64,000 bases of DNA, taken from the NCBI GenBank assembly GCA_039636785.1, contig CP144169.1, positions 124,001-188,000 on the forward strand. Reading direction: 5' to 3'. The notes beneath the pieces are model-generated. The model was not told the origin of the DNA, made no database searches, and saw nothing but the letters and a program-made list of their open reading frames with translations. Both the position numbers and the translations under genes were made by a program. Origin of the DNA: Micrococcaceae bacterium Sec5.7. GTDB taxonomy: Bacteria > Actinomycetota > Actinomycetes > Actinomycetales > Micrococcaceae. Below, piece after piece: positions 1-64,000 of the stretch (its first letter is position 1; each line of letters starts with the position of its first letter).

Positions 1-476
1 TTGGCATAGCGGAACCGCTGTGCCTTGCAGAGCCGGATGCCGTCGATGATGGAGGCGTGGTTCAGGGCATCGGAGATGATGGCATCTTCCGGGCCGAAAA
101 GGGATTCGAAAACACCGCCGTTGGCGTCGAAGCAGCTGGAGAACAGGATGGTGTCCTCGGTGCCGAGGAACCTGGCGACACGGGCCTCCAGTTCCAGGTG
201 CAGATCCTGGGTGCCGCAGATGAACCGTACGCTGGCCATGCCGAAACCGCGCTCGTCCATGGCGGACTTTGCCGCGGCGATGATCTCCGGGTGATCGGCC
301 AGGCCAAGGTAGTTGTTGGCGCAGAAATTCAGGACGTTGGTGCCGGCCCCGCCGATCTGGCCGGCGTTGATGTGGCTGGACTGCGCAGAGTTGATGCTGC
401 GCTCGGTCTTGAAGAGTCCGGCGGTGCGGATCTCGTCCAGCTCGGCCTGCAGCTGGTCCTTGATTGCGGTGTACAT
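1..476 (-). CDS. kbl: Glycine C-acetyltransferase (2-amino-3-ketobutyrate CoA ligase), 3' end outside window
   Basis: Cytosolic PLP enzyme that cleaves 2-amino-3-oxobutyrate with CoA to glycine and acetyl-CoA, the second step of threonine degradation. About 158 N-terminal codons are present; the rest lies beyond the left edge. The visible part has the family's N-terminal features: an [11 protein letters not shown] segment, [13 protein letters not shown] and [11 protein letters not shown]. The ATG at 476 is preceded by AAGGAG at good spacing. It follows tdh on the same strand with only 8 nt between, so the two form the usual tdh-kbl operon. Identification is firm; the C-terminal half, including the PLP lysine, cannot be seen. 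Confidence 0.93.
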
Positions 477-484
477 AGCTCTCC

Positions 485-1531
485 TTAGATTTCTGTCCAG
501 TCGAGGACGACCTTGCCGCCGACGCCGGCGCGGGCGATTTCGAAGCCCTTTTCCCATTCGGTTGCGGGAAGCTTGTCCGTCACCACGGCGGAAATGTTCG
601 CATGCAGTGCCGGGTTGGAGGACAGCATGGCGCTCATGGCGTACCAGGTTTCGAACATTTCCCGGCCGTAAATACCCTTCATGGTCAGCATATGCGTGAC
701 CACCTTGCCCCAGTCGATGTTGATGGACTGGCTCGGCAGGCCAAGCATGGCAATCCTGCCGCCGTGGTTCATGTTCTCGATCATTTCCGGCAGGGCTGTT
801 GGGTGGCCGGACATCTCCATGCCGATATCGAAGCCTTCGCGCATGCCGAGTTCGCGCTGCGCATCCTTGATCCGCATCTTGGAGACGTCGATGGCCAGGT
901 CCACGCCCAGTTGACTGGCCAGTTCCAGCCGGGGCGCCGAAACGTCCGTGATGGCGATCTTGCGTGCACCCGCGTGGCGGGCGACGGCGATTGCCATCAG
1001 TCCGATGGGGCCGGCACCGGTGATCAGCACATCCTCGCCTACCAGCGGAAAGCTCAGGGCTGTGTGGACGGCGTTGCCGAAGGGATCGAAGATGGCGCCG
1101 AGTTCCGGCGTCACGGACGGATCCTGATGGACCCACACGTTGGTCTCGGGAATGACCACGTACTCAGCAAACGCCCCGTCACGCTGGACGCCGACGCTGA
1201 CGGTGTTGATGCACATCTGCTTGCGCCCGGCGCGGCAGTTGCGGCAGATCCCGCAGACGATATGGCCTTCGCCGGAAACGCGGTCGCCCACCCTGACGTC
1301 CATCACGTCCTCGCCGGTCTCCACCACTTCGCCGTAGAACTCGTGGCCGGCAATAAGCGGTGCCGCGATGATGCTCTGCGCCCAGGCGTCCCAGGACTGG
1401 ATGTGCAGGTCCGTGCCGCAGATGCCGGTGGTCATCACACGGATCTTGACGTCGCCGGGGCCGGTTTCGGGCTCGGGGCGGTCAACCAGCTCAAACCCGG
1501 CATGCGCGCCGGCCTTGTACAGAGCCTTCAT
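485..1531 (-). CDS. tdh: L-threonine 3-dehydrogenase
   Basis: Zinc- and NAD-dependent medium-chain dehydrogenase oxidising L-threonine to 2-amino-3-ketobutyrate, the substrate of the adjacent kbl product. 348 residues, a normal family length. Catalytic zinc ligands are visible as C38 (GICGTD) and H63-E64 (AGHEF). The structural zinc lobe has C93, C96, C99 and C107. A GAGPIG nucleotide-binding motif sits near residue 172. The ATG start matches the canonical N-terminus. First gene of the tdh-kbl operon, and divergent from a LysR regulator whose candidate boxes lie in the 147-nt gap. Confidence 0.95.
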
Positions 1532-1596
1532 GGGCTTCCTTACTCTTGGAGCCGCGGGCAGCTTGCGCCACCGGGGCTGTGGGATGACTCACTTCA

Positions 1597-1661
1597 TTAG
1601 AGCGACTAAAAAGCATTAGCACAACCGGGAATTTCTCAATCGACGATTTAGGTTTTACTAA
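1597..1661. promoter_or_regulatory. Two candidate LysR-type boxes between tdh and the regulator
   Basis: TTAG-N5-CTAA at 1597-1609 is a 13-bp inverted repeat that also fits the LysR T-N11-A pattern. A second TTAG-N6-CTAA lies at 1648-1661, close to the regulator start at 1679. Two related dyads about 51 bp apart in a divergent promoter are what a LysR autoregulator with an adjacent target usually shows. Binding is inferred. Confidence 0.45.
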
Positions 1662-1678
1662 GGCATAGAATCTGAGAC

Positions 1679-2605
1679 ATGGAAATCCATCAGCTGGAGA
1701 TGCTCCGCGAACTCGGCGCCCTGGGCAGCGTCAAGGCTGTTGCCGAAACGCTGCTGGTCACGCCCTCCGCGGTCTCGCAGCAGCTGGCACTGCTGCAAAA
1801 GAGCGTCGAGGTTCCGCTCACCCGCAAGGAGGGCCGGAACCTCGTGCTGACCGAAGCCGGACAGGTGCTCGCTGACGCGGGTGCCGCCGTCGTCAGTGCC
1901 ATGGCTGATGCCAGAATGGCGATCGGCGCCTATCACGGCTCCCCCGTGGGTCCGGTAACAGTCAGCGGGTTCCACAGTGCCGGCCAGGCACTCTTTGCGC
2001 CGCTGGCGCGGCTCCTGGATGCGCCGGGCAAGCCGAAGGTCCTGCTGTCCGACGAAGATGTGGCACAGCAGGACTTTCCGGCACTCACGGCCCGCTATGA
2101 TCTGGTCCTGGCGCACCGGATGGACCACAGCCCCCGGTGGCCGGCGGAACGCGTGGCAGTGATCCCGCTGGCACATGAGCCGCTGGATGTGGCGCTGCCT
2201 GCCGGGCACCGGCTGGCAGGCCAGCAGGCGCTGACGGCGGACGACGTCGTCGGCGAACCATGGGTGACCAGCCACACCGGATACTCCCCCGCTGACGTGT
2301 TGTCCGCCGTCGCCGCCGTTTCCAGCAGGGAACTGAACATTGTCCACCGGATCAATGACTACTCGACAGTGGCGGCGCTCGTGGCCGCCGGCGGTGTGAT
2401 CGGGCTGCTGCCGAGGCACACAGCGCGGCCGGTGCTGAACCCCGGCATTGTGCTGCGGCCGCTGCAGGGCATCAGTACGCGCAGGCGGATCGACATTCTG
2501 GCGCGGCCGGAGAACCTTAAACGGACCTCGGTCATGATGGTCTGCGATGCGCTGCAGACCATCATGACCGGGCTTGTATCGGGTGATCGAGCCCGTCCCC
2601 GGTGA
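1679..2605 (+). CDS. LysR-family transcriptional regulator
   Basis: 308-residue regulator. The N-terminal winged HTH (about residues 1-60) contains SVKAVAETLLVTPSAVSQQL, followed by a periplasmic-binding-like effector domain (about 90-290). It is divergent from tdh-kbl, so control of threonine breakdown is the simplest guess. The ligand is not evident. The last seven residues (GDRARPR) are encoded by the first copies of an intergenic repeat, and the stop codon itself lies within a repeat unit, so the C-terminal tail is probably not conserved. The ATG at 1679 has only a weak ribosome-binding site but gives the standard LysR N-terminus. Confidence 0.88.
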   Translation: MEIHQLEMLRELGALGSVKAVAETLLVTPSAVSQQLALLQKSVEVPLTRKEGRNLVLTEAGQVLADAGAAVVSAMADARMAIGAYHGSPVGPVTVSGFHSAGQALFAPLARLLDAPGKPKVLLSDEDVAQQDFPALTARYDLVLAHRMDHSPRWPAERVAVIPLAHEPLDVALPAGHRLAGQQALTADDVVGEPWVTSHTGYSPADVLSAVAAVSSRELNIVHRINDYSTVAALVAAGGVIGLLPRHTARPVLNPGIVLRPLQGISTRRRIDILARPENLKRTSVMMVCDALQTIMTGLVSGDRARPR

Positions 2606-2671
2606 TCGAGCCTGCCGCCGGTGATCGAGCCTGCCGAGATCCCGGCGGGGGTCGGCAGGCTCAACCACCGG
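2582..2671. repeat. GGTGATCGAGCC repeat cluster with terminator-like dyad
   Basis: Three direct copies of GGTGATCGAGCC begin at 2582, 2601 and 2620. The last two extend to GGTGATCGAGCCTGCCG. An inverted copy at 2652-2671 pairs with 2618-2637 (18 of 20 positions) around a 14-nt loop. The unit resembles the GGTTGAGCCTGTCGA-type intergenic repeat that I associate with Arthrobacter-like genomes. It sits between convergent genes, so it could terminate transcription from both sides. Confidence 0.7.
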
Positions 2672-2678
2672 ACTCCGT

Positions 2679-3875
2679 TCAGACCGCCTGTTCACTCCGG
2701 GCCGGCTGACCCGCGTTGAAGTACTCCTCCAGCTCCGCCGGCAACGCGGGAACTTCGCGGGCAGAACCGTCTCCGCGGAGGGACTGGGTGGCCAGCACAC
2801 CCGCGGCCACCGACTGGCGGGCTGCGATGGGGCTGGTCTGGGTCTGTCCGCCATGTGAGGCGAACTCCAGGAACTCTGCGATCAGGAGTGGATCGGCGCC
2901 GCCGTGGCCGCCTTCGCCGTCGAGAATCTCGATCACCTGGTCCGGCTCCGCGAAACCGGTGGCTGTCCGGGACGTCCAGACGTTGATCTTGTCGCCCGGG
3001 CCGTCGCCGAAGTTTTCGATCCGGCCTTTGGTGCCGATCACCGTGTAGTTCCGCCAGTAGTCGGGTGTGAAGTGGCACTGCTGGTAGGACGCCAACACGC
3101 CGTTGTCCAGCACCATCTGCATCATGGAGATGTCCTCCACGTCGATCACCGGGCTGAGCTCGGTCTGTTCCGTGGGAGGCCAGTTCTCCAGCGAGAACCA
3201 GTCACCCATGCGCCGGCCGGTGTTGTCCCGGCGGTCCTTGACGTCGCCGTAGACGGCAAGATCCCCGACGGCGGACACCCGCCTGGTGTAACCGTTCGCC
3301 AGCCAGTGGATGACGTCGATGTCGTGGGCACCCTTCTGGAGCAGGAGCGACGTGACATTTTTGCGCTCGGAATGCCAGTCCTTGAAGTAATAGTCGCCGC
3401 CGTTGCCTACAAAGTGCCGGCACCAGACTGCTTTGACATCTCCGATCACGCCGTCTTCAATCAGCTCGCGCATCTGCACCACCACCGGCATATGGCGCAT
3501 GTTGTGCCCCACGTACAGCCGTGTTCCGGTTTCATAGGCGGTCTGCAGGATCAGGTCCGCAGCCTCCAGTGTGACGTCAAGCGGTTTTTCGCAGAACGTG
3601 GCAATACCGGCCTTGAGTGTGTCCACGGCCACCAGGGCGTGCTTGTTGTCCGGTGTCAGGACCATGACCGCATCGATGCCGCTGGTGAGCAGATCGTTGA
3701 GATCAGCCGTGACCCTGGCCGTGGGGATCTTTTCCGCGGCATCCGCCCGGCCGCGTTCGCTGGTATCGCACACAATAGTCACCGCAGAACCATGGCCCGG
3801 CTTGTGGACGTGCTTCCACAGACTTGCCCGCAGGCCGAATCCGACCAGGCCGACCTTCATGTCAACAGTTCCCAT
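2679..3875 (-). CDS. Gfo/Idh/MocA-family oxidoreductase
   Basis: 398-residue NAD(P)-dependent sugar or cyclitol dehydrogenase-like protein. Residues 6-20 (MKVGLVGFGLRASLW) form the Rossmann start, and FCEKPLDVT near residue 95 is the EKP motif holding the catalytic lysine. The C-terminal two-thirds is the mixed alpha/beta substrate domain. AGGAGG lies 12 nt before the ATG at 3875, supporting this start over the internal Met6. It is the last gene of the leftward carbohydrate-uptake group, so it probably oxidises the imported sugar or a derivative. The substrate is not predictable from sequence. Confidence 0.85.
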   Translation of the reverse strand: MGTVDMKVGLVGFGLRASLWKHVHKPGHGSAVTIVCDTSERGRADAAEKIPTARVTADLNDLLTSGIDAVMVLTPDNKHALVAVDTLKAGIATFCEKPLDVTLEAADLILQTAYETGTRLYVGHNMRHMPVVVQMRELIEDGVIGDVKAVWCRHFVGNGGDYYFKDWHSERKNVTSLLLQKGAHDIDVIHWLANGYTRRVSAVGDLAVYGDVKDRRDNTGRRMGDWFSLENWPPTEQTELSPVIDVEDISMMQMVLDNGVLASYQQCHFTPDYWRNYTVIGTKGRIENFGDGPGDKINVWTSRTATGFAEPDQVIEILDGEGGHGGADPLLIAEFLEFASHGGQTQTSPIAARQSVAAGVLATQSLRGDGSAREVPALPAELEEYFNAGQPARSEQAV

Positions 3876-3969
3876 TACTAAACGATTCCTCCTGCTTGGT
3901 TGCAGCCCCTCGGGGCCAACATGCGTCCCCGGATGCGCCTGGATTCCCAGGAACGCCGGCGCATGAAAC

Positions 3970-4998
3970 TTATTGAATTTCGGGGTGTTTCGGTTTCAGC
4001 GGAGCCGATTCGCGGACGAACAGCTCCCACGGGAAGTCCAGGACGCCGGGATTCTCATCGGCTCCCAGCGCGCGGTCCATCAGCCGCCGTGCCAGGCTGT
4101 CAAAGAAGTCAACCGGGCCCACGGTACTCAGGGAGGGTGTCATCCGTTCCCCTTCCACCGTGTTGCCCACACCGATGATGTCGATGTCCGTGCCAACAGC
4201 CAGACCCATGCGGTGCGCCGCATTGATGGCGCTGACGGCCGCATAGTCGGTGGTGGCATAGATGGCCGTTGGCCGATCATCCAGCGACAGCAACCTGATG
4301 GTGGTTGCATAGGCGCCGGCGGATGTTCCGTCAAAAGTCCCCACGTAGTCGTCCCGGAGAGGCAGCCCGGCCGTTCTGTGAGCGTCCAGGTATGCCTTGA
4401 ACCGCGGACCCTGCAGGGCACTCGTGGCCGTTAGGCACGCTATTTTCCTGTGGCTGGCCAAGAGGTGTCCCATGGCAAGTTCACAGCCGGGTCCCGCAAC
4501 GGACCGGATGACGTCAAAGCCCTCAGGCTCCATTGACTCGTGGAACACCAGCAGCTTGGTCCCCCGGCCCGCCAATTTAACGAGTGCCTGTTCGTCGTCC
4601 CCCTGGACAGCATCCACAAAGACTGCATCGGCACTGTGGCTCTGGAGGACCTTGGCCCAGTCGGCGTCGGCAAGAATCATGGGCGTGATGCCCAAGGGAG
4701 CCGCCGCCCGCTGGACAGCTTCAATCACGGCAAGAGCCCACGGGTCCGAAAGCATGGTCAGGGACAGGATCACGGTGTTGGTGCGCCCGGTCCGCATGGC
4801 GCGGGCGGCCTGGTTGGGCTTGTACCCCAACCGGTCCGCAGCGGTTCTGACCCGGCTGACAGTGGCGTCCGAGACGCCCGGACCGGATTCACCGCGCCGG
4901 CCGGACAGCACATAGGAAACAGTTGCTGTGGACACCCCGGCTTCCGCGGCGACCATCCTGATGGTCGGACGAAGTGCCGTGCGATTTGTCACCGTCAT
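3970..4998 (-). CDS. LacI-family transcriptional regulator
   Basis: 342-residue regulator. The HTH (TIRMVAAEAGVSTATVSYVL) and hinge (NQAARAMRTGRT) are followed by a periplasmic-binding-protein-like effector domain. I chose the ATG at 4998 because GGGGG stands 5-9 nt before it; in-frame codons extend upstream but encode low-complexity sequence that runs through a hairpin. Next to the ABC transporter and the Gfo/Idh gene, it is the likely local repressor. A LacI-type dyad is present at the head of the operon (8936-8949). A strong hairpin between this gene and the binding-protein gene suggests reduced read-through or separate expression. Confidence 0.9.
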   Translation of the reverse strand: MTVTNRTALRPTIRMVAAEAGVSTATVSYVLSGRRGESGPGVSDATVSRVRTAADRLGYKPNQAARAMRTGRTNTVILSLTMLSDPWALAVIEAVQRAAAPLGITPMILADADWAKVLQSHSADAVFVDAVQGDDEQALVKLAGRGTKLLVFHESMEPEGFDVIRSVAGPGCELAMGHLLASHRKIACLTATSALQGPRFKAYLDAHRTAGLPLRDDYVGTFDGTSAGAYATTIRLLSLDDRPTAIYATTDYAAVSAINAAHRMGLAVGTDIDIIGVGNTVEGERMTPSLSTVGPVDFFDSLARRLMDRALGADENPGVLDFPWELFVRESAPLKPKHPEIQ

Positions 4999-5060
4999 CA
5001 ATCCCCCTTGTGGACCCGGCAGCAGTCCTTCGACCGGGGCCGGCTGGCTGCTGGATGTCG

Positions 5061-5097
5061 GGTTGTGCGGCGGTGCCACTGGCCCCGCCGCACAACC
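5061..5097 (-). terminator. Hairpin after the solute-binding protein gene
   Basis: A perfect 13-bp stem (5061-5073 with 5085-5097) around an 11-nt loop lies just past the binding-protein stop (5104) and upstream of lacI. There is no clear U tract. Such hairpins often separate an abundant binding-protein mRNA from downstream genes. Structure seen; function inferred. Confidence 0.6.
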
Positions 5098-5103
5098 GTC
5101 ATT

Positions 5104-6768
5104 CTATGAGTTGAAGACCGGCACGCCCGCGGGCAATGCGGCCTGGTATTCTTCACGCATCTTATTGCCGCCCTCGGACTGCCAGCGCTTGACTGCGTCC
5201 TTGAGGGCGTCGATCTTCTCGCGGCCGGTAATGATGTCAACCACCTTGTCGCGAAGCTGCTTGGTGAGCTTTGCACCCACCTTCGCGTTGGTGTCCGAGT
5301 AGCTGCCGTTGGTCGGGTTGCGCCAGGCAAGCTCGAGCAGCTTCTTCTCCTGCTCGTTGACGTACTTCGTGTCGTCGTCGAAGCCCGGGTTGAAGACGAC
5401 GTTCTCCGGACTGGACATGATGTTCAGCGCCGATGCGAGGCCTGGGACGTTGGTGGACCCGGACTCGCTGAGCACGGGGTTGCCTTCGCCGTTCAGGGTG
5501 TAGTCCTGGCCCGCTTCGCCGTAGTTCTTCTGCATGTACTCCGCGGTGCCGAACGGTGCCGAAAGGTAGTTGATCAGTGCGAGAAGTTCGCGGATCTTGC
5601 CTTCTTCGGCTTTCTTGAACGGTGTGAAGCCGACGGTGCCGTAGCCCATGTCATAGGTGGGCTTGATCTTGCCGTCAGCGCTGAACGGAACCAGGACATC
5701 GAACCGGGTGGACTTGTTGAGGGCCCGGTAGCCCCTGATGTCGTGCGGACCCACAATGACCTGAGCAGCAACACTTCCGTTGGCCACCCGCGTTTTGATG
5801 TCAGATGCCTTGCTGTCCGGGTAGAACACCCCGGCCGCAAACATCTTCGCGGTGAACTCGATGCCGGCAGCATACTGGTCCGTCTCGAAGAGGTGGGTCA
5901 GGGTGCGGTCCTTGTTGACGGCCCAGCTGTTGGGGGCGCCAAACCACTCGGTCACCATGTGCAGCATGTTGGTGTAGGCGGGTTCCAGCGCATATTTCTG
6001 CTCGCCCGGGCGTGTCAGTTCCTTGGCTTTTTCCAGGAATTCGTCGGCATTGGCTGCGTTGAAGCCGCCTACTGCGTCCCAAATATCGCTTCGGCCGGTC
6101 ATTACCTGACCGAACGGGGTGCTGGGGATGGGAGCTCCCCAGATCTTGCCGTTGACGACGGCGGTCTTCCAGGAATCCGGCTTCAGCGCGGCCAGGTTGG
6201 GATACTCCAGCACGGCATCGCCCGAAAGGTACTTGGTCAGGTCCTGGAACTTGGCCTCAAGCATGGGACCGATGTTCGGGATCCCCTGGTTCGGCGGAAC
6301 CCACATCATGTCGGGGAGATCGTTGCTGGCAAGGACGGTGGCAAACTTTGCCGGGTAGCCGTCTCCGATGTCCTCGGCAATCTGCAGCTCCAGCTCGCCG
6401 CCGAGCTTGGCATTGAGTCGCTGCCAGAAGTGGTTGTCCTTCATGGCCGGGCTCATCGTGTCAAAAGTCTCGGTGAGGCCGGTGACCTTGCCCTTGAGCG
6501 GCGCAGCCTTGACGGACTGCATGGCCTCGGGGAGCTTGAAGAATGCTGCCTGCAGACCCTTTTCATTGCCGGGAATGTCGGCGGTGAAGCCGGTGAATTC
6601 CTTGTACGTGGGGAGCTTCACGGCAGATGAGGCAGCGGCGCCTCCGCTGCCTGAGCCACCTCCGCCGGTGCCACAGGCGGCCAGGCCGGCAGTGGTGACG
6701 GCCAGGCCTGCAAGGCCAAGGAAGCCGCGTCGGCTGAATCCAGTCTGTCCGGAGGTAGTACTCGTCAT
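5104..6768 (-). CDS. Extracellular solute-binding lipoprotein of a carbohydrate ABC transporter (LplA-like)
   Basis: 554 residues, in the long LplA/YtcQ-like class of family 1 binding proteins. The N-terminus has a twin-arginine pattern (SRRGFLGLAG, R13-R14) followed by a lipobox LAAC with Cys32, then a Gly/Ser-rich linker. This suggests Tat export and lipid anchoring outside the membrane. It should deliver an oligosaccharide to the two permeases encoded just upstream. No ATPase gene is nearby, as is common when a shared MsmK-like ATPase serves several transporters. The substrate is unknown; LplA-like systems often handle complex plant or mucin glycans. Confidence 0.9.
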   Translation of the reverse strand: MTSTTSGQTGFSRRGFLGLAGLAVTTAGLAACGTGGGGSGSGGAAASSAVKLPTYKEFTGFTADIPGNEKGLQAAFFKLPEAMQSVKAAPLKGKVTGLTETFDTMSPAMKDNHFWQRLNAKLGGELELQIAEDIGDGYPAKFATVLASNDLPDMMWVPPNQGIPNIGPMLEAKFQDLTKYLSGDAVLEYPNLAALKPDSWKTAVVNGKIWGAPIPSTPFGQVMTGRSDIWDAVGGFNAANADEFLEKAKELTRPGEQKYALEPAYTNMLHMVTEWFGAPNSWAVNKDRTLTHLFETDQYAAGIEFTAKMFAAGVFYPDSKASDIKTRVANGSVAAQVIVGPHDIRGYRALNKSTRFDVLVPFSADGKIKPTYDMGYGTVGFTPFKKAEEGKIRELLALINYLSAPFGTAEYMQKNYGEAGQDYTLNGEGNPVLSESGSTNVPGLASALNIMSSPENVVFNPGFDDDTKYVNEQEKKLLELAWRNPTNGSYSDTNAKVGAKLTKQLRDKVVDIITGREKIDALKDAVKRWQSEGGNKMREEYQAALPAGVPVFNS

Positions 6769-6830
6769 GGCGTGGACCTTTCTAGTTTTTCTTGGGGAGT
6801 TTGGTAGTGAGGTGCGATGGGTTCAGGGTT

Positions 6831-6840
6831 GGGGGGGGGG
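6831..6840. repeat. Ten-base G/C homopolymer in the transporter operon
   Basis: A run of ten G on the + strand (ten C in the mRNA sense) directly follows the TAG stop of the MalG-like permease, 62 nt before the binding-protein start. It is intergenic, so slippage would alter spacing rather than reading frame. Confidence 0.9.
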
Positions 6841-7764
6841 CTAGCCCTTGACTGCGCCGGTGATAACGCCCTTTGCAAAGTGCTTCTGCAGGAACGGGTA
6901 CACCATGAGGATGGGGACCAGTGCCACAACAACCACTGCCATCTGGATGGACTGTGGCGGCGGTGTGGTGGTTATTCCCAGCTGGTCGGCCGCACCGCTG
7001 CCCTGGACAACAAAGTTGCGCAGGAGCAGCTGGATGGGCCATTTGCTGTGGTCGTTGATGTACAGGAGGGCGTTGAAGAATGAGTTCCAGAAGCCCACGG
7101 CATAGAACAGGCCCACCACGGCAACCACGGCCTTGGAAAGCGGAAGCACGATCTTCCACAGGATCTGCCAGTCGCTGGCTCCGTCAATCCGGGCGCTTTC
7201 GATCAGTTCGCCCGGAATGTTCATGAAGAAGGAGCGCATCACCACAAAGTTGAAGGCCCCGAAGGCGCCGGGCAGGATCAGTGACCACAGCGAGTCCAGC
7301 AGGTTGAGCTCACGGATCATGAGGAAGGAAGGGATGAGTCCGGGGGCGAACAACAGGGTGAACAGGATGGCCAGGATGACAGGCCGGCCGAACAGGACCG
7401 AGCGGCTGGTGGCGTAGGCCATGGTGATGGTCACGAACAGCGCCAGCAGCGTGCCGACCGCTGTGATGAAGAGGCTCACTCCGAGCGACTGCAGGACCAT
7501 GGGGCCACGGAAGATGGTCTGGTAGGCCTCGAGCGTTGGCCGCTCCGGCCACATCACGAAGCCGCCTGCGGCCACGAGCTGCTCGTTGTCGGCGAGCGAG
7601 GTGGACACCACCAGCAGCATGGGAGCCAGGATGGAGATGCTGAAGAGCACCAGAACCAGCGCTTTTATGCTCTGGTAGAGCGGTGAGGGTTTCTCTTTCC
7701 AGACGGGCCGTTTGGAATCGTAGCTCAGCCCGGAAGCTTTCTTGGTAAACAGTGTTGTTGCCAT
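6841..7764 (-). CDS. Carbohydrate ABC transporter permease (MalG/LplC type)
   Basis: 307-residue inner-membrane permease with six predicted hydrophobic segments. The EAA loop is visible as ELIESARIDGASDWQILWKIVLP, which contacts the ATPase. The ATG at 7764 is preceded by AAAGGAG at good spacing; in-frame sequence further upstream overlaps the other permease gene and lacks permease character. It is the second gene of the uptake operon, 31 nt after the MalF-like permease. The closest recognisable class is LplC/YtcP, which pairs with LplB/YteP permeases and long LplA-like binding proteins, exactly as here. Confidence 0.9.
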   Translation of the reverse strand: MATTLFTKKASGLSYDSKRPVWKEKPSPLYQSIKALVLVLFSISILAPMLLVVSTSLADNEQLVAAGGFVMWPERPTLEAYQTIFRGPMVLQSLGVSLFITAVGTLLALFVTITMAYATSRSVLFGRPVILAILFTLLFAPGLIPSFLMIRELNLLDSLWSLILPGAFGAFNFVVMRSFFMNIPGELIESARIDGASDWQILWKIVLPLSKAVVAVVGLFYAVGFWNSFFNALLYINDHSKWPIQLLLRNFVVQGSGAADQLGITTTPPPQSIQMAVVVVALVPILMVYPFLQKHFAKGVITGAVKG

Positions 7765-7795
7765 GTGGGTCTCCTTTTGCGGCGGCCGGATCCGG

Positions 7796-8863
7796 CTAGC
7801 CGACCTTCTTCGCAAAAATTCCGTCTTCACCGAACTTGTGGGCCAGTTTGTTGGCTCCCCAGATAAGCAACAGGCTGACCACGCCCTTGGCCAGGCCGGC
7901 CGCTGCACCTGAGCTCCAGCCGCCCCCGACAACGCCGGTGTAGTACGTGAATGTGTCAAGGACTTCGGCTGCACCTGCCCCCACGGCATCGCGCTGGAGG
8001 ATGAACTGTTCAAAGCCAACGGAAAGGATGTCACCGATCCGCAGGATCAGCAGCAGGACGATCACGGGGCGCAGTCCGGGCAGCGTGATGTGCCAGACCC
8101 TGCGCCAGCGGCCGGCGCCGTCGGCTGCGGCAGCCTCGTAGAGCGAAGCGTCAATGCTGGCAATGGCTGCCAGGAAGATGATCATGGCCCAGCCGGCGTC
8201 CTTCCAGATCATCTGGACAACCACCAGCACAGGGAAGGTGTCCGGATTGGTCATGAATGGGATGGCGTCCACGCCGAGGTGGCGCAGCGAGTTGTTGATG
8301 AACCCTGCCCCGCCGAGCATCTGCTGGAAGAACGCGATGACCAGCACCCAGGACAGGAAGTGCGGCAGGTAGGCAATGCTCTGGAAGACCTTGCGGATGC
8401 GCGGACTCGTCAGTGAATCCACAATGAGGGCCAGGATCAGCGGCACCGGGAAGAGGAACACCAGCTGCCAGGCAGCCAGGTAGAGCGTGTTCCAGAACGC
8501 CTGGACGAAGTCCGGGTTGATAAACAGATCCGAGAAGTTCTGCCAGCCCACCCAGAGGCTGTCCCCGATGCCCAGGTACGGCTGGTAGTCCTGGAACGCG
8601 ATGACATTCCCGATGATGGGGATGTAGAAGAACAGCAGCAGGAACAGGATGCCAGGCACCATCATCAGCAGCATCTGCTTGTCGCTGCGCAGGCGGCTCT
8701 TGAAACTCTTCTTCTTCTGAAGTGGGTGTACCGGCGATGCCGTCTGCGGCCCTGACTTCCGTGACCGGCGGGCCTTCGGGGATGGCGTGGTGCCGGTTCC
8801 GGCCGAAGCCTGGACGCGGTCCGGCGCCGGGAGCGCCGGCACCTCCTCCGTCGTCGAGTTCAT
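7796..8863 (-). CDS. Carbohydrate ABC transporter permease (MalF/LplB type)
   Basis: 355-residue permease with a basic, Pro/Ser-rich cytoplasmic N-terminus (about 60 residues) followed by six membrane segments starting at MLLMMVPGILFLLLFFYIP. The EAA loop is SLYEAAAADGAGRWRRVWHITLP. The ATG at 8863, preceded by GAGGAG, is preferred over an upstream in-frame start at 8917 that lacks such a site. It is the first gene of the operon, with a LacI-type operator upstream, and forms the translocation channel with the MalG-like partner. Confidence 0.9.
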   Translation of the reverse strand: MNSTTEEVPALPAPDRVQASAGTGTTPSPKARRSRKSGPQTASPVHPLQKKKSFKSRLRSDKQMLLMMVPGILFLLLFFYIPIIGNVIAFQDYQPYLGIGDSLWVGWQNFSDLFINPDFVQAFWNTLYLAAWQLVFLFPVPLILALIVDSLTSPRIRKVFQSIAYLPHFLSWVLVIAFFQQMLGGAGFINNSLRHLGVDAIPFMTNPDTFPVLVVVQMIWKDAGWAMIIFLAAIASIDASLYEAAAADGAGRWRRVWHITLPGLRPVIVLLLILRIGDILSVGFEQFILQRDAVGAGAAEVLDTFTYYTGVVGGGWSSGAAAGLAKGVVSLLLIWGANKLAHKFGEDGIFAKKVG

Positions 8864-8935
8864 GCTCTCTCCTCGTTTGATGCGGCCACAGTCCAAAGCA
8901 CTGGTCTTTTGGGCCATGTGATGTAAACCACGTTC

Positions 8936-8949
8936 GTTAACCGTTTAAC
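8936..8949. promoter_or_regulatory. Candidate LacI-family operator
   Basis: GTTAACCGTTTAAC is a 14-bp dyad, 12 of 14 positions symmetric, with the central CG typical of LacI/GalR operators. It lies 73 nt upstream of the first permease gene, in the only promoter-sized gap of this operon. The lacI gene downstream in the same cluster is the obvious candidate ligand. Confidence 0.6.
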
Positions 8950-9002
8950 AAAGCGTAAGTGATGGGGGTCTCATTTGCAAGAACATGATTGGAAGCCGAC
9001 GT

Positions 9003-9015
9003 AAACATCATGTTT
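9003..9015. promoter_or_regulatory. 13-bp palindrome upstream of the ABC operon
   Basis: AAACAT-C-ATGTTT is a perfect odd palindrome 54 bp upstream of the LacI-type dyad. It could be a second regulator site for the uptake operon. No regulator can be assigned from sequence. The rest of the 8864-9126 gap holds short GCTCGGTGC repeats near 9100-9126 and no gene. Confidence 0.35.
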
Positions 9016-9126
9016 CGTCATGTGGTCGAGGCGTTCGCTCCCCGTTCTTGGCGCGGTTAAAGCCCAACGGGTGCCCGGGGTGGGGTTGGTGCTCGGGGGT
9101 GCTCGGTGCATAGGGCGCTCGGTGCG

Positions 9127-9781
9127 TCAGTCCTTGGTGCCCTTGGCCGGGGTGCGTCCCAATCCGAGGCTCTGACCGTGACCCAGGCCCCGCCCATGGC
9201 CGAACCCCACGCCCGGCTCGGATAGAGGCCCGTCAATCAATTGGCGCGCCGCCACGTCGGAGCCGTTCCTGACGCCGAGAATCCGCACGGTGCCGCCCGT
9301 TGCGATCTCGGCAGCGGTAATGTCCGCGGGCCTACGCCGCTTGCCGTCGTCGCCCATTGACGGCTTGCTGTTCGCAGCGGGGCCGGGAACCTTGACTATT
9401 TTTGTGTCTGCGTTAAGCGCGTAACTCTGGCTGAAACCGTCTTCGCTTTTGACCGAGATGGCCGAATCACTGATGGCGTCCACAGTGCCCTGCTGTGTCA
9501 CAAGTGTCTCGAACGTGCCATCGCTCTTTTTGAACACACTTTCGCTGTGCAGCAGGCGTGTCCGCTGGCTCTTGTCCGGGCGCACCCTTGACTTGTCGTG
9601 GACGTCGCCGTTTCCGTGGCCGTTTTCAGTGGACGGCCCCGTGGAGGATAGTGAGGCGGTGGGCGGCGAGGGCGGGGTCGCTCGCGGCCCAGACCACGGC
9701 CGCACCGGTAACCGTCAGGGCGGCCACTAGTGCACCGGCGAGCAGTGCCTTGCGCATTTTCACGGGCTCACGACGTGTCAT
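9127..9781 (-). pseudogene. Secreted DUF5666-like protein, frameshifted after the signal peptide
   Basis: An ATG at 9781 opens a clear signal peptide (MRKALLAGALVAALTVTGAA, then VVWAASDP), but that frame stops at about residue 51. The adjacent frame continues from the same point with a Ser/Pro-rich linker. It then runs through a domain with GTVDAISDSAISVKSEDG and GGTVRILGVRNGSDVAARQL, which resembles DUF5666 beta-strand repeats, and ends in a Gly/His-rich tail. Removing one base from the G4 run at 9674-9677 would restore a single protein of about 217 residues. The gene is either recently broken or carries a homopolymer sequencing error. Function unknown; envelope location inferred. Confidence 0.7.
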
Positions 9782-9873
9782 GGCGGTCCTTTCACAGCAC
9801 CGGCAGGACTGCGATGGGGCAACGGCATCCTGAATCCCAGTGTACGGCGGGAGTCAGAAACGATGATGCCCGG

Positions 9874-9930
9874 CTGGGTCGCAGATAATGCCGTTTCGCC
9901 GCCCTCAAAACGGCATGTGCTGCGACCCAG
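9874..9930. terminator. Long interrupted hairpin downstream of gatB
   Basis: Arms 9874-9896 and 9908-9930 pair over 11 bp and 9 bp, separated by a 3-by-3 internal loop, around an 11-nt apical loop. The structure lies 19 nt past the gatB stop codon. It has no U tract, so it may be an intrinsic terminator of the actinobacterial type or an RNA-stabilising end. Confidence 0.65.
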
Positions 9931-9948
9931 TTGGATACAGCGGGTGCG

Positions 9949-11454
9949 TCAGCCTTCGACGCCGAGCTTCGCAAGGATCAGCTCGCGGACACGACCGGCA
10001 TCAGCCTGGCCACGCGTGGCTTTCATCACACCGCCAACTATCGCGCCGATGGCCTGGATCTTGCCGCCGCGGATCTTTTCGGCGACGTCAGGCTGCGCAG
10101 CCAGAGCCGCATCGATGGCTTCCAGCAGAGGGCCGTCGTCGGAAACCACGGCCAGTCCGCGCTTCTCGACGATCTCCGCAGGGGTGCCCTCGCCGGCGAG
10201 TACACCGTCCAGGACTTCGGTGGCCATCTTATTGTTGATCCTGCCGTCTTCAACCATCCTGCTCAGCTCAACGATGGTCTGCGGCTCAACACCAAGCTGT
10301 CCGGGATCCACGTCCGCATTCTTGGCGCGGCCCACGATCTCGCCCATCCACCACTTCCGGGCAACCGAAGCGGTGGCCCCCGCGGCAATGGTTTCTTCGA
10401 TCTCGTCCATCACGCCGGCGTTGACCACATCGCGAAACTCCAGGTCCGAGTAGGCCCAGTCGCTCTGCAGGCGCTTGCGGCGTTCGGCAGGCGGCTCGGG
10501 CAACGTGGCGCGGAGCTCCTCCACCCACTCGCGCGATGCCACAATGGGGACGAGATCCGGCTCCGGGAAGTAGCGGTAGTCATCGGCGTCGGACTTTGCC
10601 CGGCCCGACGTCGTCGTGCGGGTGTCCTGGTGCCAGTGGCGGGTTTCCTGGATCACCGGCTCGCCGGAGTCCAGGACGGCGGCGTGCCGCTGGATCTCGT
10701 AGCGGACGGCGTGTTCGACGGCGCGCAGCGAGTTCACGTTCTTGGTTTCCGAGCGGATGCCGAAGCGTTCGCGGCCGTGCGGGCGCAGCGACACGTTGGC
10801 GTCGCAGCGGACGTTTCCGCGCTCCATCTTGGCGTCGGACACGCCGAGGTTCTTCACGATCTCGCGGACGGCTGCCACGTAGGCCTTGGCGAGCTCGGGG
10901 GCACGCGAACCGGCCCCTTCAATCGGCTTGGTGACGATTTCCACGAGCGGAACTCCTGACCGGTTGTAGTCCACCAGCGAGAAGTCCGCGCCCTGGATGC
11001 GGCCGGCGGAGCCACCCATGTGGGTCAGCTTTCCGGCGTCCTCTTCCATGTGCGCACGCTCGATTTCGACGCGGAACACGGTGCCATCCGAGAGCTCGAT
11101 GTCGAGGTACCCGTCATACGCAATCGGGTCCTCGTACTGGGAGGTCTGGAAGTTCTTGGGGGTGTCCGGGTAGAAGTACTGCTTCCGGGCAAAAGTACAG
11201 GATTCGGCGATCTTGCAGTTCAGCGCCAGGCCGATCTTGATGGAAGACTCAATGGCCGTTTTGTTCACCACCGGGAGGACGCCAGGCATGCCGAGGTCCA
11301 CCTCGTTGACGTTGGTGTTGGGCTCGTCGCCGAAGACGTTGGGGGCCGAGGAGAACATCTTGGATTTGGTATTGAGCTCAACGTGGACCTCAAACCCCAG
11401 AACGGGATCGTACTTCTCCATGGCCTCTTCGAAGCTCAGGGTTGCATCAGACAT
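9949..11454 (-). CDS. gatB: Asp-tRNA(Asn)/Glu-tRNA(Gln) amidotransferase subunit B
   Basis: 501-residue tRNA-binding kinase/transamidation subunit of GatCAB, which converts misacylated Glu-tRNA(Gln) and Asp-tRNA(Asn) to the cognate amides in the cytosol. The N-terminal GatB signature (GFEVHVELNTKSKMFS, and further on DYNRSGVPLVEIVTKP) is followed by a C-terminal YqeY-like domain (about 350-500). The ATG at 11454 shares one base with the gatA stop (TGATG) and has GGAGG 9 nt upstream, so translation is coupled. Last gene of gatC-gatA-gatB. Confidence 0.97.
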   Translation of the reverse strand: MSDATLSFEEAMEKYDPVLGFEVHVELNTKSKMFSSAPNVFGDEPNTNVNEVDLGMPGVLPVVNKTAIESSIKIGLALNCKIAESCTFARKQYFYPDTPKNFQTSQYEDPIAYDGYLDIELSDGTVFRVEIERAHMEEDAGKLTHMGGSAGRIQGADFSLVDYNRSGVPLVEIVTKPIEGAGSRAPELAKAYVAAVREIVKNLGVSDAKMERGNVRCDANVSLRPHGRERFGIRSETKNVNSLRAVEHAVRYEIQRHAAVLDSGEPVIQETRHWHQDTRTTTSGRAKSDADDYRYFPEPDLVPIVASREWVEELRATLPEPPAERRKRLQSDWAYSDLEFRDVVNAGVMDEIEETIAAGATASVARKWWMGEIVGRAKNADVDPGQLGVEPQTIVELSRMVEDGRINNKMATEVLDGVLAGEGTPAEIVEKRGLAVVSDDGPLLEAIDAALAAQPDVAEKIRGGKIQAIGAIVGGVMKATRGQADAGRVRELILAKLGVEG

Positions 11455-13007
11455 CAGTTTGAACCTCCGTGGCTCTTCACGAGCTCCGTCAGGGAAGGTG
11501 CGCTGTCCAGAATGGGACCGCCCCACTTCGCTTCCAGCAGCGACTCAAGGACGGCGCCCACGCGGTACAGCCGGGCATCCTCGCGGGCCGGGGCCAGGAG
11601 CTGGATACCCACCGGCAACCCGTCCTCGTCAGCCAGACCGCCAGGCAGGGACAGGCCGGGGACTCCAGCCATGTTGGCCGGAATGGTGGCAACATCGTTG
11701 AGGTACATGGCCAGCGGATCGTTCAGCTTCTCCCCCAGCTTGAAGGCAGTGGTGGGAGCTGTCGGCGAGATCAGAACATCTGCCTTGGCGAATGCGGCGT
11801 CGAAGTCACGCTGGATCAGGGTGCGGACCTTCTGCGCTGAGCCATAGTAGGCGTCGTAGTAGCCGGCGCTCAGCGCGTAGGTGCCGAGGATGATGCGACG
11901 CTTGACTTCGTCTCCGAAGCCGGCGGCGCGCGTGGCTGCCATGACGCGTTCGATCGTCAGGGGAGCGTCTTCCGGCAGAACACGCAGGCCATACCGGACG
12001 CCGTCGAACTTTGCCAGGTTTGAAGAGGCTTCCGACGGCATGATCAGGTAGTAGGCGCCGAGCGCGTACTTGAAGTTGGGGCAGGAAACCTCAACGATTT
12101 CGGCCCCGGCCTGCTTGAGCAGCTCCAGCGACTCGTTGAAGCGGTTCTCTACCCCGGCCTGGTAACCCTCGCCGTGGAGTTCCTTGATGATGCCGATCTT
12201 CATGCCGTCCACGTTGCCGAGGCTCGCGGCGGCCACAAGATCCGCCAGCGGGTCGGTCAGGGACGTCGAGTCGAAAGGATCGTGCCCGCCGATGACCTGG
12301 TGCAGGAGCGCAGAGTCCAGCACCGTACGGGATACCGGGCCTATCTGGTCCAGTGACGAGGCCATGGCGATGGCGCCGTAGCGGGAAACCCCGCCGTAGG
12401 TGGGCTTGACGCCCACGGTTCCGGTGACGGCGCCGGGCTGGCGGATGGATCCGCCGGTGTCGGTGCCCAGGGCCAGGGGCGCTTCGAAGGCGGCGACGGC
12501 GGCAGCCGAGCCCCCGCCCGAGCCGCCCGGGATGCGGTCCAGGTCCCACGGGTTGTGGGTGGGACCGAAGGCGGAGTGCTCGGTGGAGGAGCCCATCGCG
12601 AATTCGTCCAGGTTGGTCTTGCCCAGGATCGGCATCTTCGCGGCGCGGAGGCGCTTGACCACCGTGGCGTCGTAGGGGCTGTGCCAGCCTTCGAGGATCT
12701 TCGATCCCGCCGTGGTGGGCTGGCCGATCGTGACGATGAGGTCCTTGACGGCAATCGGCACGCCGGCGAGGGCGTGGAGCTCCTCGGCAGCGGCACCGCC
12801 GGCGGCGCGGATCGCGTCCACCTCGGCGGCGACGGCGAGCGCCTCGTCCGTGTTGACGTGCAGGAACGCATGGACCTTGCCGTCGACGGCGGCGATGCGG
12901 TCCAGGTGCGCCTGCGTGACCTCGACGGCGGAGACTTCACGGGCAGCCAGCTTGCCGGCCAGAGCGGCGGCGGAGGAACGGATCAGTTCGCTGTTGGTTT
13001 CAGTCAT
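11454..13007 (-). CDS. gatA: Asp-tRNA(Asn)/Glu-tRNA(Gln) amidotransferase subunit A
   Basis: 517-residue amidase-signature subunit that releases ammonia from glutamine for the GatB reaction. The Ser-cisSer-Lys triad region is visible: VPIAVKDLI supplies the lysine and [14 protein letters not shown] through [13 protein letters not shown] supplies the two serines. Length is standard. It follows gatC by 3 nt and overlaps gatB by one base. The whole trio is leftward and ends at the hairpin near 9874-9930. Confidence 0.97.
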
Positions 13008-13010
13008 GTT

Positions 13011-13307
13011 CTAGCCCTCATCCAGGATTGCCGGGACCTTGAAGCGGTTCTCATCGGAATCCGGAGCGCCGGACAGAGCCTGTTCGGCCGTCAATGTGTG
13101 GCCCACTATGTCCTCGCGGAACACGTTGCGCAGCGGGATGGGGTGGGACGTGGCCGGGACGTCGTCACCGGCGGCTTCACTGACGGATTTGACCGAATCA
13201 ACGATGACGGCGAGTTCGCCGGCCATCCTGTCCAGCTCTTCGGCACTCATCTCGATGTGAGCGAGCCGCGCGAGATGCGCGACGTCGTCACGGTTGATCG
13301 CAGCCAT
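13011..13307 (-). CDS. gatC: Asp-tRNA(Asn)/Glu-tRNA(Gln) amidotransferase subunit C
   Basis: 98-residue clamp subunit that wraps GatA and GatB together. It has the family pattern: INRDDVAHLARLAHIEMS at the N-terminus and FREDIV and PAILDEG near the C-terminus. The ATG at 13307, with GGGGAGATCC just before it, gives the usual N-terminus; in-frame codons upstream (to 13340) have no support. First gene of the operon. Confidence 0.95.
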   Translation of the reverse strand: MAAINRDDVAHLARLAHIEMSAEELDRMAGELAVIVDSVKSVSEAAGDDVPATSHPIPLRNVFREDIVGHTLTAEQALSGAPDSDENRFKVPAILDEG

Positions 13308-13360
13308 GGATCTCCCCTGCAATGTAGTTGGTTTCCCCATAGTCTACGTGGCAAACGTCA

Positions 13361-13400
13361 GTGCCCGCCTGACGACCCCCAGCGGGCGTCAGACGGGCAC
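13361..13400 (-). terminator. Hairpin downstream of the CitMHS transporter
   Basis: 14-nt arms at 13361-13374 and 13387-13400 pair with a single mismatch around a 12-nt loop. The position, 36 nt past the citMHS stop and 54 nt before gatC, fits a terminator insulating the two leftward units. Confidence 0.6.
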
Positions 13401-13435
13401 CTCGGGCCCGCAGCATAGCCGCCGGCAGCTTCAGG

Positions 13436-14899
13436 TTAGCCGATACCGATGGCTCCCGTCAGCACCCCCACGCCGAGCATCACGAGGGAAACCACTGCTG
13501 TGCGCCACAGGACCTTCTTGTGGTGGTCACCCAGATCCACCTTGGCGAGCGAGACCAGCAGAAGGATGGCGGGCACCAGCGGGCTCTGCAGGTGGAACGG
13601 CTGGCCCGTGATGGAGGCCCGCGCCATCTCGGCGGCGCTGATGCCGTAGTGGCCCGCGGTCTCGCTGAGGACCGGAAGCACGCCGAAGTAGAAGGCGTCG
13701 TTGCTCATGAAGAACGTCATGGGGATGCTCAGGATGCCGGTGATGATTGCCATGAAAGGACCCATGTCCGCGGGGATGATGGCCACGAGCCAGGCGGACA
13801 TGTCCTTGACCATTCCCGTGCCGTTGAGAACACCGGTCAAAACCGCTGCTGCCATGACCATGCTGACCACGGCCACGATCGACGGAGCGTGCGCAATGAG
13901 CTGCGCGCTCTGGTCCTTCACCTTGGGGAAGTTAACCAGCAGGGCGATTGCGGATCCCACCATGAATACAAACGGAAGGGGAACCAGGTCCGCCACGAGC
14001 ATGACCATCACGGCCAAGGTGAGCCCCAGGTTGAACCACTGCAGTTTGGGGCGGAGGGTCTTGCGGTTGGGGTCCAGGGCCGTGTCAGCCATGGCGGTGT
14101 GACCGTTGTCCGCGAGCGTTTCCGGCCGGTCCAGGACTGCAACGGCAGAACTCCCGACGGCGGTACTTCCGCCGGTGGGGCGGGAACCCTTGCGTCCGAA
14201 ACCGAAGCGGCCGGTGCCGCCGCCAGCCGGCGCGCCGCCGTCGAACTTCTCGGCAGAACGCTCACCCCAGATCTCGGGGGCGACGGTACGGAGACGGTTG
14301 CGCTCCTGCAGACCCAGGAGCCACGCGAAGACAAACACGATGACCAGGCCTGCTATCAGGGACGGGATCATGGGGACAAAGACCTCGGACACGCTGATTT
14401 TCAGGGCGGAGGCGGCGCGGGCGGTGGGGCCGCCCCAGGGCAGGATGTTCATGGTGCCGTTGGCCAGACCCGCTACGCAGGTGAGCACAACGGGGCTCAT
14501 CTTCAGCCGCAGGTACACGGGCAGCATGGCAGCGGTGGTGAGGATGAACGTGGTGGAACCGTCGCCGTCCAGGGAAACCGCCGCGGCCAGGATGGCGGTG
14601 CCCAGGACAACCTTGGCGGGGTCGTTGCCGAGCTTGCGCAGGATGAACCGCACCAGTGGATCAAAGAGCCCGACGTCGATCATCAGGCCGAAGTAGATGA
14701 TGGCGAACATGAGGAGGGCGGCGGTGGAGGTCATGGACTTCATCGATTCCAGAACCATGTCACCGATGCCCAGCCCGGCGCCGGCGAACAGCCCGAAGAT
14801 GGTTGGAACGACGATCAGCGCCAGCACGGGCGTCAACCTCTTCGTCATGATAAGCACCATGAATACCGCAATCATGGCGAACCCGAGTAGTACCAGCAC
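13436..14899 (-). CDS. CitMHS-family divalent metal-citrate:proton symporter
   Basis: 487-residue inner-membrane transporter with about 11-12 hydrophobic segments, like Bacillus CitM/CitH, which import citrate complexed to Mg or Ca. The N-terminal half (LVLLGFAMIAVFMVLIMTK onwards) and C-terminal half flank a hydrophilic central loop (roughly residues 210-300) rich in Gly, Arg and Ser, somewhat long for the family. I chose the GTG at 14899 because AAGGAG lies 6 nt upstream; upstream in-frame sequence is not hydrophobic and reaches into the regulatory repeats. Divergent from a CitA/CitB-type two-component pair, which probably induces it. Confidence 0.9.
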   Translation of the reverse strand: MLVLLGFAMIAVFMVLIMTKRLTPVLALIVVPTIFGLFAGAGLGIGDMVLESMKSMTSTAALLMFAIIYFGLMIDVGLFDPLVRFILRKLGNDPAKVVLGTAILAAAVSLDGDGSTTFILTTAAMLPVYLRLKMSPVVLTCVAGLANGTMNILPWGGPTARAASALKISVSEVFVPMIPSLIAGLVIVFVFAWLLGLQERNRLRTVAPEIWGERSAEKFDGGAPAGGGTGRFGFGRKGSRPTGGSTAVGSSAVAVLDRPETLADNGHTAMADTALDPNRKTLRPKLQWFNLGLTLAVMVMLVADLVPLPFVFMVGSAIALLVNFPKVKDQSAQLIAHAPSIVAVVSMVMAAAVLTGVLNGTGMVKDMSAWLVAIIPADMGPFMAIITGILSIPMTFFMSNDAFYFGVLPVLSETAGHYGISAAEMARASITGQPFHLQSPLVPAILLLVSLAKVDLGDHHKKVLWRTAVVSLVMLGVGVLTGAIGIG

Positions 14900-15042
14900 G
14901 GCCGGCTCCTTCTTTTGTGAATGGCACCACAACGGTGTGATGCGCACTACAGACGTTAGAGTGGCGTCCGTCACGGCAGTGCCTTTGGCTCAATTGATTG
15001 GCATACTGCTTATTGGGAGCATTTTGCTCATTTAGCTCACCA

Positions 15043-15086
15043 GGACTTTTGCCCGGACTTTTGCCCGGACTTTTGCACGGACTTCG
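15043..15086. repeat. 12-bp tandem repeats in the citrate divergent promoter
   Basis: GGACTTTTGCCC repeats head to tail at 15043, 15055 and 15067 (third copy one base different), with a partial fourth at 15079. They lie 47-90 nt upstream of the sensor kinase start and about 150 nt from the transporter start. Their phasing just over one helical turn apart makes them candidate binding sites for the adjacent response regulator. Confidence 0.6.
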
Positions 15087-15132
15087 ACCGTCCCTACCGT
15101 GTCCATCACTGCGACTGCAGACCAGGAGGACC

Positions 15133-16854
15133 ATGAAGAGCCCCGCACCCCGGCTGCCGCTGCGGTTCTCCACTCAGACGCTGCTCCTGCAGCTGGCCGT
15201 GGTCCTGCTGGTGGTGCTGCTGAGCGGCGCGGTCCATGCCTGGCTGACTTACGACAGGCTGGGACGCGAAGCGGAAAACCAGGCACTGACTCTGGCCAGA
15301 ACCGTGGCCTCTGATCCTTCAGTCCGGGACGATGTCCAGGCCATCAGCAAAGAGCCGGGCACTCCCCCGGCGTCCGAGCTCGTAACCGGCCCGCTGATGG
15401 CGGCGGCGGAAGGAGCTCGGGCACGGACCGGCGCACTGTTTGTTGTCATCACGGACGAAACGGGGCTGCGGCTGGCCCACCCGGACGCGGAACGGCTGGG
15501 AGAAAAAGTCAGCACCGATCCCTCCGGGGCCTTGGCGGGCCAGGAGCTCACCACCCGGAATACCGGCACGCTGGGGCCGTCCGCCGGCGCCAAGGTCCCG
15601 GTCTATGGGCCGGATTCCGGCACCGTGGTGGGCGAAGTCAGCGTGGGGTATTCCATGGAGACCGTGGGCCAGAGCCTGTCCCGCGATATCGGGCCGATCC
15701 TCCTGACGGCAGCAGGCGCACTCTTGGCCGGAGTCCTGGCTTCGTTCCTGCTGCGGCGCAGGCTTCAGCGCCTAACCCTTGGCCTGGAACCCGAGGAAAT
15801 CAGCACCCTGGTCCATGACCAGGTTGCCGTACTCCAGGGCGTGGACGACGGCGTGATCGGTGTGGCTGCGGACGGCAGGATCAGCGTGTTCAATGCGGCA
15901 GCCCAACGTCTGCTGGGGCAGGCTGACCTGGCCGGAATGCCGTGGGCCCAGGCACCCGTACCGGAACAACTCAAGTCACTCACCCGCCCCGATGCCGGCG
16001 AGGCAGACGCGCTGGAGCTGGTGGCCGGAGGGCAGGTGCTCGTGGCAAGCGCCCGAAAGGCACTCCACCGGCAGGAGGATCTTGGCTGGGTGATCATGCT
16101 CCGCGACCGCACCGAACTGCAGCACCTCACCCGCCAGCTCGACGCCGTGGGAACCATGTCCACAGCACTCCGCGCCCAGCGCCACGAATTTGCCAACCAG
16201 CTCCACACCATCGCAGGGTTTATGAGTATGGGCCAGCACCAGCAGGCCCGCGATTATCTGGCCCGGCTTGCGGCCACCGGCCCGCTGAAGTTCCCGGTGG
16301 ACCAGGCCGAGCTCCTTCAGGATCCCTATTTGCAGGCGTTTGTGGGGGCCAAAGGAGTGGAGGCTGACGAACGCGGGGTGGCCCTGCGGATTGGACCGGA
16401 AACATTGGTCCGAGGCCAGGTCACGGAACCGCAGGACGTCACCACCGTGCTGGGCAACCTGATCGACAACGCCGTCAACGCCGCCGTCGCCGGCACCTCA
16501 GCGGACCGCTGGGTGGAACTGGAGCTGCTGGACGAACCGGGAGCCGACGGCGGCACGCTTCACATCGTCGTCGCCGATTCCGGCGATGGGCTTGCGGATT
16601 CCACAGGGCCGGAGACAGTTTTTGCCGAAGGATTTACGACGTCGGCAGGCCCCGTCCGTACGGGCGCCGGCCAGGGACTCGGGCTGGCGCTTGCCCGGCA
16701 GCTCGCCCGCCGCAGGGGCGGCGACGTCAAGGTTCTGGAAGCCGGAACCGCGGGCGGTCCGGGAGCCGTATTCATGGCCACGCTGCCCGGGACCACTGCC
16801 GGAAATTCTGTGGCCTCAAGCGGAGACTTACCAGGAAGGGACAACGATGTCTGA
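15133..16854 (+). CDS. CitA/DcuS-type sensor histidine kinase
   Basis: 573-residue membrane kinase sensing external di- or tricarboxylates. TM1 spans about residues 17-37, an extracytoplasmic PAS/Cache-like sensor about 39-185, TM2 about 187-207 and a cytoplasmic PAS about 225-330. The phospho-acceptor is H351 in the RHEFANQLH motif characteristic of the CitA/DcuS group, and the HATPase domain follows (NLIDNAVNA N-box, GQGLGLALA G-box). The ATG at 15133 follows AGGAGG closely. Upstream in-frame sequence would translate the 12-bp repeats as PGLL units and is not credible. Overlaps the response regulator by 8 nt. Confidence 0.92.
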   Translation: MKSPAPRLPLRFSTQTLLLQLAVVLLVVLLSGAVHAWLTYDRLGREAENQALTLARTVASDPSVRDDVQAISKEPGTPPASELVTGPLMAAAEGARARTGALFVVITDETGLRLAHPDAERLGEKVSTDPSGALAGQELTTRNTGTLGPSAGAKVPVYGPDSGTVVGEVSVGYSMETVGQSLSRDIGPILLTAAGALLAGVLASFLLRRRLQRLTLGLEPEEISTLVHDQVAVLQGVDDGVIGVAADGRISVFNAAAQRLLGQADLAGMPWAQAPVPEQLKSLTRPDAGEADALELVAGGQVLVASARKALHRQEDLGWVIMLRDRTELQHLTRQLDAVGTMSTALRAQRHEFANQLHTIAGFMSMGQHQQARDYLARLAATGPLKFPVDQAELLQDPYLQAFVGAKGVEADERGVALRIGPETLVRGQVTEPQDVTTVLGNLIDNAVNAAVAGTSADRWVELELLDEPGADGGTLHIVVADSGDGLADSTGPETVFAEGFTTSAGPVRTGAGQGLGLALARQLARRRGGDVKVLEAGTAGGPGAVFMATLPGTTAGNSVASSGDLPGRDNDV

Positions 16855-17545
16855 CGATTTCAGAGTGCTGATTGTGGACGATGACTTCCACGTGGCGAAG
16901 CTGCATGCGGCTTATGTGGATTCTGTGGCGGGGTTTATGTCGCTGGCACCTGTGGGATCGGCGTCGCAGGCGCTGCAGGCCATCCACAGCCTGCGCCCTG
17001 ATCTGGTGCTGCTGGACGTCTACCTGCCGGACGCCTCGGGGCTGGACCTGCTGCTTCAGCTGGATGTGGACACCATGATCCTGAGCGCGGCCTCGGACGC
17101 CGCGTCGTTGAGGGTGGCGTTCCGGCGCGGAGCACTCGGCTATCTGCTGAAGCCGTTTACTGCCGACTCCCTGTCCCGGCAACTGCGTTCATATGCCCGC
17201 TACCGCCGCATCCTGGCGCAGCCAGGAGCCGCGGTCCAGGAGACGGTGGAACGGGCCAAGCGCGCGCTCATTCCGGGCGACGTCACATCGTCCGTAAAAC
17301 CGCGGTCCGCCACCGAGGCCGCGGTGCTGGAGTCGCTGCTGCCCGGCGAACAGTATTCAGCGGCGGAGGTCGCCGGGCGGGTTGGGGTTTCCCGGGCCAC
17401 TGCGCAGCGGTACCTGTCCTCGCTCGCCGATGACGGCGCCGTAGACATCCAGCTGCGCTACGGAACAACCGGCCGTCCGGAACACCGCTACGGGCTCCCA
17501 CCGCAGCCCGCACACCCCGGACTTCCAGCGCGAACGAGCACTTGA
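16847..17545 (+). CDS. CitB/DpiA-type response regulator
   Basis: 232-residue regulator. The receiver domain (about 1-125) has acidic residues D11-D13 and phospho-acceptor D57 (LVLLDVYLPD). A C-terminal helix-turn-helix (about 175-225, AAEVAGRVGVSRATAQRYLSS) follows. The ATG at 16847 lies inside the kinase gene end, so the pair is translationally coupled. It should respond to the upstream kinase and activate the divergent citrate transporter, possibly through the 12-bp repeats. Confidence 0.93.
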   Translation: MSDDFRVLIVDDDFHVAKLHAAYVDSVAGFMSLAPVGSASQALQAIHSLRPDLVLLDVYLPDASGLDLLLQLDVDTMILSAASDAASLRVAFRRGALGYLLKPFTADSLSRQLRSYARYRRILAQPGAAVQETVERAKRALIPGDVTSSVKPRSATEAAVLESLLPGEQYSAAEVAGRVGVSRATAQRYLSSLADDGAVDIQLRYGTTGRPEHRYGLPPQPAHPGLPARTST

Positions 17546-17595
17546 GGCCCTGAAATCCGCGATTTAGCGGCTGTGATTCAAGGGCTGCGATTCGG

Positions 17596-17610
17596 CGCCA
17601 CTTTGTGGCG
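17596..17610. terminator. Short hairpin between convergent genes
   Basis: CGCCAC-TTT-GTGGCG forms a 6-bp stem with a 3-nt loop immediately beyond the acetyltransferase stop and 51 nt past the response-regulator stop. It could serve either strand. Confidence 0.4.
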
Positions 17611-17611
17611 G

Positions 17612-18115
17612 CTAGACGTCCAGCCGGTAAACCAGCAGCTTTATGTCGGTGTCCGGCACAAACCAGTCACGCTCAGGGACCCGCTGGAAGCCGGTCTTCC
17701 GGTAAAGGCCATGCGCGCTTTCCCACGTTGCGCCGGTGGTCAGCGCCACGGCCTTGATGCCTTGGCTGGACTTGGCGTGCTCGATAATCGCATGCACCAG
17801 CGCTTTCCCTGCCCCGCTGCGCTGCACGGCCGGATCAACCACCAGCATGCGGAACTCAAGTTCATCAGCCAAAGCAATGTCCGCGTACGGTTCCCCGGCC
17901 ACAGCCAGAGTCACGGAACCAACAATCTGCCCGTCGCGTTCGGCCACCCAGACGGTAGCCTTGCCCGCCCGCTGCGCAACATTCTGGATCTGCTGCATGT
18001 AGGGGTGGTCAGCGCTCTCAAAGTAGCCCGCGGCTAGGTAGGCGTCCCGGGTAATCCGGGCTACGGCGTCGTAATCTGCCTCGACGGCTGGACGTATGAG
18101 TATCTGCGGCTGCAC
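17612..18115 (-). CDS. GNAT-family N-acetyltransferase
   Basis: About 168 residues. GNAT motifs are present: LEFRMLVVDPAVQRSGAGKALVHAII carries the acetyl-CoA-binding R/Q-x-x-G-x-G/A pattern, and WESAHGLYRKTGFQRV forms the conserved C-terminal strand. The acetyl acceptor is unknown. The start is uncertain: GTG at 18115 places the domain (ILIRPAVEADY) at residue 5, but no strong ribosome-binding site precedes it. The longer in-frame extension upstream is repetitive (Gly, Ser, Gln, His) and overlaps the next gene, so I do not accept it. Confidence 0.75.
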   Translation of the reverse strand: MQPQILIRPAVEADYDAVARITRDAYLAAGYFESADHPYMQQIQNVAQRAGKATVWVAERDGQIVGSVTLAVAGEPYADIALADELEFRMLVVDPAVQRSGAGKALVHAIIEHAKSSQGIKAVALTTGATWESAHGLYRKTGFQRVPERDWFVPDTDIKLLVYRLDV

Positions 18116-18201
18116 CTGTTCATGGTAATGGCGGTGCTGGAACCCGGGTGCCGAAATGGTACTTTCCGTGACTGAACTATCAGCCCGCAAGCCCGTGACC
18201 G

Positions 18202-18280
18202 CGTGTTGCGAACCCGGGCCGCCGTGTTGCGAACCATTGCCCCGAATTGCCCGCTGTTGCCCACGGTTTCCTGCCGTTGC
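18202..18280. repeat. Phased TGTTGC repeats in a divergent gap
   Basis: CGTGTTGCGAACC occurs at 18202-18214 and 18223-18235, exactly 21 bp apart. Weaker GTTGC copies follow at 18256 and 18276. They lie between the GNAT gene and the flavin monooxygenase gene, where operators would be expected. No regulator is assigned. The rest of the 18116-18363 gap shows no gene. Confidence 0.4.
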
Positions 18281-18363
18281 GCCCCGCGTCCTGGATGCTG
18301 GCAGGCACCGCGGCGCTGTGATTGATTGGCTCCAACACCAGCCCCAAACGACAGGAACACCCC

Positions 18364-19728
18364 ATGGCCACGCCCCAGCGCACCCTGCACCTGAACGCTT
18401 TTCTGATGAGCACCGGACACCACGAAGCGTCGTGGCGGCTTCCGGAAAGCAACCCACGCGCCGGCACGGAGATCAGCCACTATGTCAATCTGGCCCGGAT
18501 CGCCGAACGCGGCACTTTCGATTCCATTTTCTTTGCCGACTCCCCGGTGATTTTCGGGGATGTGGGCCGGCGGCCGGCGGCCGGCCGGCAAGCTGGAACC
18601 TACAGTCCTGCTGACCGCCATCGCGGCCGCGACGGACAGGATCGGGCTGATCGCCACCGCGTCAACGACGTACAACGATCCGTTTAACCTGGCTCGGCGC
18701 TTCGCGTCCGTGGACTTCGTCAGCGGTGGCCGGGCCGGCTGGAATGTAGTGACCACCGCAGGGCCCGAGGCCGCCCGGAACTTCGGTATGGAGGACCAAC
18801 CGGCCCACGCCAGTCGCTACGAGCGGGCGGCGGAATTCCTTGAGGTGGCAGGAAAGCTGTGGGACAGCTGGGATGACGACGCCGTGGTGGCGGACAAGGA
18901 GTCGGGTGTCTGGGCTGACGCCGGAAAGGTCCGCCCGATCCACCACGTTGGCACGCATTTCCGGGTTCGCGGACCCCTGAATGTTCCCCGGTCATCCCAG
19001 GGCCATCCGCTGATTGTCCAGGCCGGGTCTTCGGAGAACGGCAAGGGACTGGCGGCGCGCTATGCCGAGGCTGTCTTCACGGCGCAGCAGACGTTGGAGG
19101 ATGGGCAGGCCTTCTACAGCGACCTGAAGGCCCGCACGGCTGCCTGGGCAGGGATCCGAAGGGCATCAGGATCCTTCCCGGGATTGTGCCTGTCATTGCT
19201 CCCACCGAAGCAGAAGCCAAGCAGCTGGAACGGGAGCTCGATGAGCTTATCCGGCCGGAGTACGCCCGGATCGAGCTCGCCCGGACACTCCGGGTGAGCC
19301 CCGAAGACCTGCCGCTGGACCGTCAGCTGCCGGTTGCGCTCCCGGATGAGGACTCCGTCCAGGGCGCCAAGAGCCGCTACACGCTCATCGTGGAACTCGC
19401 CCGCCGCGAGAAACTGACAGTGCGTGAGCTCATTGGCAGGCTGGGCGGAGGCCGCGGGCACCGGACCTTCTCCGGCACTCCTGAACAGGTGGCCGACGCC
19501 ATCCAGCTCTGGTTCGACAACGGCGCCGCAGATGGCTTCAACATCATGCCCGCGGTGCTGCCCTCAGGCCTGGAGACGTTTGTGGACCAGGTGGTGCCGA
19601 TCCTTCGACGCCGCGGCCTGTTCCGGAACGGCTACACGGCCGAGACCCTTCGCGGCCACTATGGGCTGGAGCGGCCGGTCAACCGCTACTCGGATGCCAC
19701 TGGACTTGCAGCCGGCCTCCGGGCCTGA
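18364..19728 (+). pseudogene. Flavin-dependent monooxygenase of the NtaA/SnaA/DszA family, two frameshifts
   Basis: Three consecutive frames encode one luciferase-like (LLM class) FMNH2-dependent monooxygenase of about 454 residues. Frame 1 covers 18364 to about 18580 (LNAFLMSTGHHEASWRLPE, FFADSPVIF). The next frame covers to about 19147 (LEPTVLLTAIAAATDRIGL, GGRAGWNVVTTAGPEAARNF). The first frame resumes to 19728 (PVIAPTEAEAKQLE, GTPEQVADAIQLW). The first shift falls in a GGCCGGC-rich stretch (18566-18592) and acts as +1. The second falls in a G run near 19146-19148 and acts as -1, so the net shift is zero. As written the protein would stop at 18687. Real decay and homopolymer error both fit. 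Confidence 0.8.
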
Positions 19729-19769
19729 GATTGCAGGGCGCGGTTCAGCGTGCGGTCTCAGCGGACTGC

Positions 19770-22939
<3,170 letters not shown>

Positions 22940-22953
22940 TCACCGGTGAAATT

Positions 22954-22993
22954 CGGCAGGGCCCGGACGCTTTGCTGCGTCCGGGCCCTGCCG
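22954..22993 (-). terminator. Perfect 17-bp hairpin closing the kinase/FHA/WXG100 cluster
   Basis: Arms 22954-22970 and 22977-22993 pair perfectly over 17 bp, almost all G-C, around a 6-nt loop. It begins 15 nt past the WXG100 stop codon and separates this cluster from ligA. One of the strongest hairpins in the window. Confidence 0.85.
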
Positions 22994-23007
22994 TGAAGCC
23001 GCATTCG

Positions 23008-23271
23008 CTAGCGGGAAGCGGTCTCCTGCTCGGAGGCGTTCCTGGCGGCCTGCTTGCCTGCTTCCTGCAAGGCCTGGGCAACCTTGGCCAGAGCCGCAAC
23101 ATGCTGGCCCGACCATTCGCTGCGGAACTTATCGGCGTCCGGGCCCTTCCAGTCAGTGCCCTCGAGCACCTTGGTCAGCGTGGACTTCTGCTTTTCGATC
23201 TCAGACGAACCTGCCTGAAGCTTGGTACCCAGGTTCTTGAGCTGAGCAATGTCGGCACCCCAAATAGCCAT
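23008..23271 (-). CDS. WXG100-family (EsxA-like) small secreted protein
   Basis: 87 residues forming two predicted amphipathic helices joined by a W41-K-G43 turn (TDWKGPDADKFRSEW), the hallmark of type VII secretion substrates. There is one such gene only, as in Firmicute EsxA systems that form homodimers; no CFP-10/EsxB-like partner is adjacent. The tail lacks the YxxxD/E export signal, as expected for the EsxA side. The ATG at 23271 has AAGGAG 7 nt upstream. It follows the FtsK-type ATPase gene, which would be its export motor, and is the last gene before a strong terminator. Confidence 0.9.
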   Translation of the reverse strand: MAIWGADIAQLKNLGTKLQAGSSEIEKQKSTLTKVLEGTDWKGPDADKFRSEWSGQHVAALAKVAQALQEAGKQAARNASEQETASR

Positions 23272-23463
23272 TGGTTTTCTCCTTCAAATTTACGGATCCG
23301 ATCCAGATCGGCATCCCCAGCGGCCCCCGGCTCATCCGGAAGATCCATCACCTAAAAACTATCCCGGCGCCGAAACTCTGTCGATGGGCACCGCTCCCCA
23401 TGCACTGCCCATCTTCACCCAACAGGCGCTTTCGGGGTCCGCCATGGTGTCACCGAAGGATGC
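23272..23463. other. 192-nt gap between the ATPase and WXG100 genes
   Basis: This is one of the longer gaps in the cluster, while most neighbours overlap or nearly touch. The WXG100 ribosome-binding site is the only clear feature. A separate promoter for the small secreted protein would fit the higher dosage such substrates need, but no -10/-35 pair stands out to me. Confidence 0.4.
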
Positions 23464-26400
23464 TCAGTTCCGGTTTTCCGGGGGGAGAGCGATCTGCAGC
23501 TTCCGGACCTTCCCACGACCCACAATGTAGCCGCGGCCCGGGATGAAGTCGGTACTGATCCGTCCCAGTGAGGTGTTCAAGAGGCTGTCGCCGTCAATAT
23601 CGCCCGGGTTGATCAGGAGGCCCCGGCGCCCCGATTTGAACGGTTGTGCGAGTGACCATGCCGAGGACCAGGTGGAGGTCTCGGACTCACCGATCACCCA
23701 TTGGTCAGCCTTGATGGACGTTGTCACCAGGCGTTCCACCCCGGACTCCGCACCGGTGTCGGTGAATTCAGTCAGGCCCTCAATGAAGATGCCCAGCTTG
23801 CCCGGGTTCGCCGAGGAGTGGTCGACCAGCTCGTCGATGGCTTCCTCGACGTCGTCCGGACCCGCTATGGAGCGGGTCCAGATCCGAAGGGACGCCACAG
23901 CGGACCGGCGCGAGCCGAGGTAGATCAGTTTTGTGTCCGGGTTGGAGCGGCGGAGCGCGTAGGCCATGGTCACCAAGGCCACGGTTCGTCCGGCGCCCGG
24001 CGGTCCCGCCAGCAGCAATGGGCCCTTTGCCATGATGTCGGCCGGCTGGAGTGTTTCGTCGTCCACGCCGATGACCGGGAGATCCATGCTGCCCGGGGGA
24101 AGAATATCCAGGGCCACCTGGTCCGGCAGCCGCTCGATCCGCGGGGCCTTTTCCACACCCTGGCGCAGCATGGCTTCGCTCAGCTTGTGGACTTCACGGG
24201 CCTGCAGCGCGAGGTTGGAGTTGCCGCCCAGGACTGCAATCTGCACCTCATGGCTGCCCAGGAGCCCGCGTCCTGGAGGTGAGCTCTGGCCCAGGATGTC
24301 TTTGGGGACGTCCATGGACATGTAATCGTCCTCGGAGGACAGGCGCAGCACCAGCCGCCGCTGGATGGAGGCCAGTAACGACGCCGGGACAGAGTTGGGG
24401 CGGTCACCGGTGACTACCAGGTGGATGCCAAGGGGACGCCCGTCCGTGGCGAGTTGCAGGAAGATATCCCACAGGGCCGACAGGCGGCTGTATTCGTAGG
24501 CTTCACGGAAGGCTGACATGCCGTCCACCAGGACGAATATTCGTTTTTCTTCCGGCCGGTTGGCCAGCTTCCGGTATTCCACAATGGTGGAAGCCCTGAC
24601 CTGGGCAAACCGCGCGGAACGGTCGTCGGCCACCTCGCGCAGCCAGCGCAGGAGCCGCCCCACCCTTTCGACGTCGTCGCCGTTGATAATCTCTCCCACG
24701 TGCGGCAGCTCGTCTAGCATTTTCAGGCCCGAGGAACCACAGTCGATTCCATACACGTGCACCGGACCACCGCGGGGCGTGACCGCCGCCGCAATGGCAA
24801 TTCCGCGAAGTGCAGCCGATTTCCCGGAGCCTCCCGTTCCGTAGATGGCCATGTTGCCGACTTTGTCCGGTTCGTAGAAGACCGTGGGCTGGTCCTGGTG
24901 TGCGGGGTCGTCCGCGACCCCCAGAAGGAGCCGTTCATCGGAGCGCGGGTTGGGCAGCTTGGAGAAATCGTAGGTCGTGGCCAGTTCGTTCAGCCATGGT
25001 TTCCGTGGCGGTTCGATCGAGAGCATTGTAGCGGCCCTGATGATGTTGGCAGTCATCCGGGCGATGTCGTTTGGACCTGCCGGTTCTTCCTTCACTTTGT
25101 TCTCAGGCGCCGGAGCATGCCAGCTCGGGCCCGAGGCGAAGGCCATCTCCACGATGTCGATCTGCGGCCGCTGGGGTTTTTCCGTGGTCCAGCCGCCGGC
25201 GTAGCCGGTCTGGAAGCCTTGGATCCGGCCGGGGCCTGTTTTGGCTGCTCCACGGCCTGGAATCGACGGATCAAAGTAGGCCGCATCCGGCACCCCGAGG
25301 ATGTCGCTCGAGTCGTCTTCATCGGCCATCCGCAAGGCCACCCGGAGGTTGGTGTTGGCCCGCAGGCTTTCCTTGATGACACCGGCCGGCCGCTGCGTGG
25401 CCAGGATCAGATGCAGGCCCAGTGACCGGCCCCGGGCGGCAACGTCCACAACACCGTCCACGAATTCCGGGACCTCGGTGGCCAGGGCCGCGAACTCGTC
25501 CACAACGATGATCAGGTACGGCGGTGCCTCGGGGTCGGCCTCACGCTGCAGGCCCAGAAGATCCTTGGCTTTCTTCCGGTTCAGCAGGTGCTCCCGGAAG
25601 TGCAGCTCAGCACGGAGCGAGGTCAGGGCGCGGCGGACCAGGTGCTGCGACAGGTCCGTGACCAGACCCACGGTGTGGGGCAGGTGCAGGCAGTCGGCGA
25701 AGGCTGCCCCGCCCTTGTAGTCCACAAACAGGAAGCTCACCCGGTCCGGGCTGTAGGCCGCGGCCATGCCCATCACCCAGGACTGCAGGAACTCGGACTT
25801 TCCGGCACCGGTGGTACCGCCCACCAGCGCGTGTGGGCCCTCGTTTTTCAGGTCCAGATACAGCGGCTCGATGCCCTTGGAACCAACGAGCGCACGCAGG
25901 GTGCCGTTGTCCTTCCGGTTCGCGACGGCGGTGGAGCGGACAGAGTTGTTCTCTTTCCAGCGGTCCGCAACAGCCTGCGGGCTGTCCATGAAATCCTTGC
26001 CGATGAGGGTGGCATAGGACACGGCACGCGGGAGGTCGGAGTCATCATCCACCGGCTTGCCGACATCCACCACCGGCGCCAGCATGCGGGCCAGTTGGGC
26101 GGCCAGTTCAGCGTCGAGACTCTCACAGCTCACCGGGTAGGTGTGTCGCCCCAGCCGGACGTGGCCCGTAGTGGTGCCGTGATCGCCGTCGACCGCCATG
26201 AAATCGCGGCATGCCGCCGGAAGCGCCTGCACACTCGTAGCCACCCACATCACGTGGACTCCCGAGTCCGGTCCCCGCTCCACCAGTTTGGTGAGCCGCC
26301 CGCGGTCCACCGGGGCGTCGTCCTCCACGATGACCAGCACGGCAGGCAACACGGGTCCGGGCACTTCCGCTTTATCCGGATGGATTCCGGGCCGCGGTGC

Positions 26401-27909
26401 CGGATGGGACGCTTTGACCGCGGACTCACGGGTATCTACCAGGTCTTCAAGCCGCGCCAGCAGTGTTGAGCCGCTGGCGGAGCCTGCCGCCAGGTGGTCA
26501 CCGCTGAGCGGACTATGGCCGGAGCCAACATGGGGAAGCCACTGGAGCCAGTTCCAGCGCTCTTTCGACCGGGCGGAAGTAATGGCGGCCACCACAACTT
26601 CGGCAGGCGAGTGAAGGCCCACCAACTGGAGCACCACGCCGCGGGCCACGTCATCAACGAGCCCGCGGGAACCTGCCAGGCCGAACGAGCCTGCCGTCCG
26701 CAGCTGCGAGACAACGGGCACACCCTCGAGCTCCTGGAACTGCTTCAGGCAGTCCTGGATTTCCCGCGTGTATTCCGCTTCGGTGTCGTTGCTGTTGGAC
26801 TCTTCAAGGGGAATGCGCGTCGGCGCTGTGCCGAGTCCGAACCTCAGCCCCAGGAAACCGGTGTGCTCGGGCCGGTGCGTCCACAGCAGCGGCCCCAGTT
26901 TGTAGATCGCGTCCACCGTGTCGCTGACAGACGGCGCCTCCTGGAGCCGGACGGCGCGCTCCACATGCTGCAGTTCGGTGATGTCCTGCCTGAACGCCGC
27001 CATGGATTCGCGGAATTGCTTCAGCTGCCCCTTGCGCTCGCGCTTGCCTTGCATCTTGTGATCCATGTAATGGCCCACAATGAACAGCGGCATCATCATC
27101 ATGAACACCACCGAAAGGAGGTTGCTTGTAAAGGCGAACACAATGCCGCCCATCAGCAACGGCACAATCAGCATGATGTAGGGGAACGGCTGATGATCCT
27201 GCCGCTTGGGTCCGGCCGGCACCACGCGCTTTCCGGGCTCGAACCGGGGAACCACCCGCGGCGAGCGGTTGAAATCGACCAGGGGCGACGTCGGTGCTGC
27301 CGCCTGGTTGCGGGCCAGCGGCACCACCGTGACCGTGGTGTCGCCCAACGTCACGGTGTCCGAGGAGTCCAGTGTGGCCCGGGTGACCGGGAATCCGTCC
27401 ATCAGGAGGCCGTTGGCAGAGTTTGTGTCCACGATCTCCACGGTCTCGCCCACCGTGATTCGGGCGTGCCGCTTGGAGGTCATCGGATCCGAAAGCCTGA
27501 CGTCCACGTCCCGGTCCCGGCCGATGTAGCTGGTGCCGGATGGCAGCGAAAATTCCTGGCCGACGTCGGGTCCGGAGAGAATCCGCAGGGTGGCTGCCGC
27601 GGGTCCTCGGTTGGCTCCGGGTGCCGCGAAGTGCTCGCTGACCCGGGTCAACGAAACAATGGAACCAGGCCTGAGGCCTGATTCCAGCAGATTGTCCGTA
27701 CGGGTCAGGATGTTGCCCTTCATGCCGCCGGCCACAAAGGCCTCGTCAATGCTGAGCGAGAGGTTGGCCGGTGCCGGCGTGCCCCGCCGTTCCGGGTCAG
27801 CTGCCCAGAGCTGTGTGGCGATGTCTGCCACGGTTGCCCGGCCGTCAACGGTCACGGCGAGATCTTTGGCTTCGCCCGGGTCCCGGCGCAGGGTCAGTCG
27901 GATTCTCAC
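23464..27909 (-). CDS. EssC/EccC-like FtsK/SpoIIIE ATPase with FHA domain
   Basis: 1481-residue membrane ATPase. Residues 1-95 look like a ubiquitin-like fold (VTVDGRATVADIATQLW). An FHA domain lies at about 105-195 (YIGRDRDVDVRLSD, KRHARI, NSANG). Two membrane helices follow at about 243-280, then three P-loop domains. Domain 1 is intact: Walker A GGTTGAGKS at 697-705 and Walker B IIVVDEF at 800-806. Domain 2 keeps GTGGSGKS (1024-1031) but has VDG instead of DE. Domain 3 is degenerate (GPPGAGRT at 1302-1309). This layout matches the type VII secretion motor, closer to Firmicute EssC than mycobacterial EccC. GTG start overlaps the upstream FHA-HTH gene stop by 4 nt. The likely cargo is the neighbouring WXG100 protein. 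Confidence 0.9.
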   Translation of the reverse strand: MRIRLTLRRDPGEAKDLAVTVDGRATVADIATQLWAADPERRGTPAPANLSLSIDEAFVAGGMKGNILTRTDNLLESGLRPGSIVSLTRVSEHFAAPGANRGPAAATLRILSGPDVGQEFSLPSGTSYIGRDRDVDVRLSDPMTSKRHARITVGETVEIVDTNSANGLLMDGFPVTRATLDSSDTVTLGDTTVTVVPLARNQAAAPTSPLVDFNRSPRVVPRFEPGKRVVPAGPKRQDHQPFPYIMLIVPLLMGGIVFAFTSNLLSVVFMMMMPLFIVGHYMDHKMQGKRERKGQLKQFRESMAAFRQDITELQHVERAVRLQEAPSVSDTVDAIYKLGPLLWTHRPEHTGFLGLRFGLGTAPTRIPLEESNSNDTEAEYTREIQDCLKQFQELEGVPVVSQLRTAGSFGLAGSRGLVDDVARGVVLQLVGLHSPAEVVVAAITSARSKERWNWLQWLPHVGSGHSPLSGDHLAAGSASGSTLLARLEDLVDTRESAVKASHPAPRPGIHPDKAEVPGPVLPAVLVIVEDDAPVDRGRLTKLVERGPDSGVHVMWVATSVQALPAACRDFMAVDGDHGTTTGHVRLGRHTYPVSCESLDAELAAQLARMLAPVVDVGKPVDDDSDLPRAVSYATLIGKDFMDSPQAVADRWKENNSVRSTAVANRKDNGTLRALVGSKGIEPLYLDLKNEGPHALVGGTTGAGKSEFLQSWVMGMAAAYSPDRVSFLFVDYKGGAAFADCLHLPHTVGLVTDLSQHLVRRALTSLRAELHFREHLLNRKKAKDLLGLQREADPEAPPYLIIVVDEFAALATEVPEFVDGVVDVAARGRSLGLHLILATQRPAGVIKESLRANTNLRVALRMADEDDSSDILGVPDAAYFDPSIPGRGAAKTGPGRIQGFQTGYAGGWTTEKPQRPQIDIVEMAFASGPSWHAPAPENKVKEEPAGPNDIARMTANIIRAATMLSIEPPRKPWLNELATTYDFSKLPNPRSDERLLLGVADDPAHQDQPTVFYEPDKVGNMAIYGTGGSGKSAALRGIAIAAAVTPRGGPVHVYGIDCGSSGLKMLDELPHVGEIINGDDVERVGRLLRWLREVADDRSARFAQVRASTIVEYRKLANRPEEKRIFVLVDGMSAFREAYEYSRLSALWDIFLQLATDGRPLGIHLVVTGDRPNSVPASLLASIQRRLVLRLSSEDDYMSMDVPKDILGQSSPPGRGLLGSHEVQIAVLGGNSNLALQAREVHKLSEAMLRQGVEKAPRIERLPDQVALDILPPGSMDLPVIGVDDETLQPADIMAKGPLLLAGPPGAGRTVALVTMAYALRRSNPDTKLIYLGSRRSAVASLRIWTRSIAGPDDVEEAIDELVDHSSANPGKLGIFIEGLTEFTDTGAESGVERLVTTSIKADQWVIGESETSTWSSAWSLAQPFKSGRRGLLINPGDIDGDSLLNTSLGRISTDFIPGRGYIVGRGKVRKLQIALPPENRN

Positions 27910-28610
27910 CCTTCCTCGACCCCTCTCATCTTTTCGAGCAGGTACAGGTCATCGGCAGTCACCAGATGGGACGTCACGGAATGTTCCACGAGTCTCGCGC
28001 GCCTGTTCGTGGCGAGCTTTCCGCCACCGCCCCGGAGGCCCACCACGCCAACCCGGTCCAGCTTGTCGCACACGTTGTCCAGCTTTCTGTTGAATCGGGT
28101 AAGAGCCCACCCCAGGGACTTCGCGGCCGCTGCCGAAGACGGAATGGCGCTGAAACCGGTGCCGTCGCGGCGCAGCATGGGCTCGGACAGCGCAACGATC
28201 AATGCCTTCTGGGAGTCCGTGAATACCACCGGGCCAATGGTGGTCTCACCGTTGCTGTCGTCGTCGCGGGCCTCCTGGCGGAAAGACGGCGTCTTCAGAT
28301 GGACCGCAAACTCGTAGGTGGTTGGCCCGGCGGTGAAGACGATGTTGGTGTGGCTGAACACCAGCGGTATTCTGGCGCCCGGCGAAAGCCAGGCCTGCAT
28401 ACCGCCGGAACCGTCAGCCACGGTCGCCGACAGCATGCTGCCCACATTGCTGAGCCACCAGATGCCGTCGTAGCGGGCGATGTGCAGGAACCGGCGGTGG
28501 AGGTACGGATTGTCATCCACTTCAAGATCGCCCTCCCGCCCGATGCTGAAGACGTCCTCATCCGATGGTTCGTACCACTCGCCACAGAAATCTACTGCTA
28601 GATCCCCCAT
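27906..28610 (-). CDS. FHA-like protein with C-terminal winged-helix-like domain
   Basis: 234 residues. An N-terminal FHA-like fold (about 18-105) has SIGREGDLEVDDNPYLHRRFLHI and WLSNVGS. A linker reading DDDSNGETTIGP follows, with an ETT site resembling that of mycobacterial GarA. The C-terminal domain (about 128-212: SQKALIVALSEPML ... SLGWALTRFNRKLDNVCDKLDRVGV) looks like a winged helix. This could couple phosphothreonine binding to DNA or protein binding. The ATG at 28610 has GAGGAGG 8 nt upstream. It lies between the kinase and the secretion ATPase, overlapping the latter. Exact function unknown. Confidence 0.75.
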   Translation of the reverse strand: MGDLAVDFCGEWYEPSDEDVFSIGREGDLEVDDNPYLHRRFLHIARYDGIWWLSNVGSMLSATVADGSGGMQAWLSPGARIPLVFSHTNIVFTAGPTTYEFAVHLKTPSFRQEARDDDSNGETTIGPVVFTDSQKALIVALSEPMLRRDGTGFSAIPSSAAAAKSLGWALTRFNRKLDNVCDKLDRVGVVGLRGGGGKLATNRRARLVEHSVTSHLVTADDLYLLEKMRGVEEG

Positions 28611-28631
28611 TTTCCGTGCCTCCTCTTAGGG

Positions 28632-28654
28632 CAATGATTGCTTTCACTTGCGTG
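28632..28654. promoter_or_regulatory. Motif shared with the gap upstream of moxR
   Basis: In the mRNA sense, ACGCAAGTG-AAA-GCAATCA occurs a few nt after the kinase stop and upstream of the FHA-HTH gene. A close relative, ACGCAAGTGCAATCA, lies after the 2033-residue gene's stop at 39637-39651. Both precede a new gene of the cluster. It may be a shared promoter element or RNA processing signal. Confidence 0.3.
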
Positions 28655-28656
28655 GG

Positions 28657-30432
28657 TTATTTCGCGTCCACACACTCGATGGAATCCTCCCCTTCCGGAG
28701 AGGCCGAACCATCGGATCTGACGATGATCACCTGAATGCAGGTAGCCTCGTCCGGGTTGGCGCTGACATCCGCCTGCGGAGCGGACGCCGGTGCGTAGTC
28801 CCCGCCGCCCCTGACCGTTTTCACCCGCCACTTGTACGTGTCGCCGTCCTTCGGTTGCGGATTGGTCCAGCTGAACCGCACCCTGCCCGAAGACCCCGCA
28901 ACTCCGACCAGTTTCGTCACGTCCGGCACGGTGCCGTTGTCCAGCGCGTCGGCCGGTGCCTTGCTGATCACATCCGATGGCAGGACCTTCGGTTCAGGGG
29001 CGGAGGTTGCCACCACAACTCCCACGATCACGGCGAGGACCAGCAGTGCGCCGCCGGAAATGGCCATCCACAGGTTGCGCTTCCCGTGGTCGGCGGGAAG
29101 TTCCTCCTCGCACTCCCCCGGAAGAGCCGGACGGTTGACGGTGGCCGCAAGATCCGGATCCTGCCCCGACGGGGCGCGCAGCCCTGCCTGCACGTTGAGA
29201 TCGGTTGGCGCCGGGCCGGAATGCTGAATGGTCGCATCCTCGTTGGCCGTTTCCGGTGCAGCCGTGCCGCCCCTGCTGCGCAGCATGGTGGCCTGCGCCC
29301 AGTCATCTCCTTGACCTGCGTTTGCTTCATTGCTTCGCCCGGGACTCCCGGGAACCTGTCCGCCGAAAAGCCGTGGCGCAGAGACCTGGGACCGTTGCGG
29401 GGCGCGGGGGGAGGCGGCCGGTGCCGGTTGGCCAGCCAGTGGACGCGTTCTCGCGGGAAAGGTCGGCGCGCTGCCGGTGCTTTCCGGATCGATGGAGGCG
29501 ATGCTCCGGACACGGGTCTCTTCACAGCCGTCGTCGGGGTGGCTTTCGTCGTGGTGCTGCTCTTCGAGCACCTCAAAGGGAGTCACCGAAAGGTTCAGCT
29601 CGGCCTGAATCCGCTGCAGGGCAAGGGCAAAGGCGTGGGCGGAGGAATATCTGGACGCCGCGGACTTCGCCATCGCCGTCGAAAGCGTCAGCTCGAGCGA
29701 CTCGGGAACGTCTGCGCGGCCCAGCCTCGGAACGGGCATGCCGGTGATCCGGGATATCAGCTCGCGTTGGGAGTTATCTGCGCCAGGCATGACGAACGGT
29801 GAGCGGCCGGCCAGCAGGGTGTAGAGCGTCGCGCCGAGAGCCCACACGTCCACCATGACGCCGTCAACGTTTCCGTCGCGGAACTGTTCAGGCGGTGACC
29901 ACGGGATGGACATCCCGGCGTCTTCATCGGCGTCGCTGCCCAGGGTTCCGGAAATGCCGAAATCAGTCAGGGCAGGGCGGTTGTAGTCGGTGACCAGGAT
30001 GTTGGCCGGTTTGATGTCGCGGTGCGCGATGCCGGCCCGGTGGGCGGTTTCGACGGCGGACGCCACCTGGATGCCGACGGCCAGGACTTCATCCACGCTG
30101 AAGCGCTGCCGGCGGTACCGGACGTCCAGGCTCGGGCGCGAGCAGTATTCCATGGCGAGGTAGGAGTGGCCGCCCTCAGTGACTTCGGCTTCGAAGATGG
30201 TCACGATATACGGGTGGGAGGACAGCTGGGCCATCAGGTTGGCTTCGGACTCGAAGCGGCGCCGGGCACCCTCGGTCTTCAGGTCCGAAAGCAGAACCTT
30301 AACGGCCACTTTTCGGCGCGGACGGTCCTGTTCGTAAAGGTAGACGTCGGAGAACCCGCCGGAGCCCAGCAGGCTGATGTAGCTAAAGCCAGGTATATGC
30401 GGCGGCGGCGCAACTGGGCGCTTGGAGCTCAA
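28657..30432 (-). CDS. Transmembrane Ser/Thr protein kinase with FN3-like ectodomain
   Basis: 591 residues. The kinase domain spans about 14-275: G-loop GSGGFSDVY, K45 in VAVKVL, HRD at 137-139 and DFG at 157-159. A 180-residue low-complexity juxtamembrane linker contains EETRVRSI (T306) and QATMLRS (T382), then a single membrane helix at about 454-476. The extracellular C-terminus (about 510-580) reads like an FN3 domain (RVRFSWTNPQPKDGDTYKWRVKTV). There are no PASTA repeats, unlike PknB. The TTG start has GGAG upstream and overlaps the preceding gene by 4 nt. Likely the signal-receiving kinase of the cluster, comparable to Pkb2 of bifidobacteria. Confidence 0.9.
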   Translation of the reverse strand: MSSKRPVAPPPHIPGFSYISLLGSGGFSDVYLYEQDRPRRKVAVKVLLSDLKTEGARRRFESEANLMAQLSSHPYIVTIFEAEVTEGGHSYLAMEYCSRPSLDVRYRRQRFSVDEVLAVGIQVASAVETAHRAGIAHRDIKPANILVTDYNRPALTDFGISGTLGSDADEDAGMSIPWSPPEQFRDGNVDGVMVDVWALGATLYTLLAGRSPFVMPGADNSQRELISRITGMPVPRLGRADVPESLELTLSTAMAKSAASRYSSAHAFALALQRIQAELNLSVTPFEVLEEQHHDESHPDDGCEETRVRSIASIDPESTGSAPTFPARTRPLAGQPAPAASPRAPQRSQVSAPRLFGGQVPGSPGRSNEANAGQGDDWAQATMLRSRGGTAAPETANEDATIQHSGPAPTDLNVQAGLRAPSGQDPDLAATVNRPALPGECEEELPADHGKRNLWMAISGGALLVLAVIVGVVVATSAPEPKVLPSDVISKAPADALDNGTVPDVTKLVGVAGSSGRVRFSWTNPQPKDGDTYKWRVKTVRGGGDYAPASAPQADVSANPDEATCIQVIIVRSDGSASPEGEDSIECVDAK

Positions 30433-32336
30433 AGGATCTCCTCAAAACGCAGCGAAATGTCATCGCCCAGTTCCGCAATATCGCCGTCCAGGAGGATCGC
30501 CATTTCATTTTGCGCCAGGCGACGGGGCTGCTGGCCTTCCCGGACCAGGACTGTGCCGTTGGTTGCCTTCAGATCGCACAGCATCACGTGCCACCCCTCA
30601 AGGCGTACCTCCACGTGCGAGCGCGAAATGTCGCCGCTGGGGCTCGCCACCTGGACGAGCCTGGGCATCACACCGCCCTGGACCCTGGACACCGACGGCT
30701 GCCGTCCGATCACCAGAGACTGGTCAAGATCCACAACCTCGCCGGTGGACAGGCGCACCCGCCCCAGCCGGGGCCGCGGAACCTGCACTGCGTCGGCCGG
30801 CAATGGCATCCGGCAGCTGAAGCACCGTGAATTCGTGGACGGGTTGGCATGGCCCTGGGCACATACCCGGGCCAGAACCAGCGGGCAGGCTGCCTCCGAA
30901 TCCGGAGCCGGGAGCCGTGCCTGATGGGCGGCCGTGCCGGCCAGATCGCTTTTCATGATGGTCTGGCCGTCGTGGTCGCCGTCGTTGTCGACTGGCCGTC
31001 CGGGCTGGTTCTGCCGGCGGGGCATGGGAAGTCCCGCCACCGGAGGGGCCGGAGTGGCCGGAGTGGCGTTGAAGGACGACGGCGTCCCTGGCCGGGGCGG
31101 GTTATCCCCGCCTGAATGCCAGGGAACCGAGTCGATCAGCTCTACGCTGGCCGGGGGCCGCGCGGCGGCTTCCTGAACGGGGAGGGGAGGTGTCTGCGGC
31201 AAGGATGCGCCGGCGTCTTCCGACGCCCGACCCGGATCGGGGCCGTCGCTGTCAGATCCGGCGGAGCCGGCCTCTCCGGCTTCTCCAGCAACAGGCTGCT
31301 GTCCGGCGGAGCCGTGCCCGCCGCCGTTTTCGGGTTCATCACGCACAGCGGCGTCCTCGATGCTGCGCACTACGGTTTTTTCCCACAGGTGGTCGTACGT
31401 CCCCGTATGCTCGTTGGCCGGAACAGCTGCGCGGGCTGGCCGGCCCAAGTCCGGATGGGCGTCGTCGTCGCTGACGCCCATCACTGTCTCTGCGGAGGCG
31501 CCGTGCTCGGTGCTTTCCGCGACCGGTTCATCCGTGGCCGGTTCATCCGTGACAGTGCCGTCCGAACCGGCAGCCGTTGAAACTTCAGCGGGCACTTCCT
31601 CGGCCGAAGGTTCAGGTGCGGAACCGTCCCCGGATCCTGCGGTACCTGCGCTGGCTGATTCCGGTGGATCCTCTGCTTCCTGCGGATCCTCCGTACCGGT
31701 AATTTTCGACGGCGGCACAACAGCAGGAGGCGGTTGTGACGGCAGCGCAGCGGACGCTGCCATGGTTGCAGGCCCAGGGGCGATTGCAGGTGCGGGGGCA
31801 GGTGAGGGGGCGGCGAAAACGGCCGCGGCGGCTTCCGGCGTGGCACCTGCTTCAGCTGACGCAGGGGAAGGACGGCCGCGGGCACCATTCCCGGCGCCCG
31901 CAACGGCCACCCTCAGCCCCTGGAGCAGCACCACCCCCTCACTCAGCGGAAGCTCCACACTGCCGGTGGCCTCGCCCGGCACAGTCAGGCTGTACCACTC
32001 CGGGGCCAAGAGCCACCGTTCGGTCCAGGTCGTAACGTCGCGGCCGTTGAGCTCCACCGGGCCAGTGGGCAACTGCACCGTCAGATCGATGTCGCCGCGC
32101 AGGAAAACACCCAGCGAGTCCTGGAAATCAACGATTCCGAACGGCGGGACCTTTGCCAGCGACACCCCGAAACTCCTGGTCACGGCATGGAGCACTTCAT
32201 GGACTTCAGGCCCGGTTTCCAGAAGCTCCCAGAGCGATTGCACCAGGGCAGGCGTAGTATCCGCCCGCAGCACCACGGCAGTCCGTGATCGGACAATTCC
32301 AAGCCAGGAGCCGGAAATGTAGTTACTGGCGACCAT
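30429..32336 (-). CDS. FHA-domain protein with zinc-ribbon and long low-complexity linker
   Basis: 635 residues. An N-terminal globular region (about 1-145) is unrecognised. A Pro/Ala/acidic linker (about 150-480) contains three acidic-T-hydrophobic sites (ETVMGVS at T284, EKTVVRSIED at T321, GQTIMKSD at T459). A zinc-ribbon-like CAQGHANPSTNSRCFSC lies at about 492-508. A C-terminal FHA domain (about 522-635) has VIGRQPSV, ISRSHVEV and ATNGT. The ATG at 32336 lies inside the phosphatase gene end (14-nt overlap). A longer in-frame reading to 32510 would overlap the phosphatase fully and is rejected. Probably a kinase substrate and scaffold. Confidence 0.82.
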   Translation of the reverse strand: MVASNYISGSWLGIVRSRTAVVLRADTTPALVQSLWELLETGPEVHEVLHAVTRSFGVSLAKVPPFGIVDFQDSLGVFLRGDIDLTVQLPTGPVELNGRDVTTWTERWLLAPEWYSLTVPGEATGSVELPLSEGVVLLQGLRVAVAGAGNGARGRPSPASAEAGATPEAAAAVFAAPSPAPAPAIAPGPATMAASAALPSQPPPAVVPPSKITGTEDPQEAEDPPESASAGTAGSGDGSAPEPSAEEVPAEVSTAAGSDGTVTDEPATDEPVAESTEHGASAETVMGVSDDDAHPDLGRPARAAVPANEHTGTYDHLWEKTVVRSIEDAAVRDEPENGGGHGSAGQQPVAGEAGEAGSAGSDSDGPDPGRASEDAGASLPQTPPLPVQEAAARPPASVELIDSVPWHSGGDNPPRPGTPSSFNATPATPAPPVAGLPMPRRQNQPGRPVDNDGDHDGQTIMKSDLAGTAAHQARLPAPDSEAACPLVLARVCAQGHANPSTNSRCFSCRMPLPADAVQVPRPRLGRVRLSTGEVVDLDQSLVIGRQPSVSRVQGGVMPRLVQVASPSGDISRSHVEVRLEGWHVMLCDLKATNGTVLVREGQQPRRLAQNEMAILLDGDIAELGDDISLRFEEIL

Positions 32337-33294
32337 GACCGGAGTCCTCGCTTTCGGCGGAACCTGATTCGGGTTCGTCGCTCTCTGCCGCATCTGTCCC
32401 GTCGGGGCCAGCGGCAGAGGAGTCAAGGTCCTGGAAATCCGGAACTTCCGTGCGCGGAAGTGTGCCCTCGTCCTCAGCAGAAGAGGAGGCGCGCGGTGCG
32501 GTGGTGGCAACGCCGGCGTCGTTCATCACGTTCTTGGCGTCAATCACAATCACAGTGACGTTGTCTCTGCCTCCGTTGCGGAGTGCCGCCTGGATCAGCG
32601 CATCCACCGCGTCCTGCGGGTGGCCCACTGTGCTGAGGATGCGGAACATGTGGTCATCAGTGAGTTCTGCGTTGAGACCGTCCGAACAGACCAGGATCCG
32701 GTCGCCTTCCTCCACCGGCAGAAGCCAGTAATCGGCCTCGGTCTCGTCGCCGGTGCCCAGTGCCCGTGTGACCACATGCCGGCGGGGGTGGACCGCAGCC
32801 TGTTCCGGGGTGATCTCGCCGGCGTCCACAAGTTCCTGGACTTCGGAGTGGTCCACGCTGACCTGCGCAAACTGGCCCTGGCTCAGCCGGTACGTCCGCG
32901 AATCTCCGATGTTCATCACCAGCCAATACGGCATGCCCATCTGTTCAACCACCACCACACCGGTGAGTGTGGTGCCGGCCCGTGCGCCGGCGGCCCTGCG
33001 GATGCTGTCGTCGGCCTGGATCAGATACTGCTGAAGGACAGCTGCCGTGGCCGTCCGCTCGCCCGTGGCAAGCTGCGGCATTCCGGCCAGAGCACGGACG
33101 CACATCCCGCTGGCAATTTCGCCCGCTTCATGGCCGCCCATGCCGTCAGCCACCGCAAACACCGGGTCAGAGGCAATAAATGAGTCCTCGTTCAGTTCCC
33201 GTCGCAGTCCTCGGTCCGTGCCATAGCCGTAGCTCAGACTGAGTCCCGGCTCGCGGCCGGTGGTGGGAGAGGAAGCGGCGGGCTGGGAATTCAT
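32323..33294 (-). CDS. PP2C-family Ser/Thr phosphatase
   Basis: 323 residues, cytosolic. PP2C metal-binding motifs are visible: RELNEDSF, VADGMGGHEAGE, CSDGLNAELTDD and GGRDNVTVIVID. The last 55 residues form an acidic Ser/Asp/Glu-rich tail. Unlike mycobacterial PstP, it has no membrane helix. Its ATG overlaps the stop of the RDD-FHA gene as ATGA, and its end overlaps the FHA gene. It is the natural antagonist of the cluster kinase. Confidence 0.93.
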   Translation of the reverse strand: MNSQPAASSPTTGREPGLSLSYGYGTDRGLRRELNEDSFIASDPVFAVADGMGGHEAGEIASGMCVRALAGMPQLATGERTATAAVLQQYLIQADDSIRRAAGARAGTTLTGVVVVEQMGMPYWLVMNIGDSRTYRLSQGQFAQVSVDHSEVQELVDAGEITPEQAAVHPRRHVVTRALGTGDETEADYWLLPVEEGDRILVCSDGLNAELTDDHMFRILSTVGHPQDAVDALIQAALRNGGRDNVTVIVIDAKNVMNDAGVATTAPRASSSAEDEGTLPRTEVPDFQDLDSSAAGPDGTDAAESDEPESGSAESEDSGHGRQ

Positions 33295-34763
33295 GCCTGT
33301 CCTAAGTGGAAGTTGCGGTCACCGAAGTGGACGGTGGAACCTGGGCTGACGAACGCCGGCACGCCGGCACGCAGGGGCGTGCGGACGCCGTCCGGTGTGG
33401 TGACAGCGCTGCCGTTGGTGGAATTCCGGTCCGTGACCCAGACTCCGGCGCCATCCGTCAGGAGATGGAGGTGCGTTTTGGAGATGGAGCGGCCCGGATC
33501 CACAACTGCAAACAACTGCGCCTGCTGCTCCCCCGGGTGACCGTTCGGATTCCGGCCGATGAGAACGTTCCGGTCCAGCCGGAAGTCCCGTCCGTCGTCG
33601 AGCCTGATCCGCAGCACAGCCAGCGGAGCAGGCTGTTGGGCGCCGCCCCTCATCTGCGTGCGGTCGTGGTCATCGTCCAGGTGGGCCTGCGGCTGCGGGA
33701 TTGCCTGCGGCGGCTGGACGGCCTGTGGCTTCGGGATTGGTTGCGGCTGCGGAGTTGACTGCTGAGCGGCGGCCGGCGACTGTGTGGCGGCGACCGGAGA
33801 GGAAACCTGCTGTATAGGAGGAAGATCCAGCGGCGCGAAGCTGTACGGGCCCTGGATGCCACCTGTGGCTATGGGATTGCGGCCGGCCTTGACATCGAAA
33901 ACCAGGGTTTTGGCTGCGGCGTCGTGCCAGCCCCTCAGCTTGGCATTTTTATCCCAGGAATTGGAGAGCACCACCACGACAGCCCACGCGGCGCCGATGA
34001 CCACCAACGGTCCCAAAATGAATAGAGCAGGATCGAACCATTTGAAAATGACCACAAAGATGGCGGCGATGACGGCCAGCAGAATGCCCCCTCCGGTTAC
34101 GATCCCGCGTACAAAAACCCCGCCTGCGCCCGGCGCATAGCCGTCATTGTCCGCGCTGCGGATGCCCATGAGCTGGTTCCCGATGGTGTTGCCGGACCGG
34201 CCTTCCAGACCCATAATGACAGACATGTAGATCAGCACCAGCCCGATGGCGATGCCGCCGAAGAGAACCAGCGATCCCGTGTCATAAACGATGAAGCCCC
34301 CGCTCCGGGTGCGGGTGACGCCGGCGAAGCCGACGGCAAACATAGCCACCAGGACGACAAGGGGCCCCAGCCAGTCCAGTACTGCTGCACCGAGGCGTCT
34401 GCCTGCGGCTGCGGGAACCAGCCCTGAATTGGCTGCCATTCGAGTTCCTCCCCGTTGACCACGCCCAGCAGGCCCGTGGCCCGCCTGGCTTTGACCGGGG
34501 TAGCTGTGACCCGGGTCGCCGGCGCCGGAATCGGCGCTCCCTTGACCTGTCGCGGCCGGATCCGTCTGCATTACCGGGATATTACCGGGAATCTGGGTTC
34601 CGTGCGCCGCGGCCTGTTCCATCAGGGCATTCTGCGCATGGTCAACGTTGCGCATGCTTCGCGCCGCCCGGTTAGTGAGGGGGGCGCCACACGCGGTGCA
34701 GAAAGTCGCCCCCGGACGGATCAGCTGCTGGCAGCGCTGGCAGCGCTCGGCGTCAACGCTCAT
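33291..34763 (-). CDS. Zinc-ribbon, RDD membrane and FHA domain protein
   Basis: 490 residues. An N-terminal zinc ribbon (C8, C11, C22, C25: CQRCQQ ... CTACG) is followed by an RDD-type membrane domain with four hydrophobic segments (about 119-290). A Pro/Gln-rich linker contains DRTQMRGG (T369), and a C-terminal FHA domain (about 381-490) has LIGRNPNG, ISKTHLHL and NSTNG. It places an FHA reader on the inner membrane face. The ATG at 34763 overlaps the transglutaminase gene end by 11 nt; upstream codons lie within that gene and are not accepted. Its ribosome-binding site is weak, consistent with coupled translation. Confidence 0.88.
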   Translation of the reverse strand: MSVDAERCQRCQQLIRPGATFCTACGAPLTNRAARSMRNVDHAQNALMEQAAAHGTQIPGNIPVMQTDPAATGQGSADSGAGDPGHSYPGQSQAGHGPAGRGQRGGTRMAANSGLVPAAAGRRLGAAVLDWLGPLVVLVAMFAVGFAGVTRTRSGGFIVYDTGSLVLFGGIAIGLVLIYMSVIMGLEGRSGNTIGNQLMGIRSADNDGYAPGAGGVFVRGIVTGGGILLAVIAAIFVVIFKWFDPALFILGPLVVIGAAWAVVVVLSNSWDKNAKLRGWHDAAAKTLVFDVKAGRNPIATGGIQGPYSFAPLDLPPIQQVSSPVAATQSPAAAQQSTPQPQPIPKPQAVQPPQAIPQPQAHLDDDHDRTQMRGGAQQPAPLAVLRIRLDDGRDFRLDRNVLIGRNPNGHPGEQQAQLFAVVDPGRSISKTHLHLLTDGAGVWVTDRNSTNGSAVTTPDGVRTPLRAGVPAFVSPGSTVHFGDRNFHLGQA

Positions 34764-37194
34764 GGTTCCGTGTGGTTCTTCCTGGCGGGACGGTGCGGGT
34801 CCCGCGCAGCTTGAGCGCGTTGCGGCCGTCGGCAAGCAGGGAGCGGGGCGAGAACCGCGCCTGCTGGCGGCGCCAGAATCCGGCAGTTCCCGTCATTTCC
34901 TTCAGCGAACTGTCCACAATGGTCCAGTACTCCTGCACTTCCGCTTCGCTCGGCTGGCCGGCCCCGAAAATAGAGGCGTCAGCCCGGTTCGCCAGCATGG
35001 TAGTTGTGGCCTGGGTTTCCGGGAACGCGTCAGCAACCACCTCCGCGCTCTCACGCCGCGTGGCACGGGTGTCCACTCCGGCACCCATGTCGGTGGCGAG
35101 GCTGAGCACTTCGTTCCAGCCTCCGCCCACACGCTGGGCCGGGTGCCCGTCCACAAAGCGCGCTTTCCGTCGCCGCGACTTGAGCAGGGCGATGAGCAGC
35201 AACGGCAGGGCCAGAATCCCGAGGGGGATCAGTGCGATGCCGATGGCGCTGAGGAGCGGCCCCCAGAACAGCCACGGGTTGTTTTTCTTCTGATCCGCGT
35301 CCAACGCGTCCGGTGAGGAATCCGGCGGCAGGTCCGCCGGTTCCTGGGGCGGCGGCGGCGGCTGAAGGACCTGGGGTTTGGGCTTGGACTTGTTTTCAGG
35401 GTCCGGCGGGATGGGGATGTTGTCCTTGGGCGGTGTGGGATCGAAGGAAACCCAGCCAACCCTGTCGAAAGCCACTTCCACCCAGGCATGGACGTTTTTG
35501 CCCGTGATCTGCAATTCACCCGCCCCGTTTTCCGGGCTCGTGGGGTCCGGGTAGAAACCCATCACCACCCGCGACGGGATTCCCAGGTGGCACAGCATCA
35601 GTGACATGGCCACAGCGTACTGTTCGTCGTCGCCCAGCATCTGCTTGGCTGTCAGCAGGTTCCGGATGCGTGATGATCCGTGCCCGGAAACACTCGGCAG
35701 CTGCCCTTCAGTGACCAGCCCGTTACTGAAAGCCCCCTTCTTCTGGAAATGCGCCTCGATCTGCCTCACGCGGTCAATCGCGGTGGGAGCGCCGGCAGAG
35801 AGATCGTTGGCCTGCGAGCCCACCACCGGCGGAACTTCGGCAGCTTCAGGCAGGGTCACCTTGGCGAAGTCGTACTGGGTCAGCTGGCCGTGTTCGAGCT
35901 TGGCAGGATCTGCAACCTGGATGCTGTAGGAGTCTCCGCCGGACAGGCCCTTTGTGGTGACTGCGGTATCGGTTCCCGGGTTGAAGTACAGCCCGGAAGC
36001 TGCACCGGAAGTGTTCTGGCCGAAACTGATGCCCGTGGTCTTCCGGCCGCCGGGTAGGAAGTAGCCTTGGTAATCCTCGATCGTGATGTCAAGCGTGTAG
36101 TCGTTTGTGGGCACGATGCCCGCGGAGTCGGCAAGCGTATTGATCGATTTGGCATCACCCACCTTACTGAAGTTGCCGGAACCGTTCGGATCCATGTTGT
36201 AGTTGGTGCCGTTGAAGGCGTCGAGTGCTGCCAGCCGGACTCTCGCGTCCTTGGGCAGCCCCTCGACGAGAAAGAGGTTGTCGTCCTTTTTGTCCTTGAC
36301 GAAGTTGCGGAAGCTCGCCAGCGGTGTGATGTAGTCCTTGGGATCGAACGGGGGCACGATGGCGTTGCGAAGAACCTTCCGGTCATCACTTGTGGTCAGC
36401 AGCGGCGACGCCACGGCCGTGATCCCCACGCTGGCCGCAATAACGGCGGCAGCGGTGGCAAGGCGGCGGATTTTCGCGCGGTTCGCCGTGGCGGCATCGC
36501 TCTGAGGCCGGTTGACGGACACCTTGCGGGCGTCGCTGCGGCGAAGCGCGTCCCGGCGGAACGTTGCCCAGGCGATGGCCACCACCGTCAGGGCAATGCC
36601 CCGCCCCACGGTGAGGAATCCGGCGTTTGTGCTGAACGCAATGCCCGTGACGAACAGAACCAGCACCGGGAGCAGCGGCCAATAGGGACTCTTCAGGCGC
36701 CAGATCAGCAGGCCGGCAAGCAGTGCCGTGATGAGCGAGCTGAGGAACGGCACAATAAGCACGCCGCCCGCGGTTCCCACCGGCACCCCTACTGTGAGCA
36801 TGTCCTTCCATGCAAAGACGATGCCCAGCAATAGCGTCCGCAGCGAGTCAAGGCCGGGGATGAATCCGGCAATGGCTGCATCCGGCACTGCCAGTGCTGT
36901 CCCGAAGATCAGGTAGGCTCCCAGCGCCATGGCGGTGGTGATCAGCAGCCCAAGCGAGAAATACACGTTGCAGGCCGCGATCGCAAGGCCAAGGAGGATG
37001 CCGCCGAAACCGGCGATCAGGTAGGAAGCGTCACCGCCGAAACTGAGGCTGAATCCCAGGACACCCAGCCCGAGCAACGCTGTAAGTGCACCGGCGTCGA
37101 GCGCGAAGTGCCAGGCCTGGTGGCCGTCCGCGAAGCCGGACTGCGCGGCTTTCGGCTGCTGCCGGCGTGGGCGGAGGCCGGTTGCAGAGCTCAT
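34753..37194 (-). CDS. Membrane transglutaminase-like protein with substituted catalytic Cys
   Basis: 813 residues. About seven membrane helices (30-260) precede an extracytoplasmic region with a transglutaminase core (about 505-590), a Pro-rich stretch, a further helix (about 641-671) and a cytoplasmic C-terminal domain. His569 (NVHAWVEV) and Asp585 (SFDPTP) of the triad are present, but the Cys position reads GDDEQYA, with Asp523. The core is therefore probably not a thiol transamidase and may instead bind peptides or wall polymers. The ATG at 37194 overlaps the DUF58 stop (ATGA). Corresponds to the transglutaminase-like member of MoxR-DUF58-transglutaminase sets. Confidence 0.88.
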   Translation of the reverse strand: MSSATGLRPRRQQPKAAQSGFADGHQAWHFALDAGALTALLGLGVLGFSLSFGGDASYLIAGFGGILLGLAIAACNVYFSLGLLITTAMALGAYLIFGTALAVPDAAIAGFIPGLDSLRTLLLGIVFAWKDMLTVGVPVGTAGGVLIVPFLSSLITALLAGLLIWRLKSPYWPLLPVLVLFVTGIAFSTNAGFLTVGRGIALTVVAIAWATFRRDALRRSDARKVSVNRPQSDAATANRAKIRRLATAAAVIAASVGITAVASPLLTTSDDRKVLRNAIVPPFDPKDYITPLASFRNFVKDKKDDNLFLVEGLPKDARVRLAALDAFNGTNYNMDPNGSGNFSKVGDAKSINTLADSAGIVPTNDYTLDITIEDYQGYFLPGGRKTTGISFGQNTSGAASGLYFNPGTDTAVTTKGLSGGDSYSIQVADPAKLEHGQLTQYDFAKVTLPEAAEVPPVVGSQANDLSAGAPTAIDRVRQIEAHFQKKGAFSNGLVTEGQLPSVSGHGSSRIRNLLTAKQMLGDDEQYAVAMSLMLCHLGIPSRVVMGFYPDPTSPENGAGELQITGKNVHAWVEVAFDRVGWVSFDPTPPKDNIPIPPDPENKSKPKPQVLQPPPPPQEPADLPPDSSPDALDADQKKNNPWLFWGPLLSAIGIALIPLGILALPLLLIALLKSRRRKARFVDGHPAQRVGGGWNEVLSLATDMGAGVDTRATRRESAEVVADAFPETQATTTMLANRADASIFGAGQPSEAEVQEYWTIVDSSLKEMTGTAGFWRRQQARFSPRSLLADGRNALKLRGTRTVPPGRTTRNHER

Positions 37195-38522
37195 GCGGCC
37201 GCCTTTCTCAGGACAATGGCCAGATCGGACAGATCGCCCAGGGTCAGCACGGTCAGATCCGCGATGTTCGCCCGGGCCGGTGCGGCGCCCGCCTGCATCC
37301 GCACTGCGAGGCAACGGACACCCGGCGGCACCGAAGCAGACGCTGATCGAAGTTGTGTGGGGGTGACGTTGCTACCCACCACGAAGAAAACCACAGACGC
37401 GTTGGGAACCGTGTCGGCCAGCGTCCGCGCAAGGTCGACGGCGGTCTTGCGCATCGGGGCTCCAACGATCCTGGTCATTTCGTCCAGCATGTTGCGGCCG
37501 GTTTCGCAGCGGAGGGGTCCCTTCTGGGTCAGGACGTCCAGTTCACGTTGTTCGCGAATGGCCTGGCGGCCAATGGAGGCGGCAGCCGAGATGGCCATCT
37601 CGAACTCGTGCTCGGAAGAATATTCGTCCGTGTTGATTGACAGTGAGATTGCCAGGTGTGCACGGCGTGTTTCTTCGAACTGGCGCACCATCAGCTTGTT
37701 GGTCCTGGCGGTGGTCTTCCAGTGGATGTGTCGGCGGTCATCGCCCGGCACGTAGTCACGCAGGGCGTGGAAGGACACGTCCGCGCTGGAAAGGTCAGCA
37801 GTGGGCATGCCCTCAAGGTCACGAATGAAGCCGGCCGCGGATCCGGCCAGTGCCACCGTTTTGGGGTGGACGTACAGGTCCTCCGGCTCGGTCCACAGGA
37901 CCTGCCGGCGCAACAGAAGAAGCGGATCGGCGCGGACGGAACGGACGGGGCCCACCACGATGACGGCCCGCCTGGCCGTAGGAATCGTAAAGAGGTCCTC
38001 GTGGACCTGCTGCGGCTTCATCCGCGGCAGGTGGAAGACCGCCGTTGCGGAGCCCACCGGAAGTTCGAGGGTGGCCGGCATCAGCGGCCGTGCTGAGGTG
38101 TTGGAAACTGCAATGCTTCCTACGGCGCTGTCACCCACAGCCACCCGCGTCCTGGCCAGGTCGAGCAGCACGCCGTATGAGGACCTGCCGAGGATGAACC
38201 CGACCGCAATGAGGAACAGCACAAACGCGGCCATGGCAGCGGCCTTGGCCTCTTGCCAGCCGTATGCCTGGCCGGCGGACCACAGCAGAATGGAGGCGCC
38301 GAGGACGGACCAGCCCAGGACACTGACGACGGACAGCACCGGCCACACAGAGCGGAGCCACAGGCCGCGAACTGCGCGCCAGGCAGGCGCCAGGGCCGCG
38401 CCGGCAGTGCTGCCGGCCTCCGCCCAGACTGCTAAGGGGTGGAGGCGGGTGGGCCTGCCATCCCGCAAAAAGGGCTGCCTCAGTCGTTCAGCAAGCCGGG
38501 TCAACGGAGTGTTGCTGGACAT
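37191..38522 (-). CDS. DUF58 domain protein
   Basis: 443 residues. Two adjacent membrane helices (about 60-115) are followed by a DUF58 domain carrying the signature FHALRDYVPGDDRRHIHWKT, with R/K-rich continuation, within a VWA-like fold. DUF58 proteins regularly partner MoxR AAA+ ATPases in assembly or activation of envelope complexes; the next gene upstream is moxR. Its stop overlaps the transglutaminase start. The ATG at 38522 has only a modest AAAGG site. Molecular activity is not established for the family. Confidence 0.88.
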   Translation of the reverse strand: MSSNTPLTRLAERLRQPFLRDGRPTRLHPLAVWAEAGSTAGAALAPAWRAVRGLWLRSVWPVLSVVSVLGWSVLGASILLWSAGQAYGWQEAKAAAMAAFVLFLIAVGFILGRSSYGVLLDLARTRVAVGDSAVGSIAVSNTSARPLMPATLELPVGSATAVFHLPRMKPQQVHEDLFTIPTARRAVIVVGPVRSVRADPLLLLRRQVLWTEPEDLYVHPKTVALAGSAAGFIRDLEGMPTADLSSADVSFHALRDYVPGDDRRHIHWKTTARTNKLMVRQFEETRRAHLAISLSINTDEYSSEHEFEMAISAAASIGRQAIREQRELDVLTQKGPLRCETGRNMLDEMTRIVGAPMRKTAVDLARTLADTVPNASVVFFVVGSNVTPTQLRSASASVPPGVRCLAVRMQAGAAPARANIADLTVLTLGDLSDLAIVLRKAAA

Positions 38523-38578
38523 ATATGGGCCTTTGTTCGCGCTGGTGATTTAGCTTGCCGGTGAGGGCGGGGAGTCCG

Positions 38579-39550
38579 TCAGACCGCGGCGCGCTGCTGT
38601 GGCGCGGCGACGTCGGTCATCACCCGGTTGAGCACGGCTTCTGGCGTGGCGCCGGAGAATTCAGCCTCCGGGTCCATCACAAAGCGGTGCGTCCAGACCA
38701 CGGCGGCAAGGTCCTTGACGTCGTCCGGCAGGACGAAGTTGCGTCCCTGGCTTGCGGCCCAGACCTTGGCTGCCCGGACCATGGCAAGTGCGCCGCGGAC
38801 GGAGACCCCGAGCCGCGTTTCCGGGGCGTTGCGGGTTTCCTCACAGAGCCGTGAAATGTATTCAAGCACGGCGGTGTCAACGTGTGCCGTGGCGGCAAGA
38901 TCCGCCATGTCCGCGAGTGCCTGGGTGGTGATGACGGGGGACAGTTCCTTGGAACGGTCCTTGATGTTGGCACCGCCGAGGATCTGCACGGTGGAAGCGT
39001 GGTCCGGGTAGCCGATGGAGGTCTTGATCAGAAAGCGGTCCAGCTGGGCCTCAGGCAGCCGGTAGGTTCCTGCCTGCTCAATCGGGTTCTGGGTTGCCAT
39101 CACCATAAACGGGCGTCCGGCCTCGTAGGTGACGCCGTCAACAGTGACGCGTGATTCCTCCATCACCTCAAGCAAGGCGGACTGGGTTTTCGGCGATGCA
39201 CGGTTGATTTCGTCAGCCAGAACGATGTTGTTGAAGATGGGCCCCTTGTGGAACTCGAACTTCTGCGTTTTCTGATCATAAATGGTCACACCTGTGACGT
39301 CCGAAGGCAGGAGGTCGGGGGTGAACTGGATGCGGTTGTTGGAGCCCTGCACCGTGGCCGCCAGCGAGCGGGCCAGCGATGTTTTGCCGGTGCCGGGGGC
39401 GTCCTCGAACAGCACGTGGCCTTCGGCAAGCATGGCGGTGAAGGTCAGCCGGATGACGTGGGCCTTGCCGAGCACCGCCTGGCCGACGTTGGCAACGAGC
39501 TTTTCAAATGTTCCTGAGAACCAGGCAGCCTGCTCAGTCGTCATTGTCAT
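38579..39550 (-). CDS. MoxR-family AAA+ ATPase
   Basis: 323 residues, cytosolic. Walker A is EDAPGTGKTSLARSL and Walker B IVLADEINRASPKTQ; the sensor and arginine-finger region is visible in NPIEQAGTYRLPEAQLDRF. MoxR ATPases act as chaperones that mature or remodel partner complexes, commonly with DUF58/VWA proteins, as encoded just downstream. The ATG at 39550, after GAGGAT, is used; a second Met two codons on is possible. It is 102 nt downstream of the giant surface protein gene, a gap containing the shared ACGCAAGTG motif. Confidence 0.93.
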   Translation of the reverse strand: MTMTTEQAAWFSGTFEKLVANVGQAVLGKAHVIRLTFTAMLAEGHVLFEDAPGTGKTSLARSLAATVQGSNNRIQFTPDLLPSDVTGVTIYDQKTQKFEFHKGPIFNNIVLADEINRASPKTQSALLEVMEESRVTVDGVTYEAGRPFMVMATQNPIEQAGTYRLPEAQLDRFLIKTSIGYPDHASTVQILGGANIKDRSKELSPVITTQALADMADLAATAHVDTAVLEYISRLCEETRNAPETRLGVSVRGALAMVRAAKVWAASQGRNFVLPDDVKDLAAVVWTHRFVMDPEAEFSGATPEAVLNRVMTDVAAPQQRAAV

Positions 39551-39636
39551 GGGGTGGATCCTCTTCCGTTTTGGGTGTTTCCCTGTTTGGGTGTGACTGC
39601 GGGCCTGTTCGTCGGCTTCATCCAGCGATTAGTCTA

Positions 39637-39651
39637 AGTGATTGCACTTGC
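39637..39651. promoter_or_regulatory. ACGCAAGTG motif between the giant gene and moxR
   Basis: The mRNA-sense sequence ACGCAAGTGCAATCA begins 2 nt after the TGA of the 2033-residue gene. A near copy with a four-base insertion follows the kinase stop at 28632-28654. The remaining 39551-39636 holds no further gene. Confidence 0.3.
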
Positions 39652-39652
39652 G

Positions 39653-42600
39653 TCAGCAGCCGCCGGGCCTTGGTCCGTAGAGGTCCACGGTTGTGGACTT
39701 TACGTACCAGCCGGTCTTCCGCTCGGCAAGCCGGTACCACGGGGTGCCGTTGCCGTAGATGTCCTTGGTGCAGTCAATGTTGAGCTTGCCCCAGGACCGT
39801 TCCACCCAGCCTGAGCCGCAGGTCTTGGGCGGTCCGGGATTGTACTGATCACTCACTCCGGGTTTACCGGGACAGGTCCGGGTACTCGCAGCGTCCACCT
39901 GCATCTGCGATGCCGGAGGTGGCGGAGTCGGATCGTTTCCGGTCGTGGAAGAAGCACTGCCGGCGGAGCCATAGACCACCGTGAAAGCCCGGACCCGCAG
40001 TGTGTGCCCCTTGTCCCAGCCACCCCCGGAACGGTCATACCGGTTGGCCAAGCCAACGTTGATCCAGCCGCCGCCGTCGTAACTGACTTCGAAGCGCTGT
40101 ATCGCACGGCCATTGTTTGCCGGATTATTCCAGGTCCAATGCACTTCGCCATCACCCGACGCAGACTTTCCGCCGGCAACGTTTGGCGCGTTGGGCGGCC
40201 CGTAGGGATCCGCCGAGTCGATCGCCTTGGCATCGCCTGCGGTGTTGTTCTTTATGGACGTGGCGATGATATTGATCGTCACGTTGGTACCGTTCGGGAG
40301 CCCGCTGATATTACCTCCGCCTGCCGCGATACTCCCGGTCTGTCCGCTGGACGTGCGGTAGCTGTATCGGATCTCGTCGGACTGCGAACCGTTGCGCTGC
40401 GCCTGGGTGAGCTGGGTAAATGTCACGGCCAGCTGCCCGCTGCTGCCGGTCGCCTTCGCTGTTCCACTGTTGACAGAGCCCGGCTTTCCGGCCGCCCTGA
40501 TGGGTGCGGACGCTGCGCTGGTACCGCTGGTTCCTGCCTTATTGGTGGCAGAGACTGTGAAGCGGTAATCTGCCTCCGAGTTGGCCACCGTGACATTCTG
40601 TGATGTGCCGTACGGGATCTTCTGGGTGGCTACGACAGCTCCTGCACGCAGGGTGGTCAGCGTGTAGGGCGAAATGGTGTCGCCGTTATTGTTGGGAGGT
40701 GTCCAGCTGACCTTGAGCTGGCTCTGGGGCCCCACGGACCCGGCGCCCGCGACCGAAGGGGCTGCCGGCGTAACCGGCACAGCGGCGGGAACTTCCGCAG
40801 CAGAGTAGGGACTCCATTCGGACGGATCCTTGGCATCGTTGCGGGCCAGCACCCGCATCTTGTAGGCCACGCCGTTCCTGAGGCCCTTCCACACGTAACT
40901 CACCGACGTCAGCTTTTGGACCTGGGCATTCTGGCCGGCCGGAGCCGGCGAGATCTCAAGATCATAGGACTTGGCCGGGGAACCCTTGCTGGCCGGAGCC
41001 ACCCAGGTTACGGCCAGCTGCTTGTCGCCGAACTTCAGTTCCGGGGGCAGCGGAGTGTCCGGCTTTACGTCCGGGCGGACCTCGGCAGAGGCGGGTGAAC
41101 GCTCGGATTCGCCAAATTCGTTGGTCGCCGTGACCTGGAACTGGTACTTGGCGTTGTTGGTCAGGCCGTTCAGGGTGCAGGCGTTGGCCGGACAGTCCTG
41201 CCTATAGCCCTCGCCATACACCGTGTACTTGGTGATGGCTGATCCTCGGTCGGCGGGTGCTGACCAATTGAGGAGCGCAGTGCGGTCCCCCACGCTCTGC
41301 GCTTGCGGCGCGTTGGGCGCCAGGGGCTTGTCCCTGACGGTCAGGCGGATGCGGGCGGTGGCGTACCGCGAAGGGTCGTCGGTTTTGTCCGCCACCGTGT
41401 AGGAAAAAATCATGGTGCCGGTAAAGCCTGCGGCGGGTGTAACGGTGACTGAATCGCCGCTCGCTGCGGCGCTGCCCTGCCCGGTTTCCGCAGACGTGGC
41501 AATGATTTTCAGTGCCGATTCAGGGAATGGATTCGAATCGTTGGCCAGGACCTTGACGGTGACCGGCTTGCCTGCCGCCGCGTTGGGTTCGAGGTCGTCG
41601 TTCGCTACCGGTTTTGGCCGGTTGGACGCTGTGACGGCCAACTGGAATGTTGCAGTAGCCTCGAGCCCGCGGGGGTCCTTGGCCTTGACCTGGATGGCGC
41701 CGGCGGTACCGGCGGCGCTGCTGTCATTGGCAGAGACCTTCAGGGACCTGCCTTCGATGGTGGCGTTGAAACCGGTCGGGTTCCCGCCGACGATCTCGTA
41801 TTTCATGTTCCCGACGTCGTCACGGTCAGGATCGGCCGTGAGTTTGCCGAGCTCGGCACTGGCGGAGTCCCCCTTGGGCACGTCCACCGTGCCGCCGAGC
41901 AGCGTTGGCGGGTTATTGCGGTTCGGATCAGGCAGCACCATGGTGCGGATGCTCAATGTGGACTTCAGCCCGGCGGGATCATCCGGACCGGAACCGTCGG
42001 TCACCTCGAAGCTGATCGAACCCGGGCCAACGTAATGCACGCCGGCCGTATACTTGACCGCGGTTCCGTTGCCGGCAACAGAATCGCCGCCGTCATCACC
42101 GATCAACTTGACGCGGTCGGTCTGTGTCAGGCGCGGCTTGCGACCTTCACGGACCTTCACCCACTCATTCAGGTCCGCCATGACTGAGTGTCCGGCAATG
42201 ACCTCAAGGACCTCGTCTTTGGCCAGCGCGGGAACCTGCTGGCCGGCCCCCGGCACCCAGATGACGGCGGTGGACTTTTGCCCGTCGACGTCTTCCACGG
42301 TGTACGGGATCAGCTGGGGCTTCTCAGTCAGCTCGACAATCATGTTTCCATCGGTACCCGGCCGCGCCGTTTCGGCTTCGCTGGTGACTTTGAGGTTCTC
42401 CCCCACGCCGTCGCGATCTTCATCGTTCTTCAATACGGGAACATCAACCGCAGTCTTGCCGAGCGTCTGGGCGGACGTCACCCTGTCATCGCGGGCGGTC
42501 GGGGCCTGCAGCGGAACGTTGCTGTCCACCAGCACCTTGATGGCGGCCTGCGCGGACGCGTCCCGGTCATCGGCGATGGTGTAACGGACGTTTACTGTGC

Positions 42601-45600
42601 CCTCAGCCCCGGGCGCGAGTAGGATGATGCGTCCGCTCTGCTTACTGACGGTGGCCTTAAGCGCGGCATCGGCTTCGATGCCGTCGGCAAGGATACGGAT
42701 CAGGTCGCCGTCGGGGTCGGTGTCGTTGCCCGTCGCATCCACGGCAATCTGGCGTCCCGGGCGGACGTTCACCTCGTCATCCACCGGTGTGGGCTTTTGG
42801 TTGGCCTCATTCCTGGGCGCGATGCCCACAGTGACGCTACCGGTGTTCACGGCACCCTGGCGGTCCACCACCTTATACCGGAACATATCCGTCCCGGCGC
42901 CGTCGCCGGCGGCGGTGAAATCAATGAAGTTACTTCCGACCGTCGCGGTGCCCATATTGGGCGTACCGTCGATTCCCGTCAGCTGGACCGAGTCGCCGTC
43001 GGGATCAATTCCGTCCAGCGGAACGGGGATGCGCACGGATCCGGCGGCAACCACACGTGCCGTCACGTTCCGGGGCTGGGGACGTGAGTTCTCGGCGCCT
43101 TCGAGCGGCAGGATGTGAATGGTGACGGCTGCGGCGCTCTTCTGGCCCTGCGGATCCACGGCGTTGTAGATGGCGCGGACAGTTTTCGGCTGGGGCCCGG
43201 CCATAAAACGGACGGTGTTCTCCGACACGAAGCTCCTGCCGTCCTCTGCGGGCACTGCCTGCGGCAGGACGGGGTCCACAGTTAGCTTTTCGCCCTGCGG
43301 ATGAGTGTCATTCTCCAATACCGGAATAGTCACCACATCGTTGACGCGGACGTTTACTTCGTCCGGTTTCGGCTGTGGTGCTTCGACGACAGCGGGAGCC
43401 GGGACCGGGACAACGGAGACGCTCCCGGTGGCAGACTTCTTGCCGTTGGACATGCTGTAGTGGAAGAGGAACGGATCTTTGGTCCCTACAACATCGGTGA
43501 TGCGCAGGACGCTGTGGTCAATGATGCTGACCGAAGCGGTGGAGTTCTCAGGCAGTTTGACCGACTGGAGCACCAGTACTCCTCCCGAAGGATCGGAGTC
43601 GTTGGCAAGCGGATCCAGCAGCACGCTGCCGCCCACCGGCATCAGGGCAACATCATGGACAGCCACGGGATTTCCGGTGTCCTTTCCGGATTCAACATCT
43701 ACGCGGATCAGGCCCTGGCTGCTTTGCGGGCCATTGCTCGCAATATAACTCAGGTAGACAGGCCCTGCGGTGGAACTGCGGAAATTGAACGCTCCGCCGT
43801 CCGACACCGGGCCAAGCTCTGCCGGCCCGTTGGCCTCCACCTGGGCCAGACGCAGCGCGCCGCCGTTGGGATCGACGTCGTTCGTCAAGGGGGCGATCAC
43901 CAGATCCTGCCCGACGACGGCGGTGACGTGATCGGCGTTGACCACCGGCGCCAGCGCACCCGGCGGCTGGACGTTCACCACCACCTTTCCGGTGACGGTT
44001 GCCCGCCCGTCCCAGATGGTCACTGTGACCTCCTTCTTGCCGGCCGTTGCCCCGGAGTCCTGGAAAGTCAGCAAGCCGTCGCGGCGGACCTTTACATGGT
44101 CCTGATCGTTGTCGGCTTTGGCATCCATCAGCACGAGGTCATCGCCGTCGGGGTCGCTCCAGTCCGTGAGAATGTTCAGGCTGACTGTTCTTCCCTGCTC
44201 CACCAGCATGGTGGTGGAGTCACCGCGTTTGAAGGCCGGCGGCTTGTTCTCGTCCGGGCCAACAACATTCAGGGTGATTTTTCCGGTGGCAGAGAGCCCG
44301 CGCCCGTCCGCGGCGTTGTAGTCAAAGGTTTCGCTGCCGGACCGTGCATCTGACGGGACCGTGATCTGGAAGGCTGTTCCGCCGTAGATGTTCTCAAGGC
44401 TGCCGGATTCGGGGCCCCGGTTGCCGACGGAGGCCGTGAGGACGTCGCCGTCAGGATCGGAGTCATTGTCCAGCACGCTCAGGACGGTGGCCCGGCCAGG
44501 GCGGACGCCAATGGTGTCCGGTTTGGTTTCCGGCGGCCGGTTGGGTTTGGTGCGGTCCGGCAGGACGTTGACGGTGTTGTTGTCCGCTGAATCCTCGTCC
44601 TGCTCATCGGATTCGTTCTTGGGCGGGATGACGTCGTCCCAGTTGTTGACGAGCTGCATGTTCTGGTTCACCAGCCACACATTGCCCGAATTCACATCAT
44701 TGAGAACCACCAGATCCCGGTTAACCCGGAACACATAACTCGGCGCCGCACTGGCCTTGGGCACAGCAACATTCTTATCCTCAGCATCATTGACACAATC
44801 CCGGACATACCTGTTCGCCCCCGACCACGCCGCATGAATACACCCACCCAGCTGCACCGGCGCCGCCGGAACACCCTCACCACCAAACACCACAGTCTTC
44901 GCCGGCGAACCATCCAACGGCTGCTTCAACAAAGCCTTCTGAGTGGCAATGGCCACCACATCAGAAGCCGGGCTGCTCTGCTGCAACTTCGCATCACGCG
45001 CGTTGTCCAGCTGCAGGCGCCGCCCGCCAGGCAAAAACAACCCCCCACCCGCAGCATCCAGAACCACCGGCTCATCCCCCACCACAGCAAGCTGCAGATC
45101 ACCGGCACCCTTAAGCCCATCCCACGTCTCCGACTCCGAGGACACCGCCCCACCATCGGCATCCACCGCCGTAACAGTCACCTGCCCGGTCTCCGGATCA
45201 GCAGAAAAGATCCGGTCATCAGCACCCACCGCCGACACCAGACCCCGGGACCCCACAAAAACCGGCTCACTGGCTTCCTCATCAAAACCATTCACCGTGG
45301 ACGGCGACAACGCCCACACCTTGCCCTGCCCCGGATCCGTCACCGACAAGACCTTCGAGCCGAAACTCACCTCCGCCGAACCCGGCAGCTGCTTCTCCCC
45401 GCCCAACCGCATATTCGGCGCAGACACCTGATTCAACGTCGAACCAACCTCATCATCAACAAACACATCCCCCGCACTCTGAAGAACGTCAAAAGCCGAA
45501 CCCGCCGGAGTCACCGCACCATCAAGAACACGCGACGGATAATTCAACCGGCCCACAGCATTCCTGGACTTACTCACAACCCACACACCACCGTCGTTCA

Positions 45601-45754
45601 ACTCCACCTCAGTGGTCTTAAACCCCGGATAAATGACTGCGGCGGCGGCCAGAACCGTACAGGCTGCGAGGAGCGCAGTGCCGCCGAGCCAGCGCGGGCG
45701 GCGGGCCCGTCGGACGTCCAGGCCCTTGGAACGCGCGGTGCCAGGAATTCTCAT
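39653..45754 (-). CDS. Giant surface protein: propeller-like head, tandem Ig/cadherin-like and FN3 repeats
   Basis: 2033 residues. A short basic cytoplasmic tail and one N-terminal helix (about 24-44) anchor it. Residues about 50-385 look like a beta-propeller (repeated D-G-V-W-V, G-K-V-W-A). Residues about 425-1510 hold some ten tandem repeats with DNDSDPDGD-type calcium-site motifs (cadherin/tandem-95 style). Residues about 1515-1900 hold FN3 domains (APQAQSVGDRTALLNWSAP and others). The C-terminus (about 1905-2033) is Cys-containing with an SH3b-like end (YGNGTPWYRLAERKTGWYV). It resembles the FN3 protein of bifidobacterial kinase clusters. Codon use in the propeller segment differs sharply from the rest. 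Likely an adhesive or wall-spanning sensor. Confidence 0.88.
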   Translation of the reverse strand: MRIPGTARSKGLDVRRARRPRWLGGTALLAACTVLAAAAVIYPGFKTTEVELNDGGVWVVSKSRNAVGRLNYPSRVLDGAVTPAGSAFDVLQSAGDVFVDDEVGSTLNQVSAPNMRLGGEKQLPGSAEVSFGSKVLSVTDPGQGKVWALSPSTVNGFDEEASEPVFVGSRGLVSAVGADDRIFSADPETGQVTVTAVDADGGAVSSESETWDGLKGAGDLQLAVVGDEPVVLDAAGGGLFLPGGRRLQLDNARDAKLQQSSPASDVVAIATQKALLKQPLDGSPAKTVVFGGEGVPAAPVQLGGCIHAAWSGANRYVRDCVNDAEDKNVAVPKASAAPSYVFRVNRDLVVLNDVNSGNVWLVNQNMQLVNNWDDVIPPKNESDEQDEDSADNNTVNVLPDRTKPNRPPETKPDTIGVRPGRATVLSVLDNDSDPDGDVLTASVGNRGPESGSLENIYGGTAFQITVPSDARSGSETFDYNAADGRGLSATGKITLNVVGPDENKPPAFKRGDSTTMLVEQGRTVSLNILTDWSDPDGDDLVLMDAKADNDQDHVKVRRDGLLTFQDSGATAGKKEVTVTIWDGRATVTGKVVVNVQPPGALAPVVNADHVTAVVGQDLVIAPLTNDVDPNGGALRLAQVEANGPAELGPVSDGGAFNFRSSTAGPVYLSYIASNGPQSSQGLIRVDVESGKDTGNPVAVHDVALMPVGGSVLLDPLANDSDPSGGVLVLQSVKLPENSTASVSIIDHSVLRITDVVGTKDPFLFHYSMSNGKKSATGSVSVVPVPAPAVVEAPQPKPDEVNVRVNDVVTIPVLENDTHPQGEKLTVDPVLPQAVPAEDGRSFVSENTVRFMAGPQPKTVRAIYNAVDPQGQKSAAAVTIHILPLEGAENSRPQPRNVTARVVAAGSVRIPVPLDGIDPDGDSVQLTGIDGTPNMGTATVGSNFIDFTAAGDGAGTDMFRYKVVDRQGAVNTGSVTVGIAPRNEANQKPTPVDDEVNVRPGRQIAVDATGNDTDPDGDLIRILADGIEADAALKATVSKQSGRIILLAPGAEGTVNVRYTIADDRDASAQAAIKVLVDSNVPLQAPTARDDRVTSAQTLGKTAVDVPVLKNDEDRDGVGENLKVTSEAETARPGTDGNMIVELTEKPQLIPYTVEDVDGQKSTAVIWVPGAGQQVPALAKDEVLEVIAGHSVMADLNEWVKVREGRKPRLTQTDRVKLIGDDGGDSVAGNGTAVKYTAGVHYVGPGSISFEVTDGSGPDDPAGLKSTLSIRTMVLPDPNRNNPPTLLGGTVDVPKGDSASAELGKLTADPDRDDVGNMKYEIVGGNPTGFNATIEGRSLKVSANDSSAAGTAGAIQVKAKDPRGLEATATFQLAVTASNRPKPVANDDLEPNAAAGKPVTVKVLANDSNPFPESALKIIATSAETGQGSAAASGDSVTVTPAAGFTGTMIFSYTVADKTDDPSRYATARIRLTVRDKPLAPNAPQAQSVGDRTALLNWSAPADRGSAITKYTVYGEGYRQDCPANACTLNGLTNNAKYQFQVTATNEFGESERSPASAEVRPDVKPDTPLPPELKFGDKQLAVTWVAPASKGSPAKSYDLEISPAPAGQNAQVQKLTSVSYVWKGLRNGVAYKMRVLARNDAKDPSEWSPYSAAEVPAAVPVTPAAPSVAGAGSVGPQSQLKVSWTPPNNNGDTISPYTLTTLRAGAVVATQKIPYGTSQNVTVANSEADYRFTVSATNKAGTSGTSAASAPIRAAGKPGSVNSGTAKATGSSGQLAVTFTQLTQAQRNGSQSDEIRYSYRTSSGQTGSIAAGGGNISGLPNGTNVTINIIATSIKNNTAGDAKAIDSADPYGPPNAPNVAGGKSASGDGEVHWTWNNPANNGRAIQRFEVSYDGGGWINVGLANRYDRSGGGWDKGHTLRVRAFTVVYGSAGSASSTTGNDPTPPPPASQMQVDAASTRTCPGKPGVSDQYNPGPPKTCGSGWVERSWGKLNIDCTKDIYGNGTPWYRLAERKTGWYVKSTTVDLYGPRPGGC

Positions 45755-45896
45755 TGCCAGTGTTCCCCCAAATAGGACTCGCCGGGCGCGGCCGGACGCT
45801 GGCCGGATGCCGCCAGATACGTCTGACTATATCGTGTTTGACCATCAACTGGAGAAACCAGCCGGACTCGCCCGCATCCGCAGGATCCGACGGAAA
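45755..45896. other. 142-nt gap upstream of the giant gene
   Basis: Gap between the cyclase stop and the giant-gene ATG. No hairpin or strong dyad is evident. It is the first sizeable gap after the birA-PH-cyclase run and so the likeliest place for a promoter driving the giant gene. I cannot point to a convincing -10/-35 pair. Confidence 0.3.
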
Positions 45897-47009
45897 TCAG
45901 TCCAGGATCAGGCCCCGGCCGCTTCCCCGGGCGAGCACCACAGGATGGATTTCGCCGAAGCCGCGGACATTCTCAGGCTCTTGCGGAATGAGCACAAAAC
46001 GCTCGTCCTGGTTGAGTGCTGCCGCGGTCATTGAATCCACGAGCACGCTTCCCGGATCAGCCAGCGTTGTCAGCCGTGCGGCGAGATTCACAGTGGGGCC
46101 GTAAATGTCGCCCAGCCGGGACAGGATCCTGCCCCACACCATGGCCACACGGGCCTCCGGCAGGATTTCATCCTCGGTAAATGCCTGCGCAAGGGCGAGC
46201 GAGATCTCCGCGCCGGCCGCCGGGGTTTCGGCGATGTAGAGGACTTCGTCGCCCACGGTCTTCACGAGGCGTCCGCCGCCTACGGAAATGATCTCGGCAC
46301 ACTTATTCTCGAAGCGCTGGACCAGCCTGGCCAGGGTCTTTTCATTCATCCGTCTGGACAGACTGGTATAGGAGACGAGGTCGGCGAAGCCCACGGCCCG
46401 CGCCAGGGGCAGCGGGGCATCGTCTTCGTCCCCTTCACGTCCCTCTTCGCTGGCCTGCAGACCTGCTTCTGCCCGGAGGGCAAGCCGCTGGACACCGGCG
46501 TTCAGCTGCCGGCGCCACGAATAGACCAGCATTTCCTCAAGCGCGTCCACCAGCGCGGGGAGGTCGTTCACCAGCCGTTTGCGGGCCACTGCATCGGTGA
46601 CACCCTGCTCATGGACCATGTCCTCAACCAGCGCCTCGATCTGCCAGACCACCATGCGGTCCGTCATCTGACCGATGGAGCGGGTCACGGAAATGGCCGC
46701 CTCTTCGGTGAGCTTTCCGGAACGCACCAGGTCAACCACCGTAGACAGCGCGGCCTGGTCCCGCTCGGTGAAGGCGACGTCTTCGTCGCCGAGGTTCGGA
46801 AAGCCAAGGGCGCGCCAGAGTTTGCGGGCGGACAGGAGTGACAGGCCGGCCCCGGCCGCCACCTCACGGCGGCGGAGCTTGCGTTCACCGCCCAGAAGAC
46901 GGGTTTCGAGGGCTTTGGCGGCCATCCTTTCCGAGGAGAGGGTGCCGGTGGGAGGGGAGACGGCACCAGTCACGCCGGCAGGCTCCTGGTCCGGTTGCTC
47001 AGCGTTCAT
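45897..47009 (-). CDS. Class III adenylate cyclase, Rv1264-like
   Basis: About 370 residues, cytosolic. The N-terminal regulatory half (about 30-190), with a MerR-like segment KLRRREVAAGAGLSLLSARKL, resembles the autoinhibitory pH-sensing domain of mycobacterial Rv1264. The C-terminal catalytic domain has FADLVSYTSLSRRM (first metal Asp), the KTVGDEV motif with the purine-specifying Lys and second metal Asp, and DIYGPTVNLAARL. It should make cAMP, and a CRP-like site occurs at 51626-51641. I prefer the ATG at 47009 (AAGG upstream) to the GTG at 47018. It overlaps the PH-domain gene. Confidence 0.85.
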   Translation of the reverse strand: MNAEQPDQEPAGVTGAVSPPTGTLSSERMAAKALETRLLGGERKLRRREVAAGAGLSLLSARKLWRALGFPNLGDEDVAFTERDQAALSTVVDLVRSGKLTEEAAISVTRSIGQMTDRMVVWQIEALVEDMVHEQGVTDAVARKRLVNDLPALVDALEEMLVYSWRRQLNAGVQRLALRAEAGLQASEEGREGDEDDAPLPLARAVGFADLVSYTSLSRRMNEKTLARLVQRFENKCAEIISVGGGRLVKTVGDEVLYIAETPAAGAEISLALAQAFTEDEILPEARVAMVWGRILSRLGDIYGPTVNLAARLTTLADPGSVLVDSMTAAALNQDERFVLIPQEPENVRGFGEIHPVVLARGSGRGLILD

Positions 47010-47586
47010 CTCTTCCACCTTCTCTCAAGTCCCATGGCAGCGCTTCCGATATTTCGTCGGCGTCAAAAACCTCACCATCCGGGAGATCATCGATTGCGTC
47101 AAGTAAGTAGTTACGGAACGTGGCGACCTCCGGAACGTCAGGCACCACGGTGCTGCCCTGATGCCAGGCTTCCAAGGATATATTCCCAGAACGCAATATG
47201 CGTTGAAGCAGCGACTGGCTGACCACCACGTTACGCAACGATGCCAGCGATACCTGCTGGTCCCTGCGCCGCAGCACGCCGTAGCGGGCAACAATCCTCC
47301 GGCTGGTCAGTATGTAGCGGGTGCCATGCCATTTGAGCAGCCGAGGCAGGCAATATCCACACAGTACCCATGCGGCAGCCAAGACGCACGCCGCGACCAG
47401 CCAGAATGTCCATTCCCCGGTAACCACCGGGAGCAGCCGAGCAGGCTCTCCCCGGATGATCCAGGCAATGGCGAACGCGGCAAACGCAGGGGCCAGGATA
47501 AATGCCGCCGCCGGGAGTATCAGCTTCCTGGGCTGCGGCCGGGTGACGACAATGACCTGCTCCCCCGGCAGGAGGTCTTTACGCAT
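46999..47586 (-). CDS. Bacterial PH (bPH2)-domain membrane protein
   Basis: 195 residues. Two membrane helices (about 22-46 and 60-82) precede a YdbS/bPH2-type domain: YILTSRRIVARYGVLRRRDQQVSLASLRNVVVSQSLLQRILRSGNI. The acidic C-terminus overlaps the cyclase start, and the N-terminus overlaps the birA stop by 8 nt. Such proteins sit at the membrane with unknown roles. The order birA, PH protein, adenylate cyclase suggests a conserved translationally coupled unit. Confidence 0.88.
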   Translation of the reverse strand: MRKDLLPGEQVIVVTRPQPRKLILPAAAFILAPAFAAFAIAWIIRGEPARLLPVVTGEWTFWLVAACVLAAAWVLCGYCLPRLLKWHGTRYILTSRRIVARYGVLRRRDQQVSLASLRNVVVSQSLLQRILRSGNISLEAWHQGSTVVPDVPEVATFRNYLLDAIDDLPDGEVFDADEISEALPWDLREGGRDER

Positions 47587-48505
47587 AGCCGCTTTCGTTG
47601 CCCTTGCCTGGGGGCGTCCAGGGCCTCAAATGAACAACGTCACCTGCAGTCACTACGTGTTCCCGCGACGCGGAGTCAACCACCAGGAGCGAGCCGTACT
47701 CATCGAGCCGGGAAGCATGCCCGATGATCTCGTGATCCCCGGGCAGCTGGGCGCGCACCTGCTTGCCCAGCGTCACCATAACGGCTTCTACCCTCTTGTG
47801 GAGTGAGGGTCCGCCTGCCATTCCGGCTGTGGGATCGCCGTCGGCGTTGCAAAAACTCCGGTACAGCGCGGCAAAACGGGAGAGATAGCTCTTGAGCAGA
47901 AGCGTTCGGTCAACGGTGGCCGGTTCTTCCAGCTGGACTGACGTAGCGGTTGGAACGGGCAGCTCTGCGGAGGTCACTGTGACGTTGAGCCCGGTGCCTA
48001 ACACCACGGGCGGCACTGATCCGTCCCCCATCGGCCCCAGCTGGGCGAGGATTCCGGCGATTTTCCTGCCACGGACCAGGACATCGTTGGGCCACTTGAT
48101 GTCGGCGGGGATTCCTGCCGTCTCCAGGAGGGTCTCGCGGAGGGCCAGCGCTGCCAGCAACGACAGCCACGAATAGGTCTGAGTGGGGAGGGGCCGGCCC
48201 TCGGCGTTAACCGGCCGGAGCACGATCGAGACAGACACCGAGCTCCGGGCAGGGGCTTCCCACTGCCGGTCCAGCCGGCCGCGCGCAGCAGTCTGGTGCT
48301 CGGCCGTCAGGACTGCCAGGTCACGCCAGGCAGCGGGTTCCACAGTGACTGCCCGCAACAGATCGGCGTTTGTGGAACCGGTGGATTCCACCACGGTGAG
48401 CCGTGAAATACCGTTCGCGGACAGGAACTCCTGGCCGGCGAGCGCTTCGCGGTCGAGGGGTTCGCGGTCCGGTGCTTCATTCGCGGGTGTTTGTGCGGCA
48501 TCCAT
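47579..48505 (-). CDS. birA: Biotin--[acetyl-CoA-carboxylase] ligase
   Basis: 308 residues, cytosolic. The catalytic core shows ESTGSTNADLLRA, AARGRLDRQW (biotinyl-AMP loop), WPNDVLVRGRKIAGIL and a C-terminal SH3-like domain. There is no N-terminal HTH, so it is a group I ligase that does not repress biotin genes. It should biotinylate the BCCP lysine (K568) of the carboxylase alpha subunit encoded at 57731-59563. ATG at 48505. Confidence 0.92.
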   Translation of the reverse strand: MDAAQTPANEAPDREPLDREALAGQEFLSANGISRLTVVESTGSTNADLLRAVTVEPAAWRDLAVLTAEHQTAARGRLDRQWEAPARSSVSVSIVLRPVNAEGRPLPTQTYSWLSLLAALALRETLLETAGIPADIKWPNDVLVRGRKIAGILAQLGPMGDGSVPPVVLGTGLNVTVTSAELPVPTATSVQLEEPATVDRTLLLKSYLSRFAALYRSFCNADGDPTAGMAGGPSLHKRVEAVMVTLGKQVRAQLPGDHEIIGHASRLDEYGSLLVVDSASREHVVTAGDVVHLRPWTPPGKGNESGYA

Positions 48506-48588
48506 AGTTGAATCCTATCGAGTTGCCCTCCCCATGGCCGCCGCTGAATCCTGCCCCCGCGGAATCCTGCGCCGGGCGGATCCCGTGG

Positions 48589-49479
48589 TCAGAGGAATAT
48601 GTCGGGAACCAGCTGGTCCTCGGCCGCACCCAGGCTGTAAGGCCTGAAGTCGGTGACACCGGCTGCGGCCAGCACCTGCTCGTCGGTATAAAAGTTTCCG
48701 CTCTTCGCACCGGCGCCCTGCGCCAGATTGCTGCAGGTGAGCACGGCATGGGCGGCGTCCGCCATGATCCGGGGCCCGCGGGCGGCCCGCACAATCATCT
48801 CCCCGCCGGGCATGTTGCGGATGGCTGCGGTATCGATCAGGGTGCAGGGCCACAGCGAGTTGACGCTGACGCCGTCGGCCTTCAGCTCTTCGGCAAGTCC
48901 CAGCGTGGTGAGGCTCATGCCGTACTTGGCCATGGTGTAAGCCAGATGCATCCCGGCCCACTTGGGGTCCAGGTTCAGCGGCGGGGAGAGGGTCAGGATA
49001 TGACCGTTGGCAGATTTGCGGAGGGCCGGAAGGGCGAGCTTGGACAGCAGGAACGTGCCGCGGACGTTGATGTCCTGCATCAGGTCGTAGCGTTTCATAT
49101 CCACGGCGTCTGTGCGCGACAGATCGATCGCCGACGCATTGTTGATAACGACGTCAATCCCGCCGAACCGTTCGACGGCGGCGGCAACGGCCCCGGCGAC
49201 GTCGCCGTCCTTGCGGACATCGCCGACAATCGGCAAGGCCTGGCCGCCTGCGGCTTCCAGCTGTTCGGCGGCGCTGTAGACGGTGCCTTCGAGCTTGGCG
49301 TGCGGCTGGCCGGTCTTGGCCATGAGCACAATGTTGGCACCGTCGCGCGCTGCGCGGATAGCAATGGCCAGGCCGATGCCCCGGCTGCCTCCGGACATCA
49401 GAATGGTGCGGCCCTCGAGGGAACCGGCGGCCTGATACGGCGCGGCGGCGGCGCCCGAAGCATCGTTGCTTGAAGTCAT
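48589..49479 (-). CDS. Short-chain dehydrogenase/reductase (HSDL2-like)
   Basis: 296 residues. The NADP-binding motif is SGGSRGIG and NNASAI follows. The active-site Tyr-Lys is in AYTMAKYGMS, and the usual Ser position lies in ILTLSPPLN. The sequence pattern with PPLNLDPKW resembles the HSDL2/ScpX-like SDR group associated with fatty acid metabolism. Divergent from the carboxylase beta-subunit gene, with a TGTTACC/GGTAACA palindrome 22 nt upstream of its start. Substrate unknown. Confidence 0.85.
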   Translation of the reverse strand: MTSSNDASGAAAAPYQAAGSLEGRTILMSGGSRGIGLAIAIRAARDGANIVLMAKTGQPHAKLEGTVYSAAEQLEAAGGQALPIVGDVRKDGDVAGAVAAAVERFGGIDVVINNASAIDLSRTDAVDMKRYDLMQDINVRGTFLLSKLALPALRKSANGHILTLSPPLNLDPKWAGMHLAYTMAKYGMSLTTLGLAEELKADGVSVNSLWPCTLIDTAAIRNMPGGEMIVRAARGPRIMADAAHAVLTCSNLAQGAGAKSGNFYTDEQVLAAAGVTDFRPYSLGAAEDQLVPDIFL

Positions 49480-49500
49480 AAGGACACTCTAGCGGACTTA

Positions 49501-49518
49501 TGTTACCGGCGGGTAACA
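49501..49518. promoter_or_regulatory. TGTTACC-N4-GGTAACA palindrome
   Basis: An 18-bp inverted repeat with 7-bp perfect arms lies 22 nt upstream of the SDR start in the divergent SDR/carboxylase promoter. The shape fits a TetR-family operator. No regulator gene is adjacent, so the binder is unknown. Confidence 0.5.
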
Positions 49519-49548
49519 TGCAGGAAGTGGCGGCACGCCTGCCGAAAC

Positions 49549-49565
49549 TTGTAGGTTTTCTACAG
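49549..49565. promoter_or_regulatory. TTGTAG-N5-CTACA motif upstream of the carboxylase beta gene
   Basis: TGTAG-GTTTT-CTACA at 49550-49564 is a perfect inverted repeat; the outer pair is T and G. It lies 138 nt before the beta-subunit gene. The same architecture occurs before the alpha-subunit gene at 57623-57639, which argues for a shared operator. Confidence 0.55.
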
Positions 49566-49701
49566 CGGTTCGCGCCTTTGGCGTCATTAGACTAGCCATC
49601 AGGGCCCGGTTTTTGTGCGGATGCTACTTAATCCCTGCACAACCCGTGGGCCACTGAAAATCAGCTAGAGCACCAATCTGCTACAGAGCCGGAGACACTT
49701 G

Positions 49702-51285
49702 ATGAGCCACGATCTGACAACGACAGCGGGAAAGATTGCCGATTTCCGCGACCGCCAGGCCCGTGCCGAGCAACCCTCCGGACCGGAGGCGATTGAAAAA
49801 CAACATGCCCGCGGCAAAAACACCGCCCGCGAACGCATCGACCTGCTGGTGGACGCCGGATCGTTCATTGAGTTCGACGCCCTGGCCGTCCACCGCTCCA
49901 CGGTGTTCGGCATGGAGAAGAAAAAACCGCTGGGCGACGGCGTGGTGTCCGGCTATGGAACGGTTGACGGCCGTCTTGTGGCTGTCTACAGCCAGGATTT
50001 CAGCGTCTACGGCGGCTCGCTGAGCCAGGTCAATGGCGAGAAGATCGTCAAGGTGCAGGAATTCGCGCTCCGCAACGGCTGCCCCATGGTTGGAATCAAC
50101 GATGGCGGCGGTGCCCGCATCCAGGAAGGCGTCGCCTCGCTGGCCATGTTCGCGGACATCTTCCGGAACAACGTGCACTCCTCCGGTGTGGTCCCGCAGA
50201 TCTCCCTCATCATGGGCCCCTGCGCCGGCGGCGCGGCCTACTCCCCCGCGCTGACCGACTACGTGGTGATGGTGGACAAAACCTCCCACATGTTCATCAC
50301 AGGACCGGACGTTATCAAGACTGTCACCGGGGAGGACGTGGACATGGAGACGCTGGGCGGGGCGCGCCAGCACAATGCCACCACCGGCACCTCCACGTAC
50401 CTGGCGACTGACGAAGCCGATGCCATTGAATTCGTCCGTGAGCTGCTGGACTTCCTGCCGTCCAACAATCTCTCCGAGGCGCCCGTGCTGGAGCACCAGC
50501 AGGAGTTGGAGATCGACGACGACGACCTTGCCCTGGACTCACTGATCCCGGACTCCGCCAACCAGCCCTATGACATGCGCAAGGTCATTGAGCAGATCCT
50601 GGACGACGCCCACTTCCTTGAAATGCAGTCCCTCTACGCACCCAACGTGATGATCGGCTATGGCCGCGTTGAAGGCCACACTGTAGGCATTGTGGCCAAC
50701 CAGCCCATGCAGTTCGCCGGCACACTGGACATCTCGGCCTCGGAAAAGGCAGCCCGGTTTGTCCGGCATTGCGATGCTTTCAATGTCCCCATCATTACCC
50801 TGGTGGACGTCCCCGGCTTCCTGCCGGGCAAGGACCAGGAATTCCAGGGCATTATCCGCCGCGGCGCCAAGCTGCTGTATGCCTACGCAGAAGCCACCGT
50901 GCCCATGCTGACCGTGATCACGCGCAAGGCCTATGGCGGAGCGTACATCGTCATGGGCTCCAAGAAGCTCGGCGCGGACCTGAACCTGGCCTGGCCCACG
51001 GCGCAGATCGGCGTGATGGGCGCCCAGGGTGCTGTGAACATCCTCTATCGCCGTGACCTGGCAGCCGTTGCCGAGGCCGGCGGCGATCTCGAAGCCCGGC
51101 GTGCAGAGGTCATCAAGCAGTACGAGGAAGAGCTGCTCAATCCCTACCAGGCAGCCGAACTCGGCTATCTGGACGCGGTCATCGCACCGTCTGACACCCG
51201 GCTGCAGATCATCAAGGGACTGCGCGCCCTGCGTGAAAAGCGTGCCAGCCTCCCCGCCAAAAAGCACGGAAATATCCCGCTGTGA
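49702..51285 (+). CDS. Acyl-CoA (propionyl/acetyl) carboxylase beta subunit
   Basis: 527-residue carboxyltransferase that moves CO2 from carboxybiotin to acyl-CoA, giving malonyl- or methylmalonyl-CoA. The AccD5/PccB pattern is clear: [41 protein letters not shown], and [12 protein letters not shown] in the C-terminal half, the last forming part of the substrate site. The ATG at 49702, with GGAG 7 nt upstream, is chosen over the TTG one codon earlier. It overlaps the epsilon-subunit gene by 4 nt, and the alpha subunit lies 6.4 kb downstream. Confidence 0.93.
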
Positions 51286-51512
51286 GTGAGGCCGGGAAGC
51301 CCTCTGAAACCCCTGAGGCGGAAGCCTTTCTCTCCGTTGTCAAAGGAAATCCGACGCCGGAAGAACTGGCGGCACTGACCGCCGTCGTACTTTCTCTGGG
51401 GACTGCCGAAACGGCCAACCAGACGAAGCCCAGCGTCCGGCACTGGGTCCGGCGGCAGCAGCTGCGGCTCGCCCCGACGCCTGGTCCCGGCGCCTGGAGG
51501 CGCAGCGGCTAG
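51282..51512 (+). CDS. Acyl-CoA carboxylase epsilon subunit
   Basis: 76 residues. Matches the small actinobacterial AccE/PccE subunit by its conserved [21 protein letters not shown] segment and basic, Pro/Arg/Trp-containing tail. Such subunits bridge and stimulate alpha-beta carboxylase complexes. The GTG start overlaps the beta-subunit stop as GTGA, so the two are made in step. Confidence 0.9.
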
Positions 51513-51813
51513 GGCGAATCGCAGGGTTCCGGGGCTTGGCGGCAGCTGTCGGCACCGCCGCCGTTCATCCGAAAGTTCACTATCACTTTTGGCGTAAACC
51601 CGCGAAATGGCCGTTTTCGCAGTATAGTGATGTGAATCACTTGAGCGCTGGGATCAGTCGCCGGCGCTGACAACAGAATCTGGCCCGTTCCTGCGGACCA
51701 AAATGCCAATTTGCTCGCCTACCGACCAGCCTCGGGGCGGGCGCATCGCCGGCGCGGATGCGATCGCCTCCATGCCGGCATCCGCAGGTCGATGAGGAAA
51801 GCGTGGGATCAGC
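51513..51813. other. Gap of about 300 nt before the zinc-ribbon genes
   Basis: No gene is convincing here. It contains the CRP/GlxR-like palindrome at 51626-51641 and a weak GC-rich 6-bp dyad near 51535-51562 that might end the carboxylase transcript. It is presumably the promoter region for the two small zinc-ribbon genes. Confidence 0.5.
51626..51641. promoter_or_regulatory. CRP/GlxR-like site
   Basis: AGTGATGTGAATCACT contains GTGA-N6-TCAC with fully symmetric outer bases, the core of CRP and actinobacterial GlxR sites. It is about 173 nt upstream of the first zinc-ribbon gene. A cAMP-producing enzyme is encoded at 45897-47009. Binding is inferred. Confidence 0.5.
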
Positions 51814-52074
51814 GTGACTCTGACAAGCCCGGAACGACGCCGGAAGACCGGCCATCATGACATCCCCGCCCAGCCGCCGCTGACGCCCTCCTGCGCGGAC
51901 TGTGCCACGGATGCATACCTGAATTTTGAATCATATGTACCGGCCAGGAACGAAGGAAACAGAGGTGGCCAGCGGCCTCCCTATGTGAGTTACACGTGCA
52001 CCCGCTGCGGAAAGTACGATGCCAGCACCGTACCGGAGGGTTGGACTCCCCGGGGCTGGCAGTGGTATGCCTAG
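51814..52074 (+). CDS. Small zinc-ribbon protein, copy 1
   Basis: 86 residues, no assigned family. Two CxxC pairs are present: CADCATDAYLNFESYVP and YVSYTCTRCGKYDAST, an arrangement fitting a single zinc ribbon. The second gene 97 nt downstream is a paralogue: both share C-x-x-C-x-T-D-x-Y-L at the first knuckle and VSYTC-x-x-C at the second. GTG start with a poor ribosome-binding site, so the exact start is uncertain. No catalytic residues; a binding role is likely. Confidence 0.65.
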   Translation: MTLTSPERRRKTGHHDIPAQPPLTPSCADCATDAYLNFESYVPARNEGNRGGQRPPYVSYTCTRCGKYDASTVPEGWTPRGWQWYA

Positions 52075-52170
52075 GCGGTCCGCCGACGTTGACATAATCC
52101 AGCAGACGTCACGGATGCGTTCGCGGACAACTTCCTGTCTCCGAGCGAAAAAGCCGGAGGAGCACCGCAG

Positions 52171-52593
52171 GTGACAATCTTCGCGCCCCCTCATGGCCCG
52201 GCCGGGCCCCGGCCCCCGCTGGTCCAGCGTCTCTGGTGCACGACCTGCGGGACTGACGTCTACCTCATGATCGAGACCGTCGAGCCCCTCTCGCCGCTGG
52301 CTCCGGATGCTGTGGACGTCTCATACACCTGTATCGAATGTGACGGTTTCTATGCCCACGCCACATCTGTTCCGCGGGCCGCCGCGATCCTTAATCGTAG
52401 ACAAAGCGGGCCGGGAATTCTTGAGTTCGGAGGCGAATACATCCATTGCGGCGAAGCGATGGAGAGCGGGAACCCCAAGCAACGCACCATTTACGCAGGT
52501 GTGCCAACCGGCGGCGCGCCAAAGGGCTACCTCGGCACAAAGACCCTGCACTGCCGATGTGGGTTCCAAACGGAAATCCCGCACTGGAATTAA
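52171..52593 (+). CDS. Small zinc-ribbon protein, copy 2
   Basis: 140 residues. The N-terminal ribbon (CTTCGTDVYLMIETVEP ... VDVSYTCIECDGFY) is homologous to the preceding gene. A C-terminal extension adds further cysteines (YIHCGEAMES, LHCRCGFQTEIPHWN), likely a second zinc site. GGAGGAG lies 8 nt before the GTG start at 52171. Function unknown. The pair looks like a tandem duplication with divergence. Confidence 0.72.
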   Translation: MTIFAPPHGPAGPRPPLVQRLWCTTCGTDVYLMIETVEPLSPLAPDAVDVSYTCIECDGFYAHATSVPRAAAILNRRQSGPGILEFGGEYIHCGEAMESGNPKQRTIYAGVPTGGAPKGYLGTKTLHCRCGFQTEIPHWN

Positions 52594-52669
52594 CGGTCGT
52601 GACCCTGCTGACACACCCAGAAGTTCAGTGAGTCTTTCATAACCGGGCGTGCCCCGTTAGTCTCGTTGG

Positions 52670-54355
52670 GTGACTATCCAAACCCCAGCCTCCGTGCGCC
52701 CCCGGACCGCAATCGACGCCGTCGCCGACGCCTATACGGACACCCTCATCCGACTCAATCCAAGCTTCGCAACCACGCTGGGACTGCCGGGCCACGAGAC
52801 CGAATATCAGGACCACTCGCCTGCCGGACTTGCCGGGTTTGCTGACGCCGCCAGGGAAACCCTGGCTGCTCTTGACGGACTTCAGCCCGACGACGAGGTG
52901 GATGCCGTAACGCTGGACGCCATGCGCGAGCGACTGGGCCTGCAGCTGGAAATCCACGAATCGGGATGGGACGCGGCAGAGCTGAACAACATTGCATCCC
53001 CTGCGCAGGAGATCCGAGCCATCTTCGACCTCATGCCCACGGGCACGGCGGAGCACTGGGAGCACATCGCCGGCCGCGCGCATAACGTTCCCGGCGCGAT
53101 CGACGGCTACATTGAATCGCTGCGATCAGCCAAGGAAGCCGGCAACGTGTCCGCCGCCCGCCAGGTGGCTATCGTGATCGAACAGGCCGGAAAGTACGCG
53201 GCCGAAGACGGCTTTTTCGCCAGGCTCGCGGCCGCTGCCAAGACTGCTGAGGGCCCGCTTCCTGCGGAACTGCAGGAAAGGCTCGACGCCGGCGCTGCCG
53301 CAGCACGCAGTGCCTACGCCGCGCTGGCATCCTTCCTGGAATCCGAGCTCCTTCCAGCAGCGCCGAAGAAGGACGCTGTGGGGCGTGAGCGCTACGCCCT
53401 GGCATCGCGGGCATTCCTCGGCGCGGCCGTTGACCTCGAGGAGACCTACGCCTGGGGCGTCCGGGAACTCAACCGGCTCATTGCCGAGCAGGAGCGGGTT
53501 GCCGCCGAAATCCGGCAAGGCGCCTCGGTCAAGGAAGCCAAGGAAATCCTCAACAACGATCCCGCACGCCAGCTGAAGGGCACGGATGCGCTGAAGACCT
53601 GGATGCAGGAGCTCTCGGACAAGGCCGTTGCAGAGCTCGCCGGCGTGCACTTCGACATCCCGGACATCATGAAGACGCTGGAGTGCCGTATCGCCCCGAC
53701 GGACGAGGGCGGGATCTACTACACCGGCCCCTCCGACGATTTCAGCCGCCCCGGCCGTATGTGGTGGTCCGTACCAGCGGGCGAGGACACCTTCACCACC
53801 TGGGCGGAAACCACCACCGTTTTCCATGAAGGCGTGCCCGGCCACCACCTCCAGGTTGCCACCGCAACCTACCGCCGCGAGCTCCTGAACAACTGGCGCC
53901 GCAACGTCTGCTGGACCTCCGGCCACGGTGAAGGCTGGGCACTGTACGCCGAAAAACTGATGCAGGAACTCGGCTACCTGAAGGATCCCGGCGATCACAT
54001 GGGCATGCTGGATATGCAGCGCATGCGCGCAGCCCGCGTCGTGTTCGACATCGGCGTCCACCTTGAACTGCAAGTTCCGGAGCGTTGGGGCTCAGGCACC
54101 TGGACCGCAGAAAAGGGCCTGGAGTTCCTCCGCGCCAACTTGCCCATCAGTGAAGGCCAGCTCAAGTTCGAATTCACCCGCTACCTTGGCTGGCCGGGGC
54201 AGGCCCCCTCCTACAAAGTCGGGCAGCGTCTGTGGGAACAGATCCGCACCGAACTCGACGCCCGGCCGGGCTTCGAGCTCAAGGCATTCCACACCAAGGC
54301 CCTCAACATCGGTTCCGTCGGACTCGATACGCTTAAGCGCGCGCTGCTGGCGTAG
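52670..54355 (+). CDS. DUF885 family putative metallopeptidase
   Basis: 561 residues, no signal peptide. The zinc motif HEGVPGHHLQ (H386-E387 ... H391-H392) is the HExxPGHH variant typical of DUF885, and GHGEGWALYAEKL supplies the downstream glutamate. DUF885 proteins are thought to be cytosolic or secreted carboxypeptidase-like enzymes; the substrate is unknown. GTG start at 52670 with little ribosome-binding signal. Standing alone between small genes and the chimeric transporter, it offers no operon clue. Confidence 0.85.
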   Translation: MTIQTPASVRPRTAIDAVADAYTDTLIRLNPSFATTLGLPGHETEYQDHSPAGLAGFADAARETLAALDGLQPDDEVDAVTLDAMRERLGLQLEIHESGWDAAELNNIASPAQEIRAIFDLMPTGTAEHWEHIAGRAHNVPGAIDGYIESLRSAKEAGNVSAARQVAIVIEQAGKYAAEDGFFARLAAAAKTAEGPLPAELQERLDAGAAAARSAYAALASFLESELLPAAPKKDAVGRERYALASRAFLGAAVDLEETYAWGVRELNRLIAEQERVAAEIRQGASVKEAKEILNNDPARQLKGTDALKTWMQELSDKAVAELAGVHFDIPDIMKTLECRIAPTDEGGIYYTGPSDDFSRPGRMWWSVPAGEDTFTTWAETTTVFHEGVPGHHLQVATATYRRELLNNWRRNVCWTSGHGEGWALYAEKLMQELGYLKDPGDHMGMLDMQRMRAARVVFDIGVHLELQVPERWGSGTWTAEKGLEFLRANLPISEGQLKFEFTRYLGWPGQAPSYKVGQRLWEQIRTELDARPGFELKAFHTKALNIGSVGLDTLKRALLA

Positions 54356-54550
54356 TCGCGTTCAGCGGTGCCATGGCCGCCATCCTCCGCTCACAAGAGA
54401 CTTTTCGCCACAGCGGCGTTGGGAATATCTTCACAGAATGGCTTAGCGACGGCTGTTTTCGGGGAATCCGGAGCTGCTGCGAATCGAGGTCGGCATAACA
54501 TTTCTCAACACCGACTGGAAGCAGTATTCTCCAGCTCCTACCGTCGACAG
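54356..54550. other. 195-nt gap before the symporter
   Basis: No gene, strong hairpin or recognisable operator seen here. It presumably carries the promoter of the dicarboxylate/glutamate symporter gene. Confidence 0.3.
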
Positions 54551-55276
54551 GTGAGCACTCAAACCCGTACCCCTGAATCTCCTGAGAAGTCCGGCTTCCA
54601 GCTGCCAAAATGGGCCGGTTCCTTTGGCTTCCAGATCATTGCCGCCCTCCTCGTTGGTCTGACTCTCGGCCTGCTGGCCAAATACACCGGCAGCACCAAG
54701 GCAACCCCCAATGCCCTGGGGGCCACGCTACAGACCATCGGCTCGAGCTACGTATCGCTGCTGCAGACCGCCGTTGTTCCCCTGATTTTCACGGCCGTGG
54801 TCAGCTCCATCTCCAACCTCCGCCAGGTCTCCAACGCCGCCAGGCTGGCCTGGAACACGCTGCTATGGTTCGCCATCACCTCGCTGATCGCCGTGCTGAT
54901 CGGCATCGGCCTTGGTGTGCTGCTTCAGCCGGGCGCCAACACCGGCATCTCAGAAGAAGCAGCGTACGCCGGCAAGACCGGTGACTGGTGGGCGTTCCTG
55001 ACCGGTCTGCTCCCCAAGAACTTCCTGGGCCTCGGGGCAAGCTCCACCGTGGCCGAGTCCGGCGTTGTCACTACCTCCGTGAGCTTCAATGTGCTCCAGA
55101 TCCTGGTGATCGCAATCGCCGTCGGCGTTGCCGCGCTCAAGGTGGGCAAGGCCGCGGAGCCGTTCCTGAACCTCAATGCCTCCGCGCTGGCGGTCATCCA
55201 GAAGGTGCTCTGGTGGATCATCCGCATTGCGCCGCTGGGCACCGTGGGACTGATCGGCAACGCCGTGGCCGTGTAT
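54551..55276 (+). pseudogene. Dicarboxylate/amino acid:cation symporter, truncated
   Basis: GTG at 54551 opens a DAACS-family (GltP/DctA-like) membrane protein: GFQIIAALLVGLTLGLLAKY, LLQTAVVPLIFTAVVSSISN and LWWIIRIAPLGTVGLIGNAVAVY. After about 242 residues homology stops abruptly at 55276; the family norm is about 420-470. The missing half includes hairpin 2 and TM7-8, which form the substrate and Na+ sites, so the product cannot be functional. Past the junction the frame runs out of phase through MMPL sequence and stops at 55375. Either a genomic fusion or an assembly join. Confidence 0.8.
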
Positions 55277-56945
55277 GCTGGGCACCCTGATTGCCGCCGG
55301 GCTGCCCCTCCTGATGGCACTGGTGGGCGTAGCCGCCGGTGTGGGCGGAACGTTCGCTTTGACCGGTGTGATTGACATGAGTTCCATCTCCCCCATGCTT
55401 GCCCTGATGCTGGGCCTGGCCGTGGGAATCGACTACTCGCTGTTTATTGTCAACCGGCACCGCACCCAGCTCCTGGCCGGGATGGACGCTGAAGAATCGG
55501 TGGCCGTGGCCACCGGCACCTCCGGCAACGCCGTGCTCTTCGCCGGCCTCACCGTTATCATCGCCCTGGCAGCCCTGGTGGTTCCGGGGTTGCCGTTCCT
55601 GGCCCTGCTGGGACTTTCGGCTGCAGCAACAGTGGCTGTCGCCGTCGTCGTCGCATTGACGCTTACGCCCGCAGTACTGTCGCTGGTGGGCCGGAAAATG
55701 ATCTCCAGGCGGGCCTGGGCGAAGGCCGAAGCGCACAATACTGCCCCGGGCCACGAGGCAGCGGACCAGGCGAACGAAGAGCACCGCAGCAGCCACGGCT
55801 GGGGCGGATTCGTGACCCGGCATCCGGTGGCCGCGCTGCTCGCCGGCGTCGTTCTGCTCGGCGTCCTGGCACTGCCGGCCAGCCAGCTGCGGCTCGCACT
55901 GCCCGACGGCGGTTCGGAACCCGTTGATTCGCAGGCGTACAAAGCCTATGACGTCACGGGCAGGAGCTTCGGCGAGGGCACGACCGGACCCATCGTGGTG
56001 GTGGGCGAGTTCCCCGCAGGCCTCAGCGAGGCTGACGCGCAGGCCAGGCAGTTCGACGTCGCGGACATCCTGCGGGGCGTGGACAACGTCACCGCCGCCG
56101 TGCCGGTGGCACTCAGCGATGACCGCCGCACGGCCGTCTTCCAGGTCATCCCGAAGGAGGGCCCGGCCAGTGCCAGCACTGTGCAGGTGGTGTCCGAGCT
56201 CCGCGCCAGGAACGCTGAGATCAGGGACGCCACGGGAGTGGGCATCGGCCTCACCGGCCAGACCGCCGGCAACGTGGATGTCTCCACCAAACTGGGTGAC
56301 GCCCTGCCTCACTACCTGGCAATCGTCGTCGGGCTTTCCCTGCTCCTGCTGTTGCTGGTGTTCCGTTCCATCGTGGTGCCCCTGCTGGCCACGGGCGGCT
56401 TCCTGCTGTCCCTCGCCGCGGCGTTCGGTGCCGTAGTGGCCGTCTACCAGTGGGGCTGGCTGGGTACAGTATTTGACGTTGCCAACCCCGGCGCGGTGCT
56501 GAGCTTCCTGCCCATCATCCTGATCGGTGTGCTTTTCGGGCTTGCCATGGACTACCAGGTGTTCATCACCTCCGGCATGCGCGAGTCCCATATGCACGGT
56601 GAATCAGCCAAGCACGCGGTACGGACCGGCTTCAGCCATGCGGCCGCTGTGGTCACCGCTGCGGCGATCATCATGGTCAGTGTGTTTGCCGGCTTCATCT
56701 TCAGCCACCTGACCATGGTCCGCCCGCTCGGTTTTGCCATGGCTTTCGGTGTTCTGGTGGATGCGTTTGTGGTCCGCATGACCATTGTCCCGGCTGTGAT
56801 GTACCTGCTCGGCGGCAAGGCCTGGTGGCTCCCCGGATGGCTGGACCGCATCGTGCCGGACGTTGACGTGGAGGGCTCGAAACTCCGCCGGATCACCGCC
56901 GAACCGGCCACCGAAACCAGGGATCCGGAGCCGGCAGTCAACTAG
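55275..56945 (+). pseudogene. MMPL-family (RND) transporter, N-terminally truncated
   Basis: Up to 556 residues. Begins inside the first membrane bundle (LGTLIAAGLPLLMALVGVAAG). It retains the first TM4 motif GLAVGIDYSLFIVNRH, the second periplasmic domain (about 180-330) and the second bundle with LFGLAMDYQVFITSGMRESH, which contains the proton-relay Asp-Tyr pair. TM1 and the first periplasmic domain, some 170-200 residues, are missing. The ATG at 55275 is created at the junction with the symporter remnant (TAT|GCTGGG). Intact actinobacterial relatives are about 700-750 residues and export lipids or drugs. Function is doubtful in this form. Confidence 0.8.
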
Positions 56946-56954
56946 GCTGGAGCC

Positions 56955-57596
56955 GTGACCCGCCTGATTCTCGCCTCCCAGTCCCCCGCCCGCACCAAAC
57001 TCCTGACCGACGCCGGGATCCGGCACGAGGTCCTTGTGTCGGAGGTGGACGAGGACGCCGTCCAGGCGCGTTACGGCGTCACCGATCCGCACGACACCGC
57101 ACTCCTGCTGGCCCGCGCCAAGGCCGAGGCCGTGGCATCGATGCCGGGAGCGGCCGGCGCCCTGGTGATCGGCTGCGACTCGGTGTTTGAGTTCGACGGC
57201 GAGGCACACGGCAAGCCGTACACGGCCGGCGTCGCGCGTGAACGTATGCTCCGTATGAGCGGCAACAGCGGGGTCCTGCACACCGGCCACTGGCTGGTGG
57301 ACTGCAGGGATACAGCGGCCGACGGCGGTACGGGCGTCGTCGGATCGGGCGCCACCGTCGGCGCGGTCGCCTCCGCCGAGGTCCATTTTATGGAGATGGA
57401 TCCCGCCGAGATAGACGCCTACATTGCCACCGGTGAGCCGCTGCACTGCGCCGGCTCCTTCACCATTGACGGCCTGGGCGGGGCATTTATCCGGAAGGTT
57501 GACGGTGATCCGCACGCCGTCGTCGGGCTTTCCGTCTCCACCCTGAGGAACCTGCTGTCCCGGGCTGACGTCAGGATCACGGAACTCTGGGCATAG
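56955..57596 (+). CDS. maf: Maf-family nucleoside triphosphate pyrophosphatase
   Basis: 213 residues. The LILASQSPARTKLL motif at the N-terminus and VIGCDSVFEFDGEAHGKP further on define Maf house-cleaning enzymes that hydrolyse non-canonical or excess dTTP/UTP-type nucleotides to monophosphates. GTG start 9 nt after the MMPL stop. It lies directly upstream of the biotin carboxylase gene, an arrangement I recall as common in actinobacteria. Confidence 0.9.
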   Translation: MTRLILASQSPARTKLLTDAGIRHEVLVSEVDEDAVQARYGVTDPHDTALLLARAKAEAVASMPGAAGALVIGCDSVFEFDGEAHGKPYTAGVARERMLRMSGNSGVLHTGHWLVDCRDTAADGGTGVVGSGATVGAVASAEVHFMEMDPAEIDAYIATGEPLHCAGSFTIDGLGGAFIRKVDGDPHAVVGLSVSTLRNLLSRADVRITELWA

Positions 57597-57622
57597 CGGA
57601 AAGGCGCCGATTTCGGGGCCAG

Positions 57623-57639
57623 TTGTAGCTTCCCTACAA
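57623..57639. promoter_or_regulatory. TTGTAG-N5-CTACAA motif upstream of the carboxylase alpha gene
   Basis: A perfect 6-bp inverted repeat with a 5-nt spacer, 91 nt before the alpha-subunit start. It matches the dyad at 49549-49565 upstream of the beta subunit. A second small palindrome GCGCGTTACGCGC follows at about 57647-57659. A shared lipid-responsive regulator is inferred. Confidence 0.55.
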
Positions 57640-57730
57640 AGGATGGGCGCGTTACGCGCGGAATCCGCAAGTAATATCGGCGGAACCCTCAAAATCGCGC
57701 TAGGCTCCCTGAAGGAAAGAAGGAGTCGCC

Positions 57731-59563
57731 TTGTCAGCAAATTCGGAGCAGTCCGCAAGTCCAGTGCAGTCGAACCTCACGAAGGTGCTGATCGCCAACC
57801 GCGGTGAGATCGCAGTCCGCATCATCCGTGCGGCGCGCGATGAAGGCATTGCCTCCGTGGCTGTCTACGCCGATCCTGACCGCGATGCCCTGCATGTCCG
57901 GCTCGCGGACGAGGCCTATGCCTTGGGCGGCAACACGGCTGCCGAGTCCTACCTCGTGATGGACAAGCTGATTGAGGTGGCCCGCCAGTCCGGCGCCGAT
58001 GCCATCCACCCCGGCTACGGTTTCCTGGCGGAAAACGCCCAGTTTGCGGCCAAGGTGATCGAGGCCGGCATCATCTGGATCGGGCCCTCCCCCGAGGCCA
58101 TTTCGGCTTTGGGCGACAAAGTCCAGGCCCGCCACATCGCCGAAAAAGTGGGCGCCCCGCTGGTTCCCGGCACCGCCGACCCGGTCGAATCGGCAGAGGA
58201 AATCCTTGAGTTTGTGGACAAGTTCGGACTGCCTATAGCCATCAAGGCTGCCTTTGGCGGCGGTGGCCGCGGCATCAAGGTGGCCCGCACCCGCGAGGAA
58301 ATCCCCGAGCTTTTCGAGTCCGCTGTCCGTGAAGCCACCGCATCGTTTGGCCGAGGGGAATGTTTCATTGAGCGCTTCCTGGATGCGCCACGGCATGTGG
58401 AAACCCAATGCCTGGCCGACGCCCATGGCAACGTGGTGGTGATCTCCACGCGCGACTGCTCGCTGCAGCGCCGCAACCAGAAACTGGTGGAGGAAGCACC
58501 CGCCCCCTTCCTCACCGAAGACCAGAACCGCCGCTTGTACGAATCCTCCAAAGCCATTCTGAAAGAAGCCGGCTACCTTGGTGCCGGAACCTGCGAATTC
58601 CTGGTGGGTCAGGACGGCACCATTTCCTTCCTCGAGGTCAACACGCGCCTTCAGGTGGAGCACTGTGTCTCCGAGGAAGTCACGGGCATCGACCTTGTCC
58701 GTGAGCAGTTCCGGCTGGCCTGCGGTGAAGAGCTCGGTTACGGCGACCCCGAGGTCCGTGGGCACTCCTTCGAATTCCGGATCACCGGCGAAGACCCGGG
58801 CCGCAACTTCATGCCGGCTCCGGGCACCATCAGCTTGATCAAGAACCCCACGGGACCCGGCGTCCGGATCGATTCCGGGGTAGAGCAGGGCGATGTGATC
58901 AGCGGCAACTTCGACTCCATGCTGTCCAAGCTGATCGTCACCGGTGCCAGCCGTCGGCAGGCTCTCCAGCGTGCCCGGCGTGCACTCGAGGAGATGGTGG
59001 TGGAAGGCATCCCCACCGTCATCCCGTTCGACCTCGCGGTGGTCACCGATCCTGCCTTTGCGCCGGCTGAGGGACCGTTCAGCATCCACACGCGCTGGAT
59101 CGAGACCGAATTCGTGAACGATATTCCGGCTTGGACCCCCAATGGCAGCGGTGCCGAGGACTCTGGCGATCGCCACCGCGTCGTGGTCGAGGTGGGCGGC
59201 AAGCGCCTTGAGGTGGTATTGCCCGCGTCCCTCGGATCCATCGGCTTTCCCTCCGGTAACGGAGGCGGAAAGCCGGCAAAGTCCAAAAAGCGCTCCCGCT
59301 CCGGCGGCGTTGCGGCTGCTGCGAGCGGCAACGCCCTCACGTCCCCCATGCAGGGCACCATCGTCAAGGTGGCCGTAGCAGACGGTGACGTGGTGGCCGA
59401 AGGCGATCTCGTGGTCGTGCTTGAGGCGATGAAGATGGAACAGCCGCTCACCGCGCACCGCGCCGGCACCATCACCGGGCTGGGCGCGAAGGCCGGGGAG
59501 ACTGTTTCGGCCGGCGCAGTGATTGCCACTATCGAGGACCAGACGCCGGAGGAACAGCTTTGA
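57731..59563 (+). CDS. Acyl-CoA carboxylase alpha subunit (biotin carboxylase plus BCCP)
   Basis: 610 residues, fused biotin carboxylase and biotin carrier protein as in actinobacterial AccA3/BccA. Biotin carboxylase runs about 18-470: [18 protein letters not shown], the ATP-grasp Gly loop [14 protein letters not shown] and catalytic-region motif [13 protein letters not shown] Lys/Ser/Gly linker leads to the BCCP domain with biotinylated K568 in [14 protein letters not shown] start with AAGGAG 5 nt upstream. It works with the beta and epsilon subunits at 49702-51512 and needs the birA product for biotinylation. Confidence 0.95.
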
Positions 59564-59994
59564 TTGCACCGAGTTTTGAAGAAGAGGTGGAGCGGTACCA
59601 CCGCGCCGTGCCGGAGATAACCAGGGGAAATCCTGAGCCGGTGAAGGAGCTTTACTCCCGTCTGGCCGACGCCACCCTGGCAAATCCGTTTGGCGGTATA
59701 GCCCGGGGTTGGGCGCAGGTTGAGTCCAGGCTCGAGCAGGCGGCGTTGCACTATCGTGACGGCGAAATGCTCGGCTTCGAGACTCTGGCGTCTTACGCAG
59801 CTCGGGACACCGCGTATCTGGTGGAGACGGAACACTTCAGGGCCAAAGTGGACGGCCGCGATTCCGTGGACGAATTCGCGCTGCGGGTCACCAGCATATT
59901 CCGGCGCGAAGACGGATTCTGGAAGCTGGTGCATCGTCATGCCGATACAGCTGCCCAGCCCCAGGCGAGGCACGCCGTCAACGGCTCCGAGTAG
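59560..59994 (+). CDS. NTF2-like (SnoaL/DUF4440-type) protein
   Basis: 144 residues predicted to fold as an NTF2-like cone: helical N-terminus ([12 protein letters not shown]), [15 protein letters not shown], and a C-terminal strand region [21 protein letters not shown]. No catalytic assignment is possible. The TTG start overlaps the carboxylase stop (TTGA), so it is translationally coupled and perhaps accessory to acyl-CoA metabolism. It ends just before a bidirectional terminator. Confidence 0.78.
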
Positions 59995-60007
59995 CCGACG
60001 GACGCAG

Positions 60008-60044
60008 AAATGCCCGGTGTGTCTGGTGGACACACCGGGCATTT
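60008..60044. terminator. Perfect 16-bp bidirectional terminator hairpin
   Basis: Arms 60008-60023 and 60029-60044 pair perfectly over 16 bp with a 5-nt loop; the arms start with AAA and end with TTT, giving an A/T flank on each strand. It sits between the convergent NTF2-like and MHS transporter genes. Confidence 0.88.
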
Positions 60045-60065
60045 CCGGCGGTAACAGGTGGAACG

Positions 60066-61478
60066 TCAGGCTACATTGTTCTCGTAGTCCGTGTCCTTGG
60101 TTTCCCGCGTGATCCACAGTGCGATGAACGTCAGGACCGCGGCTGCAGCCATGTATACGCCCACCAGCCAGGTGCTGCCGTCGCCGACCTGCCACAGCGC
60201 AATAGCAATGAACGACGCCGGGGCGGCGCCGATCACGCTGGACAGGTTGTACGCCACGGCGGAACCGGTGTAGCGGACATTTGCCGGAAACAGTTCCGGC
60301 AGGATCGCGGCCATGGGCCCGAATGTCAGGCCCATCAGCGTGAAGCCGACAATGAGACCGACGATTGCTGCGATCTGGCCCGGACCGAACATGGTGAACC
60401 ACAGCAGTCCGAACACAAAGATCCCTGCGGTGACGGCCAACAGGAACTTCCGGCGGCCCCATTTCTCCGCCAGAGGTCCCGACACAAGGGTGAAGATGCC
60501 GAAGAACACAACGCCTAAAATCAGCATCCAAAGGAAGTCGCCCCGCGCAACGCCCAGACCGGGAACGAAGTCGGCGATTTCCGCAGCTGACATGGGCTTC
60601 CCTGCCTTGGTGGCTGCCGCCTGCGCCGCTTCCACACTGGCAGGCTTGGTGCCGTACGTCAGTGTGAAGGAGGTCATGACGTAGAACAGGACGTACGTTG
60701 CAAACATGATGAATGTGCCAGCCACGACGGTGCGCCAGTGACCCTTGAATGTGGCCGCAAATGGCATCTTTGCAACCTTGTCCTCTTTGAGCACCTTCTG
60801 GAAAGACAGGCTCTCCACGAGCTTCAGCCGCACATAAAGTCCCACAATCACCAGGATGGCGCTGAGCAGGAACGGGACACGCCAGCCCCATGCGAGGAAT
60901 TCCTCCGGCGTCACGGCGAAGTTCAGCCAGATGAACAGCAGGTTTGCCAGAATGAAGCCGATCGGTGCGCCAAGCTGCGGGAACGTGCCGTAGATGGCCC
61001 GTTTGCCCTCGGGTGCATTTTCCGTGGCCAGGAGGGCCGCTCCTGACCATTCGCCACCGAGGGCGAGGCCCTGCGCGAAGCGGAGGACCACCAGCATGAG
61101 GGGCGCGAAGACTGCCCATCCCGGGACTGATGCGGTGGGCAACAGCCCGATAACGAACGTGGCAAGACCCATTGTGAGCAGTGAGGCCACCAAAGTGCCC
61201 TTGCGGCCGAATTTGTCGCCGAAGTGGCCGAAGAGGACAGATCCTATGGGCCTGGCCACAAACGCCACACCAAAGATGGCAAAGGAGCTCAACAGTGCGT
61301 TGATGTCCGTTGCCTGCGGGAAGAACAGCTTCGGGAAGACGAGCACCGACGCTGTGGCGTAGATGTAGAAGTCATAGAACTCGATCGTCGTTCCGATGAG
61401 GCTGGCAAAGATCACTTTGCCCTTGGAGTTCACCGGCTTGACTGACCCATGCTCCGTTGAGGTTGCAGTGGATGACAT
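60066..61478 (-). CDS. MFS transporter, metabolite:H+ symporter (MHS/ProP-like) family
   Basis: 470 residues with 12 membrane helices. MHS signatures: GTTIEFYDFYIYATASVLVFPKLFFP in TM1 and RPIGSVLFGHFGDKFGRKGTL in the loop 2-3 region; LRFAQGLALGGEWSGAALLATE follows. Members import shikimate, alpha-ketoglutarate, citrate, proline/betaine or aromatic acids; the substrate is not readable here. ATG at 61478 with a weak ribosome-binding site. Overlapping palindromes at 61565-61589 upstream suggest IclR-type control, which would fit an aromatic or organic acid substrate. Confidence 0.88.
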   Translation of the reverse strand: MSSTATSTEHGSVKPVNSKGKVIFASLIGTTIEFYDFYIYATASVLVFPKLFFPQATDINALLSSFAIFGVAFVARPIGSVLFGHFGDKFGRKGTLVASLLTMGLATFVIGLLPTASVPGWAVFAPLMLVVLRFAQGLALGGEWSGAALLATENAPEGKRAIYGTFPQLGAPIGFILANLLFIWLNFAVTPEEFLAWGWRVPFLLSAILVIVGLYVRLKLVESLSFQKVLKEDKVAKMPFAATFKGHWRTVVAGTFIMFATYVLFYVMTSFTLTYGTKPASVEAAQAAATKAGKPMSAAEIADFVPGLGVARGDFLWMLILGVVFFGIFTLVSGPLAEKWGRRKFLLAVTAGIFVFGLLWFTMFGPGQIAAIVGLIVGFTLMGLTFGPMAAILPELFPANVRYTGSAVAYNLSSVIGAAPASFIAIALWQVGDGSTWLVGVYMAAAAVLTFIALWITRETKDTDYENNVA

Positions 61479-61564
61479 GTAGGAACGCTTTCATGAGGAC
61501 CGGACGGGCACTGGTGGAAACGGCCCGGCTTGGAAATACCTAGAGTTCGATATTAGTTCCGTCC

Positions 61565-61589
61565 GTCCATTGAATGGACAAAATGTCCA
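61565..61589. promoter_or_regulatory. Overlapping GTCCAT/TGGACA palindromes
   Basis: GTCCATTGAATGGAC (61565-61579) and TGGACA-AAA-TGTCCA (61575-61589) are both perfect palindromes sharing five bases, about 87 nt upstream of the MHS transporter. The second resembles the form of IclR-family operators. No regulator gene is adjacent in the window. The rest of the 61479-61756 divergent gap shows no other clear element apart from the NarK ribosome-binding site. Confidence 0.55.
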
Positions 61590-61756
61590 CCATTCGGACA
61601 CTCTTGGTTGTCTCAGGACCGGAACCGCCGCTCCGGTCTCACACCGTCACAAAGGCGCCGATAGGCAAACTTCACAGCACGTTAACAAAGCGCGACTGTC
61701 CACGAAACGCGCCTTCCCTACCTTTAGAGGACAACATCCCCCAAAGGAGGTACACC

Positions 61757-63232
61757 GTGACTGTTGACCGCACCGCAGATGCCGGATCCGGCATTTCCCC
61801 GGAACTTGACGCCGAGCCGTGGCACGGAAGTGTTGCCACTTCGTCCGGCGCACAGCCCGGCACCACCCGCACCGTTGATGCCCCCGCCCTTGAAATCCGC
61901 CCTGGCCGATGGATCGCCAACTGGGATGCCGAGAACAAGGAGCAGTGGGAGTCCAAAGGCCGCTCCATTGCCAAGCGCAACCTGTACTGGTCCATCTTTG
62001 CCGAATTCCTCGGCTTCGTCGTCTGGCAGCTGTGGTCCATCGTGGTGGTCCAGCTGCCCTCAGCAGGATTCAAATTCAGCACCTCGGACATCTTCTGGCT
62101 GATCTCCATGCCCAGCCTCGTGGGTGCCACCCTGCGCATCCCCTACACGTTCATGGTCCCCCGCTTCGGCGGACGCAACTGGACCATCGTTTCAGCCATG
62201 CTGCTCCTCATTCCCTCGGTGGGCCTGGCCATGTGTGTCTCGAACCCGGAGACACCGTTCGGCGTCATGCTGTTCGTGGCAGCCCTGGCCGGCTTCGGCG
62301 GCGGCAACTTCGCCAGCTCCATGGCCAACATCACCTTCTTCTACCCGGCCCGCGAAAAGGGCTGGGCCCTGGGCCTGAACGCCGCCGGCGGTAACCTCGG
62401 TGCCGCCGTCGCACAGCTTGCGGTTCCCATTGCCATCACCCTCCTGGCTGCCGGCGCGGTAAACCTGCCCATGGCAGGTCTCATGTGGGTCCCGCTCATC
62501 CTGCTCGCAGCGTTCGGCGCCTACAAATACATGGACAACCTCACCAGCGCCAGGGGTGACGTGGCCGGCTCCCTCGCCGCGCTGAAGGAACCGCACCTTT
62601 GGATCATGGCGCTGCTGTACATCGGCACCTTCGGTTCGTTCATCGGCTTCGCCGGAGTCTTCCCCAAGCTCATCAAGGACTACTTCCCCGCTTTCTCCTC
62701 CATCGGGGTGGGCACCGTGGCCCTGTCGCTGGCCTTCCTTGGCCCCCTGGTCGGTTCCCTGGCCCGCCCCTACGGCGGACGCATGGCGGACCGGATGGGC
62801 GGAGCGCGCATGACCGTCGCCGCGTTCGCCTCCATGGCCGCCATCACCCTGACCATGATCTGGACCCTCCCCCTGAAGAACTTCTGGCTCTTCCTGGTCC
62901 TGTTCCTGTTCCTCTTCACCGCCAGCGGCTTCGGAAACGGTGCCACCTACCGGATGATCCCGGTCATCTTCGCCACCTCCAGCCGGGCAGCACGCTCCGG
63001 CGCCAGCACGGTGGCCACCCAGCGCCTGGCATCCTCGGCGCTCGGCCTTATCTCGGCAATCGGCGCCTACGGCGGGTTCGTTATCCCGCAGGTGCTGAAC
63101 GCCTCCAACACTGCAACCGGATCCTATACTCCGGCGTTCTACGGCTTCGTCGGGGCATACGTCCTGATGCTGGTTGTCTGCTGGGCCTGCTACATCCGCA
63201 ACGCAAACCGAAACGCGATGGGACACGTCTAA
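61757..63232 (+). CDS. NarK-type nitrate/nitrite MFS transporter
   Basis: 491 residues. A soluble N-terminal extension (about 70 residues) precedes 12 helices. The nitrate-signature glycine-rich motifs are visible: GFGGGNFASSMANITFFYPAREKGWALGLNAAGG and later FLFTASGFGNGATYRMIPVIF. AAAGGAGG stands 6 nt before the GTG at 61757; further upstream in-frame codons are unsupported. The nitrate reductase gene starts 1 nt after the stop codon, so the pair forms a nitrate assimilation or respiration unit. Confidence 0.9.
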   Translation: MTVDRTADAGSGISPELDAEPWHGSVATSSGAQPGTTRTVDAPALEIRPGRWIANWDAENKEQWESKGRSIAKRNLYWSIFAEFLGFVVWQLWSIVVVQLPSAGFKFSTSDIFWLISMPSLVGATLRIPYTFMVPRFGGRNWTIVSAMLLLIPSVGLAMCVSNPETPFGVMLFVAALAGFGGGNFASSMANITFFYPAREKGWALGLNAAGGNLGAAVAQLAVPIAITLLAAGAVNLPMAGLMWVPLILLAAFGAYKYMDNLTSARGDVAGSLAALKEPHLWIMALLYIGTFGSFIGFAGVFPKLIKDYFPAFSSIGVGTVALSLAFLGPLVGSLARPYGGRMADRMGGARMTVAAFASMAAITLTMIWTLPLKNFWLFLVLFLFLFTASGFGNGATYRMIPVIFATSSRAARSGASTVATQRLASSALGLISAIGAYGGFVIPQVLNASNTATGSYTPAFYGFVGAYVLMLVVCWACYIRNANRNAMGHV

Positions 63233-63233
63233 C

Positions 63234-64000
63234 ATGACCAAAGGCGCCGACACGCACTGCCCTTACTGCGCTCTGCAGTGCGCCATGACGCTCAAGTCCC
63301 CAGCGGCTCTGACCCCGGCTGTCCAGCCGGGGTCAGAGCCCGTGCCGGCTCCACCCGTCCTGGAAGTCAGCGGAAGGGACTTTCCCACCAACCGCGGCGG
63401 GCTGTGCCGCAAGGGCTGGACGTCAGCGTCCCTCCTGAGCCACCCGGGACGCGTCACCGAACCCATGTTGAAGGGGTCCGACGGCGTCCACCGCCCCGTC
63501 AGCTGGGATGACGCCCTGAAGCTCATCACGGCAGCGGTCAAGGAAACCCGAGCCCGCTTCGGTGCGGACGCCGTGGGGGTATTCGGCGGCGGCGGCCTGA
63601 CCAATGAGAAGGCCTACCAGCTGGGCAAGTTCGCCCGTCTGGCCCTCGGCACGTCCCGGATCGACTACAACGGCCGGTTCTGCATGTCCTCCGCGGCCGC
63701 AGCCGGCATGCGCGCGTTCGGTCTGGACCGCGGCCTGCCGTTCCCGCTGGAGGACCTCGACGCCGCCAGTACCATCATGATGCTCGGCTCCAACGTCGCC
63801 GAGACCATGCCCCCGTTCGTGCAGCATCTCCAGGGAGCGCGCGACCCCGGCGGGCTGATTGTGGTGGATCCCCGCCGTTCCGCCACGGCGGCGTTTACGT
63901 CCGACGGCGGCGGCATCCACCTCCAGCCCCTGCCGGGCACCGACCTCGCCCTCCTGCTGGGCCTGTCCCACGTGGTGATCCATGAGGGCCTGGCCGACAC
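63234..64000 (+). CDS. Molybdopterin nitrate reductase, assimilatory NasA/NarB type, 3' end outside window
   Basis: About 255 N-terminal residues are visible. The Fe-S motif is present as C9-P-Y-C12-A-L-Q-C16 with a further Cys in GGLCRKGW, binding a 4Fe-4S cluster. Molybdopterin-domain motifs follow: PVSWDDALKLITAAV, YNGRFCMSSAAAAG and LGSNVAETMPP. No Tat signal precedes the Fe-S motif, which favours a cytoplasmic assimilatory enzyme reducing nitrate to nitrite. An insertion of about 25 residues rich in Pro/Ala lies between the third and fourth cysteines. ATG directly after the narK stop indicates co-transcription. Confidence 0.9.
   Translation, partial: MTKGADTHCPYCALQCAMTLKSPAALTPAVQPGSEPVPAPPVLEVSGRDFPTNRGGLCRKGWTSASLLSHPGRVTEPMLKGSDGVHRPVSWDDALKLITAAVKETRARFGADAVGVFGGGGLTNEKAYQLGKFARLALGTSRIDYNGRFCMSSAAAAGMRAFGLDRGLPFPLEDLDAASTIMMLGSNVAETMPPFVQHLQGARDPGGLIVVDPRRSATAAFTSDGGGIHLQPLPGTDLALLLGLSHVVIHEGLAD

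Follow-up and report, generated by a model that had tools for sequence, protein, structure and literature searches.

Neighbouring genes of Arthrobacter-type soil bacteria, which code for a membrane kinase, a phosphatase and a putative reader protein, bear one short and strictly conserved threonine tag, Thr-x-x-Arg/Lys. New here is an acidic residue (Asp or Glu) at the Ser-2 position of the zinc-ribbon FHA protein, which is paired with the Arg three residues after the Thr (+3) in the kinase. We consider, with a probability of about two in three, that these tags would serve in phospho-dependent docking, the kinase autophosphorylating and the zinc-ribbon FHA protein docking on pThr-x-x-Arg.

Genes and threonine sites of the cluster

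The window analysed is a stretch of 64,000 nucleotides from Micrococcaceae bacterium Sec5.7. Its cluster genes all lie on the minus strand and include the following (E-values in brackets):

23464..27909, minus strand: EssC-like ATPase with one FHA domain (TIGR03928 1.1e-163, FHA 3.5e-11)
27906..28610, minus strand: FHA-HTH protein, with GETTIGP at 28230-28250, outside the TxxR set
28657..30432, minus strand: Ser/Thr kinase, 591 aa (Pkinase 1e-39), with HRD and DFG
30429..32336, minus strand: zinc-ribbon FHA protein, 635 aa from its ATG start (FHA 1.3e-4, over the cut-off)
32323..33294, minus strand: PP2C phosphatase with a C-terminal tail (PP2C_2 4.5e-13)
33291..34763, minus strand: RDD-FHA membrane protein, from its ATG start (RDD 2.2e-9, FHA 4.1e-4)

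The cluster also has transglutaminase, DUF58 and putative MoxR genes, and at its head a 2033-aa protein that we take, from its gene neighbourhood, to be of the Fn3 type. A TTTML string at the C-terminus of the transglutaminase lies within a conserved block, not in a variable linker.

The kinase is predicted to be an active Hanks-type enzyme, since the catalytic Lys (VAVK), HRD (HRDIKPANIL) and DFG features can all be read in it; its juxtamembrane linker spans residues 275 to 455 approximately and is followed by a hydrophobic, transmembrane-like stretch. The zinc-ribbon FHA protein consists of an N-terminal domain (1-145), a disordered linker (about 148-482), a zinc ribbon and a C-terminal FHA domain. 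Its structure model (mean pLDDT 56) is poor in the FHA part and mostly below 50 in the linker, and a fold search returned weak PP2C-like matches only (best E 0.1). The FHA domains of the window RDD-FHA and EssC-like proteins fit the pThr-reading pattern GR, SxxH, NG. This pattern is absent from the FHA-HTH protein, which matched neither a Pfam family (E up to 0.1) nor an NCBIfam family (E up to 0.01).

An earlier, sequence-only reading of this DNA proposed that a recurrent acidic-Thr-x-hydrophobic-Arg/Lys pattern forms a wiring code between the kinase and the FHA proteins. All seven of its strings were found where it placed them, with residue numbers that presume ATG starts inside the longest open reading frames (58 codons in for the zinc-ribbon FHA protein, 24 for the RDD-FHA protein). 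The sites are listed below with their conservation among near relatives, a set of 80 Arthrobacter-type loci that gave 78 to 80 rows, window included, after removal of identical or short rows:

29128..29148, minus strand: kinase site 3, AATVNRP (T431); T and R each in 72/80, the other 8 gapped
29275..29295, minus strand: kinase site 2, QATMLRS (T382); T in 80/80
29503..29523, minus strand: kinase site 1, EETRVRS (T306); E304 to R309 each identical in 80/80
30945..30974, minus strand: zinc-ribbon FHA site HDGQTIMKSD (T459); T in 79/79, K in 78/79, R in 1/79
31353..31382, minus strand: zinc-ribbon FHA site EKTVVRSIED (T321); T, V+1, R+3, I and E in 79/79
31470..31490, minus strand: zinc-ribbon FHA string ETVMGVS (T284), no Arg at +3; T in 75/79
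32452..32469, minus strand: PP2C tail site EGTLPR (T278); T, L and P each in 79/79, R in 77 and K in 2
32491..32505, minus strand: PP2C tail site TTAPR (T265); T, P and R each in 79/79
33645..33665, minus strand: RDD-FHA site DRTQMRG (T369); T and R+3 in 78/78

The shared core is Thr-x-x-Arg/Lys, narrower than the pattern first proposed: ETVMGVS and GETTIGP have no Arg/Lys at +3, and in QATMLRS no acidic residue immediately precedes the Thr. The FHA-HTH protein falls outside the set because it has no Arg at +3, although its TTIGP is conserved in 78 to 79 of 79 rows. Conversely, three sites had been overlooked, T265 and T278 of the PP2C tail (TAPR, TLPR) and T431 of the kinase (TVNR).

Conservation and enrichment of the core

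The expectation that the motifs are conserved islands was borne out, the listed threonines being invariant or nearly so in linkers that are otherwise variable. The eight linker Thr with Arg/Lys at +3 have identities of 0.90 to 1.00 in the 78 to 80 near rows, against a median of 0.08 for the other 30, six of which reach 0.73 (Mann-Whitney p 4.5e-5). At kinase site 2, the accompanying residues are L+2 in 72/80 rows and R+3 in 72/80 (K in 2/80).

The 762 disordered residues of the kinase, zinc-ribbon FHA, PP2C and RDD-FHA proteins (42 T, 65 S) hold six matches to T[VILMRQ][VILMFHP][RK] where 0.18 were expected, a count equalled by 0 of 5000 shuffles, and seven to T..[RK] versus 2.27 expected (22/5000 shuffles); the Ser form of the core is absent (0 vs 0.25). 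As background we used the other window genes and a further 400 kb of this genome, whose 169 disordered segments (9590 aa, 652 T) have T..[RK] at expectation (74 vs 71.7) and no enrichment of the core (3 vs 5.8), so that the motif is no genome-wide habit. Of the five other kinases that the genome encodes, three (L198, L199 and L200) have disordered linkers, all lacking the core, although a TPVR occurs in L198; a further one, L201, has no disordered linker of this kind. Arg, Thr and acidic residues are frequent in such linkers, and chance, composition or low complexity could in principle produce such strings; considering the shuffles, the flat genome background and the conservation across families, this origin is extremely improbable, and the strings are not due to chance.

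Across the order, counted in clusters with at least five recognised genes and with one row per genus in genus counts, the core persists in kinases and PP2C tails and to some extent in the zinc-ribbon FHA protein, and is absent as a feature of RDD-FHA proteins. Kinase linkers contain 39 core sites versus 2.7 expected, spread over 20/23 genera, and none in the Ser version. TxP[RK] occurs in 28/34 PP2C tails, and T..R in the tails of 15/20 genera versus 4.7 expected. In zinc-ribbon FHA linkers T..R is at expectation (11 vs 9.3); the Lys at +3 of T459 is confined to near relatives, and DHDG-x-T-[IV] is present in 22/41 rows of the order. The RDD-FHA motif, invariant in near relatives, shows no order-wide excess: the core is found in 2/21 genera versus 1.4 expected, and a looser core, sought in all RDD-FHA disordered segments, in 7/21 versus 3.6. 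A control pattern whose basic residue stands at +4 likewise exceeds expectation (kinase 9 vs 2.7, zinc-ribbon FHA 5 vs 1.1), in the kinase by far less than the core does.

A positional test that presumed no motif took a single linker for each genus and protein from these clusters, 75 in all (10667 aa, 739 T), those of the zinc-ribbon FHA protein being drawn from rows with a recognisable zinc ribbon (21 of 41). Arg at Thr+3 was observed 93 times versus 44.5 expected (z 8.3), followed by Met+2, Leu-5, Asp-4, Glu-2 and Arg+1, while for Ser no Arg was among the 16 best features listed. Taken alone, neither the zinc-ribbon FHA nor the RDD-FHA linkers had Arg+3 among their nine best features.

This preference for Thr bears on whether the tags need a phosphate at all. 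They might instead be phosphate-independent docking or folding motifs that bind, for example, the kinase lobe or PP2C, and the conservation around T321 does extend over about 19 residues (314-332), more than an FHA ligand requires. We consider this quite unlikely, given that residue 306 is Thr in 80/80 near rows, that the kinase and PP2C linkers have no Ser core and the other two about as many as expected (2 vs 1.5, 3 vs 1.6), and that the genes adjoin FHA domains with intact binding residues.

The FHA Ser-2 position and the Arg at +3

In the zinc-ribbon FHA protein, the residues R545, S571, H574, N593 and G594 are kept in 79/79 rows. The predicted reader of Arg at pThr+3 is an acidic residue in the same domain:

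30630..30632, minus strand: Asp569, position Ser-2 of the SxxH motif (GDISRSH); D in 78/79 near rows, N in 1/79

In Rad53, the Ser-2 FHA position reads pThr+3, and Arg83 in that loop picks Asp at +3, with the warning that Ser-2 and +3 by themselves are insufficient to settle FHA specificity (PMC4037201). In the zinc-ribbon FHA protein, Asp or Glu occupies Ser-2 in 70/75 clusters of the order. Among other FHA domains of the order, Asp stands at Ser-2 in 2/41 readings (41 of 55 matches were read, one of them apparently misread; ten unread matches show Tyr or Phe by eye and the remainder are duplicates). In the clusters with at least five recognised genes, RDD-FHA proteins have Ser, Ala or Thr there in 36/37 readable rows (2/39 unread) and EssC-like proteins Leu or Met in 12/14 (10/24 unread). 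The domains of the order that we take to be FhaA-like mostly show Gly, unlike the zinc-ribbon FHA protein.

We compared the two positions in 74 clusters that have genes for the kinase and for the zinc-ribbon FHA protein as well as a delimitable kinase linker, the last condition excluding L272, and the homologous kinase site was chosen by a score blind to +3. Ser-2 is acidic in 69/74 clusters, and 68 of these 69 have Arg at +3 of the first juxtamembrane kinase site, compared with none of the five with a non-acidic Ser-2, although Thr and its context are still there in four of the five. Cluster L044 has an acidic Ser-2 but Asn at +3 of site 1, together with a further site, DETVHR; in L091 no kinase site is clearly homologous. 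Ser-2 ranks first among 108 FHA columns for this association (p 7.6e-6; next 1.6e-4). Among 255 PP2C columns, it is likewise the tail's +3 Arg that best follows the kinase +3 residue (p 0.0014, with a rare class of only three rows).

Two other columns covary too: S221 of the kinase domain is on a par with Ser-2 (p 5.0e-6, the best of 264 columns), and one in the RDD-FHA linker reaches 2.5e-4 (best of 245). Part of the association may therefore stem from kinase specificity or from general divergence. If the tag were a kinase substrate consensus only, the catalytic cleft would pick Arg+3 and the FHA domain would read pThr regardless of +3; S221 and the location of the sites in natural substrates, kinase and phosphatase, fit this. 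However, it leaves the acidic Ser-2 of this FHA family alone (70/75 vs 2/41 in others) and its first rank among the 108 FHA columns unexplained, and the kinase scan covered 264 columns, which makes this account unlikely. Equally unlikely, in our estimate, is that five fast-evolving or paralogous clusters jointly lost unrelated features. With the exception of L297, the five do sit on long terminal branches of the kinase tree, L080 is the second cluster of a genome (G054) that also holds L074, and other kinase and RDD-FHA columns separate the five rows as well. Against mere divergence, 28/28 acidic clusters of comparably low BLAST score keep both features, versus the kinase site in 0/5 (strict pattern) or 1/5 (loose pattern) of the non-acidic ones, and in four of the five only +3 is altered.

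In the tree of the kinases, three changes are needed to account for a non-acidic Ser-2, two of them forced by starred branches, which leaves no more than two or three independent changes; both independent pairs placed on starred branches are concordant, but two are too few to reach significance. The covariation suggests, at the level of sequence, a built-in phosphorylation wiring code. It is quite possible, if still tentative, that this code is private and rewritable, one FHA family reading pThr-x-x-Arg on the kinase, the phosphatase and itself through an acidic Ser-2. In that case the reader residue would have switched jointly with the +3 letters of several sites in separate lineages, so that the two clusters of G054, L074 (Asp, Arg) and L080 (Val, Val), could be kept apart.

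Related systems and a possible circuit

The network resembles GarA/OdhI in joining an actinobacterial Thr kinase, an unstructured segment and an FHA domain. In GarA the motif is ETTS, T21 being its first Thr, and phosphorylation turns off the protein's own activity (PMC5448819). The proposed likeness to the GarA ETTSVFR site was rejected because the register differs (Arg at +5 or +4 in the letters so quoted, not +3): unlike the two adjacent Thr of GarA/OdhI, the cluster sites are single Thr with Arg/Lys at +3, and those with Arg occur in the kinase and the phosphatase as well as in FHA proteins. The wiring code first proposed is supported, on comparative grounds, by the conserved islands and the covariation; the GarA likeness, the FHA-HTH protein as a member and an order-wide RDD-FHA site are not supported.

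Among secretion systems, T7SSd and T7SSe have an EssC-type ATPase with FHA and a membrane kinase, and T7SSe a PPM phosphatase and an FHA protein, as does the cluster (Garrett et al. 2024, PMC11217815). Its authors raise control by Thr phosphorylation; the accessible part of their description has no phosphosite motif, and the cluster adds RDD-FHA, transglutaminase, DUF58 and MoxR. The ATPase of the window has an FHA domain with the pThr residues, its score falling under the TIGR03928 cut-off despite the E-value of 1.1e-163. There is no WXG100 gene near the cluster, the sole match over the cut-off being at C1:730961, about 560 kb off, and one below it at C1:397443. In T7SSd, an Ig-like envelope protein (TsdI) and a single-TM protein (TsdH) belong to the set; the cluster described here is headed by the 2033-aa, putatively Fn3-type protein.

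The bifidobacterial PFNA operon shares the kinase, Fn3 protein, MoxR ATPase, DUF58 and transglutaminase, and in some species a phosphatase and an FHA protein; its gene order differs from that of the cluster, where this set also stands together, and the available text describes no linker motif, naming MoxR and housekeeping proteins as Pkb2 substrates (PMC8430577). In the type VI PpkA-Fha-TssL system, a kinase-made pThr bound by Fha controls secretion, although with one target site and unrelated machinery (PMC3953482), and in mycobacterial PknB-CwlM-FhaA an FHA protein binds a phosphorylated C-terminal tail (PMC6180346). The term TXXR does not occur among the matches listed in the open PMC literature.

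In the docking reading, the membrane kinase would autophosphorylate Thr306, Thr382 and possibly Thr431 in its juxtamembrane linker, and its further substrates would be the PP2C tail, the zinc-ribbon FHA linker and, for Arthrobacter relatives, also the RDD-FHA protein. The reader would be the zinc-ribbon FHA protein, with pThr held by Arg545, Ser571, His574 and Asn593-Gly594 and Asp569 selecting Arg at pThr+3. By this selection it would be recruited to the active kinase, bringing the phosphatase and the RDD-FHA protein with it, and the outcome may be a self-limiting hub beside the EssC-like ATPase, the candidate output of the cluster.

The binding choice of bacterial FHA domains is seldom readable from sequence. 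Here, a rule of acidic Ser-2 with Arg+3 would predict binding partners in a widespread actinobacterial cluster; it also marks the phosphatase as one of the proteins recruited, and natural charge-change variants exist. If true, the suggested control of EssC-type systems by Thr phosphorylation would gain concrete sites.

Conserved threonines in the linkers of the gene cluster

The genome containing the window is 4.4 Mb in size. The genes of the cluster are encoded on the minus strand in the following order, in which Fn3, MoxR and HTH are provisional labels:

2033-aa Fn3-type protein
MoxR
DUF58
transglutaminase
RDD-FHA protein
PP2C phosphatase
zinc-ribbon FHA protein
kinase
FHA-HTH protein
EssC-like ATPase

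The best 80 named matches of the FHA-HTH gene were to Arthrobacter, Paenarthrobacter and Pseudarthrobacter. Outside the genus, its identity is 51-63% in 15 of 16 strong matches and 40% in the remaining one; its FHA part is without recognisable binding residues. The EssC-like ATPase also bears an FHA domain, which retains the GR, SxxH and NG residues. The sole above-cut-off WXG100 match in the genome (G000:C1:730961) is distant from this ATPase. The zinc-ribbon FHA protein begins with a confidently predicted N-terminal domain (residues 1-145; 31902-32336) that has no Pfam match; a fold search gave weak PP2C-like matches (PstP 1txo, best E 0.1), so it is perhaps a degenerate phosphatase fragment.

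Every string named in the sequence-only reading was found in the window. In the disordered segments of four window proteins, the core pattern T[VILMRQ][VILMFHP][RK] has six occurrences against 0.18 expected, a count equalled in none of 5000 shuffles. The same segments contain no occurrence with Ser in place of Thr, and the pattern is not enriched in disordered segments taken from 400 kb of this genome. Among Arthrobacter-type relatives (80 named loci; 78-80 rows for each protein), conservation is 0.90-1.00 for the eight linker threonines with Arg or Lys at the third residue after Thr (+3), against a median of 0.08 for the remaining 30, six of which reach at least 0.73. The motifs are therefore conserved islands in variable linkers, a point that the sequence-only reading had wanted checked. 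In these rows there is no variation from E304 to R309 of the kinase (80/80 at every position), at T321, V322 and R324 of the zinc-ribbon FHA protein (79/79), at T369 and R372 of RDD-FHA (78/78), or at PP2C T265 with its P and R and T278 with its L and P (79/79 each), the +3 residue of T278 being R in 77 and K in 2. Two strings that had been counted with these, ETVMGVS and GETTIGP, are conserved as well but fall outside the Arg+3 set; TTIGP (28230-28250, FHA-HTH protein) is found in 78-79 of 79 rows. Upstream of the zinc ribbon (30945-30974), DHDG-x-Thr-[IV] occurs in 22 of 41 rows from the order, including rows without Arg+3; judged by sequence, it is a second, distinct conserved Thr motif, not part of the Arg+3 set.

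Extent of the motif across the order

The first Actinomycetales-wide set comprised 60 loci from 51 genomes. A positional test that presupposed no motif and took a single linker per genus and protein ranked Arg at +3 first among features around Thr (93 vs 44.5 expected, z 8.3), followed by Met+2, Leu-5, Asp-4, Glu-2 and Arg+1; around Ser in the same linkers, Arg was absent from the 16 best features. The signal came from the kinase (51 vs 20.1 expected) and PP2C (23 vs 5.4), and Arg+3 was outside the nine best features for zinc-ribbon FHA or RDD-FHA linkers taken singly. The core pattern was found at 39 sites in kinase linkers (2.7 expected; 20 of 23 genera), at 10 in PP2C tails (0.6 expected), where plain T..R occurs in 15 of 20 genera (4.7 expected), and at 8 in zinc-ribbon FHA linkers (1.2 expected; 5 of 11 genera), where plain T..R, at one linker per genus, is no more frequent than expected. 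The motif proposed as common to the cluster proteins thus holds order-wide for the kinase and the PP2C tail and partly for the zinc-ribbon FHA protein, but not for RDD-FHA, in which the core pattern shows no excess (2 of 21 genera vs 1.4 expected). Moving the basic residue to +4 as a control gave some excess too (kinase, 9 vs 2.7; zinc-ribbon FHA, 5 vs 1.1). T-x-hydrophobic-[RK] is present in 34 of 39 kinases, the first site lying 31-52 residues past the catalytic domain in a context rich in acidic residues, where +1 is mostly Arg and +5 Val/Ile; TxP[RK] is present in 28 of 34 PP2C tails.

The FHA domain as candidate reader of +3

FHA selectivity is described as partly set by the residue three after pThr (PMC5549992), and in Rad53-FHA1 the loop-3 Arg83 picks Asp at +3 (PMC4037201). 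Asp569 occupies the equivalent position in the zinc-ribbon FHA protein; across 79 rows of near relatives it is D in 78 and N in 1. We take Arg83 to lie two residues before the Ser of SxxH (Ser-2), from the Rad53 paper's Ser-2 wording and the residue numbering of Rad53. Among 75 clusters that have both kinase and zinc-ribbon FHA genes, Ser-2 is D in 68, E in 2, and H, V, Q, G and L in one each. It is T 17, G 15, Y 5, D 2, L 1 and F 1 in other FHA domains of the order (n = 41), S 24, A 7, T 5 and L 1 in RDD-FHA (n = 37), and L 6, M 6, Q 1 and S 1 in EssC-like FHA (n = 14). Since these comparison domains belong to only a few families, their readings are not independent.

A further 40 clusters were collected with DUF58 as bait, blind to FHA and kinase, and the first juxtamembrane site in 74 clusters was picked by a score ignoring +3. 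Of the 69 clusters with acidic Ser-2, 68 have Arg at the kinase +3 position, as against none of the 5 with non-acidic Ser-2. The exception, L044, has TRMN, with a second site, DETVHR, present.

First kinase site and Ser-2 residue in the non-acidic clusters
L078: site TRVS; Ser-2 is H
L080: site TRIV; Ser-2 is V
L077: site TRIA; Ser-2 is Q
L297: site THMG; Ser-2 is L
L091: no clear homologous site; Ser-2 is G

Four of the five therefore keep the Thr and its acidic setting and lose the +3 letter. A looser pattern anywhere in the linker gives 69/69 and 1/5, because L297 has TTAR elsewhere. In L078, moreover, the PP2C tail reads TLPN and the T321 island TSLV. Ser-2 ranks first of 108 FHA columns scanned against the Arg+3 trait. 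The second-best column is residue 578 (30603-30605), where Arg/Lys/Gln is replaced by Glu or Asp in 4 of 6 rows without Arg+3. Among 255 PP2C columns, the tail's +3 Arg tracks the kinase +3 best, on three rare rows only, including L044; TxP[RK] is found in PP2C tails of 59 of 62 clusters with acidic Ser-2 and in neither of the 2 whose Ser-2 is non-acidic.

An altered kinase preference, alone or together with the reader, may also lie behind this covariation, since kinase column S221 (29770-29772) covaries with +3 as strongly as Ser-2 (p 5.0e-6); residue 221 may be part of substrate choice. Plain divergence may likewise be responsible, since an RDD-FHA column covaries with +3 as well (p 2.5e-4) and four of the five non-acidic clusters are on long branches; however, acidic clusters with similarly low BLAST scores retain their sites (28/28). 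On the kinase tree, the Ser-2 state changes three times, two of them forced by starred branches, on which there are two independent pairs, both agreeing and too few for a test. Genome G054 has two such clusters, L074, in which an acidic Ser-2 goes with Arg+3 sites, and L080, in which both positions are Val; this may insulate paralogous pathways from each other.

Proposed mechanism and known systems

With Ser-2 as reader, the kinase would autophosphorylate its juxtamembrane Thr, creating pThr-x-x-Arg, on which the zinc-ribbon FHA protein would dock via Asp569; T321 (and T459) of the latter could bind more copies or fold back onto its own FHA. A phosphorylated PP2C tail would recruit the phosphatase to the hub as negative feedback, and RDD-FHA would join it in Arthrobacter relatives. 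The probable output is either the EssC-like ATPase or the cluster's envelope proteins. The observed part of this mechanism consists of sequence features.

The gene content resembles that described for the bifidobacterial PFNA operon (PMC8430577). For T7SSd and T7SSe, the possibility of control by Thr phosphorylation was raised by Garrett et al. 2024 (PMC11217815). A search of the open PMC literature found no Thr-x-x-Arg code. Kinase-FHA switches are already known from type VI secretion (PMC3953482), PknB-CwlM-FhaA (PMC6180346) and GarA (PMC5448819); the Thr-x-x-Arg code would be the new aspect, and one open to an unusually direct test.
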